The notes beneath the pieces were generated by a model, which saw only the letters and a list, made by a program, of their open reading frames with translations, was not told where the DNA came from and ran no database searches. A program made the position numbers and the translations under genes. Positions 1-38,516 of a DNA stretch of 38,516 nucleotides are shown piece after piece; positions within the stretch are counted from its first letter, which is position 1, and the number at the start of each line of letters is the position of its first letter. This DNA is from an uncultured Ectothiorhodospiraceae bacterium (lineage in GTDB: Bacteria > Pseudomonadota > Gammaproteobacteria > UBA6429 > Thiohalophilaceae): positions 1-38,516 of the forward strand of contig CAMYJG010000039.1 of the NCBI GenBank assembly GCA_947258695.1, written 5' to 3'.

Positions 1-185
1 ATGTATAAGCGTTATTTGCCTACACTTACAATATACAAATATAGACGATATAAAACCATCAAATAGCGCTCTCGATCACATTTAGAAAGAATTTATTTAT
101 CAATAGTATGTAGCTAAATTCTAATATTGTAATGCTTCGACACAATAAAGATATTCATTACATCTATACACTAAGCTAATTTATT

Positions 186-638
186 TTATTTCATAAATAC
201 TTTCGATATTTTTTCTACTCGCTTACGGTTTGCTCCCATATCAGACTGACCAACACGCGATGCTGATCGCAGGTGAATGAGTTGTTTATTTTTTTCATGA
301 CGAAATTCAACGTCATCAATATAGCGTAACAAGGGAGTTTGATAAATAACACGTAGATAGTCTGCTTCATCAATTATTATCTCTCCTCCAGTTTCTGAAA
401 CGGCTTGTTTAAGCTTTTGCCATGCTTCTGTAGCCGAGCGGTTATATTTTAATGGCTCAATCTTTGCCCCTTCCACCTGGTATTCACTACAGACACAATT
501 TGGGGTAGTTGGGCAAGGTTGTAATTGGCCGTTGGCTAACCCCAGTTCTGGTTGCTTGCGCGAGGCGATGGAAAATACAATCAGAACAATACCGAAAATG
601 ACGAACAAGGTAGTAAAAGAATAAATAAACATTTTCAT
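186..638 (-). CDS. DUF1499 family membrane-anchored protein
   Basis: A 150-residue protein of the DUF1499 family, whose biochemical function is unknown. Residues about 4-25 form one hydrophobic helix that can act as an uncleaved anchor or signal. The soluble part carries the family pattern: a cysteine-rich PNCVCS stretch (Cys42, Cys48, Cys50), then DDVEFR and a C-terminal RSASRVGQSDMGANRKR block. The start is ATG with no strong ribosome site. It stands alone: about 160 bases of AT-rich spacer separate it from the next leftward gene, and the first 185 bases of the window hold nothing I recognise. The family call is firm; the role is not known. Confidence 0.85.
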   Translation of the reverse strand: MKMFIYSFTTLFVIFGIVLIVFSIASRKQPELGLANGQLQPCPTTPNCVCSEYQVEGAKIEPLKYNRSATEAWQKLKQAVSETGGEIIIDEADYLRVIYQTPLLRYIDDVEFRHEKNKQLIHLRSASRVGQSDMGANRKRVEKISKVFMK

Positions 639-799
639 AATCTAAACCATAAAGTTGTAATACATATGCAAAATTACTTTTAGCCCTTTAAGACTATTTT
701 ATTTAATCAATATTCCCATTAATACACCTGAATATTTTTCTTTCTATTATTTTAATTATGTACTTTCTTATGTAATCGATATATTTAATATTCAATGGA

Positions 800-1468
800 T
801 TAACTATTTGGCAAATGCCCTACCTTAACAAGGATTAAGGTTTCCTGATCAACCCTTGGATAATGCTGACTCATATGTGGGCTACGTAGCCAACTACCTG
901 CCGGGTAGCTGCCATGCTCATCGATAAAGGTGCCACTAATCACAACGATCTCTTCACCACCCCAGTGGGTATGTGGTTGAAACACTTCATTAGCTGGCCA
1001 GAGCACTAATGCCGTACTTTCAGTTTTATGTTGATGAAGCGATAACACTTTAAGATTACCAATACCCGGTTGCCAGTGTTGATCTTCAGGACGCATCACA
1101 ACATGTTGATGATCATCTTCTTGAAACTGATCTAATTTCACAAATAAGGTACAACCTTCCTTGGTAAACGGTTTATGTCGAGAGCCAGGTGGATTACGTA
1201 TGTAAGTACCTGCAGGATAATCACCATTTTCATCTGAAAATATTCCTTGTAATACATAAATCTCTTCCCCCTGTGGGTGAGAGTGTTCAGGGAAGTAAGA
1301 GCCGGGTTCAAACTTGACAAAACTCGTGGTGTGCCCAGACTCAGCGGCTTCTCGTTCTAAAGGAATACGGGAAACCCCATCGGTTGGACTTTTTATCCAT
1401 TGCTTATCCTTTTCAAGAACACAGGCTACCTTTGAAAAATCCATATTTATTAAATGATTTTCACTCAT
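800..1468 (-). CDS. Two-domain cupin protein (ChrR-like cupin repeats)
   Basis: A 222-residue protein made of two cupin domains of the type found at the C-terminus of ChrR anti-sigma factors. Domain 1 (about 35-115) shows metal ligands in EHSHPQGEE (His62, His64, Glu68) and His98. Domain 2 (about 140-220) repeats this in PHTHWGGEE (His166, His168, Glu172) and His202, so both metal sites look intact. There is no zinc-binding anti-sigma N-terminal domain and no sigma factor nearby, so it is more likely a metal-dependent enzyme or sensor than an anti-sigma factor. It is the last gene of the leftward set with the TerB-like protein, only 11 bases downstream of it. Confidence 0.8.
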   Translation of the reverse strand: MSENHLINMDFSKVACVLEKDKQWIKSPTDGVSRIPLEREAAESGHTTSFVKFEPGSYFPEHSHPQGEEIYVLQGIFSDENGDYPAGTYIRNPPGSRHKPFTKEGCTLFVKLDQFQEDDHQHVVMRPEDQHWQPGIGNLKVLSLHQHKTESTALVLWPANEVFQPHTHWGGEEIVVISGTFIDEHGSYPAGSWLRSPHMSQHYPRVDQETLILVKVGHLPNS

Positions 1469-1479
1469 ATTCTTATAGC

Positions 1480-1935
1480 TTATCGATTTAGACTATCCAA
1501 CACTTTGTGTTTAGCTTTTATAAAATCCTTATGCTCTACATATAATAAATCAGCAATACGACGAACCATATGTTCTTCATAGCTATCCAGATGATTATCG
1601 GCATAAGCAATAGCCCAGAGGTATTCAACAATTTTTATTTTTTTCTCTAAAGGAAAATTTTGATGAATCAAGCTGGTGAACTGGTAAAAATCCACAGCTT
1701 GCCTGGCTTCTTCATGGGCCAGATCAAAAAGCTCATGCGTTTCTTTTTCATTCAAAGAAAACTTGCTTTGCAATACTTGTTTCACCTTCATTTCTTCAGT
1801 GTCGGTCTTGGTGCCATCTTGTTGCATCATTTCGATAAACAGTGCCGCAGTGGCTAATTTAAGGCGATGCTCAATATCGTCCTGCACATCAGGTGATATA
1901 CTTTCTTCAAAAAACTGTTTAATCGCTTTTAACAT
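1480..1935 (-). CDS. TerB-like (tellurite resistance TerB fold) protein
   Basis: A 151-residue cytoplasmic, mostly helical and acidic protein. The pattern ATAALFIEMMQQDG followed later by EYLWAIAYADNHLDSYEEHMVRRIADLL is that of the TerB/co-chaperone DjlA-like fold, in which acidic residues on paired helices bind metal. No other ter genes are present, so tellurite resistance should not be inferred. It lies 33 bases downstream of the permease gene and 11 bases upstream of the bicupin gene, which suggests co-transcription. Similar stand-alone TerB proteins are common in gammaproteobacteria and have no settled function. Confidence 0.75.
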   Translation of the reverse strand: MLKAIKQFFEESISPDVQDDIEHRLKLATAALFIEMMQQDGTKTDTEEMKVKQVLQSKFSLNEKETHELFDLAHEEARQAVDFYQFTSLIHQNFPLEKKIKIVEYLWAIAYADNHLDSYEEHMVRRIADLLYVEHKDFIKAKHKVLDSLNR

Positions 1936-1968
1936 TAGTGACTAAATCTCAAAATTTTCATTATATTG

Positions 1969-3243
1969 TTAAACCTGACGTAGAGTACTTACTGGCGACA
2001 TTTTATGATAACGCCAGAATGCAACCAGCCCGGTTGACGTTATTATTGTAGTACCAACAATTAAACTCGCGACCACTGAATTTATATGAAGCTGGTACGG
2101 CATATTCATTAAGTTGCTTGCTATTGCATAGCCGGTTAGATTGGCTGCGATTGTTGCAACCAGGCTTGAAATGGCACCGATAAGAAAAAACTCGGTAAAC
2201 AAAATTTTTCTCAACTGTTTTTTGCTGGCACCAAGCGTTTTCATAATAGCATTATCGCGTATTCTTTCGTCATGCGTCGATTGCATGGTTGCTATCATTA
2301 CCAGGACACCAGCAACTAAAGTAAATAGAAATACCGCCTCAATTACCAGGGTGACTTTTTCCATGATATTTCTAACCTGGTTGATCATTAACTCTACATC
2401 CAGCACAGTGATATTTGGAAATTCCCTGACCAGTTGGGTTAAGAAATCTTTATTGTTCTTATCCAAATAAAAACTGCTGATGTAAGTAGCTGGAAAATTC
2501 TGTAACGTAATATTGGGCGAGATAACAAAAAAGTTAGGCTGAAAACTGTCCCAATTAATAGTACGAAAGCTGGTAACTGGTGCGGTAATGGTTGCACCAC
2601 TGATGTAGTAAGTCAGTTTATCGCCAATATTAATACCCAGTTGTTCTGCCAGCGCTTTATCAAAAGAAAACTGTGGCTTTTGATCATTAATACTCCACCA
2701 TTGCCCCTGAACAATTTCATTTTCGGCTGGCAACTGGTCTGCCCATGTCAGGTTAAATAAACGTGTTGCCAACCTTTGTGTCCTGGGATTGTCATAATTT
2801 TCTGCGCTAACTATTGAATCATTAATCCTGGTCAACCTGCCACGCACCATGGGATAAAAAGTCGGTTCTTTACGAGATGTTGTTTTAAACATCAATGATA
2901 ATTCTGCTATTTGGTGAGGCTGAATATTAATCAGAAACTGGTTTGGTGTATCCTCAGGCAAACTTACCAGCCAATCATCTATTAAATCTGTCCTGATTAA
3001 GACCAGGATAATAATCACCATCATGCCAATACCAAAACCGGCAGACTCAATCAGGGTATTTACTTTTCGACGTGTTAAATAAGTCAAACCCAAACGCCAG
3101 CTAACCGGCAAATGCATTTTAAACTGATTGGCAAACCAGAGTAATAACAGCGTTGCCACTAGCAGTATCACCACTGTGGCGACCAGTCCAACAAGATAAA
3201 ACGTTGCAAGTTGTATATCTCGCGCTTGCCAATAAATAAGCAA
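1969..3243 (-). CDS. ABC transporter permease, FtsX/YbbP type, C-terminal part (frameshifted)
   Basis: C-terminal half of an FtsX-like permease of the YbbP family that exports or releases envelope material with the ATPase encoded at 4442-5107. It contains transmembrane helices near its start, a large periplasmic domain, and a final FtsX core of three helices with the conserved DNAIMKTLGASKKQL coupling motif. The reading frame stays open upstream to about position 3304, where it encodes RVLTATSQRLIFYLPAVV, and there it abuts the stop of the upstream half. The apparent first codon at 3243 is TTG inside a helix and is not a real start. Together the halves make a protein of normal YbbP length. 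One missing base explains the break. Confidence 0.75.
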   Translation of the reverse strand: MLIYWQARDIQLATFYLVGLVATVVILLVATLLLLWFANQFKMHLPVSWRLGLTYLTRRKVNTLIESAGFGIGMMVIIILVLIRTDLIDDWLVSLPEDTPNQFLINIQPHQIAELSLMFKTTSRKEPTFYPMVRGRLTRINDSIVSAENYDNPRTQRLATRLFNLTWADQLPAENEIVQGQWWSINDQKPQFSFDKALAEQLGINIGDKLTYYISGATITAPVTSFRTINWDSFQPNFFVISPNITLQNFPATYISSFYLDKNNKDFLTQLVREFPNITVLDVELMINQVRNIMEKVTLVIEAVFLFTLVAGVLVMIATMQSTHDERIRDNAIMKTLGASKKQLRKILFTEFFLIGAISSLVATIAANLTGYAIASNLMNMPYQLHINSVVASLIVGTTIITSTGLVAFWRYHKMSPVSTLRQV

Positions 3244-3296
3244 GGCAATGATGACTACCGCTGGTAAATAGAAGATAAGACGTTGGCTTGTTGCTG

Positions 3297-4409
3297 TTAA
3301 TACCCTGGAATTAATGCGGGTAATGAAAAACAGAATATTAACAACATCCCCGCGCTAAAAGCAGGTAACAGTGTGAATAAATTCGCATCAGGTAAGTCAC
3401 GCGGTATTAACTGGCTAAAATAAACAATTATCCCTTCATGTACGATATAACCTGCAACCAGGCCAAGGATAGAAGCAATAAATCCAATGATAGCCAATTG
3501 AATACTAAAAATACCGAGTATGGTATTTTGCCTGGCACCAAAGGTTCGCATAATGGCGCTACTATTTTCATGGCGGCGTGCATAGCGTGATGATGCCAGC
3601 GCAATAGCAATCGCCGCGAGCATAACTGCAACCAACGCCGATAAACCCAGAAAACGATCTGCCCTGTCGAGCGCTGTTTTTAATTCCGGGCGGGCATCCT
3701 TAATCCCCTGCATTCTATCGGTGGGGCGAAGTTGTTTCTTAAGCCATGATTTAAAGCTATCAAGTGCCTGAGGTTCTGCAGCAAATAAAGTTTTATATTT
3801 CACCCGGCTACCAGGAACGATCAGGCCTGTTGCAGCAAGGTCATTAATATTCATCATCAAGCGAGGCGCCGTACTAAACAGATTACCCCCAAAGTCGGGT
3901 TCAAAACTGATAATTCTTGATACCTTGAGTTTTATTCCGCCTACATCTATCAAGCTGCCCATTGTCAATTGCAAGGCATTAAATAAACGTGAATCCACCC
4001 AGGCTTTACCTACTAGGGGTATAGCATGCGTTACTACGCCATCCGTATAGGGTTTAGTATCGGTTTTTAGTTCACCGCGTAAGGGATAGCCGTTTGAAAC
4101 CGCTTTAATCGAGACTAAATGCGATTTATCGTCACTTAAAACAACGCTGGGAAATTGCACTGTTTTGGTATAATTAATTGAGTTGCTGTTTGCTTTCTTA
4201 AGCCAATCTGCTGGTGTGACTTCAGTGGATGATACCAGCACATCAGCCGCAATCAGATCACCGGCCTGTTGTAACAAGGCCGTTGCAACACGGTTGGTGA
4301 TTAACGACACCGAGCTCATGCTGGTAACGGCAATTAATAACGCAACAATAAGTAAATTTAATTCACCTTTATTGAATTCTCGCCACAGTAACTTAGCGGC
4401 AATTTTCAT
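3297..4409 (-). CDS. ABC transporter permease, FtsX/YbbP type, N-terminal part (frameshifted)
   Basis: N-terminal half of the same YbbP-type permease. The ATG at 4409 begins MKIAAKLLWREFNKGEL, the usual opening of this family, and a GAGGA sequence lies 12 bases upstream; the longer frame to 4445 would need a TTG start that overlaps the ATPase stop, so I prefer 4409. It holds the first membrane helix, the first periplasmic domain and an FtsX core with ENSSAIMRTFGARQNTIL. The frame ends at TAA 3297-3299 just after LPALIPGY, where the family continues into another helix. Restoring one C (CCA to CCC AGG) joins it to the downstream half. Either a genuine frameshift mutation or a sequencing error. 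Confidence 0.75.
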   Translation of the reverse strand: MKIAAKLLWREFNKGELNLLIVALLIAVTSMSSVSLITNRVATALLQQAGDLIAADVLVSSTEVTPADWLKKANSNSINYTKTVQFPSVVLSDDKSHLVSIKAVSNGYPLRGELKTDTKPYTDGVVTHAIPLVGKAWVDSRLFNALQLTMGSLIDVGGIKLKVSRIISFEPDFGGNLFSTAPRLMMNINDLAATGLIVPGSRVKYKTLFAAEPQALDSFKSWLKKQLRPTDRMQGIKDARPELKTALDRADRFLGLSALVAVMLAAIAIALASSRYARRHENSSAIMRTFGARQNTILGIFSIQLAIIGFIASILGLVAGYIVHEGIIVYFSQLIPRDLPDANLFTLLPAFSAGMLLIFCFSLPALIPGY

Positions 4410-4441
4410 TTGCTGATTCAATCCTCGTTTCAAACGGTATT

Positions 4442-5107
4442 TCAAATCAAGCGACCTGCTTCTAATTGATAGGTCACATCACACCGGCTCGCCAGGTTGG
4501 TATCATGTGTCACCAATACCAATGTTGTCTGGCTGTGTTTATTCATATCAAACAGTAAATCAATAATCGTGCTACCTGTTTTTTGGTCGAGGTTGCCCGT
4601 CGGTTCATCGGCAAACAGGATCTTGGGTTGCAATGCATAGGCACGTGCTATAGCGACACGTTGTTGCTCACCACCTGATAACTGTGAAGGATAATGTGAA
4701 CCGCGCTCAGATAAACCGACTTGCTGAAGAATTTCTTTTGAGCGCTCCCGGGCATTCGCAAGATCACCGAGTTCCATCGGCAGCATTATATTTTCCAAAG
4801 CAGAGAGGCTGTGCACTAATTGAAATGACTGAAATACAAAACCCACCCGACCAGCACGACATTGCGCGCGCCCATCTTCATCCATCCCTGATAAATCATG
4901 GCCATCTAAAATTACCTTGCCATCACTGGGTGTATCAAGCCCTGCGAGCAAACCCAACAAGGTGGATTTACCCGAACCTGAACTCCCGGTGATGGCCACC
5001 GAAGAACCAGCTGGTATACTCAGGTTAATCGCACCGAGGATAGTCAATTCTCCCTCGGGGGCAGTCACTGTTTTTGATAAATTAATTGCTTCTAAAATGG
5101 CTTTCAT
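4442..5107 (-). CDS. ybbA: ABC transporter ATP-binding protein, LolD/YbbA type
   Basis: A 221-residue ATPase of the MacB/LolD/YbbA class that powers FtsX-type permeases without transporting through a channel. Walker A is GSSGSGKST (41-49), Q-loop VFQSFQLV (91-98), signature LSGGEQQR (143-150), Walker B ILFADE (163-168) and H-loop His201, so all catalytic elements are intact. The gene is immediately upstream of the permease and divergent from the esterase tesA. That ybbA-ybbP-tesA neighbourhood is widely conserved in proteobacteria, which is why I prefer YbbA over LolD or MacB. Since the partner permease is frameshifted here, the intact ATPase might lack its partner if the frameshift is real. 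Confidence 0.85.
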   Translation of the reverse strand: MKAILEAINLSKTVTAPEGELTILGAINLSIPAGSSVAITGSSGSGKSTLLGLLAGLDTPSDGKVILDGHDLSGMDEDGRAQCRAGRVGFVFQSFQLVHSLSALENIMLPMELGDLANARERSKEILQQVGLSERGSHYPSQLSGGEQQRVAIARAYALQPKILFADEPTGNLDQKTGSTIIDLLFDMNKHSQTTLVLVTHDTNLASRCDVTYQLEAGRLI

Positions 5108-5147
5108 ATCAATGTCTGGAAAAATATTAACAGTCTCAAGTTATAGC

Positions 5148-5774
5148 ATGTCAGTCGTATCAGTACTATTGATGTTTATATTGTTATTTAGTTCATCTCT
5201 ATCCGCCAATCAGAATAAATCCATTGTTATCATAGGGGATAGTTTAAGTGCCGCACATGGCATCCCGGTCGAAACATCCTGGCCGCAATTGCTACAACAA
5301 AAACTCAACGAAAATAACTATTCTTATAAAGTGATCAATACCAGCATCAGTGGTGACACTTCATACACTGCATTGAATCGTAGCAAGACCATGTTGTCAC
5401 GTTTCAAACCAGATATTTGTTTAATTGCTATTGGTGCAAATGATGGATTACAGGGACTGTCATTAAAACAATTAAAGAACAATTTACATGCCCTGGTAAA
5501 ACTTTGTCAGCAATACACAAATAAAATTATCTTGTTTGAAATGAAGCTGCCGTTAAATTATGGCAAGGCATTTGTTGAACGATTTGCAAATATTTATCAC
5601 GATGTTGCAAAACAGACCGCTGTCAAACTATTGCCTTTCTTTATGGAATCCTTTGCACTTGATATGAGTATGTTTCTTAATGATCGCATTCACCCTGCTG
5701 CACATGCACAGCCTGTTATGTCGAACATAGTCTGGAAAGGTCTGGAAGAGTTAATAAGCATTAGCTCACCTTAG
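5148..5774 (+). CDS. tesA: GDSL-type esterase/lysophospholipase TesA
   Basis: Secreted SGNH hydrolase acting on acyl-CoA, lysophospholipid or aryl esters in the periplasm. From ATG 5148 the protein has 208 residues, the usual TesA size, with a signal peptide ending near SLSA (17-20). Catalytic block I is IGDSLS (Ser32), block II SISGDTS (Gly69), block III GANDG (Asn98), and block V NDRIH gives Asp179 and His182. An in-frame ATG at 5112 is possible but sits against the divergent ybbA start. The open frame reaching back to 4917 is only the antisense of ybbA. The gene is followed within 12 bases by a strong terminator. Confidence 0.9.
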   Translation: MSVVSVLLMFILLFSSSLSANQNKSIVIIGDSLSAAHGIPVETSWPQLLQQKLNENNYSYKVINTSISGDTSYTALNRSKTMLSRFKPDICLIAIGANDGLQGLSLKQLKNNLHALVKLCQQYTNKIILFEMKLPLNYGKAFVERFANIYHDVAKQTAVKLLPFFMESFALDMSMFLNDRIHPAAHAQPVMSNIVWKGLEELISISSP

Positions 5775-5785
5775 CTTCCTCATCC

Positions 5786-5808
5786 AAAAGCCCGCATTGC
5801 GGGCTTTT
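5786..5808. terminator. Bidirectional rho-independent terminator
   Basis: A perfect 10-bp stem (AAAAGCCCGC / GCGGGCTTTT) with a 3-base loop. It begins 11 bases after the tesA stop. Because the arms carry A and T runs on both sides it can also stop leftward transcription; the leftward DUF2189 gene ends at 5851. Confidence 0.9.
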
Positions 5809-5850
5809 GCCTTTATAGTTTAATTAAACTTAACAGGTTTAAGAATCACA

Positions 5851-6624
5851 TCACTCAACCAGATCCTTATAAGCGTGCCAGCTAGCATGACCAAGGATTG
5901 GCACAATCAATAACAAACCAAGATAAAGTGTCGCCAGACCAATGATGAATAATCCACCGATAATTGATGCCCAGATCAGCATCACCAGTTTGTTTTGCAG
6001 CACTGCTTTAATGCTGGTGGCCATCGCATTTATCGCACCTTTGTTGCGATCGAGCATCATCGGCCATGATACGGCACTGCTGACAAAGACCACAGCAGCC
6101 AATGCTGCACCACTTAATACGAACAAGGCAATCATTCCAAGACCTTCTCCACTTAGCCAGAGCTGTTCAAGCAACATCGTGACACTGGCACCGCTATGAC
6201 TAAAGTACAAGGCACCGATGATCGTAGCCAAACGAATCCAGGCAATCATCACCAGCGCATGAAATACAGCCAACAGTCCCATATCCCACTTGTTTTGTCT
6301 GAATGCTAAAAGCGAATGGATGAAACTGATCTTTTGTGATGACTCTGCCTGGCGACTAAGATCATACAAACCCAGTGCAAGAAACGGTGCAATCAGTAAA
6401 AAGCCGGTAACAAAGGTCAGTAGCAGGATCGGCGATTGCCAACTCGCAGCGGTAACTGCATAACCAAGTAAAACAAACACCAGGCCATAAAAACTACTGG
6501 CGAAGGGTGTACGGCGAAAATCTCGCCAACCTGATGCTAACCACCTGAACGGATCATTCAAAGTAAGATTTCTGGTAGCCGGCAAATCTAAAGAGCCATC
6601 ATGTTTATAGACAGTATGTTGCAT
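5851..6624 (-). CDS. DUF2189 family integral membrane protein
   Basis: A polytopic inner-membrane protein of about 257 residues with around six hydrophobic segments, matching the DUF2189 family, which is found beside cytochrome oxidase genes in some bacteria but has no proven function. The N-terminal soluble part ends in the typical LNDPFRWLASGWRDFRR sequence just before the first helix. The start is set at ATG 6624 because an AGGAGGT sequence (6631-6637 on the other strand) sits at ideal spacing; an in-frame ATG at 6657 lacks one. The upstream small reading frame ends inside this ribosome site, so the two may be translationally coupled. Confidence 0.8.
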   Translation of the reverse strand: MQHTVYKHDGSLDLPATRNLTLNDPFRWLASGWRDFRRTPFASSFYGLVFVLLGYAVTAASWQSPILLLTFVTGFLLIAPFLALGLYDLSRQAESSQKISFIHSLLAFRQNKWDMGLLAVFHALVMIAWIRLATIIGALYFSHSGASVTMLLEQLWLSGEGLGMIALFVLSGAALAAVVFVSSAVSWPMMLDRNKGAINAMATSIKAVLQNKLVMLIWASIIGGLFIIGLATLYLGLLLIVPILGHASWHAYKDLVE

Positions 6625-6634
6625 AACACACCTC

Positions 6635-6811
6635 CTACTTGTTTCGTATTTCATCAAGATTACTTTTTCCTGGCAATGACAGGGTTTCCAGGTTTATGGA
6701 ATCCATTTCCACTCCCAGGTATCTTGCTGAATCAGTTAAAAACTGGTTTATATGACCGTGCAATACATGCTCATTATTGGCTTGAGTTAAGCGCGTGTTT
6801 GTACTCTCCAT
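6635..6811 (-). CDS. Small hypothetical protein upstream of DUF2189 gene
   Basis: A candidate 58-residue acidic, soluble protein. I do not recognise a family. ATG 6811 has GGAG eight bases upstream, while the ATG at 6817 is too close to it. The frame ends at 6635, inside the ribosome-binding site of the DUF2189 gene, an arrangement typical of coupled genes. No membrane segment, cysteine motif or repeat is visible. It could still be a chance frame in a leader region. Confidence 0.4.
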   Translation of the reverse strand: MESTNTRLTQANNEHVLHGHINQFLTDSARYLGVEMDSINLETLSLPGKSNLDEIRNK

Positions 6812-7035
6812 ATCCATATCTCCATCTACAGTTAATTAATCACCATAAGAATTACAAGACTATTCCTGACTAAAATACTCAGGTATTATAATATATGAGG
6901 GTTTAGTATTATTTCAAGAGGGAGTTAGGCCACACCTGGAAAATAACGAGCTAAATTATTGTTATAAAAGGGTTTTATCGGTATTAAAGGCTTTTACACT
7001 TTCGTTTTTTTTAACATTATTTTTGCAGTAACGGG

Positions 7036-7063
7036 TTGTACTGTTATAAAACAACTCTAAATA
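7036..7063 (+). promoter_or_regulatory. Candidate sigma70 promoter for the channel gene
   Basis: TTGTAC (7036-7041) and TAAATA (7058-7063) with a 16-base spacer, about 30 bases ahead of the channel start. The region 6818-7094 is AT-rich and otherwise empty. Base composition makes such matches frequent, so this is weak. Confidence 0.3.
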
Positions 7064-7094
7064 TATCGAATAAATTCAGCAATTAGGCAAGATT

Positions 7095-7870
7095 ATGCAA
7101 ACAACAACCATGAATTGGCGCAGTTTTATCATTAAGTGGGTGGAAAACCCGGTTACTGATCGCTTCATAATCAGCCTGATTATCATTAATGCGGTCACGC
7201 TAGGCTTAGAAACCTCGCCGGCTATCATGGCAAGTTACGGTGAGTTCATCACTCACGTTTTTTTACCGATCCCTGGTCGGTATTTGATTTTTTAGTTGTA
7301 GCCATTGCCCTCTTACCTGCGACTTCACAATTTAGTGTATTACGTGCCCTGCGTGTATTACGCGTTCTGCGTCTTATCAGTATGGTGCCGCAAATGCGTC
7401 GTGTTGTAAGTGCATTACTCTCTGCAATACCCGGGCTGTCTTCGATCATCCTGGTATTGTTATTAATCTTTTACGTCTTTGCCGTGATTGCCACCAACCT
7501 GTTTGCCTCACAATACCCTGAATGGTTTGGTAGCATCGGCGATTCAATGTATACGTTATTCCAGATAATGACCTTAGAAAGCTGGTCCATGGGGATCGTT
7601 CGTCCCATGATGGAAACACACCCTTATGCCTGGGCCTTCTTTATACCTTTCATACTAATCGCTACTTTTACCATGCTTAATCTTTTTATTGCCATTATTG
7701 TCAATGCCATGCAATTACAAGCAGAAGAAGAGAACAGTAAAACTATCAACAAGATTGAAGCGACTAACGAAGAGTTAGATAACCATGTTGAAAATGGTAT
7801 TCAACGAATCGAGCAAGAACTTGCAAGTTTACGTCAGTTAATCGTCAAGCAACCGACTGATAAAAAATGA
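7095..7870 (+). pseudogene. Broken NaChBac/NavAb-like voltage-gated sodium channel
   Basis: Homotetrameric bacterial sodium channel subunit, now split. The first part (7095-7295) encodes the N-terminus and helix S1 (DRFIISLIIINAVTLGLETS) and stops early. The second part, in another frame from about 7259, encodes [20 protein letters not shown] (S3), a voltage sensor S4 with arginines at every third position ([13 protein letters not shown]), S5, the selectivity filter TLESWSM as in NavAb, S6 and a C-terminal coiled coil. Helix S2 and its flanks, about 20-25 residues, are absent, and the frame changes at the T-run 7258-7264. Start is ATG 7095 or 7110. The pore and sensor sequences remain well conserved, so the lesion appears recent or is a sequence artefact. 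Confidence 0.8.
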
Positions 7871-7957
7871 GCGCTAAGCAGGCAAACGTAATCATTTTGA
7901 TCAAACTACAATTTTTTTAAATTCAATGGCCCCAACAAACCCTGGATATCATTACTT

Positions 7958-9004
7958 ATGACACTGCTTTTTATATACCTGGCTATCGCCATTGGCATCT
8001 CATTCATCTGCTCTATTCTTGAAGCAGTATTGCTTTCAATCACACCTAGTTATGTTGAAAAAACACTGACCGATAAGCCCCGTGCAGGCAAACAACTCAC
8101 CCAGGTTAAAGAACGACTGGATGAATCTCTTTCGAGTATTCTTATCCTCAATACTTTTGCCCACACAATGGGCGCTGCAGGCGTAGGTGCTCAAGCACTC
8201 ATTGTTTTTGGCCAGAAATGGGAAACCTTGATCGCGATATTGCTGACACTAGTCATTTTATTTTTTTCCGAAATCATACCTAAGACACTCGGTGCAACCT
8301 ATTGGCAAAAATTGGCGATACCTGCTAGTTATCTCATAAAGTGGTTAGTAAAGCTGGTCTATCCATTAGTATGGATTTCAACAAGCCTTACCAAGCTGTT
8401 CAGTAAAAACAAAGGCAATGAAATAACACGTGAAGAAATTATTGCACTTGCTTCACTCGGTCATAAAGATGGTACCTTGATACAGCAGGAAAACATCTAC
8501 TTATCGAATATCCTGCGTCTACGCGAGGTCAGCACAGAAGACATTCTCACTCCACGAACAGTGGTTCATATGTTTGAAGAGTCGACCACGGTCAGTGATG
8601 CATTGAATGATCCAAGAACACGAGAGTTCACGCGTTTACCTATTTACCATGAAACTAAGGACGTTATTACCGGTAAGGTCATCAAGCATGATCTATGTGA
8701 AGCAGAACGTACTGGGAATGGTGATAAACCGATCAGCGATTATGCAAAAAAAATCTACCGCGTCTCCGAAAAATTACCCGTGCAACAGTTACTCGATCTG
8801 TTTATAAAAAAACGTGCTCACCTGTTCCTGGTCGAAGACGAGTATGGTCAAACCGCAGGTATTGTCACGCTCGAAGATGCGATTGAAACTCTGTTAGGGC
8901 GAGAAATTGTTGATGAAAGTGATTCGATAGAGGATATGCAGGAACTTGCCAAGAATAAATATCGCGAGCGACTACGTCAGGACGACCAAACACATTCTGA
9001 ATAG
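7958..9004 (+). CDS. CNNM/CorC-like transporter with DUF21 and CBS domains
   Basis: A 348-residue inner-membrane protein: DUF21/CNNM transmembrane domain (about 1-150, including the EIIPKTLGATYW motif) followed by a paired CBS domain (about 195-320; TPRTVV in the first, YGQTAGIVTLEDAIETLLG in the second). The C-terminal CorC/HlyC transporter-associated domain of longer relatives is missing, as in the short CNNM subgroup of about 340-350 residues. CNNM proteins are linked to magnesium or other cation efflux, often sodium-coupled; the hemolysin label of older annotations is unlikely. It follows the broken sodium channel by 87 bases on the same strand. Confidence 0.85.
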   Translation: MTLLFIYLAIAIGISFICSILEAVLLSITPSYVEKTLTDKPRAGKQLTQVKERLDESLSSILILNTFAHTMGAAGVGAQALIVFGQKWETLIAILLTLVILFFSEIIPKTLGATYWQKLAIPASYLIKWLVKLVYPLVWISTSLTKLFSKNKGNEITREEIIALASLGHKDGTLIQQENIYLSNILRLREVSTEDILTPRTVVHMFEESTTVSDALNDPRTREFTRLPIYHETKDVITGKVIKHDLCEAERTGNGDKPISDYAKKIYRVSEKLPVQQLLDLFIKKRAHLFLVEDEYGQTAGIVTLEDAIETLLGREIVDESDSIEDMQELAKNKYRERLRQDDQTHSE

Positions 9005-9182
9005 TTATATAGCTTAAAATACGCCATATTATGCTTATATATCACTCACTTTAAAACTTGAATAAAAACGCGTATCTCTTATTACACTTGAACAAAATTG
9101 ATTTATAATGGTCTGATTATTGAGTTATGCCGTAAGTAATAATAGCTAAATAAAATCAGTAAGTACTAACACAACAAACGTG

Positions 9183-9908
9183 ATGAAAATGAATAACGAT
9201 ACAACGACAAAAGAGCAATCTACCCCAACGCATAAACCTAGGCCAATGATCGACTTGCTGGTCAGCATCATTATCCCGTCCGCTATCCTGATGAAATTAA
9301 GCGGCCCGGAATATCTTGGCCCAACTAATGCCCTTATCAGCGCACTAGCTTTTCCACTAGGTTGGGGCGCGTTTGAATTATTGAAATACAGAAAATTTAA
9401 TTTTATTGCCTTGCTTGGCCTGATCAGCGTGTTACTGACTGGCGGCATCGGCCTTTTGCAACTTGATGCGCAGTGGTTAGCCGTGAAGGAAGCCGCCATA
9501 CCTGGAATTATCGGTATCGCAATCCTGGTTTCCACCTATACACCTTATCCTCTTATCAAGACATTGTTATATAACCCTAAAATTATAAAGATAGAGAAGG
9601 TTGAGAATAAACTACAGGAACTCGGTAACAATCAAAAATTTGAAAGTCGCTTACAAAACGCGACATACTTTTTAAGTAGCACATTTCTTTTTTCAGCGGT
9701 TATGAACTATATTCTGGCCAAGTGGATCGTTATCAGCCCATCCGGAAGCGTTGCATTTAATGAAGAACTTGGGAGAATGACACTACTAAGTTACCCCGTG
9801 ATTGCCATTCCATCGACACTGATGATGCTAGCCATTTTTTATTACCTATGGCGAACGATTCGTCTGCTAACCGGATATACCCTGGAAGAGATAATTAACG
9901 CTCCTTAG
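9183..9908 (+). CDS. VC0807-like integral membrane protein
   Basis: A membrane protein of 241 residues with about six helices. The N-terminal RPMIDLLVSIIIPSAILMKL, the LGPTNALISALAFPLGWG segment and LLTGGIGLLQLD followed by KEAAIPGIIG match what I know as the VC0807 family, distantly related to intracellular septation protein A. Function is unknown. The frame opens with GTG at 9180; ATG 9183 is preferred, though ATG 9189 is possible, and none has a clear ribosome site. Its 3' end overlaps the convergent DUF6279 gene by 14 bases. Confidence 0.75.
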   Translation: MKMNNDTTTKEQSTPTHKPRPMIDLLVSIIIPSAILMKLSGPEYLGPTNALISALAFPLGWGAFELLKYRKFNFIALLGLISVLLTGGIGLLQLDAQWLAVKEAAIPGIIGIAILVSTYTPYPLIKTLLYNPKIIKIEKVENKLQELGNNQKFESRLQNATYFLSSTFLFSAVMNYILAKWIVISPSGSVAFNEELGRMTLLSYPVIAIPSTLMMLAIFYYLWRTIRLLTGYTLEEIINAP

Positions 9909-10755
9909 CTAACTCATCAAAGATACGGATATAATCATTGGTACTGGTAACAAAATGCGCTTTCTGCTCATCCGTCATACTGTGTACTATCTGCAGCGTT
10001 AAACGTGAAATAATATTAATGTTTTCTCTAAGAGTCGTATTCATATCAATATTATTCTTGCGGTTATAGTCGGTAAAAAATTTACGTAAAGATGCCACTT
10101 TATCAGCGACACGACTACCTGTGTCAAGAATACGCTGAATAGATTGCTGCCATTGCTGCCGACGTTCTAATCTTTGTAGTGCAGTGGATTGTAATTTAGC
10201 CGCAGCTTGCTTCGCTAAAATTTCCTGCTTATCCGTTAAATCGCCCAACCATGTTTCAAAACTATCGATAATACGATCAGTATATTGTTCAATACGTTCA
10301 TCACCTTCCAGCCCGGTATACTCTTCACGAAAATCGGCATTTTTATCTTCAATATTAGAAAAAAGCTCTTTACGTTGTTCTGTATTTAACAGCGGCAAGA
10401 GTGAAACCATTTCTTCATCAACTTTCAATGAAATTGATTTCCAGAAACTCTCTAATGTTGCGATATGTTTGAGTATTTTTTCTTCAGTGAGTTGATTGTT
10501 AGTATCACGTTGCAATACACGCAACCACTCAGCATATTGATTTAACTGAGTATTACGATGCCAGCGGATCAGTAGTAACGAGCGCTGTGCGACTTTTTCC
10601 TCAAGCATGCTATCAAGAGACACCATGCCTTCAACATAAAACGGGATCAGGTTATCGAGCTGATTATAAAGTGTTTTAAACGAACACGAAGCCGTTAGCA
10701 TTGCCAGTGTAATGATTAAAACCACTTTAAATCTATGGTTAAAAAGCTGTTTCAT
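9895..10755 (-). CDS. DUF6279 family lipoprotein
   Basis: A 286-residue predicted lipoprotein: a hydrophobic signal followed by the lipobox LTASC with acylated Cys24. The mature part is almost entirely helical and charged, starting with FKTLYNQLDNLIPFYVEG, the hallmark of the DUF6279 family of unknown function. Convergent with, and overlapping, the VC0807-like gene. A single ATG start at 10755; the 230 bases upstream to the divergent rhodanese gene are AT-rich with no site I can assign. Confidence 0.8.
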   Translation of the reverse strand: MKQLFNHRFKVVLIITLAMLTASCSFKTLYNQLDNLIPFYVEGMVSLDSMLEEKVAQRSLLLIRWHRNTQLNQYAEWLRVLQRDTNNQLTEEKILKHIATLESFWKSISLKVDEEMVSLLPLLNTEQRKELFSNIEDKNADFREEYTGLEGDERIEQYTDRIIDSFETWLGDLTDKQEILAKQAAAKLQSTALQRLERRQQWQQSIQRILDTGSRVADKVASLRKFFTDYNRKNNIDMNTTLRENINIISRLTLQIVHSMTDEQKAHFVTSTNDYIRIFDELAKER

Positions 10756-10987
10756 AAATAGTGTAACTTATATATTTATATCAATTATGAGATTAGACTA
10801 AAGATAAAACAATCTCAAATAATTAAGGCGCTATAATATCGGCTACATCGCTCAAATCTACTAATTCACATTAACCCAAACCCGGTATATTATTACAGTG
10901 ATTAGCACAACTTTACATTTTACTAAAATTAAATCACTCTGGCCTTTTTAATTATAACTACTCAGTATTAATTTAAAGGAAACTAAA

Positions 10988-11656
10988 ATGGAGCATATTA
11001 AGTCATTGCCAAGCTTTTACTTTTACTGTGTAAGTTTAGTTCTTTATATTGTTTTTTCTTATCCCTCTTATTCCGGTAACAATACGAGTGTTAATATTAC
11101 GGCAACGTTACCTTATGTTGATGTAATGCATAACGGAAAAAATATTCGAATCAAGCGTATTGCCGAGAAAGGTAATATTATAGACCTTGATTTTGCGATA
11201 ACCTCACGACCTTGCCCACCTTATTGTATTCAGCCTATTAAATTAGCCGAGGGTGTTGAAACAATCGGTGAATTAGAAATGTTGAATTATCTAAAGCGTA
11301 TAGCAAACGATAACAGTATACTGGTGATTGATTCACGTGAAACTAAGTGGTTGAAAACTGGCATGATTCCTGGGGCGATTAATATTTCCTGGGATAAGCT
11401 TTATAACAAAACGGCAAGTGATACGGAAATCGCTAACATTCTACAATTTAACTTCAACGCTGTCCTAACTGGAAAACTGTGGAATTTTGAAAACGCAAAA
11501 ACACTGATATTTTATTGTAATGGTCCCTGGTGTGGACAATCACCAACAAATATACGCGCTTTGTTATCAATTGGTTATCCTTCACATCGAATAAAATGGT
11601 ATCGCGGTGGCATGCAAAACTGGAAATCATTTGGATTGACAACGATTAAACCTTAA
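10988..11656 (+). CDS. Exported rhodanese-like protein
   Basis: A 222-residue protein with an N-terminal hydrophobic signal (about 10-27). An N-terminal module carries the motif SRPCPPYCIQP (Cys76, Cys80) and is followed by a rhodanese domain (about 100-222). The catalytic-loop cysteine is Cys177 in YCNGPWCGQS, with a second cysteine at 182. Rhodaneses transfer or carry sulfur; the presence of two cysteine pairs in an exported protein could also mean thiol redox or metal binding. The ribosome site AAAGGA precedes ATG 10988. It is a single gene, divergent from the DUF6279 gene and convergent with the mocA gene. Confidence 0.8.
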   Translation: MEHIKSLPSFYFYCVSLVLYIVFSYPSYSGNNTSVNITATLPYVDVMHNGKNIRIKRIAEKGNIIDLDFAITSRPCPPYCIQPIKLAEGVETIGELEMLNYLKRIANDNSILVIDSRETKWLKTGMIPGAINISWDKLYNKTASDTEIANILQFNFNAVLTGKLWNFENAKTLIFYCNGPWCGQSPTNIRALLSIGYPSHRIKWYRGGMQNWKSFGLTTIKP

Positions 11657-11726
11657 GGGGAAAATATAAAAACAACTACTCTCAAAATTCAATGATTCAT
11701 CCTGTTAATATTCCTGTTCTATATTC

Positions 11727-12296
11727 TTACAAGATTTCATCTTTGTGATCAATGTCTTGTATAGCCCCCTGATCATCCGTTTCTATTAATTGAACCTGAT
11801 CATAATATTGACGAATAATGTCACGTGCACCGACATCTTTATTCAGCGCCAATAACTCATCTTTATAACTAGCACTAAAACCAACCGGGTGACCCCGTTG
11901 TTGTTTGTATTCCGGCGCAACAATGTCACCACCATCTTTTAATTTATTGGCTAATAAGGATAACGTGGCTATTTTAATATACGGCATATCGGCAAGTGTT
12001 ATCAGCCAGCCTGATGCATCAAGGCTGTGCTTAACCCCGCAGGCTATGCTAGCGCCCATTCCTTTTTCAGCCTGGGCATTAATAACAACCTCTAAACCGA
12101 GTTGTTCAAGTTGAGGTTTATAACTGGTTAAATTTTTATTGATAACAGCCAGGCTACCTGGTAGTGCCTCTGCTAATTTTTTTGCGCTTAGTAATAACAT
12201 CGGGGTGTCATTCAGTATGGGGTATAAAAGTTTATTACTGCCAAAACGCTGACTACTACCTGCAGCCAGTAAAATACCAACGGGATTTTTACTCAT
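11727..12296 (-). CDS. mocA: MocA-like molybdenum cofactor cytidylyltransferase
   Basis: A 189-residue nucleotidyltransferase of the MobA-like family. The nucleotide-binding motif LLAAGSSQRFGSNKLL is near the N-terminus and the metal site LADMPYI is in the middle. MocA attaches CMP to molybdopterin-Mo to make the MCD form of the cofactor used by xanthine-oxidase-family enzymes. It is the last gene of the iorA-iorB-xdhC-mocA operon, and its ATG overlaps the xdhC stop (ATGA), implying coupled translation. The context supports MocA over MobA, which serves the DMSO-reductase family. Confidence 0.85.
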   Translation of the reverse strand: MSKNPVGILLAAGSSQRFGSNKLLYPILNDTPMLLLSAKKLAEALPGSLAVINKNLTSYKPQLEQLGLEVVINAQAEKGMGASIACGVKHSLDASGWLITLADMPYIKIATLSLLANKLKDGGDIVAPEYKQQRGHPVGFSASYKDELLALNKDVGARDIIRQYYDQVQLIETDDQGAIQDIDHKDEIL

Positions 12297-13273
12297 ACAA
12301 GACGAATGGATTTTTTTTCAGAAACACTGTCAACGTTTCGTTGTTGAGTTATTTCAGCCAGTATCGACACCGCGATCTCAGGCGGGGTATGACTACCAAT
12401 TAATAAACCGACCGGTGCATGTAAGCGTTCGAGTTGCTTTGGACTAATACCAAGTTGCTTTAATCGTTGTCGACGTGACTTGCAGTTTTTTAAAGAACCT
12501 ATCGCACCGACATAAAACGCGGGGGACGCTAATGCATCCAGCAACGCCATATCATCAAGTTTAGGATCATGGGTTAATGCAACCACAATACTCCTGGCTT
12601 GTTGTGCATACTTCAGTACGGCATCATCGGGCATTAAGGTGGTTAACTCGGTACCGTCAACTTGCCAGCTATTGGCATATTCCTCACGGGGATCACAGAC
12701 AATTACCTTGTAACCCAACATCAGTGCCATTTGTGAAACGTATTGCGAGAGATGCCCTGCGCCAATTAATAACATATTCCATTGTGGGCCAAAGATTTTA
12801 CGTACATATATATTCGTATAAACAAAGTCTTGTTCTGCCCTGGCCTGTTCCAGGCTAACTTTTCCTGTTTGTAAATCCACATGCCTTGCTACTAGTTGCT
12901 GTTGTAGCATCGCATCCAGTAACGGTTGCAGTTGTTCATTATCAGTTAACTGTTCGACTAATAATTCAAGACGGCCACCACAGGGTAAGCCAAAACGAGT
13001 CGCCTCTTCCCGATTAACACCGTAATCTATACGCGTGGGATAATTATCACTCAGTTCGTCATCTCGGTACCGTTGTAGTAAGTCTTCTTCTACACAACCA
13101 CCTGACACCGAACCACACAACACGCCATCACTCCGCATAATTAAAAGTGAGCCCGGTGGGCGTGGTGATGAACCCCAGGTTTTTAGTACTGTTACCAGGG
13201 CAGGCTTATGCCCTTGTTGTAACCATTCACTGGCGGTTTGTATAACTTGCTGATCCGTTCCAAAGCTTTGCAT
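12293..13273 (-). CDS. xdhC: XdhC/CoxI family molybdenum hydroxylase maturation factor
   Basis: A protein of 326 residues with an N-terminal XdhC_CoxI domain (GSSPRPPGSLLIMRSDG, SGSVSGGCVEEDL) and a C-terminal Rossmann-type XdhC domain (LIGAGHLSQYVSQMALMLGYK, then a VGAIGSLKN motif). XdhC binds molybdenum cofactor, promotes its sulfuration and loads it into the hydroxylase. I take ATG 13273, five bases past the iorB stop, over the TTG at 13294, which would overlap iorB. It lies between iorB and mocA, as expected for a dedicated maturation factor. Confidence 0.88.
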   Translation of the reverse strand: MQSFGTDQQVIQTASEWLQQGHKPALVTVLKTWGSSPRPPGSLLIMRSDGVLCGSVSGGCVEEDLLQRYRDDELSDNYPTRIDYGVNREEATRFGLPCGGRLELLVEQLTDNEQLQPLLDAMLQQQLVARHVDLQTGKVSLEQARAEQDFVYTNIYVRKIFGPQWNMLLIGAGHLSQYVSQMALMLGYKVIVCDPREEYANSWQVDGTELTTLMPDDAVLKYAQQARSIVVALTHDPKLDDMALLDALASPAFYVGAIGSLKNCKSRRQRLKQLGISPKQLERLHAPVGLLIGSHTPPEIAVSILAEITQQRNVDSVSEKKSIRLV

Positions 13274-13277
13274 AAGT

Positions 13278-15521
13278 TTACGCGTTAAGGTCAACGTCTT
13301 TTAACGGGAACTGGCGTATGCGTTTACCGGTCGCGGCATAAATCGCATTTAATACCGCCGGTGCAGCCACGGCAATCGTTGGTTCACCAACACCACCCCA
13401 GAAACCACCTGAAGGCATCACTATCACGTCGACCTTTGGCATTTCTTTTATTTTCATTGATGGGTAGTCATGAAAATTACTTTGCTCGACCGCACCATCT
13501 TTAATAGTGCATTCGCCGTAAAGCAAAGCGGATAAACCAAACACAAACGAGCCTTCTACTTGTGCTTCAATTTGTTGTGGATTGACCGCATACCCGGGAT
13601 CGGTTGCCGCAACAATACGAAGTATTTTTAACTCACCCTTATCGTTAACCGATACTTCAGCACAAGCCGCAATATGACTGGCAAAGGCTTTACATACCGC
13701 GAGGCCACGACCCACCCCTTTTTCAGTTGGTGTTCCCCAGCCAGCTTTTTTAGCTACGGCATTTAATACCGCTAATGATTTTGGATGCTTCGTCATTAAG
13801 GCTTGTCGAAATGCTAAAGGATCTTTATCCGTGGTATGTGCCAGCTCATCGATAAAAGATTCAAAGTAAATCGCATTCTGGTTTATATTTACACCACGCC
13901 AAAAACCCGGGGGCACGGGTGGATTACGCATGGCATGATCAACCAGCAAGTTAGGTACGCTATAACTGATAGCATGATCACCTTCAGGTAACATTCCCTG
14001 GAAGGTAAACATATCCGCGCCATTCGTCATCCACGCGGGATTAATTGAGGCCAGGATAGACTGACCCGATATACGTACTCGTAAACTGGTTAAGTCGCCT
14101 TTATTATTTAAACCACCGGTGAGCTTACACATGGTGATCGGATGATACATACCATGCGCCATATCTTCTTCACGCGACCAAAGTAGCTTCACCGGAGTCC
14201 CCGGTAATTGTTTAGCAATAGCAACGGCCTGAACAACAAAGTCATGAATCGCACCACGCCGACCAAAGCCACCGCCTAAATGTAGTTTATGCACATCACA
14301 CTGGCTAACAGGTAAACCGGCCGCTTGTGCCGTAGCTTGTAATGCTGCAGTACCATTTTGCGTTGGACACCAGACTTCACATTTATCTTTTGTCCAGATC
14401 GCCGTAGCATTCATTGGCTCCATGGTGGCATGGTTTTGATAAGGATAACGGTAAGTCGCTTCAACGACTTTACTGGCACCTTTCAGCGCTTTATTAACAT
14501 CACCATTTTTATTGCCGACAAAGACCTTCTTACTTGAGGTTAAGCCTTCATCTAACATCGCATCTATTGATGCCGTGCTTACCTTGGCATTTGCGCCTTT
14601 ATCCCAGCTAATCGGTAACTTATCCAGGGCTGTTTTTGCTTGCCACCAGGTTTTGGCGACAACCGCCACGGCATCATCACCCACTGCAACGACTTTATGT
14701 ACCCCGGGCATACTAGTTACTTTACTGGCATCAAAGGATTTCAACTTACCACCAAAAACCGGGCAGGCTTTAATGCTGGCATTTAACATGCCTTCCATCC
14801 ACAAGTCAGCACCATAGACTTGTTTACCATTTAATTTTTCGTCGGTATCTAAACGTTTAACCGGTTGGCCAATCAGCTTCCAGTCTTTGGGATCTTTTAA
14901 TTCAACATGCTCAGGTGGAAACAATTCGGCCGCCGCATCCGCTACCTTACCGTAGCTAATCGTGCGACCTGACGGTGTATGGGTGATCACACTATTGGCC
15001 GCGCTACACTCGGCCATATCCACACCCCATTGTTCCGCGGCCGCTTCAATTAACATATGCCGTGCAACCGCGCCGCCCTTACGTACATAAGAGTGACTGC
15101 CACGAATACCAAAACTGCCACCGGTCATAAAATCACGCCAGATATTATCGCGCTTAATATTCTCTCCCGGGGTTGGATACTCAGTGGTTACCTTAGACCA
15201 GTCACATTCCAGTTCTTCTGCGACCAATTGTGCAAGCCCGGTTAAGGTACCCTGCCCCATTTCAGAACGGGCAATACGAATGATCACCGTATCATCGGGT
15301 TGAATCACTACCCAGGCATTCACTTCTTTTAAACCTTTAGCAGGGGTAGAACTAATCTCTTGTGGCGGTGCCATCTTGGTCGCACCGCTTGTAGCATGAA
15401 TTTCATTACCAGACTGTTCACTACAACCAGGCAGGTAGAGTCCAATAGTAAAACCGGCACCCACTTTACCGCTGCTAATCAGGAACTCGCGACGCGAAAC
15501 ATTAATGATTTCTTTTTTCAT
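13278..15521 (-). CDS. iorB: Molybdopterin-binding hydroxylase large subunit, IorB type
   Basis: A 747-residue large subunit of the xanthine oxidase family, of the isoquinoline 1-oxidoreductase (IorB) type that oxidises aldehydes or N-heterocycles. A twin-arginine signal SRREFL (9-14) followed by a hydrophobic stretch marks folded export to the periplasm. Cofactor contacts are visible in LHLGGGFGRRG and RGVNINQNAIYFESF; the catalytic glutamate lies in GGVGEPTIAVAAPAVLNAIY near the C-terminus. AGGAG-type ribosome site GGGGGAG precedes ATG 15521, 14 bases after iorA. No FAD subunit and no cytochrome c gene is nearby, so its electron acceptor is not apparent. The substrate cannot be read from sequence. 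Confidence 0.9.
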   Translation of the reverse strand: MKKEIINVSRREFLISSGKVGAGFTIGLYLPGCSEQSGNEIHATSGATKMAPPQEISSTPAKGLKEVNAWVVIQPDDTVIIRIARSEMGQGTLTGLAQLVAEELECDWSKVTTEYPTPGENIKRDNIWRDFMTGGSFGIRGSHSYVRKGGAVARHMLIEAAAEQWGVDMAECSAANSVITHTPSGRTISYGKVADAAAELFPPEHVELKDPKDWKLIGQPVKRLDTDEKLNGKQVYGADLWMEGMLNASIKACPVFGGKLKSFDASKVTSMPGVHKVVAVGDDAVAVVAKTWWQAKTALDKLPISWDKGANAKVSTASIDAMLDEGLTSSKKVFVGNKNGDVNKALKGASKVVEATYRYPYQNHATMEPMNATAIWTKDKCEVWCPTQNGTAALQATAQAAGLPVSQCDVHKLHLGGGFGRRGAIHDFVVQAVAIAKQLPGTPVKLLWSREEDMAHGMYHPITMCKLTGGLNNKGDLTSLRVRISGQSILASINPAWMTNGADMFTFQGMLPEGDHAISYSVPNLLVDHAMRNPPVPPGFWRGVNINQNAIYFESFIDELAHTTDKDPLAFRQALMTKHPKSLAVLNAVAKKAGWGTPTEKGVGRGLAVCKAFASHIAACAEVSVNDKGELKILRIVAATDPGYAVNPQQIEAQVEGSFVFGLSALLYGECTIKDGAVEQSNFHDYPSMKIKEMPKVDVIVMPSGGFWGGVGEPTIAVAAPAVLNAIYAATGKRIRQFPLKDVDLNA

Positions 15522-15535
15522 GATGTTCTCCCCCG

Positions 15536-15997
15536 CTACGATTTATTATTTTTTTGAACAGCAAGGTGAATACCACGACGGACCCGGTTAAAGGTGCCAC
15601 ATCGACATATGTTCGTTACATTCTCATCAATATCAGCATCACTGGGTTGAGGTTTTTTCTTTAATAAGGCGGCTGCGCTCATAATCATGCCAGATTGACA
15701 ATAACCACATTGCGGCACGTCCAATTCTTTCCACGCTTGTTGAACGGGATGACTGGTATCCGCAGAAAGCCCTTCAATAGTAACAATTTCTTTAGAGGTA
15801 TTCAGTGTAGAGACAGGGACAAGACAAGAACGTACCGCTTCTCCATTAATATGTACGGTACAAGCACCACAACTACCAATCCCGCAACCGTATTTACTAC
15901 CTGTCAGGCCAAGATTTTCGCGTAATACCCAGAGTAAGGGTGTAGTTTCATCAACATCTATATCGACTACATTTCCGTTTATTTTTAGTTTTATCAT
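15536..15997 (-). CDS. iorA: [2Fe-2S] subunit of molybdenum hydroxylase, IorA type
   Basis: A 153-residue small subunit passing electrons from the molybdenum centre. The plant-type ferredoxin cluster ligands are Cys38, Cys43, Cys46 and Cys58 ([12 protein letters not shown]); the second cluster is in the helical domain, with Cys97, Cys100, Cys131 and Cys133 ([14 protein letters not shown]). It has no signal of its own and would be co-exported with the Tat-bearing IorB. First gene of the operon, with a strong GGGAGGG ribosome site ahead of ATG 15997. Confidence 0.9.
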
Positions 15998-16043
15998 CCG
16001 AATCCCTCCCGAAGTTCAACTCAGTCTAGACCTGAAAATGATC

Positions 16044-16056
16044 TGACACAATGTCA
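16044..16056. promoter_or_regulatory. Inverted repeat TGACA-CAA-TGTCA upstream of iorA
   Basis: A perfect 5+3+5 inverted repeat in the 200-base divergent region between iorA and the Spy-like gene, 47 bases ahead of the iorA start. A TTGACA-like hexamer overlaps it on the leftward strand. It could be an operator for the hydroxylase operon; short palindromes also arise by chance. Confidence 0.3.
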
Positions 16057-16122
16057 ATTAAATAATAATCTGCACATATTTAAAATTAAAAATTGACCCT
16101 GGCAGCTTGTTTCTTGCATTCA

Positions 16123-16151
16123 TTCACAAAAATTGAGATGCGTTCTATACT
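16123..16151 (+). promoter_or_regulatory. Sigma70-type promoter for the Spy-like gene
   Basis: TTCACA (16123-16128), 17-base spacer, TATACT (16146-16151). This predicts a start near 16158 and a leader of about 40 bases ending in the GGAGG ribosome site before ATG 16199. Confidence 0.55.
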
Positions 16152-16198
16152 CAGAGCACTCAATCCCATATGAGCTATAAATAACGGAGGAATTTACT

Positions 16199-16678
16199 AT
16201 GAAAATATTACACACTTTAATGATTTCCATGTCGTTGTTACTAGTAGGAACGGGCCTATCAACAGCTGCCTTTGCCGATCATGGCAGACACCACATGATG
16301 GGTGGAATGATGGGGGGACATCACGGAAGTAAACATTGGAAAAAAAGCCTGACAGATGAGCAAAATACTAAGTTACTCGCCTTAAAGTTGGATAAGAAAA
16401 AAAAGCTCATTCCCCTGAAGCTAAAAATCAAGCAAGCCAAGGTCGAACTGGCGATGCTTATTACTAGCAATAGTCCAGGCAAAAGTGCTGTTAACAAAAA
16501 AATCAGTGCGATAGTCAAGCTCAAGCAGCAAAAGATGCAAATTAAAGCTAATCATAAAATTGCGGTGAGAAAGTTACTCAATGATGAGCAAAAAGTGCTG
16601 TTTGACCTTCATGTATTAAAAAAAGCCAAGAAGGGAAAACGTTATAAGCATGGCATGCACAAAAGGTATAATTACTAA
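16199..16678 (+). CDS. Spy/CpxP-like periplasmic LTXXQ-motif protein
   Basis: A 159-residue exported protein: signal peptide ending at AFA (24-26), then a His/Met-rich stretch (HGRHHMMGGMMGGHHG) that could bind metal, and a long basic helical region. LTDEQ at 51-55 and LNDEQ near 129 are the two LTXXQ motifs of the Spy/CpxP/ZraP group of periplasmic chaperones and metal-stress sensors. The helical part is very lysine-rich. Strong ribosome site CGGAGGAA. No two-component sensor is adjacent; a metal-stress role is an inference from composition and family. Confidence 0.75.
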   Translation: MKILHTLMISMSLLLVGTGLSTAAFADHGRHHMMGGMMGGHHGSKHWKKSLTDEQNTKLLALKLDKKKKLIPLKLKIKQAKVELAMLITSNSPGKSAVNKKISAIVKLKQQKMQIKANHKIAVRKLLNDEQKVLFDLHVLKKAKKGKRYKHGMHKRYNY

Positions 16679-16694
16679 CAGTGATAAACACGGT

Positions 16695-16734
16695 CAAGGG
16701 TTAGAATACCTTGTAAAACTATTCTGACCCCTTG
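16695..16734. repeat. REP-like hairpin with GGGGTCAGAATA arm
   Basis: Inverted repeat CAAGGGTTAGAATA (16695-16708) against TATTCTGACCCCTTG (16720-16734): 14 pairs, one G-T, one bulge, 11-base loop. It sits between convergent genes, 16 bases after the Spy-like gene stop. The GGGGTCAGA core resembles REP elements mobilised by RAYT transposases and recurs in altered form at 37715-37763. No clean T-run follows, so termination is possible but not evident. Confidence 0.5.
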
Positions 16735-16739
16735 GCTCT

Positions 16740-17018
16740 TTACAGAGTTACAAATTTATTACTCTGCTCGAACTCGTTAAGATTAATTTTTTGACAATCT
16801 ACCTTAGAAACAGATGAATATACAGACCCCGTCCACAACCATTCAGATAACTTTTCGACACTTACTTCTGAACCACAAATAACAACTTCGACACGGCCAT
16901 CTGTTAAATTTTTTGCATAACCGACAAGTTGAAGTTTTTCAGCCTGTTGGCGAGTGGTATCACGAAAGAAAACACCTTGCACTCGCCCAGAAACAAAACA
17001 TCGTTTACAAATCGTCAT
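16740..17018 (-). CDS. acyP: Acylphosphatase
   Basis: A 92-residue acylphosphatase that hydrolyses carboxyl-phosphate bonds in the cytoplasm. The phosphate-binding loop is GRVQGVFFR with catalytic Arg19, and the second catalytic residue is Asn37 in YAKNLTDGRVEV. The end is somewhat diverged from the usual GF.IR ending. ATG 17018 is chosen because AGGA lies eight bases upstream; the longer frame starts at TTG 17045. It follows htpX on the same strand but is separated from it by a terminator. Confidence 0.88.
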   Translation of the reverse strand: MTICKRCFVSGRVQGVFFRDTTRQQAEKLQLVGYAKNLTDGRVEVVICGSEVSVEKLSEWLWTGSVYSSVSKVDCQKINLNEFEQSNKFVTL

Positions 17019-17080
17019 ATCCGTTTCCTGCTCAGGTTTACACAAGCAAAAGGCTAAAACATTTAATGCTGCTTAATATA

Positions 17081-17105
17081 AAAATCCCGCTGTAAGCGGG
17101 ATTTT
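17081..17105. terminator. Rho-independent terminator downstream of htpX
   Basis: Perfect 10-bp stem AAAATCCCGC / GCGGGATTTT with loop TGTAA, followed on the leftward strand by TATATT. It lies 16 bases after the htpX stop and separates htpX from acyP. Confidence 0.85.
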
Positions 17106-17120
17106 GTTAATACTATTATT

Positions 17121-17873
17121 TTATGACATTCGCTGGGCACGCGCTTCGAGCGCGGCAACTCTCGACTCAATAGGTGGGTGTGACGAGAACAGAGCCATAA
17201 TGCCACCTTTATCATTAATACCAAACGCCGCCATTTGTTCAGGTAAGGCTTCTGGTTCTACCTGGCCAAGACGTTTCAGTGCATTAATCATATTTTGATG
17301 ACCGGCTAAATCCGCACCACCGGTATCAGCAATATATTCGCGTTTTCTTGAGAAGAAAACCACAAAAGTATTCACCACGCCTTGAATCAGCGCCAACGTC
17401 ACCATATCACCATTCGCAACATGACTCATTTCATGGCCAACAACGGCTTCAATTTCACCTTGTGCCATATTATTTAAAAGCCCCTGGGATACGGCTACCA
17501 GTGCATTGTTTTTACTCGCGCCAGTTGCAAAGGCATTCATGTCTTGTGAGGGAAAAATCGCCACTTCTGGCATTTTAATACCCACAATCTGCGCCTGTTT
17601 TTCAACGGTACTGATTAACCATTTTTCCACATTGCTAGTAGGGTTAGTAATCACCACCGCACCGGTCATGCGTTTCGCCATCCACTTAGACATGAGTAAC
17701 GAAATAAACGAACCACCAAAACCAATCACACCAGAAAGGATAACCAGTGCCTGGATATTAAGATCAGAGCCATTCTCGGCTAAAATACTATCAACACCCA
17801 GTAACCTTAGGGTGATACTCAAAACGACCATAATTGCGATATTGGTCAATATAAATAACATAATTCGTTTCAT
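17121..17873 (-). CDS. htpX: HtpX-like membrane zinc protease, shortened
   Basis: Inner-membrane M48 metalloprotease that degrades damaged membrane proteins. Two N-terminal helices (about 3-25 and 42-62) are followed by the zinc site His147-Glu148-x-x-His151 in GHEMSH and the third ligand Glu179 in KREYIAD. The C-terminal [13 protein letters not shown] motif is normal. It has 250 residues; usual HtpX is about 290. The difference is almost all between the HExxH motif and the third ligand: only 28 residues separate His151 and Glu179, where E. coli HtpX has about 79. The missing part contains the third and fourth membrane helices. The frame is kept. ATG 17873 has AGG at correct spacing. Confidence 0.85.
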
Positions 17874-18051
17874 TGCTATACCTGTTTATTCATCAATAAT
17901 TTAATCACTGAGACCCGCATTTTACAGACGAGTTCATTCTCAGCGATGACACTTTTATTAAAATAGGATTGAAATACACGTTTTCAAGGTTAGGAAACAA
18001 GAGAAATTTTACTGGTAAATAACCAGGGTTATTCTTGATTATTTCTACTGA

Positions 18052-18429
18052 TTAATTTAAATCAACAGCAAACTCTTTTAACAGTTCAAATGGCACAATT
18101 TCCAATGTTCGTTTATGGGTGCGCATTAAATAAACACGGGGTGCCATTCCATCTTTATGTGCTTCTAACCATCTTGCTGCACATAAACACCAGGTATTAC
18201 CTGGTTTTACACCCTCAAAATCAAATTTCGGTGCAGGTGTCGATAAATCGTTTCCTTTAAAACGCGAGTACTCAAGAAACTCAGTGGTCGCTTCAATGCA
18301 CACGGTATGCAGCCCCACATCTTCTTTACAGGTATTACATGTGCTATCACGGAAAAAACCTGTAACAGGACTATCACCACACAGACTTAAAGGTTCACCT
18401 AAAACATTTACTGATTCATCCATATCCAT
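18052..18429 (-). CDS. DUF2237 family protein
   Basis: A 125-residue soluble protein that matches DUF2237 throughout: NVLGEPLSLCGDSPVTGFFR, the DVGLHTVC segment, KGNDLSTPAP and PGNTWCLCAARWLEAHKDG. The conserved cysteines and the WCLCA motif are typical; the family function is unknown. ATG 18429 with AAGG seven bases upstream. It is isolated, with 180 bases to htpX and 80 bases to the next leftward gene upstream. Confidence 0.88.
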   Translation of the reverse strand: MDMDESVNVLGEPLSLCGDSPVTGFFRDSTCNTCKEDVGLHTVCIEATTEFLEYSRFKGNDLSTPAPKFDFEGVKPGNTWCLCAARWLEAHKDGMAPRVYLMRTHKRTLEIVPFELLKEFAVDLN

Positions 18430-18511
18430 TGTTACCTTTTGTATTCACGTAAAAATAAAATTCAAAAATATTATAACCCATTCAAGTCATACGCGTTAAG
18501 CATATCTTAAA

Positions 18512-19354
18512 TCATAAATCTATCCAGAAACCGAGACTAACATACTGATCTCTATCCTGAAAAAATTCACCGTATTGACTTCGGCCATCATAGTATTCAA
18601 ATCCAAATCGCCAGCGACGATCTGACCTCCGAAAATCAAAACCTATTTGAAAAGTAGTATTCCTGTCCCAGTCATCTTCTTCATAAGCGGAGATATCCAA
18701 AGCACTAAACCAGCCAACTTTACCATCCATGAACACACCGGGCTTTTCGTATTGCAGACCAACTTGCGCTCGATCATAGTCCTGTACAACCTTATTACGC
18801 ATAGAAAAGGCATGAGCAATATCTGAATAAAATATAGTTTGTTCATTAAGCTGCCAGGCAAGACCTGCACGCCATTCTTCACGGGTGTACTCGATACGGT
18901 TTCGCCCTGTGCTTTCTATATACTCATCGCCAACATGACTGGAATAATGTTTGGTGCCAAAATGCCAGGCAAAGTTTTTGTGATAACGAAACACGGCCTG
19001 CAAACCCAGTAAGCCTTCCCAGGCTACATTGTCCTGACTATTATCGTAATCAAACAGTCCGCGTAAACCACCTAAAAATACAAATTGCCAGCCGTGCCGT
19101 GGATTGTCGCTGTCTCTTTTCTCATATATGAGCATAGGTGCGCTGGCCTTAAGATCAAAACGCAACGCACCCGTTTCAGGAATAGTTAACTTATCATAAG
19201 ATCGTAGCTGCATATGAAAATCAAGTTCATAGGGATCGGCAAGGTAAATTGGATAAAGATGCTCAGTTGGGAACCAGCGTGATTCTCCCCCAGCATTTAC
19301 TAGAGCTGAAATCAGGAACAGCGGCAATATATAAAATGTGCGTATCGTTTTCAT
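18512..19354 (-). CDS. DUF1207 family outer-membrane protein
   Basis: A 280-residue protein with a signal peptide ending near VNA-GG, followed by WFPTEHLYPIYLADPYELDF, the family opening of DUF1207. The rest is a series of alternating amphipathic aromatic-rich strands (WHFGTKHYSSHVGDEY, RFGFEYYDGRSQYGEFF) ending in FWIDL, consistent with an outer-membrane barrel with a C-terminal hydrophobic residue. Function unknown. It is a single gene, 100 bases downstream of relA. Confidence 0.82.
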   Translation of the reverse strand: MKTIRTFYILPLFLISALVNAGGESRWFPTEHLYPIYLADPYELDFHMQLRSYDKLTIPETGALRFDLKASAPMLIYEKRDSDNPRHGWQFVFLGGLRGLFDYDNSQDNVAWEGLLGLQAVFRYHKNFAWHFGTKHYSSHVGDEYIESTGRNRIEYTREEWRAGLAWQLNEQTIFYSDIAHAFSMRNKVVQDYDRAQVGLQYEKPGVFMDGKVGWFSALDISAYEEDDWDRNTTFQIGFDFRRSDRRWRFGFEYYDGRSQYGEFFQDRDQYVSLGFWIDL

Positions 19355-19454
19355 CCAAAATCATTCAGGCTTGTAACTAATAGAACTATATTAGCAAATA
19401 TAAGAGCATAAAGTACTGAACCAAAGCACGATTCTATAGTCTTCTCCGCTCTAG

Positions 19455-21623
19455 TTAATTCTTTCGATAAACCTTAAGCACATTTGTTAGCTGCATTATT
19501 TTATCTGAGACTTTTTGTAATTGATCGAGATCGTGTATTTCCATCGCAATTTGCATATCGGCCATTTGTGTACCTTTATTTGACCTGGTCTGTATACCAT
19601 TCACATTCACTTTAAGATCGGTCAGCCTGTTTGTAATATCTCTTAATAGTCCGGGACGATCAATCGCCTGAATAACCAGGTTGACTTCAAAAATCTGTTC
19701 ATCATGATTAGACCACTCTACTGAAATTAACTGTTGTTGCTTATCATGCTCAAGGTTAAGAATATTTGTACAATCTTTTCGATGTACCGAAACACCTTTT
19801 CCTCGCGTAATAAAGCCGATAATTTCATCACCCGGGACAGGCTTACAACAAGGTGCCATCGTCGTTAACAGGTTACCCACGCCACTGACATTAACACCTT
19901 GATGTCCAGGTTTTTTAATTTTTTTGCTTGATCTAGGTATGCTGGGTAAAGGTTTAACTGATTCATCAGAATAGATCTGGTTTAAACCAAAAGCTAACTG
20001 GCCGGTAGTAATATCTCCTCGACCAACTTTTGCTCTCCACTCATCTTCTGTTTGCGCTTTGAAATATTTTAGTGATTTATCCATATCAGGATTCTTTATA
20101 TTTAAGCGCTTTAGTTCTCGCTCGATGATAGTTTTTCCATCAATAACATTCTGTTCAAAATCCTGCTGTCGAAACCAGGTTTTAATTTTTGAACGTGTTC
20201 TGTTGCTTGCGATATAACCAAGGTTTGGATTCAACCAATCCCTACTTGGCCCTGAATTTTTCGAGGTTAAAATTTCAACCTGCACACCGTTTTCAAGTTT
20301 GGTTGTTAATGGCACTATCTGACCGTTCACTTTTGCTCCGCGGCAGTTGTGACCCACTTCGGTATGTATACTATAAGCAAAATCAACAGGAGTAGCACCT
20401 TGCGGTAAATCAATAACTTTTCCGTCAGGACTTAGCACGAACACCCTGTCAGAAAATAATTCTGTTTTGAAACTCTCTAATAATTCTTCTTCGTCGTTTT
20501 CAGGTGTTTCTAATAATCTTCTGATCGAGTGAATGGTTTTTTCCAGAACTTCATCTTGATTTGAGCGTTCCTTATAGCGCCAGTGCGCGGCAACACCATA
20601 TTCTGCAAATTCATGCATAGCCCGTGTTCTAATCTGAATTTCTACCGCTTTCCCTTCTGGCCCATATACTGCCGTATGTAAACTCTGGTAACCGTTTTCT
20701 TTTGTGTTAGCAATGTAATCATCAAACTCTTTGGGAATATGGTGCCAACGACCATGAATCAAACCAAGTACGGTATAACATTCTGATACCGTGTTAACCG
20801 TTACCCTTATAGCGCGAACATCAAACAATTCTTTAAATTGTTTATCTTTATTCGTCATTTTTGACCAGATACTATAAATATGTTTTGGTCGTCCATATAT
20901 GCTGGCATCAATACCGGTATCTTTAAGTAAAGATTCAATTTCAGCGACAACCTGCTTGATATAGACTTCTCGTTCGCCTCTTTTTTCTTCCAGCATTTTT
21001 GCAATACGCTTATACGTATCAGGCTGCAAATAACGCAAAGATAAATCCTCTAGCTCCCATTTTAATTGCCCAATACCCAAACGGTTGGCAATAGGTGAAA
21101 AAATCTCAAGCGTTTCTGTTGCAATCGCTTTTTGTGTTATTTCATCTTTATCTGCTATTTCTCTTAACCGCTGTACCCGGTATGCCAGTTTGATTAACAC
21201 CACGCGCACGTCATCAACCATTGCCAGTAGCATTCTTCTTAAACGCTCAGCCTGCTCCTGGCTATCCATCTTGTTGGCTTTAAAACCATGAAGTTTTTCA
21301 ATAGCCTGAACCATGTGCAGAATATCGTTACCAAATTCATTTTTAATGACCTTGAAAAATGACTCTGTACGTAAACGACTATCACTGAGTAAGCAAACAA
21401 CAATAGCTGTTTCATCTGCGCTTAACTGGCTAAGCAATATCGCCACATCCAGACTACCCGGCATTTCAGAGGCAATATCCTGTACATCCCAGGCATACTG
21501 GCAGGCTTTTTCCAGAAGTTCAGAACTTTGATAAAGATGCGATGAATTTTTAACAAGCGTGTCGATATATTCTGAGACAGAATATTTAGAAGTGATCGTT
21601 TTCTGCTGTTTTGTGCTTTTCAT
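19455..21623 (-). CDS. relA: RelA-type (p)ppGpp synthetase
   Basis: A 722-residue long RSH protein that makes (p)ppGpp when ribosomes stall. The N-terminal HD domain (about 20-170) lacks the HD(x)3ED hydrolase motif: the expected place reads CLLSDSRL, so hydrolysis should be absent, as in E. coli RelA. The synthetase domain (about 225-345) has GRPKHIYSIWSKM, FDVRAIRV, EFDDYIANTKENGYQSLHT. Then a TGS domain (about 390-455, VIDLPQGATPVDFAYSIHTE), a cysteine-rich zinc-finger region (APCCKPVPGDEI, His and Cys in VHRKDC) and an ACT/RRM domain to the end. No spoT in the window. ATG 21623 without a strong ribosome site. Confidence 0.93.
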   Translation of the reverse strand: MKSTKQQKTITSKYSVSEYIDTLVKNSSHLYQSSELLEKACQYAWDVQDIASEMPGSLDVAILLSQLSADETAIVVCLLSDSRLRTESFFKVIKNEFGNDILHMVQAIEKLHGFKANKMDSQEQAERLRRMLLAMVDDVRVVLIKLAYRVQRLREIADKDEITQKAIATETLEIFSPIANRLGIGQLKWELEDLSLRYLQPDTYKRIAKMLEEKRGEREVYIKQVVAEIESLLKDTGIDASIYGRPKHIYSIWSKMTNKDKQFKELFDVRAIRVTVNTVSECYTVLGLIHGRWHHIPKEFDDYIANTKENGYQSLHTAVYGPEGKAVEIQIRTRAMHEFAEYGVAAHWRYKERSNQDEVLEKTIHSIRRLLETPENDEEELLESFKTELFSDRVFVLSPDGKVIDLPQGATPVDFAYSIHTEVGHNCRGAKVNGQIVPLTTKLENGVQVEILTSKNSGPSRDWLNPNLGYIASNRTRSKIKTWFRQQDFEQNVIDGKTIIERELKRLNIKNPDMDKSLKYFKAQTEDEWRAKVGRGDITTGQLAFGLNQIYSDESVKPLPSIPRSSKKIKKPGHQGVNVSGVGNLLTTMAPCCKPVPGDEIIGFITRGKGVSVHRKDCTNILNLEHDKQQQLISVEWSNHDEQIFEVNLVIQAIDRPGLLRDITNRLTDLKVNVNGIQTRSNKGTQMADMQIAMEIHDLDQLQKVSDKIMQLTNVLKVYRKN

Positions 21624-21713
21624 AACCCAGTAACAAGTAGAATATAATACAACAAAGATTTTACCACGACAGCCTTGCGCTATTCACCTCGGTAGATATT
21701 ATATTAATGAGAG

Positions 21714-21723
21714 AAAGTGCTCT
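21714..21723 (+). repeat. AAAGTGCTCT dispersed motif, copy 1
   Basis: The 10-mer AAAGTGCTCT, here extended to AAAGTGCTCTGCTCCGCTATA. The same 10-mer occurs at 31078 and 37741. It lies in the 3' flank of the DUF1963 gene, whose stop is at 21735-21737. Confidence 0.4.
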
Positions 21724-21734
21724 GCTCCGCTATA

Positions 21735-22811
21735 TTAACACTGCCAGAAAAATCTTGCTTTTGTACCTTCAGGATTGATCATGGCATAAGCAATACCAAC
21801 ACCAAAATTTAAATAGCAATCCTCATGCAAAGACTCATCATCCATTTGCATTAATAATTGCCAGGGAGAGTTATCCGGAAATTCATCCGCTTGAATAAAG
21901 CCAGGCACACCACCAATTTTATTTCCACCTAATGCATTATAATATTTTTCATTCTCTGCTGGTGGTAACTCCCAGGCTTCATACTCAGGAATAAATTCAG
22001 GGTCTTCAGAATAAGTCATATTTACTTTAAATTCACACTTAGTTTTTTCATTATGGATATCTTCGATTGTTAGACCTGTTGCTTGTTCTACAACCGGGAC
22101 CAGGGGAGTACCTGGCTGTAATATAACGGCATTCTCACCGCCTTCAATTTCAAAGGTATCCGTATTGTCATCAATGCCTTCTGAGTAAAAGATATAAGCC
22201 ATTTGTGCCTGTTTTTTACCAAACAATTTTTCATCCAGTTTTATTTGCCCAATAAACCGCATTGGTTTACCCGACATTTTTCCTAAAGGCCATTGCGGTG
22301 TATCAATCCAAACCGGTTGTCCGCCAAATTTTGTGATGGCTTCAGTAATAGGCTGCTCGGCCTTAGTAAATGTCATATTGGCACGATTGGTACTAATCGC
22401 AGAGGTATCAAATTTATAAGCCTCTTTAACTTGTTCCATAGTCATTGGTTCGACAGTTTCTTGTACTGTGTCTCTTTTAAATGCCCATTTATTTAGTTGT
22501 ATTGCCCAATATAAAGAAACGATAGCAGACCCCACAGCCATTCCCAGCGCCAGCCCGGTACCCCAGGCTGAGACATAAACAACACCAAATACTGCAGGCG
22601 TTAAAAACATCAACCAGACAAGATAAACCGATTTCTTTTTTTTAAGACCTGAATACGTTGCCACGCTTATAATGAAATACCCAAGTGCAAAAAAAGCACA
22701 AACCCACAATAACCAGTTAACAGTATATTGATAACTAAGAAATGCGACAGTGGGTAAAGCAATGACACGATAAATAATTCTTTTATACATTATTTTGTCG
22801 AGTATATGCAT
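21735..22811 (-). CDS. DUF1963 (YwqG-like) protein with N-terminal membrane domain
   Basis: A 358-residue protein. Residues about 10-110 form four or five membrane helices; the cytoplasmic C-terminal part (about 150-358) is a DUF1963 domain, recognisable from FGGQPVWIDTPQWPLGKMSG, MRFIGQIKLDE, NKIGGVPGFIQADEFP and WQLLMQMDDE. DUF1963 proteins such as YwqG have no settled role and often serve as immunity-like or regulatory proteins. A membrane-anchored version is less common. ATG 22811 is preceded by GGAG. No toxin gene is adjacent. Confidence 0.78.
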   Translation of the reverse strand: MHILDKIMYKRIIYRVIALPTVAFLSYQYTVNWLLWVCAFFALGYFIISVATYSGLKKKKSVYLVWLMFLTPAVFGVVYVSAWGTGLALGMAVGSAIVSLYWAIQLNKWAFKRDTVQETVEPMTMEQVKEAYKFDTSAISTNRANMTFTKAEQPITEAITKFGGQPVWIDTPQWPLGKMSGKPMRFIGQIKLDEKLFGKKQAQMAYIFYSEGIDDNTDTFEIEGGENAVILQPGTPLVPVVEQATGLTIEDIHNEKTKCEFKVNMTYSEDPEFIPEYEAWELPPAENEKYYNALGGNKIGGVPGFIQADEFPDNSPWQLLMQMDDESLHEDCYLNFGVGIAYAMINPEGTKARFFWQC

Positions 22812-22935
22812 AAAGTATTACTCCATTAAGTTTTTATTAGTTCCACCATAAAATAAAATGTGGGCAACCAGGTTAGCAACCAGTAATACGTTATCACAAT
22901 ACTGTTTGATCTATTCATTATTAATACCCCCTCGG

Positions 22936-23397
22936 TTAAAGCAGGTAAGGCCCACCACCAATGACAACCACAATACAAAATCCCAATACCATGTTAACAA
23001 TACCTAAACGACGAATAACACGTAACTGGTGTCGACTAGCTGCTACGTTTCCTGTTTTTAAATCGCGCAAAAATTTTTGGTAAAACACAAAATAGATAAT
23101 AGCAAATAAGATGACCATAGATAGTCCAAGGCAGGCCATCATAAGAATATATGTAGGTGTATTGGCCAGACCACCAAAGCGATAAAATATCATCCCTATA
23201 CCGCTCGCTAATAAGCCGATAGCGGCTATCCAAACCCAGATAAAAAACCGTTTAAGAATAGTTTTCCAAAAAGCCAATTGCTCGGGAACCTCAAGTGATG
23301 ATACCACCTTACCCAGGACCATAATGATAAAAAACATACCTCCCACCCAAATGTTAATGGCAATTAAGTGAAAGATGATGGCAAATGCGTTTAACAT
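22936..23397 (-). CDS. CopD-like four-helix membrane protein
   Basis: A 153-residue integral membrane protein with four helices. The first holds HLIAINIWVGGMFFII, the His-x(n)-WVGG pattern of the CopD/heme-binding cytochrome-b-like family; another conserved helix ends in VVVIGGGPYLL. Related proteins are linked to copper import or haem-based electron transfer, but no cop genes are present here. It follows the histidine phosphatase gene by 43 bases on the same strand and may be its operon partner. Confidence 0.65.
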   Translation of the reverse strand: MLNAFAIIFHLIAINIWVGGMFFIIMVLGKVVSSLEVPEQLAFWKTILKRFFIWVWIAAIGLLASGIGMIFYRFGGLANTPTYILMMACLGLSMVILFAIIYFVFYQKFLRDLKTGNVAASRHQLRVIRRLGIVNMVLGFCIVVVIGGGPYLL

Positions 23398-23440
23398 ATC
23401 AATTAGCTTTTATTCTCGATCCACTTTTTCTTTAAATGTC

Positions 23441-23998
23441 TTATATATTATTACCTTCTACTTTATCAAACTTGTAATGTTTATACTCGCAATTCCCGAT
23501 ATCAATATCACGTAAATGCTCATCCGCTATATTGCCTTCAAAATAAGCGACAAACACACGTAATGTCTCTTCATGTGCCACCACAAGAATGGTGTCTTCA
23601 GGTTGTTGTTTGAGCCAGTCAATAAACCCGAGTACACGTTTTTTATGATCCAATACTGACTCTCCACCGTTAATACGCGCATTAAGCGGGTCGTCAGCAA
23701 TCGCGGCAAAATACTCATCAACTGTTTTTCCCTCTAAACCCGAACGAATATCCAAAAGATCGGGGTGAGTATCAATCGCCAGCTGGTGATATTGATTGAT
23801 AATCTCCGCTGTCTGCCTGGTTCGTGGCAAGGGAGAAACAATAATACGATCGAGTTTAACATCGCGCAGTTTCTCCGCTGCTGCCTGGGCCTGTTGTTTG
23901 CCCGTAGCAGTCAAATGCACATCAACACTGGGATCATCGTTGCATAAACCCAGATCGTTATAGTTGGTACGGCCATGCCGTATTATGTAAATATTCAT
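23441..23998 (-). CDS. Histidine phosphatase family protein (phosphoglycerate mutase-like)
   Basis: A 185-residue enzyme of the branch-1 histidine phosphatase superfamily. The phospho-accepting histidine is His8 in IIRHGRTNYN; Arg59 in SPLPRTRQTAE binds phosphate; Glu89 in RSGLEG is the likely acid; the second histidine is His142 in VVAHEETLR, where many relatives have SHGG. Substrate cannot be predicted; this group includes sugar-phosphate and alpha-ribazole phosphatases, but no cobalamin genes are near. Confidence 0.85.
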   Translation of the reverse strand: MNIYIIRHGRTNYNDLGLCNDDPSVDVHLTATGKQQAQAAAEKLRDVKLDRIIVSPLPRTRQTAEIINQYHQLAIDTHPDLLDIRSGLEGKTVDEYFAAIADDPLNARINGGESVLDHKKRVLGFIDWLKQQPEDTILVVAHEETLRVFVAYFEGNIADEHLRDIDIGNCEYKHYKFDKVEGNNI

Positions 23999-24147
23999 AT
24001 CTTTATCTTATAAGCAATTATTATCTGATCCCAGTTCTCCTGACCCTAATTAATCTTAATTTGTATTTAGAACATCTTGATCAAGCTCAATAACTATTTG
24101 ATTATATAGTGTAAGCTATATCAATCTGAATAATAAATAATATCAAT

Positions 24148-25719
24148 ATGCAACATAAGAATAACTCATATCGCCAGCCTCCCTTAATTCAGGCAATGTT
24201 AGAGCCAGGTTTCTATGATCATGCCGTGATTAACTGCCAGTTAATCGAAACACATATATCCTGGGTCATATTAACCGGTGATTATGTCTATAAAATTAAA
24301 AAACCCGTTAATTTAGGTTTTGTAGATTTCTCTACACTTGAAAAACGGAAATTTTATTGCGAGGAAGAACTACGCCTAAATCGTCGCCTGGCACCCGACA
24401 TATATTTAGATGTCATCCCGCTATCAGGTTCAGCAGAGTCCCCTGAGTTATTCGGTACAGAAAAAATATTCGAATATGCCGTTAAGATGCAACAATTTTC
24501 ACATGACATGCAACTTGACCGTGTATTAGCCAGGAATGAACTACAACCCGCTATGATTGATTCTTTTGCAAATTTAATTGCACAATTTCATCAACATGTT
24601 GAAATAGCGGATTCTACTTCTGATTTTGGAAATCCAGCAAAAATATATCAACCGGTAAAAGAAAACTTCATTCAAATTCGACAGCATATAAATGATAAAG
24701 CAATAATTAACTTGCTATCAAAAATTGAACAATGGTCTGAAGACGCATTTAGTGAAATAAAATATATTTTCCAGCAACGCAAGGAAAACGAATTTATTCG
24801 TGAGTGTCACGGTGACCTTCACCTTAGAAATCTGGCCTGGCATAAAAATAAACCACTTGCTTTTGATTGTCTTGAATTTAATGAAAATTTTCGATGGATT
24901 GATACTATAAGTGAAATCGCATTTTTGATTATGGATCTTGACGTGAATAATCAAGCAGAACTTGCACAGAATTTTTTAAATAAATACCTGGAATTAACCG
25001 GCGACTATGAAGGATGCACTGTATTACGTTTTTATCTTGTCTACCGGGCTATGGTACGAGCCAAGGTTGATGCCATCCGTGCAACTCAAAAAGGAATTTC
25101 TCAACAAGAGTCCGATCAAGCTAATAAAGAAATAGTTAATTACCTTCAACTTGCATTAACGTATACACAAAAAACTAAACCATTCATTATCATTACGCAC
25201 GGCATGTCTGCCTCGGGTAAAAGTACAATGACGCAACCATTACTTGAAAAACTGGGCGCGATTCGCATACGTGCTGATGTAGAACGAAAAAGATTATTTA
25301 ACATCAAACCAGAACAAAATTCCTATGCGAATTTTCAACAAGGTATTTATACCAGTCAAGCCACACGTGAAACCTATCTTAAACTTCTCAATTTGACAGA
25401 AAGTATTATTGACGCCGGGTTTCCCGTTATCGTCGATGCCACCTTTTCGAAAATAGAGCAGCGAACTTTATTCAAGGAAATTGCTTCAAAAAAACAGGTT
25501 CACTTTATTATATTGAATTTCATCACTTCAACAAAAACGCTAAAACAAAGAATACGTGACAGAAAAAATGATGTTTCAGATGCGGACATAACTGTTCTTG
25601 AAAACCAAATTAAAAACTGGCAAGCCATAGAAAAAGATGAAGAAAAATATTCCATTTCAATCAATACAGAAAAAGATTTAGATATTGAACAGTTACTTAC
25701 TCAGATAAAGCTGGATTAG
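24148..25719 (+). CDS. Aminoglycoside-phosphotransferase-like / P-loop kinase fusion protein
   Basis: A 523-residue two-domain cytoplasmic protein. The N-terminal half (about 10-330) has the protein-kinase-like fold of aminoglycoside phosphotransferases: a lysine-rich GDYVYKIKKPVNLGFVDF strand and a catalytic loop HGDLHLRN with His221-Asp223, followed by FDCLEFN. The C-terminal half begins with P-loop GMSASGKST (352-360) and resembles small gluconate/AMP kinases. This fusion (COG2187 with COG0645) is known in many proteobacteria without an established substrate. Drug resistance should not be assumed. Upstream, a perfect palindrome CTTGATCAAG lies in an AT-rich leader. Confidence 0.85.
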   Translation: MQHKNNSYRQPPLIQAMLEPGFYDHAVINCQLIETHISWVILTGDYVYKIKKPVNLGFVDFSTLEKRKFYCEEELRLNRRLAPDIYLDVIPLSGSAESPELFGTEKIFEYAVKMQQFSHDMQLDRVLARNELQPAMIDSFANLIAQFHQHVEIADSTSDFGNPAKIYQPVKENFIQIRQHINDKAIINLLSKIEQWSEDAFSEIKYIFQQRKENEFIRECHGDLHLRNLAWHKNKPLAFDCLEFNENFRWIDTISEIAFLIMDLDVNNQAELAQNFLNKYLELTGDYEGCTVLRFYLVYRAMVRAKVDAIRATQKGISQQESDQANKEIVNYLQLALTYTQKTKPFIIITHGMSASGKSTMTQPLLEKLGAIRIRADVERKRLFNIKPEQNSYANFQQGIYTSQATRETYLKLLNLTESIIDAGFPVIVDATFSKIEQRTLFKEIASKKQVHFIILNFITSTKTLKQRIRDRKNDVSDADITVLENQIKNWQAIEKDEEKYSISINTEKDLDIEQLLTQIKLD

Positions 25720-25728
25720 ATTCTTACT

Positions 25729-26091
25729 TTACTTATCACTATTTGACCAGTTATAACTCCGTAGCTTACCGTTTTGTTGAAAACGAACCTGGAGAATCTT
25801 TAAGCCAGCATCTTCCATTGCAGACATCTTTCCAGTCGCATAAAAATATACCCATTCCACTAAGCGTTCACCATCTTTATTAATGGCAATACCAGAACTT
25901 TTAGGGGCACCCAGGACCTCACGCACCTGTGCTTTTGATGTCTCACCCACTTTAGCCATATCTTCAAATGCTTTCACATTAAAATCACGACCAATCTGTA
26001 TAGAGCCACAACCTGCCACCAACATGATCATTAAAAGTGAAAAAACATGAAGAACACGAAACTTACTTTGTACATCTTGTTTATCATTCAT
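25729..26091 (-). CDS. BamE/SmpA-like lipoprotein
   Basis: A 120-residue lipoprotein: lipobox MLVAGC with Cys28, then a small domain reading KVGETSKAQVREVLGAPKSSG, the pattern of the BamE/SmpA/OmlA fold (a turn with G.T...V...LG.P). An aromatic strand WVYFYATGK and a C-terminal RSYNWS strand complete it. It is probably not BamE itself, which is smaller and has a different context; generic BamE-fold lipoproteins often stabilise envelope complexes. It lies 33 bases after the exported metallo-hydrolase gene on the same strand. Confidence 0.75.
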   Translation of the reverse strand: MNDKQDVQSKFRVLHVFSLLMIMLVAGCGSIQIGRDFNVKAFEDMAKVGETSKAQVREVLGAPKSSGIAINKDGERLVEWVYFYATGKMSAMEDAGLKILQVRFQQNGKLRSYNWSNSDK

Positions 26092-26124
26092 TTTTCATCC
26101 CCTGTTATTTTTTAATAAATTGAA

Positions 26125-27069
26125 TTAAAAGGTCTCATTTTCAACTTCTGCATTCAACTGGCTTATATACCGGCCAATCTGGTTATTAAATCCACTCCAG
26201 TGTTGGTACTTGCTAAAAGTTGCAACCACTTTGGGTTTCATTTCATAATCCATCAAGCCTAGCTCATAATATTTAGTGACTTCACTGCGTAGGGTTTTAT
26301 AGATAAAGGCAAATTCTTTAATTAAATTTATTTTACCGCTTCGCCCATGCCCTACAACAACATGTTGAGGCTTCATTGAGAGCGCTGCCTGAGTTGCTTC
26401 ATAAGCACCTTTAAAATTTCCATGCCCCATAAATGAAAAATGTTCATTATTAATAATATCACCGGTAAACAGAACCCGATCTTCAACAACATTCAACATT
26501 AAATCTGTTGCTGTATGCGCCTTATTAAACAAAGTAACCTGGAAGGTCATGCCGCCAATTTTGTAATGTTTTGTTTTAGCGGGAGTATTTGGAATCAATG
26601 CTTTAGTACCTGCAAAATCATCGCCATACCGCTTTGAAAAAAGATCTAACCAGAACTTATCTTCACCACTTTTTAATAACTCTATTAACTTTGGATGTGC
26701 AATAGTTCGAATATCCGGATAGGCCTCAACCAATGCCTGGTTGGCTAACCAATGGTCACCGTGGAAGTGTGTGGTAAAAATATGTGTAATCGGTTTAGAG
26801 GTAACACTCGCAATCTTACGTAGAATCATTTTACCAATTTCATAACTACTCCCTGTATCAATCACTACGACACCTGAATCGGTAATAACAAATCCTGGAT
26901 TATTATGAAAACCATGGCTAACCTTTAACTCTTCATCATGTGGGCCATGCTCAATAACATACGTGTGTGGTGCAATTTTTTTAGGCTGAATATTTGGCCA
27001 CTCAAGTGCATTGGCCTGTTGCAGGCTAATGCAAAAAAAACCAAGCAGATAAATGCTGAAAAGCTTCAT
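26125..27069 (-). CDS. Exported metallo-beta-lactamase-fold hydrolase
   Basis: A 314-residue protein with a signal peptide ending near ANA (19-21). The zinc motif is HFHGDH (His101, His103, Asp105, His106), with further ligands in NKAHTATDL and an Asp in LFTGDI; a final VVVGHGRSG histidine completes the site. The fold covers beta-lactamases, glyoxalases and other esterases; it resembles the SoxH/quinoprotein-relay-like exported enzymes more than true beta-lactamases, but I cannot fix the substrate. AGGAG precedes ATG 27069. Probably co-transcribed with the BamE-fold lipoprotein gene downstream. Confidence 0.82.
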   Translation of the reverse strand: MKLFSIYLLGFFCISLQQANALEWPNIQPKKIAPHTYVIEHGPHDEELKVSHGFHNNPGFVITDSGVVVIDTGSSYEIGKMILRKIASVTSKPITHIFTTHFHGDHWLANQALVEAYPDIRTIAHPKLIELLKSGEDKFWLDLFSKRYGDDFAGTKALIPNTPAKTKHYKIGGMTFQVTLFNKAHTATDLMLNVVEDRVLFTGDIINNEHFSFMGHGNFKGAYEATQAALSMKPQHVVVGHGRSGKINLIKEFAFIYKTLRSEVTKYYELGLMDYEMKPKVVATFSKYQHWSGFNNQIGRYISQLNAEVENETF

Positions 27070-27166
27070 AATGACTCCTGTATATACGTACTCATATATT
27101 ACACTCTAATCATAAAATATCCCTGGCGATTCTTCAAAGTGATCTGCCGCTTCGCTCTATTTCTTC

Positions 27167-27868
27167 TTATCTGAGCTGTTTAATCCACTTAGAAAAAATA
27201 ATATCGGCCCATTGGTGTAACGCAGAAATTTTCTCATCCAGCTGATCTAAAATTACTTCACGTGTTTGCGCACATGGGGGGCCATACTCAAGATCACTAG
27301 CAAATTGCTGCACCCAATCTTTAACCATCTCTGCCGTCATTTCGATATGAAACTGTAATGCAATACAGTTTTTAAAGGCAAAGGCCTGGTTCCCCCGACA
27401 CTCGCTTTTAAGTAAAGCAACGGCACCTTGAGGAATTGAAAAGGTGTCTGCGTGCCAATGAAAGGGCACTAAATCATCTGGCAAACCGGTTAACCAATGA
27501 TTAGATTTGTTTTCTGTAACCGGTGTTAGCCGATGCCATCCAATTTCCATTCCCGGCCCATGAGTAATGCTCCCCCCCATCGCGGCACTCATCATTTGAG
27601 CACCAAGGCATATCCCCATGATGGGAACGTTATTTTCAATGGCTTTACAAATTAACGCTTGTTCATCCTTTATCCATTGCAAGGGATCGGTAACATTCAT
27701 GCCGCCACCCATGAAAACCAGTCCAGAAGTCGTATCGAGATCCTGCGGCACCGCAATACCTTCATCAATACAAACGATTTCATAAGGAATCTGCTGTTTT
27801 TCAAGAAAGGTACCCAGGTAACCCGGGCCTTCACAAGCTACATGTCGAAAAATACGTACAGGTTTCAT
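27167..27868 (-). CDS. Class I glutamine amidotransferase (GMP synthase-like domain)
   Basis: A 233-residue stand-alone class I glutamine amidotransferase. The triad is Cys87 in MGICLGAQMM, His174 and Glu176 in LQFHIEMTAEM; the oxyanion strand is FMGGGMNVTD. Stand-alone members of this group hydrolyse glutamine or gamma-glutamyl compounds, for example in polyamine breakdown, but no partner synthetase is nearby. ATG 27868. About 100 bases separate it from the next leftward gene. Confidence 0.85.
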   Translation of the reverse strand: MKPVRIFRHVACEGPGYLGTFLEKQQIPYEIVCIDEGIAVPQDLDTTSGLVFMGGGMNVTDPLQWIKDEQALICKAIENNVPIMGICLGAQMMSAAMGGSITHGPGMEIGWHRLTPVTENKSNHWLTGLPDDLVPFHWHADTFSIPQGAVALLKSECRGNQAFAFKNCIALQFHIEMTAEMVKDWVQQFASDLEYGPPCAQTREVILDQLDEKISALHQWADIIFSKWIKQLR

Positions 27869-28032
27869 ATGTGATTTAAAGAATGATTAAATTCTATCCT
27901 TCTTCTAATTGATATATTTAGTCGCCATTATCCTCTAAAAAGACATAATCCGTGATAAAAAAGTGATAAATTCACATTAATATTTTGCCTTGCAACAGCA
28001 TATTAACTTATAGAATTGCAGGGTTTATAAGC

Positions 28033-28833
28033 ATGAATAAAAGTAAATTATATGGATATTTAATATCAGGAATTATTATATTTAGTATAACGCTAAATGT
28101 TTACGCAGCGCCGGCTCCCATTATCACATCAACACAAACTAAGTCAGATAATCAAGAGAAAAGATTTGGTATTGGTTTTACCAGCTCGATAGCAGAAAGA
28201 CCCTTTGTTGGCGTTGACGATCAATCTGCTTCATTGTTATATCTTTCTTATAAAAATGAAGCTTTTTATATAGAAGGTCTTGATATTGGTTACAATCTTT
28301 ATAACCACAAAACAAGTTCTTTAGATGTCTTTGCCACACCACGTTTTTATGAAGTGAAAGCATCCTTCGCAAGTAACGGCGAATTAAATGGTATAGATGA
28401 AACCAAGCCCAGCTATTTTGCTGGTTTGTCATCACAAATAAAAACCCGCCTTTTTACTTACACTTTTCAAATATTACATGATGTAGTGGAAAGTGATGGC
28501 AATGAATTTATCGCCCAGGCCAGTAAAGCTTTAATCATAAGTAATGACTTTGTACTCACGCCCTCATTGGGTTTCGTCTATCAGGATAGTAAGCTAATTG
28601 ATTATTACTATGGTGTTCAGGCAAATGAAGTAATCAGCGGTCGTCCCCTGTATGCGGGTAAAGCATCACTGAATTACAACATCACGCTAAATGCAAACTG
28701 GTCAGCGACAAAACAAATAGATATTCTTGGGCAAATAAGATATGAAAAAATTGGCAGTGGAATAACAGATAGCCCAATCACTAATAAAGATAGCTTACTT
28801 TTTTTCACCCTTGGTGCGGTCTACAGATTCTAA
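28033..28833 (+). CDS. MipA/OmpV family outer-membrane protein
   Basis: A 266-residue outer-membrane protein of the MipA/OmpV family. The start is ATG 28033, with AGGG upstream, because it gives a clean signal peptide ending at VYA-AP; the longer frame begins at TTG 27985. The mature part has the family pattern of amphipathic strands (LLYLSYKNEAFYIEGLDIGY) and ends in an aromatic TLGAVYRF typical of barrel proteins recognised by the BAM complex. MipA-type proteins interact with murein enzymes in E. coli; whether this one does is unknown. Confidence 0.8.
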   Translation: MNKSKLYGYLISGIIIFSITLNVYAAPAPIITSTQTKSDNQEKRFGIGFTSSIAERPFVGVDDQSASLLYLSYKNEAFYIEGLDIGYNLYNHKTSSLDVFATPRFYEVKASFASNGELNGIDETKPSYFAGLSSQIKTRLFTYTFQILHDVVESDGNEFIAQASKALIISNDFVLTPSLGFVYQDSKLIDYYYGVQANEVISGRPLYAGKASLNYNITLNANWSATKQIDILGQIRYEKIGSGITDSPITNKDSLLFFTLGAVYRF

Positions 28834-28885
28834 ATTATTTAGAAAAATAGTAATTTAAGTCACAGATAAAAAAACAGGCTATGTC

Positions 28886-29818
28886 TCATTTATTTACACG
28901 TTCCCCTGTTATCTCAAAACACTGTTTATCATTTGCGAAATCAACTTTACCCTTATAATGTTTTCGAATAATAGAGAGGGCTTCTTGCTCTTTACCATAA
29001 GTGCGCTGCATAAGATGTGACAACACCAGTTTATTAACCTTAGCCTTAGCTGCAATTCGCCCAATCTCAGAAGGTGGCATATGTAAGTTACGCGCAACAG
29101 GATTGGCTATTTCATTAATGGCATGATGTGCAACCAATATATCCGCTTGTTGAGCAAGCTGCCAAAGCACATCGTTTTTATTGCTCATATCGCCACTGAA
29201 TACAACTGATTTACCATCTATATCCACTCGCCAGGCAATGGCTGGAATGGGACCATGATTAACGGGAATAGCGGAAATTCTAAAACGCTTGCCAGTAACG
29301 ATAACGCGTTTATCCTTTCGAGTAATATCAACATTGCCAGGTAATAAGCGGTAAAGCCTCGAACCATCCAGGAAATCTGCTAAATAAGGATAAGCGCCCT
29401 TCTGCCCGAACAATGCCTGCACAAATCGTGTTGTGGATGGCATCAGCTGATTACCTGTCGGCCCATAAATAGGGAGATCTCGATCACGCCTGGTAAAAAA
29501 AGAACTTTTTATTAAAGCCGGTAAATCATTACTGTGATCCGCATGCAGATGCGTTAACAATACAACATCAAGATCATTCAATGCTGCCTGGCTTTGCTCA
29601 AAATTAGAATGACTCCCACTACCCATATCAACCAGGATACGAGCATGCCCGTCCAGCCAAATAAGATAACCACTTGAAGCTCGTCCATCATTAATTTCCG
29701 GACCACCTGAACCCAGCACCTGTAACCATACACCCGGTGCATGGCAAGCCATTGCTGATGCCTGTAATGGAAGGAGTGATATAAAAAAAAGAAAAAATGC
29801 TAATAATTTAACTTTCAT
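28886..29818 (-). CDS. Exported RNase Z-like metallo-beta-lactamase-fold hydrolase
   Basis: A 310-residue protein with a signal peptide ending near ASA (20-22). LGSGGPEINDGRASSGYLI and the zinc motif HLHADHSNDLP (His90, His92, Asp94, His95) are those of the RNase Z/arylsulfatase branch of the family; later ligands appear in NHGPIP, VVFSGDMS and LSHLM. The signal peptide argues against tRNA processing and for a periplasmic esterase or sulfatase. It follows the NTF2-like gene by 21 bases and probably shares its transcript. Confidence 0.82.
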   Translation of the reverse strand: MKVKLLAFFLFFISLLPLQASAMACHAPGVWLQVLGSGGPEINDGRASSGYLIWLDGHARILVDMGSGSHSNFEQSQAALNDLDVVLLTHLHADHSNDLPALIKSSFFTRRDRDLPIYGPTGNQLMPSTTRFVQALFGQKGAYPYLADFLDGSRLYRLLPGNVDITRKDKRVIVTGKRFRISAIPVNHGPIPAIAWRVDIDGKSVVFSGDMSNKNDVLWQLAQQADILVAHHAINEIANPVARNLHMPPSEIGRIAAKAKVNKLVLSHLMQRTYGKEQEALSIIRKHYKGKVDFANDKQCFEITGERVNK

Positions 29819-29839
29819 TATAAGCGGCCTTATAATGTT

Positions 29840-30250
29840 TTATGATACTTCATGATTTCGCATGGCATCATTCTCAATCAGTACCCGCTCCTGCAACAGT
29901 CGCCACTGCTCATCGTCTTCTTTTTCCAGTGACATCTCGACAATCTGTTCATTCAGACTGCCATCCGTTCCCACCACTTTTTCAAGCACAGTAAATACAA
30001 TCTCAGTCTCGGTTGCACTAAGCAGGTTAAAACCCTTGTAAACAATGTTTTTTATCATGGCATTTTCAAACTGGTGCCTGCATTGCGTATACCATGTGTC
30101 ATAATCAATATTATCAAAGCCAGGTACACCCAGGACGCTAACACGTTTTGATATCATCCCCATATGTGCACTAAGGTCTTTTTGCATGGCACTTTCTGCT
30201 GCACCAGTTAACCACTGCTCTGCAAGCTGTTGAGCTTGTTCTTCTTTCAT
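29840..30250 (-). CDS. NTF2/SnoaL-like hypothetical protein
   Basis: A 136-residue soluble protein. One long N-terminal helix (EEQAQQLAEQWL) followed by a second helix and curved strands ending in WRLLQERVLIE resembles the NTF2/SnoaL-like fold, but I recognise no named family. The start is ATG 30250 with GGAG at five to six bases; the longer frame needs TTG 30292. It precedes the exported RNase Z-like hydrolase. Confidence 0.6.
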   Translation of the reverse strand: MKEEQAQQLAEQWLTGAAESAMQKDLSAHMGMISKRVSVLGVPGFDNIDYDTWYTQCRHQFENAMIKNIVYKGFNLLSATETEIVFTVLEKVVGTDGSLNEQIVEMSLEKEDDEQWRLLQERVLIENDAMRNHEVS

Positions 30251-30426
30251 AAAAACTCCAATATTTTTTATTATGGTATTGCTAGCAACCAATCAAAAGC
30301 ACACAAATTAATAACTACTGACCAGGATAATAACATGTTAAGGAATTAAGCTGGCAGTTCCCTTGGGTTTTTTTAATGGTTAATGTCCCTCAATAATTAT
30401 ATGATTACATTATTGGTTTAATATAG

Positions 30427-31074
30427 ATGACTTATTACCTCTACGCGATAAAACATATGAATAAATGTTACAAAACATACATTAACTACCTGTCCTGGTT
30501 TGTTATTATTTTGAGCATTCTTATCAGCGTAGAGATTCTTTTAATCACGTTTTTCACGGGATACCCGGTAAACAAACTATCATTTCTATTGAGTGATGGT
30601 TTTCATTTTTTTATTAAGTATTTACTCGATGATCCTCTTGATACTCTATATTTTGTATTAATAGAGAAGCCCCTGATTAAAATCGAAGCGATTCATAATA
30701 ATCCTGTTACAGTAATCTGGGGATTACATTATTATGGCTTTACTATATTAACGCACATATTATTGGCGGCCCTGGCAAGTCGAGCTATCAGTAAATACAA
30801 ACTCACAACAACTACACTAAAAACATTTCCAATGATTGGAGCTTTATTATTGATCTTATCGTCTTTATTTCTTTACTTGGCTAGTTGTTGTACAGGAGGT
30901 GCTAGCTGGATTATTCACACCAGTCTTTTAGCCATTGCTTTTAACCCTTACAACGCGACGGAATCGGCCCTGGAGTTTTATAAAAACATCCAGGGATGGT
31001 TCAACTGGATGCAATTTATGATGGCAACATTAGGAACTTACTTGATTATTCTGAAAATACAGAAAAGTAACTAA
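30427..31074 (+). CDS. Hypothetical four-helix membrane protein
   Basis: A 215-residue inner-membrane protein I cannot assign. Hydrophobic segments lie at about 22-44, 95-118, 135-152 and 193-212. A CC pair (LASCCTGGASWII) follows the third segment, and an aromatic-rich GLHYYGF lies ahead of the second. The start may be ATG 30427 or ATG 30457, and neither has a strong ribosome site. It lies 53 bases upstream of the exported methyltransferase gene on the same strand, and one copy of the AAAGTGCTCT motif falls between them. Confidence 0.6.
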   Translation: MTYYLYAIKHMNKCYKTYINYLSWFVIILSILISVEILLITFFTGYPVNKLSFLLSDGFHFFIKYLLDDPLDTLYFVLIEKPLIKIEAIHNNPVTVIWGLHYYGFTILTHILLAALASRAISKYKLTTTTLKTFPMIGALLLILSSLFLYLASCCTGGASWIIHTSLLAIAFNPYNATESALEFYKNIQGWFNWMQFMMATLGTYLIILKIQKSN

Positions 31075-31077
31075 CCT

Positions 31078-31087
31078 AAAGTGCTCT
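31078..31087 (+). repeat. AAAGTGCTCT dispersed motif, copy 2
   Basis: Exact 10-mer three bases after the stop of the four-helix membrane protein gene. With downstream ACTTTA it can form a weak 6-bp hairpin (TAAAGT / ACTTTA). Confidence 0.4.
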
Positions 31088-31127
31088 ACTATATCAATAC
31101 TTTATTTATATTTGCTACACTATCAAT

Positions 31128-31808
31128 ATGAAACTGCTTTTTACATTATTTCTAATTACCCTTACTGAGCTCAGCTTTGCAAAGGTCAGTGAGCAGAATG
31201 TCAATCCTGGCATTAATCAGCATTATATCGGCGCAACCTACCAGGAATGGGTCGAAATTTTCGAACGGGACGAACGGGAAGTGTATAACCAACGCCATGC
31301 CGTGGTGAAAGCACTAAAACTGCCTCCTGCTTCAGATGTCGCGGATATTGGTGCCGGAACGGGTTTTTATAGCCTGTTATTCGCCGAAGCAGTGGGTCCG
31401 ACGGGCAATGTATTCGCCGTGGATATCACGGAAGATTTTATTCTTAATATTAATAGACGAGCACAAGAGCAGAAGCTGAAAAACATCCATGCCGTACTCA
31501 GCAATGAAAAGGATACCTTATTAGCGCCCAACTCTATCGACCTGGCTTTTGTCTGTGCAACCTATCATCACTTCGAATACCCGCAAACCATGCTTGCCTC
31601 CATTCGTCGCGCCCTTCGACCGGGTGGCAAACTCGTTATTATCGACTTTCGTAAACAGGCGGGATTAAGCTCAGACTGGGTTATGACACATGTGCGCTCA
31701 GACAAGCAAAGCGTAATAAAAGAATTAGAACAAGCTGGGTTCAAGTTTGAATCAGAATCAAACCTGTTAAAATCAAATTATTTTCTCTGGTTTATCAAGA
31801 AACAATAA
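31128..31808 (+). CDS. Class I SAM-dependent methyltransferase with signal peptide
   Basis: A 226-residue protein with SAM-binding motif I VADIGAGTGF (71-80), an acidic VDITE strand end, motif in DLAFVCATYHHF and the RRALRPGGKLVIIDF segment, all intact. The N-terminus is a typical signal peptide (MKLLFTLFLITLTELSFA-KV), followed by a family-like YIGATYQEWVEIFERDEREVY. Such signal-bearing methyltransferases occur in other bacteria but SAM is cytoplasmic, so location and cofactor supply are puzzling. A long hydrophobic start could also be an anchor with the domain inside. The neighbouring upstream gene encodes a membrane protein. Confidence 0.82.
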   Translation: MKLLFTLFLITLTELSFAKVSEQNVNPGINQHYIGATYQEWVEIFERDEREVYNQRHAVVKALKLPPASDVADIGAGTGFYSLLFAEAVGPTGNVFAVDITEDFILNINRRAQEQKLKNIHAVLSNEKDTLLAPNSIDLAFVCATYHHFEYPQTMLASIRRALRPGGKLVIIDFRKQAGLSSDWVMTHVRSDKQSVIKELEQAGFKFESESNLLKSNYFLWFIKKQ

Positions 31809-31818
31809 TTCCTCTCCT

Positions 31819-32661
31819 TTAGTTTTTCTTATCGTAAAGCTGGGTTAATCGCTCACCATTTTCAAATGCAATTTTACGCGCAACATTAGCAGGCAAAGCA
31901 GCTAGTATCTCGCGTTGCCACTGCATTACGTTTTTAATTTGTAACCAGCGTTGCGGTTCATAGGTGTCGATACCAAAGAGAAAACGATCGGCGTGCCTTT
32001 CTAGTAGTATTCGCCACGCTTTCATTAAGCGACCTTCAACAATGATCTCTCCACGAAAAGACAGGTCTGCCCATAAGTTCTTATACTCATCCATCATCTT
32101 GCCAACAATAACCCCATATTCAAAACCGGCATGCGCCCATAGAATACGCGCCTCGGGATATTGTTTGTAAATAAACTTAATCGCCTGGGCATCACTATGA
32201 ACATGTAATAAAAGATTATATTTTTTTGCCAGGCGAATGATTTCTTTCATCACAGGGGTATACGCTTGCTCCCCATTAATATGAAATTCACCTATCCCTG
32301 CGTAGCGGTATTTTTCCAGGCGTTCTTTTATATAGGGTATTATTGTTTCATCATACATCCAGCTATCTAGCGTACCTCGCTTGCGATAAGGACGTAACAC
32401 GGGCACAACAAAATCTGGATCTGCCTGGTAAAGCATTTGCGTACCATCATCACTACTGCTCGAAACCATGGCGCGTTTCACGCCGGCGGATTTTAATCGA
32501 CGAATCGCATCTTTTGCGGATATCGCATCCCAAACGTCATGACTGTAATGAATATGTGCATCAAAAATCGGTAAAGAATTTATATCTTTAGCCTGCAAAA
32601 CACCTGCCGGAAAAAGAAAAAAACAAATTATGAAATACATATGCCTAATATGTTTATACAT
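31819..32661 (-). CDS. Exported amidohydrolase-family (TIM-barrel) protein
   Basis: A 280-residue protein with a signal peptide ending near LQA (22-24). The metal motif FDAHIHYS (His36, His38), then LLHVHSDAQ, ILWAHAGFEYG and the late Asp in FLFGIDTYEP match the amidohydrolase_2 group, which includes decarboxylases and lactonases. A periplasmic location follows from the signal. The gene ends 10 bases from the convergent methyltransferase gene. Substrate unknown. Confidence 0.78.
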   Translation of the reverse strand: MYKHIRHMYFIICFFLFPAGVLQAKDINSLPIFDAHIHYSHDVWDAISAKDAIRRLKSAGVKRAMVSSSSDDGTQMLYQADPDFVVPVLRPYRKRGTLDSWMYDETIIPYIKERLEKYRYAGIGEFHINGEQAYTPVMKEIIRLAKKYNLLLHVHSDAQAIKFIYKQYPEARILWAHAGFEYGVIVGKMMDEYKNLWADLSFRGEIIVEGRLMKAWRILLERHADRFLFGIDTYEPQRWLQIKNVMQWQREILAALPANVARKIAFENGERLTQLYDKKN

Positions 32662-32739
32662 AATGATAAGTTCACCTGTCGTATTACTTATCTATTAGTC
32701 CAATTGCTTCTGAAAGTTCAGTAAGCTACATCCGGTGCC

Positions 32740-33438
32740 CTACTGAACATCATAAACATTCGAAGCATTCGTTCCACTTGCTAACATTACATTATTCTTG
32801 TATTTTAAAAATGCGATCAGGCTATCGTAACCATCTTGTTCTATTCTGATTTTAAACTGGCCATGATATTGTTTTATTATAGAAACACCATCAAGAACAA
32901 CATCATAGATTCGCCACGAGGATTTTACACATCGTAGTTTATAATTTACAGGATATATCTTTGCACTATCAGAAAGCACTTTTGATTTTACTTTTGCCTT
33001 ATTTTTATTAACAACATAATTTTCATCAAACTTTATCACGTCATTTTTTATTTTTTCATTACGAGTAGCCAGGTATTCAGCTAGAATAACAGATGAGGTG
33101 CGTATTAGAAAAATTCTGAATGTAGGTACGAACTTCTTTTTTTGCTCTTTGGTTAGTTTTTTCCAATCTTGTCCTAAAACATTTTTTGATGCCATATAAA
33201 AATCAGCATGAGGTATCAAAATATCTTCAATCAGGCGCCTTGCAACAGTCGGGTTATCTTTAATTTTCTCATGGTTATCATTAAGTGAGCCTATCATTTT
33301 CAATGATAAATCAGCCAAAAAAATATTTGGAGCTAATATATTATTACAAGCCTGGGCTGGAAGGCAGGTGATTACAAACCCAGAAATAATTGCAAAAAAC
33401 ATATAACACATTTTTTTGAGTAATAAGTTTTGGAACAT
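32740..33438 (-). CDS. MlaC/Ttg2D-family phospholipid-binding protein
   Basis: A 232-residue exported protein of the MlaC (ABC_trans_aux/Tol_Tol_Ttg2) family: signal peptide to AQA, then helices with HADFYMASKNVLGQDWKKLT and a C-terminal sheet containing IYDVVLDGVSIIKQY, the conserved end of MlaC. MlaC carries phospholipids between the outer-membrane MlaA complex and the inner-membrane MlaFEDB complex. None of mlaA, B, D, E or F is nearby, so this is probably an orphan paralogue. The ribosome site AAGGAG is strong. The gene is 91 bases downstream of the anchored solute-binding-like gene on the same strand. Confidence 0.75.
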   Translation of the reverse strand: MFQNLLLKKMCYMFFAIISGFVITCLPAQACNNILAPNIFLADLSLKMIGSLNDNHEKIKDNPTVARRLIEDILIPHADFYMASKNVLGQDWKKLTKEQKKKFVPTFRIFLIRTSSVILAEYLATRNEKIKNDVIKFDENYVVNKNKAKVKSKVLSDSAKIYPVNYKLRCVKSSWRIYDVVLDGVSIIKQYHGQFKIRIEQDGYDSLIAFLKYKNNVMLASGTNASNVYDVQ

Positions 33439-33529
33439 ATGTGCTTCTCCTTATCCTGTGCTCATCTTTATAAATAGCGTAACTACAATAACTTATTACT
33501 CAATTTTACTTAAATATACACTGCGACCA

Positions 33530-35047
33530 TTAACAATCAAATATCGGTTTTGGTATGTTGCCAGCCTTGTATTTTTCTTTAAGTTTTATTTTTTTTCTTT
33601 TCCAATCGTCGCTTTCAAGAATCGTATTGATGGCATTTAACAACTTGCTTTTTGGCGTACCAGCATGAACACCTATAGCATAATATTCAACATCATCGAT
33701 CCCCAGTTTTTTGTATTTTTCCTTCAATAAAGGATTTAAATCATACTTAACAACACCAATTTCTGGATAGTTTACTGTTTCAATCCTGACACTATCGATC
33801 ATTCCAAAGTCGATTTTACCTCGCCTTACCGAATCAATAACATCAACATATGAACTATAGTTATAATTATGTTTAAACTTAAATATCTTGTTAAGATGGT
33901 CGGCTGACTTCCTGTTAATAGTTTTATCTTGAGTAGCCAATGTTGCCCCTTCTAATAAATTTTTAAGTTCTCTTTTTGTTAGTTCCTTACCAGAAAGCTT
34001 TGGAAATCGGTTTTTTGAAAAAATTATTCGTTGGTAATTCTTACGGTAACCTTTTGTAAACTTCATATTGTTGTATAACGTTTCACGTTCTACGGTTTTC
34101 GTTATATTTGCTATTGCCATATCAACTTCGCCTGAACTCACAGCCTCAAACAAGCTACTCCAATTAAAATCATTTCTTATTAGTTTTAGCGTTCTATTCA
34201 TATACTCTTCACGTTCGAGTTGCTTAGCTAGCCATTCAATGAAATCCATATCAAAAGTATTGGGACGCCCATTACAGTTAATAGTATGATCATATGACAA
34301 AAATGCTGCTGTCATTCCAATGTCCAGCTCACCCGTTGTTTTAATCTTATCGTATACGGACTTATAGACATGGAAATTACCATACCTGCTCCACAAGCGT
34401 GTATCAGATGGAAATGAATTTTTCGGCAATAAATCAAGAGAAGATTTCACGAATGCTTGAGCAGGATTAATTTTTGAATCAATATCTTGCTGTTCAGTAA
34501 CAAGCATCTCACCTGTTCCTATCCTCCAGAAAAATTCACCCTGCATGTCCAATGGCAACTCAAAATCCATTTTTTTTCGATTGGCATCTGGTATCTGATA
34601 GCGTCTTTTCAAAACCTCACCTTTCGGTGTTATATGCTTTAATTCAAGAATAAAATTTTCAAAACCAGGATTAATATCATACTTCCATCTAAAAGTTATG
34701 AACCGTCCGGTGATTTTTTTTCCTGATACTGGTTTTAATAGAGAAGGGACTTTGCTTGATTTTTTTATTTCAGAGAAGTCTTTAGCAAGTTTTATATATT
34801 TTGTATTAAGGCTAGTACGCTTTACTTCTAAATCAGCTATTGCCTCTTCCTTAATTTCAATAAACTCATTTTTTTGATTAATAATTATTTGCGCGAAACC
34901 CCAGGTTCCACCAATTGCAAAAAGTATCATTGCAACAATAGTTGCCATCCTTACATGAATATTTTTGGTTATTTTAATTGCTAAATCTTTAAGCGCAGTC
35001 GATGTAGTGCTAGCATCATCTTTATTATTTCGTCCATTATCATCCAT
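33530..35047 (-). CDS. Membrane-anchored protein with solute-binding (SBP3-type) domain
   Basis: A 505-residue protein: a short hydrophilic cytoplasmic tail (1-32), one membrane helix (about 33-56), a charged coiled coil (about 58-95), a beta-rich domain (about 100-190; ITFRWKY, EFFWRIG) and a bacterial extracellular solute-binding domain of family 3 (about 235-505). The last has KTTGELDIGMTAAFLSYD, LFEAVSSGEVDMAIANITKT, a RRGKIDFGMIDS hinge segment and KSKLLNAINTIL. The usual cleaved signal is replaced by an anchor, and there is no downstream GGDEF, kinase or permease domain. It is therefore neither a classic transporter receptor nor a known sensor. The MlaC-like gene follows. Confidence 0.72.
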   Translation of the reverse strand: MDDNGRNNKDDASTTSTALKDLAIKITKNIHVRMATIVAMILFAIGGTWGFAQIIINQKNEFIEIKEEAIADLEVKRTSLNTKYIKLAKDFSEIKKSSKVPSLLKPVSGKKITGRFITFRWKYDINPGFENFILELKHITPKGEVLKRRYQIPDANRKKMDFELPLDMQGEFFWRIGTGEMLVTEQQDIDSKINPAQAFVKSSLDLLPKNSFPSDTRLWSRYGNFHVYKSVYDKIKTTGELDIGMTAAFLSYDHTINCNGRPNTFDMDFIEWLAKQLEREEYMNRTLKLIRNDFNWSSLFEAVSSGEVDMAIANITKTVERETLYNNMKFTKGYRKNYQRIIFSKNRFPKLSGKELTKRELKNLLEGATLATQDKTINRKSADHLNKIFKFKHNYNYSSYVDVIDSVRRGKIDFGMIDSVRIETVNYPEIGVVKYDLNPLLKEKYKKLGIDDVEYYAIGVHAGTPKSKLLNAINTILESDDWKRKKIKLKEKYKAGNIPKPIFDC

Positions 35048-35226
35048 AATAATTACTCACTTTTTAGACAAGTATTAATTAAATCCTGAGAGAAGCTCTT
35101 AAAATACTGCTTTAATATATAAAGTTTAATGTAAAATTGTAAAATTTCCATAAATATGTATGAAAAGGGGTCGGAGTAATTTATTAACTTTAGAAAAAAG
35201 TCCCGTTTTCAATAACAAAAGTATTG

Positions 35227-35260
35227 TAGCCATAAAAGTTGAAATTCAAAATTATGGCTA
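35227..35260. repeat. Inverted repeat TAGCCATAA...TTATGGCTA
   Basis: A 9-bp perfect inverted repeat (35227-35235 / 35252-35260) with an inner palindrome TTGAA-A-TTCAA, in the 250-base spacer between the sulfurtransferase and anchored solute-binding-like genes. A third half-site, AGCCATA, follows at about 35276. There is no T-run, so it may be an operator or RNA hairpin rather than a terminator. The same spacer holds AAGGGGTCGGAGTAATTT near 35166, which resembles the REP-like core. Confidence 0.45.
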
Positions 35261-35298
35261 ATTCTATCTGAATTACAGCCATACTTTATTTTAATAAT

Positions 35299-36144
35299 CT
35301 AGCCAGGCTCCATGGGGTTTGCAGGGTCTGTCGTCCACTCTTCTAGTGAAGACATGTAAACAGATACATTGTTATATCCCAAACGAGTGAGCACAAAGGC
35401 ATCTGTCGATGCAACTATACCACCACCACAATAAGTAATGATTCGCGCACTATGATCAAAATTATGCATTGCAGCCAACTCATTTTCTGGCAGCAAGTAA
35501 CCTTTCTTATCGAGTAGAGATAAGCCATCAATATTCACAGCACCGGTGATATGACCCGCTCGTGGATAGATACTCATTTCACCTTTATAAAATGGTTCGG
35601 GTAACGTATCAACAAGGACAATCATTTCATTATTAATACTGACCATTACTTCATCATGTTTAGCAATTAACTCTGGACGAGGTTTAGATGTTAAGGTGTT
35701 CATAGCTCGTGTCACCTGATCCAGGGACAGTGTATTACCTGCTGCTGTCCAGGCAGAAAGCCCTCCATCTAAAATGGCGGCATTATCAAAACCAACCCAG
35801 CGTAGCATCCACCACACACGGGCGGCCCATCCCATGTAATTCGCATCGTATAACACAACACGCGAATCATCTCCGACACCCAGTTTACCCATTGCTGTAC
35901 AAAACGCTTCTGTACGTAATAAACCGAACTCAACAGGTCCATTGGTTTTACATAACTCACCTTTAAGATCTGCAAAACCGGCATTGGGTATATGACCAAG
36001 CTCGTAATCCGGGCGACCACTGACATTTTTTAATCCACGAGGATCATTCGCATCAGGAACAGTCACCACGGTACAATCCAATACCACCAGGTCTGGATCG
36101 TTAATATGCTGTTTTAGCCAGTCTGCACTAACTAAAGTATCCAT
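35299..36144 (-). CDS. sseA: Two-domain sulfurtransferase (SseA-like)
   Basis: A 281-residue tandem-rhodanese protein of the thiosulfate/3-mercaptopyruvate sulfurtransferase type. The N-terminal inactive domain covers about 1-130 and includes RVVLYDANYMGWAARVWWML. The active domain has Cys239 in ITYCGGGIVAS; the loop differs from the CGSGVTA of mercaptopyruvate enzymes and from CRKGVT of thiosulfate enzymes, so substrate preference is open. It starts at ATG 36144, immediately after the stop of the repeat-bearing lipoprotein gene, so translation is likely coupled. Confidence 0.85.
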   Translation of the reverse strand: MDTLVSADWLKQHINDPDLVVLDCTVVTVPDANDPRGLKNVSGRPDYELGHIPNAGFADLKGELCKTNGPVEFGLLRTEAFCTAMGKLGVGDDSRVVLYDANYMGWAARVWWMLRWVGFDNAAILDGGLSAWTAAGNTLSLDQVTRAMNTLTSKPRPELIAKHDEVMVSINNEMIVLVDTLPEPFYKGEMSIYPRAGHITGAVNIDGLSLLDKKGYLLPENELAAMHNFDHSARIITYCGGGIVASTDAFVLTRLGYNNVSVYMSSLEEWTTDPANPMEPG

Positions 36145-36627
36145 TTAGTCTTTTTCTGCCCACTCGCGAATTTTGCGTTTAAGTTTTTTCTCTACCTTTT
36201 CGCCAATCTCTTTCCATTCCTGATCACTACCTGTACTTTCCTCATCGTCTGCCCAATCCTTAAGTTTACGCATAACTTTCTCTTCTACTTTTTCACCGAT
36301 TTCATCCCATTCTTGATCACGTTTTTTCTGCGCATCAGTTTTGCATTTCAGATGGCAGCTACCGCCACTCCAAATGGTAATCACGCCCAAAAGAAAACCA
36401 AAGTCATACCAGCCACCGCTATTATGGATTTCATAGACCAGGACACTGTCATTAAAGACATGAATAATTAATGTGATAACAGCAATAATGCCATGCCATA
36501 AGCCATACCAGAATCCAGCAGGATTCTCTGTCGTAAACTGGGCATCACCTGCTGTACAGGACGTGAGGAAAAACAGAAAAAGAATCGGAAGTAAAAAAAC
36601 TGAATATCGCTTTCCTTTTGTATTCAT
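36145..36627 (-). CDS. Lipoprotein-like membrane protein with duplicated C-terminal motif
   Basis: A 160-residue protein: lipobox FFLTSC with Cys24, hydrophobic segments at about 45-58 and 75-88, Cys91 and Cys95 in SCHLKC, then a highly charged C-terminal region. That region has two 27- to 31-residue repeats beginning DQEWDEIGEKVEEK (104) and DQEWKEIGEKVEKK (135), each ending in WA. I do not recognise a family. A strong GGGAGGA ribosome site precedes ATG 36627. Directly followed by the sulfurtransferase gene. Confidence 0.7.
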   Translation of the reverse strand: MNTKGKRYSVFLLPILFLFFLTSCTAGDAQFTTENPAGFWYGLWHGIIAVITLIIHVFNDSVLVYEIHNSGGWYDFGFLLGVITIWSGGSCHLKCKTDAQKKRDQEWDEIGEKVEEKVMRKLKDWADDEESTGSDQEWKEIGEKVEKKLKRKIREWAEKD

Positions 36628-36730
36628 CCTATCCTCCCAAGAAACTATCTGTTAACAAGTATAGAGCAAATGAAAAGAAATATATTTATCTCCTGCTAAT
36701 GCGATCATCAATATTTATTTGTTTAGCAAT

Positions 36731-37012
36731 TTATTTTTTGTTTGTCTTTTCAAAGCGAAACTCTGCTGCACCAAACAACCAACCCATAATTATAATGGCA
36801 AATGCCAATGTCGCAGCACTTATGATTGTCGCGGCAATGAAGATAACAATAAATCCAACTGACAATGTCACTGCCACACCAATAATTGGCAACAATATAA
36901 ATATCACGAAAGCTGATACCAGCGCCGCGATGATAATTGCACCCGCTATCAAAAATACCTTGGCAACAGGATTAGTTACCTCTTTGTCATTAATAACTAT
37001 CCGAGTCGCCAT
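36731..37012 (-). CDS. Small hydrophobic membrane protein
   Basis: A 93-residue protein with two or three hydrophobic helices between about 17 and 80, alanine/isoleucine-rich, and basic ends (MATRIVINDKEV at the start, EFRFEKTNKK at the end). I recognise no family. AGAGGA precedes ATG 37012. It lies 103 bases upstream of the lipoprotein gene on the same strand; a perfect FNR-type box lies 188 bases upstream. Confidence 0.6.
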   Translation of the reverse strand: MATRIVINDKEVTNPVAKVFLIAGAIIIAALVSAFVIFILLPIIGVAVTLSVGFIVIFIAATIISAATLAFAIIIMGWLFGAAEFRFEKTNKK

Positions 37013-37199
37013 AAGATTTTCCTCTTGAATATTTCAAGCATTCTGACTCCTTGATTTCTTTGCAATTAAAATAGAATGGTAAAGATAATTAATGTAATTC
37101 GTTTGGGAATGACAAGGCTGATATCCATTTCAAAACCTCTTTTTTATATTATTAAAATATAGCAATAAATAATAATACTCTTAAGTTAAGTATATTACA

Positions 37200-37213
37200 T
37201 TGATTTAGATCAA
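37200..37213. promoter_or_regulatory. FNR/Anr-type binding site
   Basis: TTGATTTAGATCAA matches the FNR/Anr consensus TTGAT-N4-ATCAA at every defined base. It is in the 331-base divergent spacer 37013-37343, centred 138 bases before the basic coiled-coil gene and 194 bases before the small membrane protein gene. The spacer is otherwise AT-rich, with TAATAT at 37292-37297 as a possible -10 for the rightward gene. Which gene it controls is not clear. Confidence 0.55.
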
Positions 37214-37343
37214 CAGCATAACTTTTAAAAGGCTCTGGCCCATTGAACCGTCATCGACAATAACACGAAAATAAGTCATGCTTTCATATTGTAATATTTC
37301 ATCTATAGTTAAACTCTAATTAACAAAAAGGGAGAGAAACATA

Positions 37344-37694
37344 ATGGCAGCCCAGAAAAAAACACCTCGTAAAAAAAGAAGCAATATCTCAGTTCGAAAG
37401 AGCGCAGCCACGAGAACGCGTCATCACCTGACCAGTAAATTACGTGAAGATCTCAAATCAACTAAAGAAACATTAAAAGCGGCAAAAGAAGCCGCACGTG
37501 AAGAACTCAAATTAGCCAAAGCTGCCGCCAAGGCTGAAATTTCGTTACTCAAGGAACAACTTAAAGCCGCGCAAAAGCGCGAACAGGCTTTACTCAAGCT
37601 GGGTGAGCAAAAAGCAAAAATGATGTGGAAACAAGGCGAACAGTGGGAAAAGAAACAAATTGCAAAGATTCAAAAAGCGTTTAAGCACAAGTAA
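37344..37694 (+). CDS. Basic Lys/Ala-rich coiled-coil protein
   Basis: A 116-residue, strongly basic protein. Residues 1-30 are a lysine/arginine-rich tail (KKTPRKKRSNISVRKSAATR), and about 33-90 are a coiled coil of Lys, Ala, Glu and Leu with an LKAAK-like spacing. Composition resembles bacterial histone H1-like or DNA-binding phasin-like proteins, but I cannot assign a family. GGGAGAG ribosome site precedes ATG 37344. Downstream is a REP-like hairpin. Behind the FNR-type box, so an oxygen-linked control is possible. Confidence 0.65.
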   Translation: MAAQKKTPRKKRSNISVRKSAATRTRHHLTSKLREDLKSTKETLKAAKEAAREELKLAKAAAKAEISLLKEQLKAAQKREQALLKLGEQKAKMMWKQGEQWEKKQIAKIQKAFKHK

Positions 37695-37714
37695 CTGAAC
37701 AATAAGGACAGACA

Positions 37715-37763
37715 GGATAATTGAGGGCAGATACACGATTAAAGTGCTCTGCCCCTATAATCC
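37715..37763. repeat. REP-like hairpin with AGGGGCAGAGCACTTT arm
   Basis: Inverted repeat with arms 37715-37731 and 37748-37763, 14 pairs, two mismatches and one bulge, 16-base loop. The right side contains the third AAAGTGCTCT copy (37741-37750) running into GCCCC. It lies between convergent genes, 12 bases before the azoR stop, and resembles the hairpin at 16695-16734. Confidence 0.5.
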
Positions 37764-37775
37764 TTCACTATAAGG

Positions 37776-38384
37776 TTATCTTACCTGCATAGTTTCAACC
37801 TGGCTAATAAGTGCTTGTTTACGTGCAGGCAATCCTTCTGCATCAAAATCGGTACCCTCAAGCTGGAATACTTCAACATCAGTAATCCCCAAAAATCCTA
37901 ATAACCCCTGAAGATAACCGGTTAGAAAATTCATTGGCTCAAATTCACTACCTGTATAGACGCCACCGAGTGCTGTCGCCAGATAACATTTCTTATCTTC
38001 AATTAAACCAACCGCGCCCTGTTCGTCAAAGGAAAATGTTTTACCCGCCCTGACAATATGATCAATATAAGCCTTTAACGCTGAAGGTACTGAAAAGTTA
38101 TACATTGGCACGCTTAATAAGAGAATATCTGCAGCTAACAATTCATCAATAAGCTCATCAGAGAGTTGTAGCAGCGGTTTTTGTTCATCAGTAAGTGGTT
38201 GCGTCATTTCAAACGCTTCGATCTTTTCTTGTGAAATATGCGGAATCGGATTATTAATGATGTCCCTTACCACTACCTCTGTATTTGGGTGTAATTGCAT
38301 CAGTTTTTTTTCAATAAGATCAGCAATTTCTCGTGAGCGAGACCCGGCAACTCGTGCGCTAGCATCAATCCGTAAAACTTTCAT
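37776..38384 (-). CDS. azoR: FMN-dependent NADH-azoreductase
   Basis: A 202-residue flavodoxin-fold quinone/azo reductase that uses FMN and NADH in the cytoplasm and is thought mainly to detoxify quinones. The FMN phosphate loop is SARVAGSRSREIA near the N-terminus; the ring-binding motif is VPMYNFSVPSALKAYIDHIV, followed by the RAGKTFSF and ATALGG motifs of AzoR. A strong AAAGGAGG ribosome site is five bases before ATG 38384. The last 130 bases of the window hold no gene I can identify. Confidence 0.9.
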   Translation of the reverse strand: MKVLRIDASARVAGSRSREIADLIEKKLMQLHPNTEVVVRDIINNPIPHISQEKIEAFEMTQPLTDEQKPLLQLSDELIDELLAADILLLSVPMYNFSVPSALKAYIDHIVRAGKTFSFDEQGAVGLIEDKKCYLATALGGVYTGSEFEPMNFLTGYLQGLLGFLGITDVEVFQLEGTDFDAEGLPARKQALISQVETMQVR

Positions 38385-38516
38385 AAAAACCTCCTTTTAG
38401 AATGAAATTGATATCCTCTATGATATTTTTCTAATCTTAATATCTAAAGATTATAGTTCTATGACCAGTTCTGGAAAAGGAGTTGAAACACTTAATTAGC
38501 TTAGGCTAAGACTGGA

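Follow-up and report, generated by a model that had tools for sequence, protein, structure and literature searches.

The htpX gene of this locus raises the question of how a membrane protease came to lose the helices between two of its zinc-binding motifs, and whether the shortened product can still be a protease. The window, meaning the whole stretch of 38,516 nucleotides that was analysed, is contig 39 in a genome assembly of 164 contigs and 3.2 Mb, with a completeness of 95.13 and a contamination of 2.92. On its reverse strand, at 17121-17873, an unbroken reading frame encodes an HtpX of 250 amino acids. The protein scored 345.7 bits against NF003965 (protease HtpX; cut-off 245) and 107 bits against PF01435 (Peptidase_M48; cut-off 20.3), in both cases in two stretches, and Peptidase_M48 was its sole Pfam family at E<=0.001. 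HtpX belongs to class M48B. The features discussed below are collected in Table 1.

Table 1. Position of the features of the shortened htpX gene within the window.
Feature	Position	Strand	Basis
htpX CDS, short form, 250 aa	17121..17873	-	ORF; NF003965; PF01435
Hydrophobic segment 1, aa 4-22, kept	17808..17864	-	Kyte-Doolittle 19-residue mean 2.57
Hydrophobic segment 2, aa 43-61, kept	17691..17747	-	Kyte-Doolittle 19-residue mean 2.14
HEMSH zinc-binding/catalytic motif, aa 147-151	17421..17435	-	H, E and H invariant in HtpX alignment
Fused hydrophobic segment, aa 157-174	17352..17405	-	17 helix 3 residues and Phe174 (helix 4 end)
Deletion junction Phe173/Phe174	17352..17357	-	Border comparison; relatives' 135 nt absent
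Perfect 8+3+8 inverted repeat spanning the junction, probably a by-product	17342..17360	.	Sequence
ExxAD motif (EYIAD) including third zinc ligand Glu179	17325..17339	-	Sequence; HtpX alignment
HPx4R active-site plug, His232/Pro233/Arg238, kept	17160..17180	-	Sequence; motif known for M48
Terminator-like inverted repeat AAAATCCCGCT/AGCGGGATTTT past the htpX stop	17081..17105	.	Sequence

The missing 45 codons and the full-length relatives

Between the second histidine of HEMSH (His151) and Glu179, whose codon lies at 17337-17339 on the reverse strand, we counted 28 residues, exactly as an earlier note on this DNA had claimed. The same spacing is 73-76 in 37 HtpX rows from this and related genomes (31 distinct genes, six of them fetched twice), and 53-79, measured by motif search, across 31 M48 loci (30 taken from a Pfam search that covered 40 genomes, and the genome's own M48 protein of 636 aa; L138 and L033 are the same gene). 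The value of about 79 that the note had used for comparison occurs in other HtpX proteins (L135, L142), whereas the nearest relatives have 73. Seven close copies (two in G003 and one each in G001, G004, G005, G022 and G038) are 888 or 903 nt long versus 753 nt in the window, and relative to them exactly 135 nt, or 45 codons, are absent in frame. The borders are 135 nt apart in 7/7 of these copies, and in the protein alignment Phe173 and Phe174 flank a single 45-residue gap. The loss of some 150 bases proposed by the note is real, with this corrected size, and its description as an in-frame removal of helices 3 and 4 is nearly right: the remainder of helix 3, the loop and almost all of helix 4 are lost, but the first 17 residues of helix 3 (157-173) stay. 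Its placement of the join at FFSR-KRE did not hold, as comparison of the border codons puts the junction directly upstream of SR, the join reading VVF/FSRKRE.

Outside the gap, the window protein is 88-92% identical to related full-length HtpX, and it shares HExxH, ExxAD, HPx4R and the first two hydrophobic segments with the HtpX described by NF003965. In the long form, however, a hairpin of helix 3, loop and helix 4 separates HExxH from the glutamate at a spacing of 73, while in the window protein, with the 45 codons absent, there is one hydrophobic segment and a spacing of 28. The near-invariant R, G, D, G and L of the removed part are gone with it. As judged by sequence, the window protein is a derived HtpX by descent and a structurally incomplete member.

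The deletion itself is, on phylogenetic grounds, the derived state, because the window copy is nested among full-length copies. Maximum-likelihood analysis of 30 proteins placed it in a clade of eight rows (support 100/100), of which the seven others are full length; here the full-length G005 copy falls outside a group made up of the window copy and the six remaining ones, a split of moderate support (80/79). We searched 8/8 genomes of the genus and 40 of the family. Among these 40, an alignment unbroken over 1-250 was found only in the window's own genome; the other E. coli-type copies of the family align as two parts, one that ends at 178-184 and one that starts at 157 or later. Two copies at contig ends are exceptions. 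G002 gave the second piece only, which contains most of helix 4 and is therefore not a further deletion, and G026 gave a piece of 45 residues. Matches at E 1e-30 or better came from 19/40 family genomes, with only a distant paralog in G006, and an E. coli-type htpX (E<=1e-30) from 18/40 including the window's own, plus the contig-end piece in G026. By this distribution, in which several of the 40 genomes are incomplete, the family seems able to do without the E. coli-type htpX. The earlier note had named a clade of short HtpX as the alternative that would speak against a deletion; such a clade was found neither in the 40 family genomes nor when the genome collection was scanned with a pattern.

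Across the contigs of the window's own genome, the missing segment was not detected elsewhere, whether whole or as a stray fragment. Besides the window gene itself, the search matched a full-length paralog on C15 (30%) and, weakly, a site on C1 (E 0.05), with two stops and a CheW-like frame nearby by eye, which was taken as chance. Beyond htpX and its antisense frame, the relatives share few genes with the window around this locus.

The paralog (L002, G000 C15:69009-69884) is a second, full-length HtpX-like protein with a spacing of 73, 39% identical to the window protein over 6-170. Copies of its type (36-40%) are present in 7/7 other genomes of the genus, and it might cover for a lost HtpX. 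The htpX tree disagrees with taxonomy: the copies L009 (G038) and L008 (G022), which belong to another family and another genus, share 86 and 89% identity with the window copy over 1-183, and L015 (G007), from the same genus as the window, is 65% identical. Explanations for this conflict would be transfer, gene replacement or bin contamination. G003, also of this genus, has two E. coli-type htpX genes, on C4 and C138, whose DNA is 80% identical over 250 codons.

Borders of the deletion and state of the gene

In the relatives, the segment absent from the window is bordered by TFVxFLSR at the end of helix 3 and TIVMYFSR at the end of helix 4, and SR at both borders, as the earlier note had it, is seen in all seven close copies (FLSR, YFSR). 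The borders form an imperfect direct repeat of 24 nt, in which the in-register identities, with the relatives' sequences as stand-ins for the window's ancestral borders, are 18 in G003_C4, 17 in G022, 16 in G001, 15 in both G004 and G005, 12 in G038 and 11 in G003_C138. Ranked against all in-frame pairs of that gene with a distance of 60-300 nt (18,280 pairs; 18,680 in G005), the border pair came first of 18,280 in both G022 and G003_C4, and was within the top 2 in G001, the top 3 in G004 and the top 16 of 18,680 in G005, with ordinary identity in G038 (12/24, top 2.2%) and G003_C138 (11/24, top 4.2%). Over 33 nt, the longest exact in-register run was 2-7 nt in the seven relatives. Since the border repeat is the best in-frame pair in 2/7 relatives, slippage or recombination between the repeats likely caused the deletion. 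An in-frame deletion between short repeats, the origin suggested by the note, is well supported by the polarity and by the border repeat in 5/7 relatives.

The window's codons are of the first-border type through Phe173 (GTT TTC) and of the second-border type from Phe174 (TTC TCA AGA AAA), which places the exchange just upstream of SR. TCA AGA matches the second border in 5/7 relatives and AGA stands there in 6/7, while the arginine codon of the first border is CGN in 7/7.

The perfect 8+3+8 palindrome across the junction, which the note had linked to the deletion, is present but says little about the mechanism. Its left arm is mostly of first-border sequence, and its right arm AAGAAAAC already occurs at the second border in 4/7 relatives. 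The window has eight perfect inverted repeats of this kind versus a mean of 2.9 under a first-order Markov model (range 0-6, 20 runs), and given VFFSRKR and the fixed right arm, the left arm would arise from codon choice with a probability of about 0.09, based on codon frequencies in 11 window genes. The palindrome is probably an incidental by-product. The core of the terminator-like repeat past the htpX stop is included in the same inverted-repeat count; this repeat is absent from the listing of a consensus terminator scan.

Beyond the deletion, decay is not visible in the window htpX. Its protein breaks 0/68 columns that are invariant in 28 other HtpX proteins, the distant paralog L002 being excluded from the count, and, of 198 columns, two carry a change private to it (D to N and F to Y), compared with 0-11 in the seven nearest copies. 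Pairwise dN/dS of the window copy was 0.025-0.043 (five pairs with defined dS; two undefined), similar to the 0.010-0.041 of other pairs with defined dS, although dS is saturated in most pairs (1.57-3.08). The lack of visible decay fits a young deletion and kept function alike.

The zinc site and compact M48-like proteins

Hydropathy analysis of the window protein revealed segments at 4-22, 43-61 and 157-175, the third adjoining SRKRE; two relatives that were profiled additionally show the segment of helix 4 (198-216) and, in helix 3, a further peak that overlaps the first. In the long form, helix 4 would return the chain and thus place ExxAD on the side where HExxH lies. The single segment that is left would either put ExxAD across the membrane or, through residues 157-176, form a re-entrant or surface hairpin. 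The positive-inside rule describes a tendency of membrane topology, and applied to SRKR it would run against ExxAD lying across the membrane. Single-sequence AlphaFold prediction of the short protein yielded an unusable model (pLDDT 42.5, pTM 0.23), and the best PDB sequence match, 3cqb, spans only residues 62-165. Viral contigs supplied no HtpX suitable for an alignment in support of such a model.

We scanned the genome collection (84,980 species) for a pattern with 17-27 residues between NxD and ExxAD. The pattern accepts only CAT for the first histidine (for the long form, CAT finds 29/41 loci and CAC 10 more) and may omit records of the window's own genome. It returned 67 loci, 52 in frame, 13 out of frame and two with an internal stop, and by eye no HtpX-like stretch was found among the 52. 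Ten of the in-frame loci (L042, L049, L050, L057, L059, L062, L063, L082, L098 and L104) have HExxH, ExxAD at a spacing of 24-33 and then HPx4R. A Pfam scan covered 20 of the 52, L098 not among them, and nine exceeded the M48 cut-off of 20.3 bits (L043, L049, L053, L057, L060, L062, L084, L088 and L093), including three with the plug, namely L057 (34.4), L062 (31.7) and L049 (22.1). L045 exceeded the M78 cut-off; M78 stayed below it in L059 and just below it in L046, which has a helix-turn-helix, and M48 stayed below its own cut-off in L082. Seven of the 20, among them L042, L050, L063 and L104, had no Pfam match, and many of the other 32 in-frame loci look ImmA/IrrE-like. In L060, L084, L043 and L093 a second ExxAD lies at 50, 73, 84 and 61, respectively, and the short match is probably chance. 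The compact M48-like proteins L042, L049, L057, L059, L062, L063, L098 and L104 come from Phycisphaerales, Parabeggiatoa, Verrucomicrobia, Bacteroidetes and others.

The resemblance of these proteins to the window protein lies in HExxHxxNxD, ExxAD at 24-33 and HPx4R, all of which the latter also has. ExxAD stands at 28 and HP at 81 in the window protein, compared to 32-33 and 81-82 in L042, L059, L063, L098 and L104, and H147, E148, H151, N154, D156, E179, A182, D183, H232, P233 and R238 are invariant with six aligned compact proteins. The window protein has reached this shared layout by deletion, not by descent. A distinct difference is the linker between NxD and ExxAD, which is hydrophobic in the window protein (Kyte-Doolittle mean +1.03 over 22 residues) but hydrophilic in 11 short-spaced proteins of other genomes (-0.66 to -2.26; -0.14 in L053, which is without the plug).

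Modelled with nine other short-spaced rows, L104 is predicted to have a BepA-like core (pLDDT 79.1, pTM 0.81). In VIA-align, the model was most similar to BepA (Z 10.6, rmsd 3.4, 164 residues), followed by the M48 peptidase 3c37 (Z 9.5, rmsd 3.4, 159 residues); Ste24p (Z 6.8, rmsd 3.9, 158 residues) and ZMPSTE24 (Z 6.1, rmsd 4.3, 167 residues) ranked lower, with other zinc peptidases in between. This fold match comes from VIA-align, where a Z of about 10 can reflect a common arrangement in helical models, and Foldseek gave no match for the L104 model at E<=0.001 (best 0.34). As far as prediction tells, a spacing of about 28 would be compatible with an M48-like fold in compact proteins. The view that 28 falls outside the whole M48 range, as the 31 loci with 53-79 had implied, is overturned by the compact proteins with 24-33, so spacing alone cannot exclude a zinc site.

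Two described gluzincins help to place the window protein. According to PMC9834060, BlaR1 is a membrane gluzincin whose motifs H201ExxH and E242xxxD sit on re-entrant helices, and its structure superposes on those of ZMPSTE24 and Ste24p; its His205 and Glu242 are 37 apart, rather short like the 28 of the window protein. BlaR1 belongs to M56, to which the window protein, with its spacing of 28 and M48 as the only Pfam assignment, does not; both are gluzincins, and no closer relationship is claimed. For BepA, PMC7950410 gives the zinc ligands H136, H140 and E201 and the plug H246 with HPx4R, a motif described there for M48. BepA is a soluble, periplasmic M48 protein with a TPR domain and an H140-E201 spacing of 61, in contrast to 28 in the window protein, and its protease-dead mutant E137Q is described as dominant negative. 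A naturally shortened HtpX was not found in the available parts of the literature naming HtpX, by which its absence is not proven.

Readings of the locus and neighbouring genes

We consider the locus to hold, with a probability of roughly 0.57, a recent and impaired htpX allele that arose through a 135-bp deletion in one lineage. An ordinary E. coli-type htpX has lost these bases, likely by slippage or recombination between the helix 3 end (TFVxFLSR) and the helix 4 end (TIVMYFSR), as the borders suggest. Its protein retains helices 1 and 2 together with the active-site helix, both histidine ligands, Glu179 and the HPx4R plug. Between HExxH and ExxAD, an 18-residue hydrophobic stretch now stands in place of the two helices and the loop that took the chain into the membrane and back. 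This stretch would either cross the membrane once, taking Glu179 away from the zinc, or be forced to fold at the surface, and the product would therefore probably be an impaired or inactive protease. The deletion would be young enough that further decay is not yet visible. Impairment is likelier than a working minimal protein, in which the hydrophobic remainder would fold into a short hairpin, re-entrant or at the surface, with Glu179 completing the zinc site. Such a functional form is unlikely, though several points favour it: all ligands and the plug are kept, the loss is in frame, relaxed constraint is not seen (0/68 columns broken; dN/dS like that of relatives, with dS saturated), and BlaR1 offers a spacing of 37 on re-entrant helices (PMC9834060). 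The existence of ten compact loci with a spacing of 24-33 and HPx4R, three of them over the Pfam M48 cut-off, and the M48-like fold predicted for L104 by VIA-align raise the odds of a working protein and lower those of impairment. Yet the linkers of the compact proteins are hydrophilic and that of the window protein is hydrophobic, Foldseek did not reproduce the VIA-align match, whose Z of about 10 is possibly common in helical models, the near-invariant R, G, D, G and L are lost, and no other HtpX of the short form was found in the family genomes or the pattern scan. That a one-step deletion of 45 codons made a working minimal protease out of a four-helix membrane M48 protease appears doubtful to us. 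If it did, the helix 3-4 hairpin of HtpX would be dispensable for the zinc site, the short protein would tell how much of the membrane part the HtpX active site needs, and the membrane and compact forms of the fold would be linked by one mutation. If the protein does not work, it would be an example of how similarity between helix ends in a membrane protein yields a clean in-frame deletion, here in a family where htpX is often absent.

The deletion may also be confined to a minority of cells or to a chimeric read path, with the population carrying the full-length gene. The fragmented assembly (164 contigs) with the completeness and contamination given above, the look-alike borders, which favour read-level or PCR chimeras, and a comparison set of one genome per species leave room for this, but we regard it as quite improbable: the border repeats are imperfect, with exact runs of 2-7 nt that would generally be too short for a short-read graph to collapse them, the reading frame is unbroken, and the other contigs of the genome did not yield the missing piece. 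It is extremely improbable that the short HtpX is ancestral or clade-wide and never underwent a deletion. Short-spaced M48-like proteins exist, yet the six that were aligned are only 16-27% identical to the window protein, every measured HtpX row is long, with the window copy standing among them, and the polarity contradicts such an origin.

As for the surroundings of the gene, a Metal_resist protein (PF13801) is encoded at 16199-16678; about 440 bp, which include an acylphosphatase gene, separate it from the htpX 3' end. In E. coli, the targets of Cpx include HtpX as well as Spy/CpxP-like proteins. Elsewhere in the window, a protein of 523 aa (24148-25719) combines an APH phosphotransferase domain (PF01636, 128-288) with AAA_33 (348-490).
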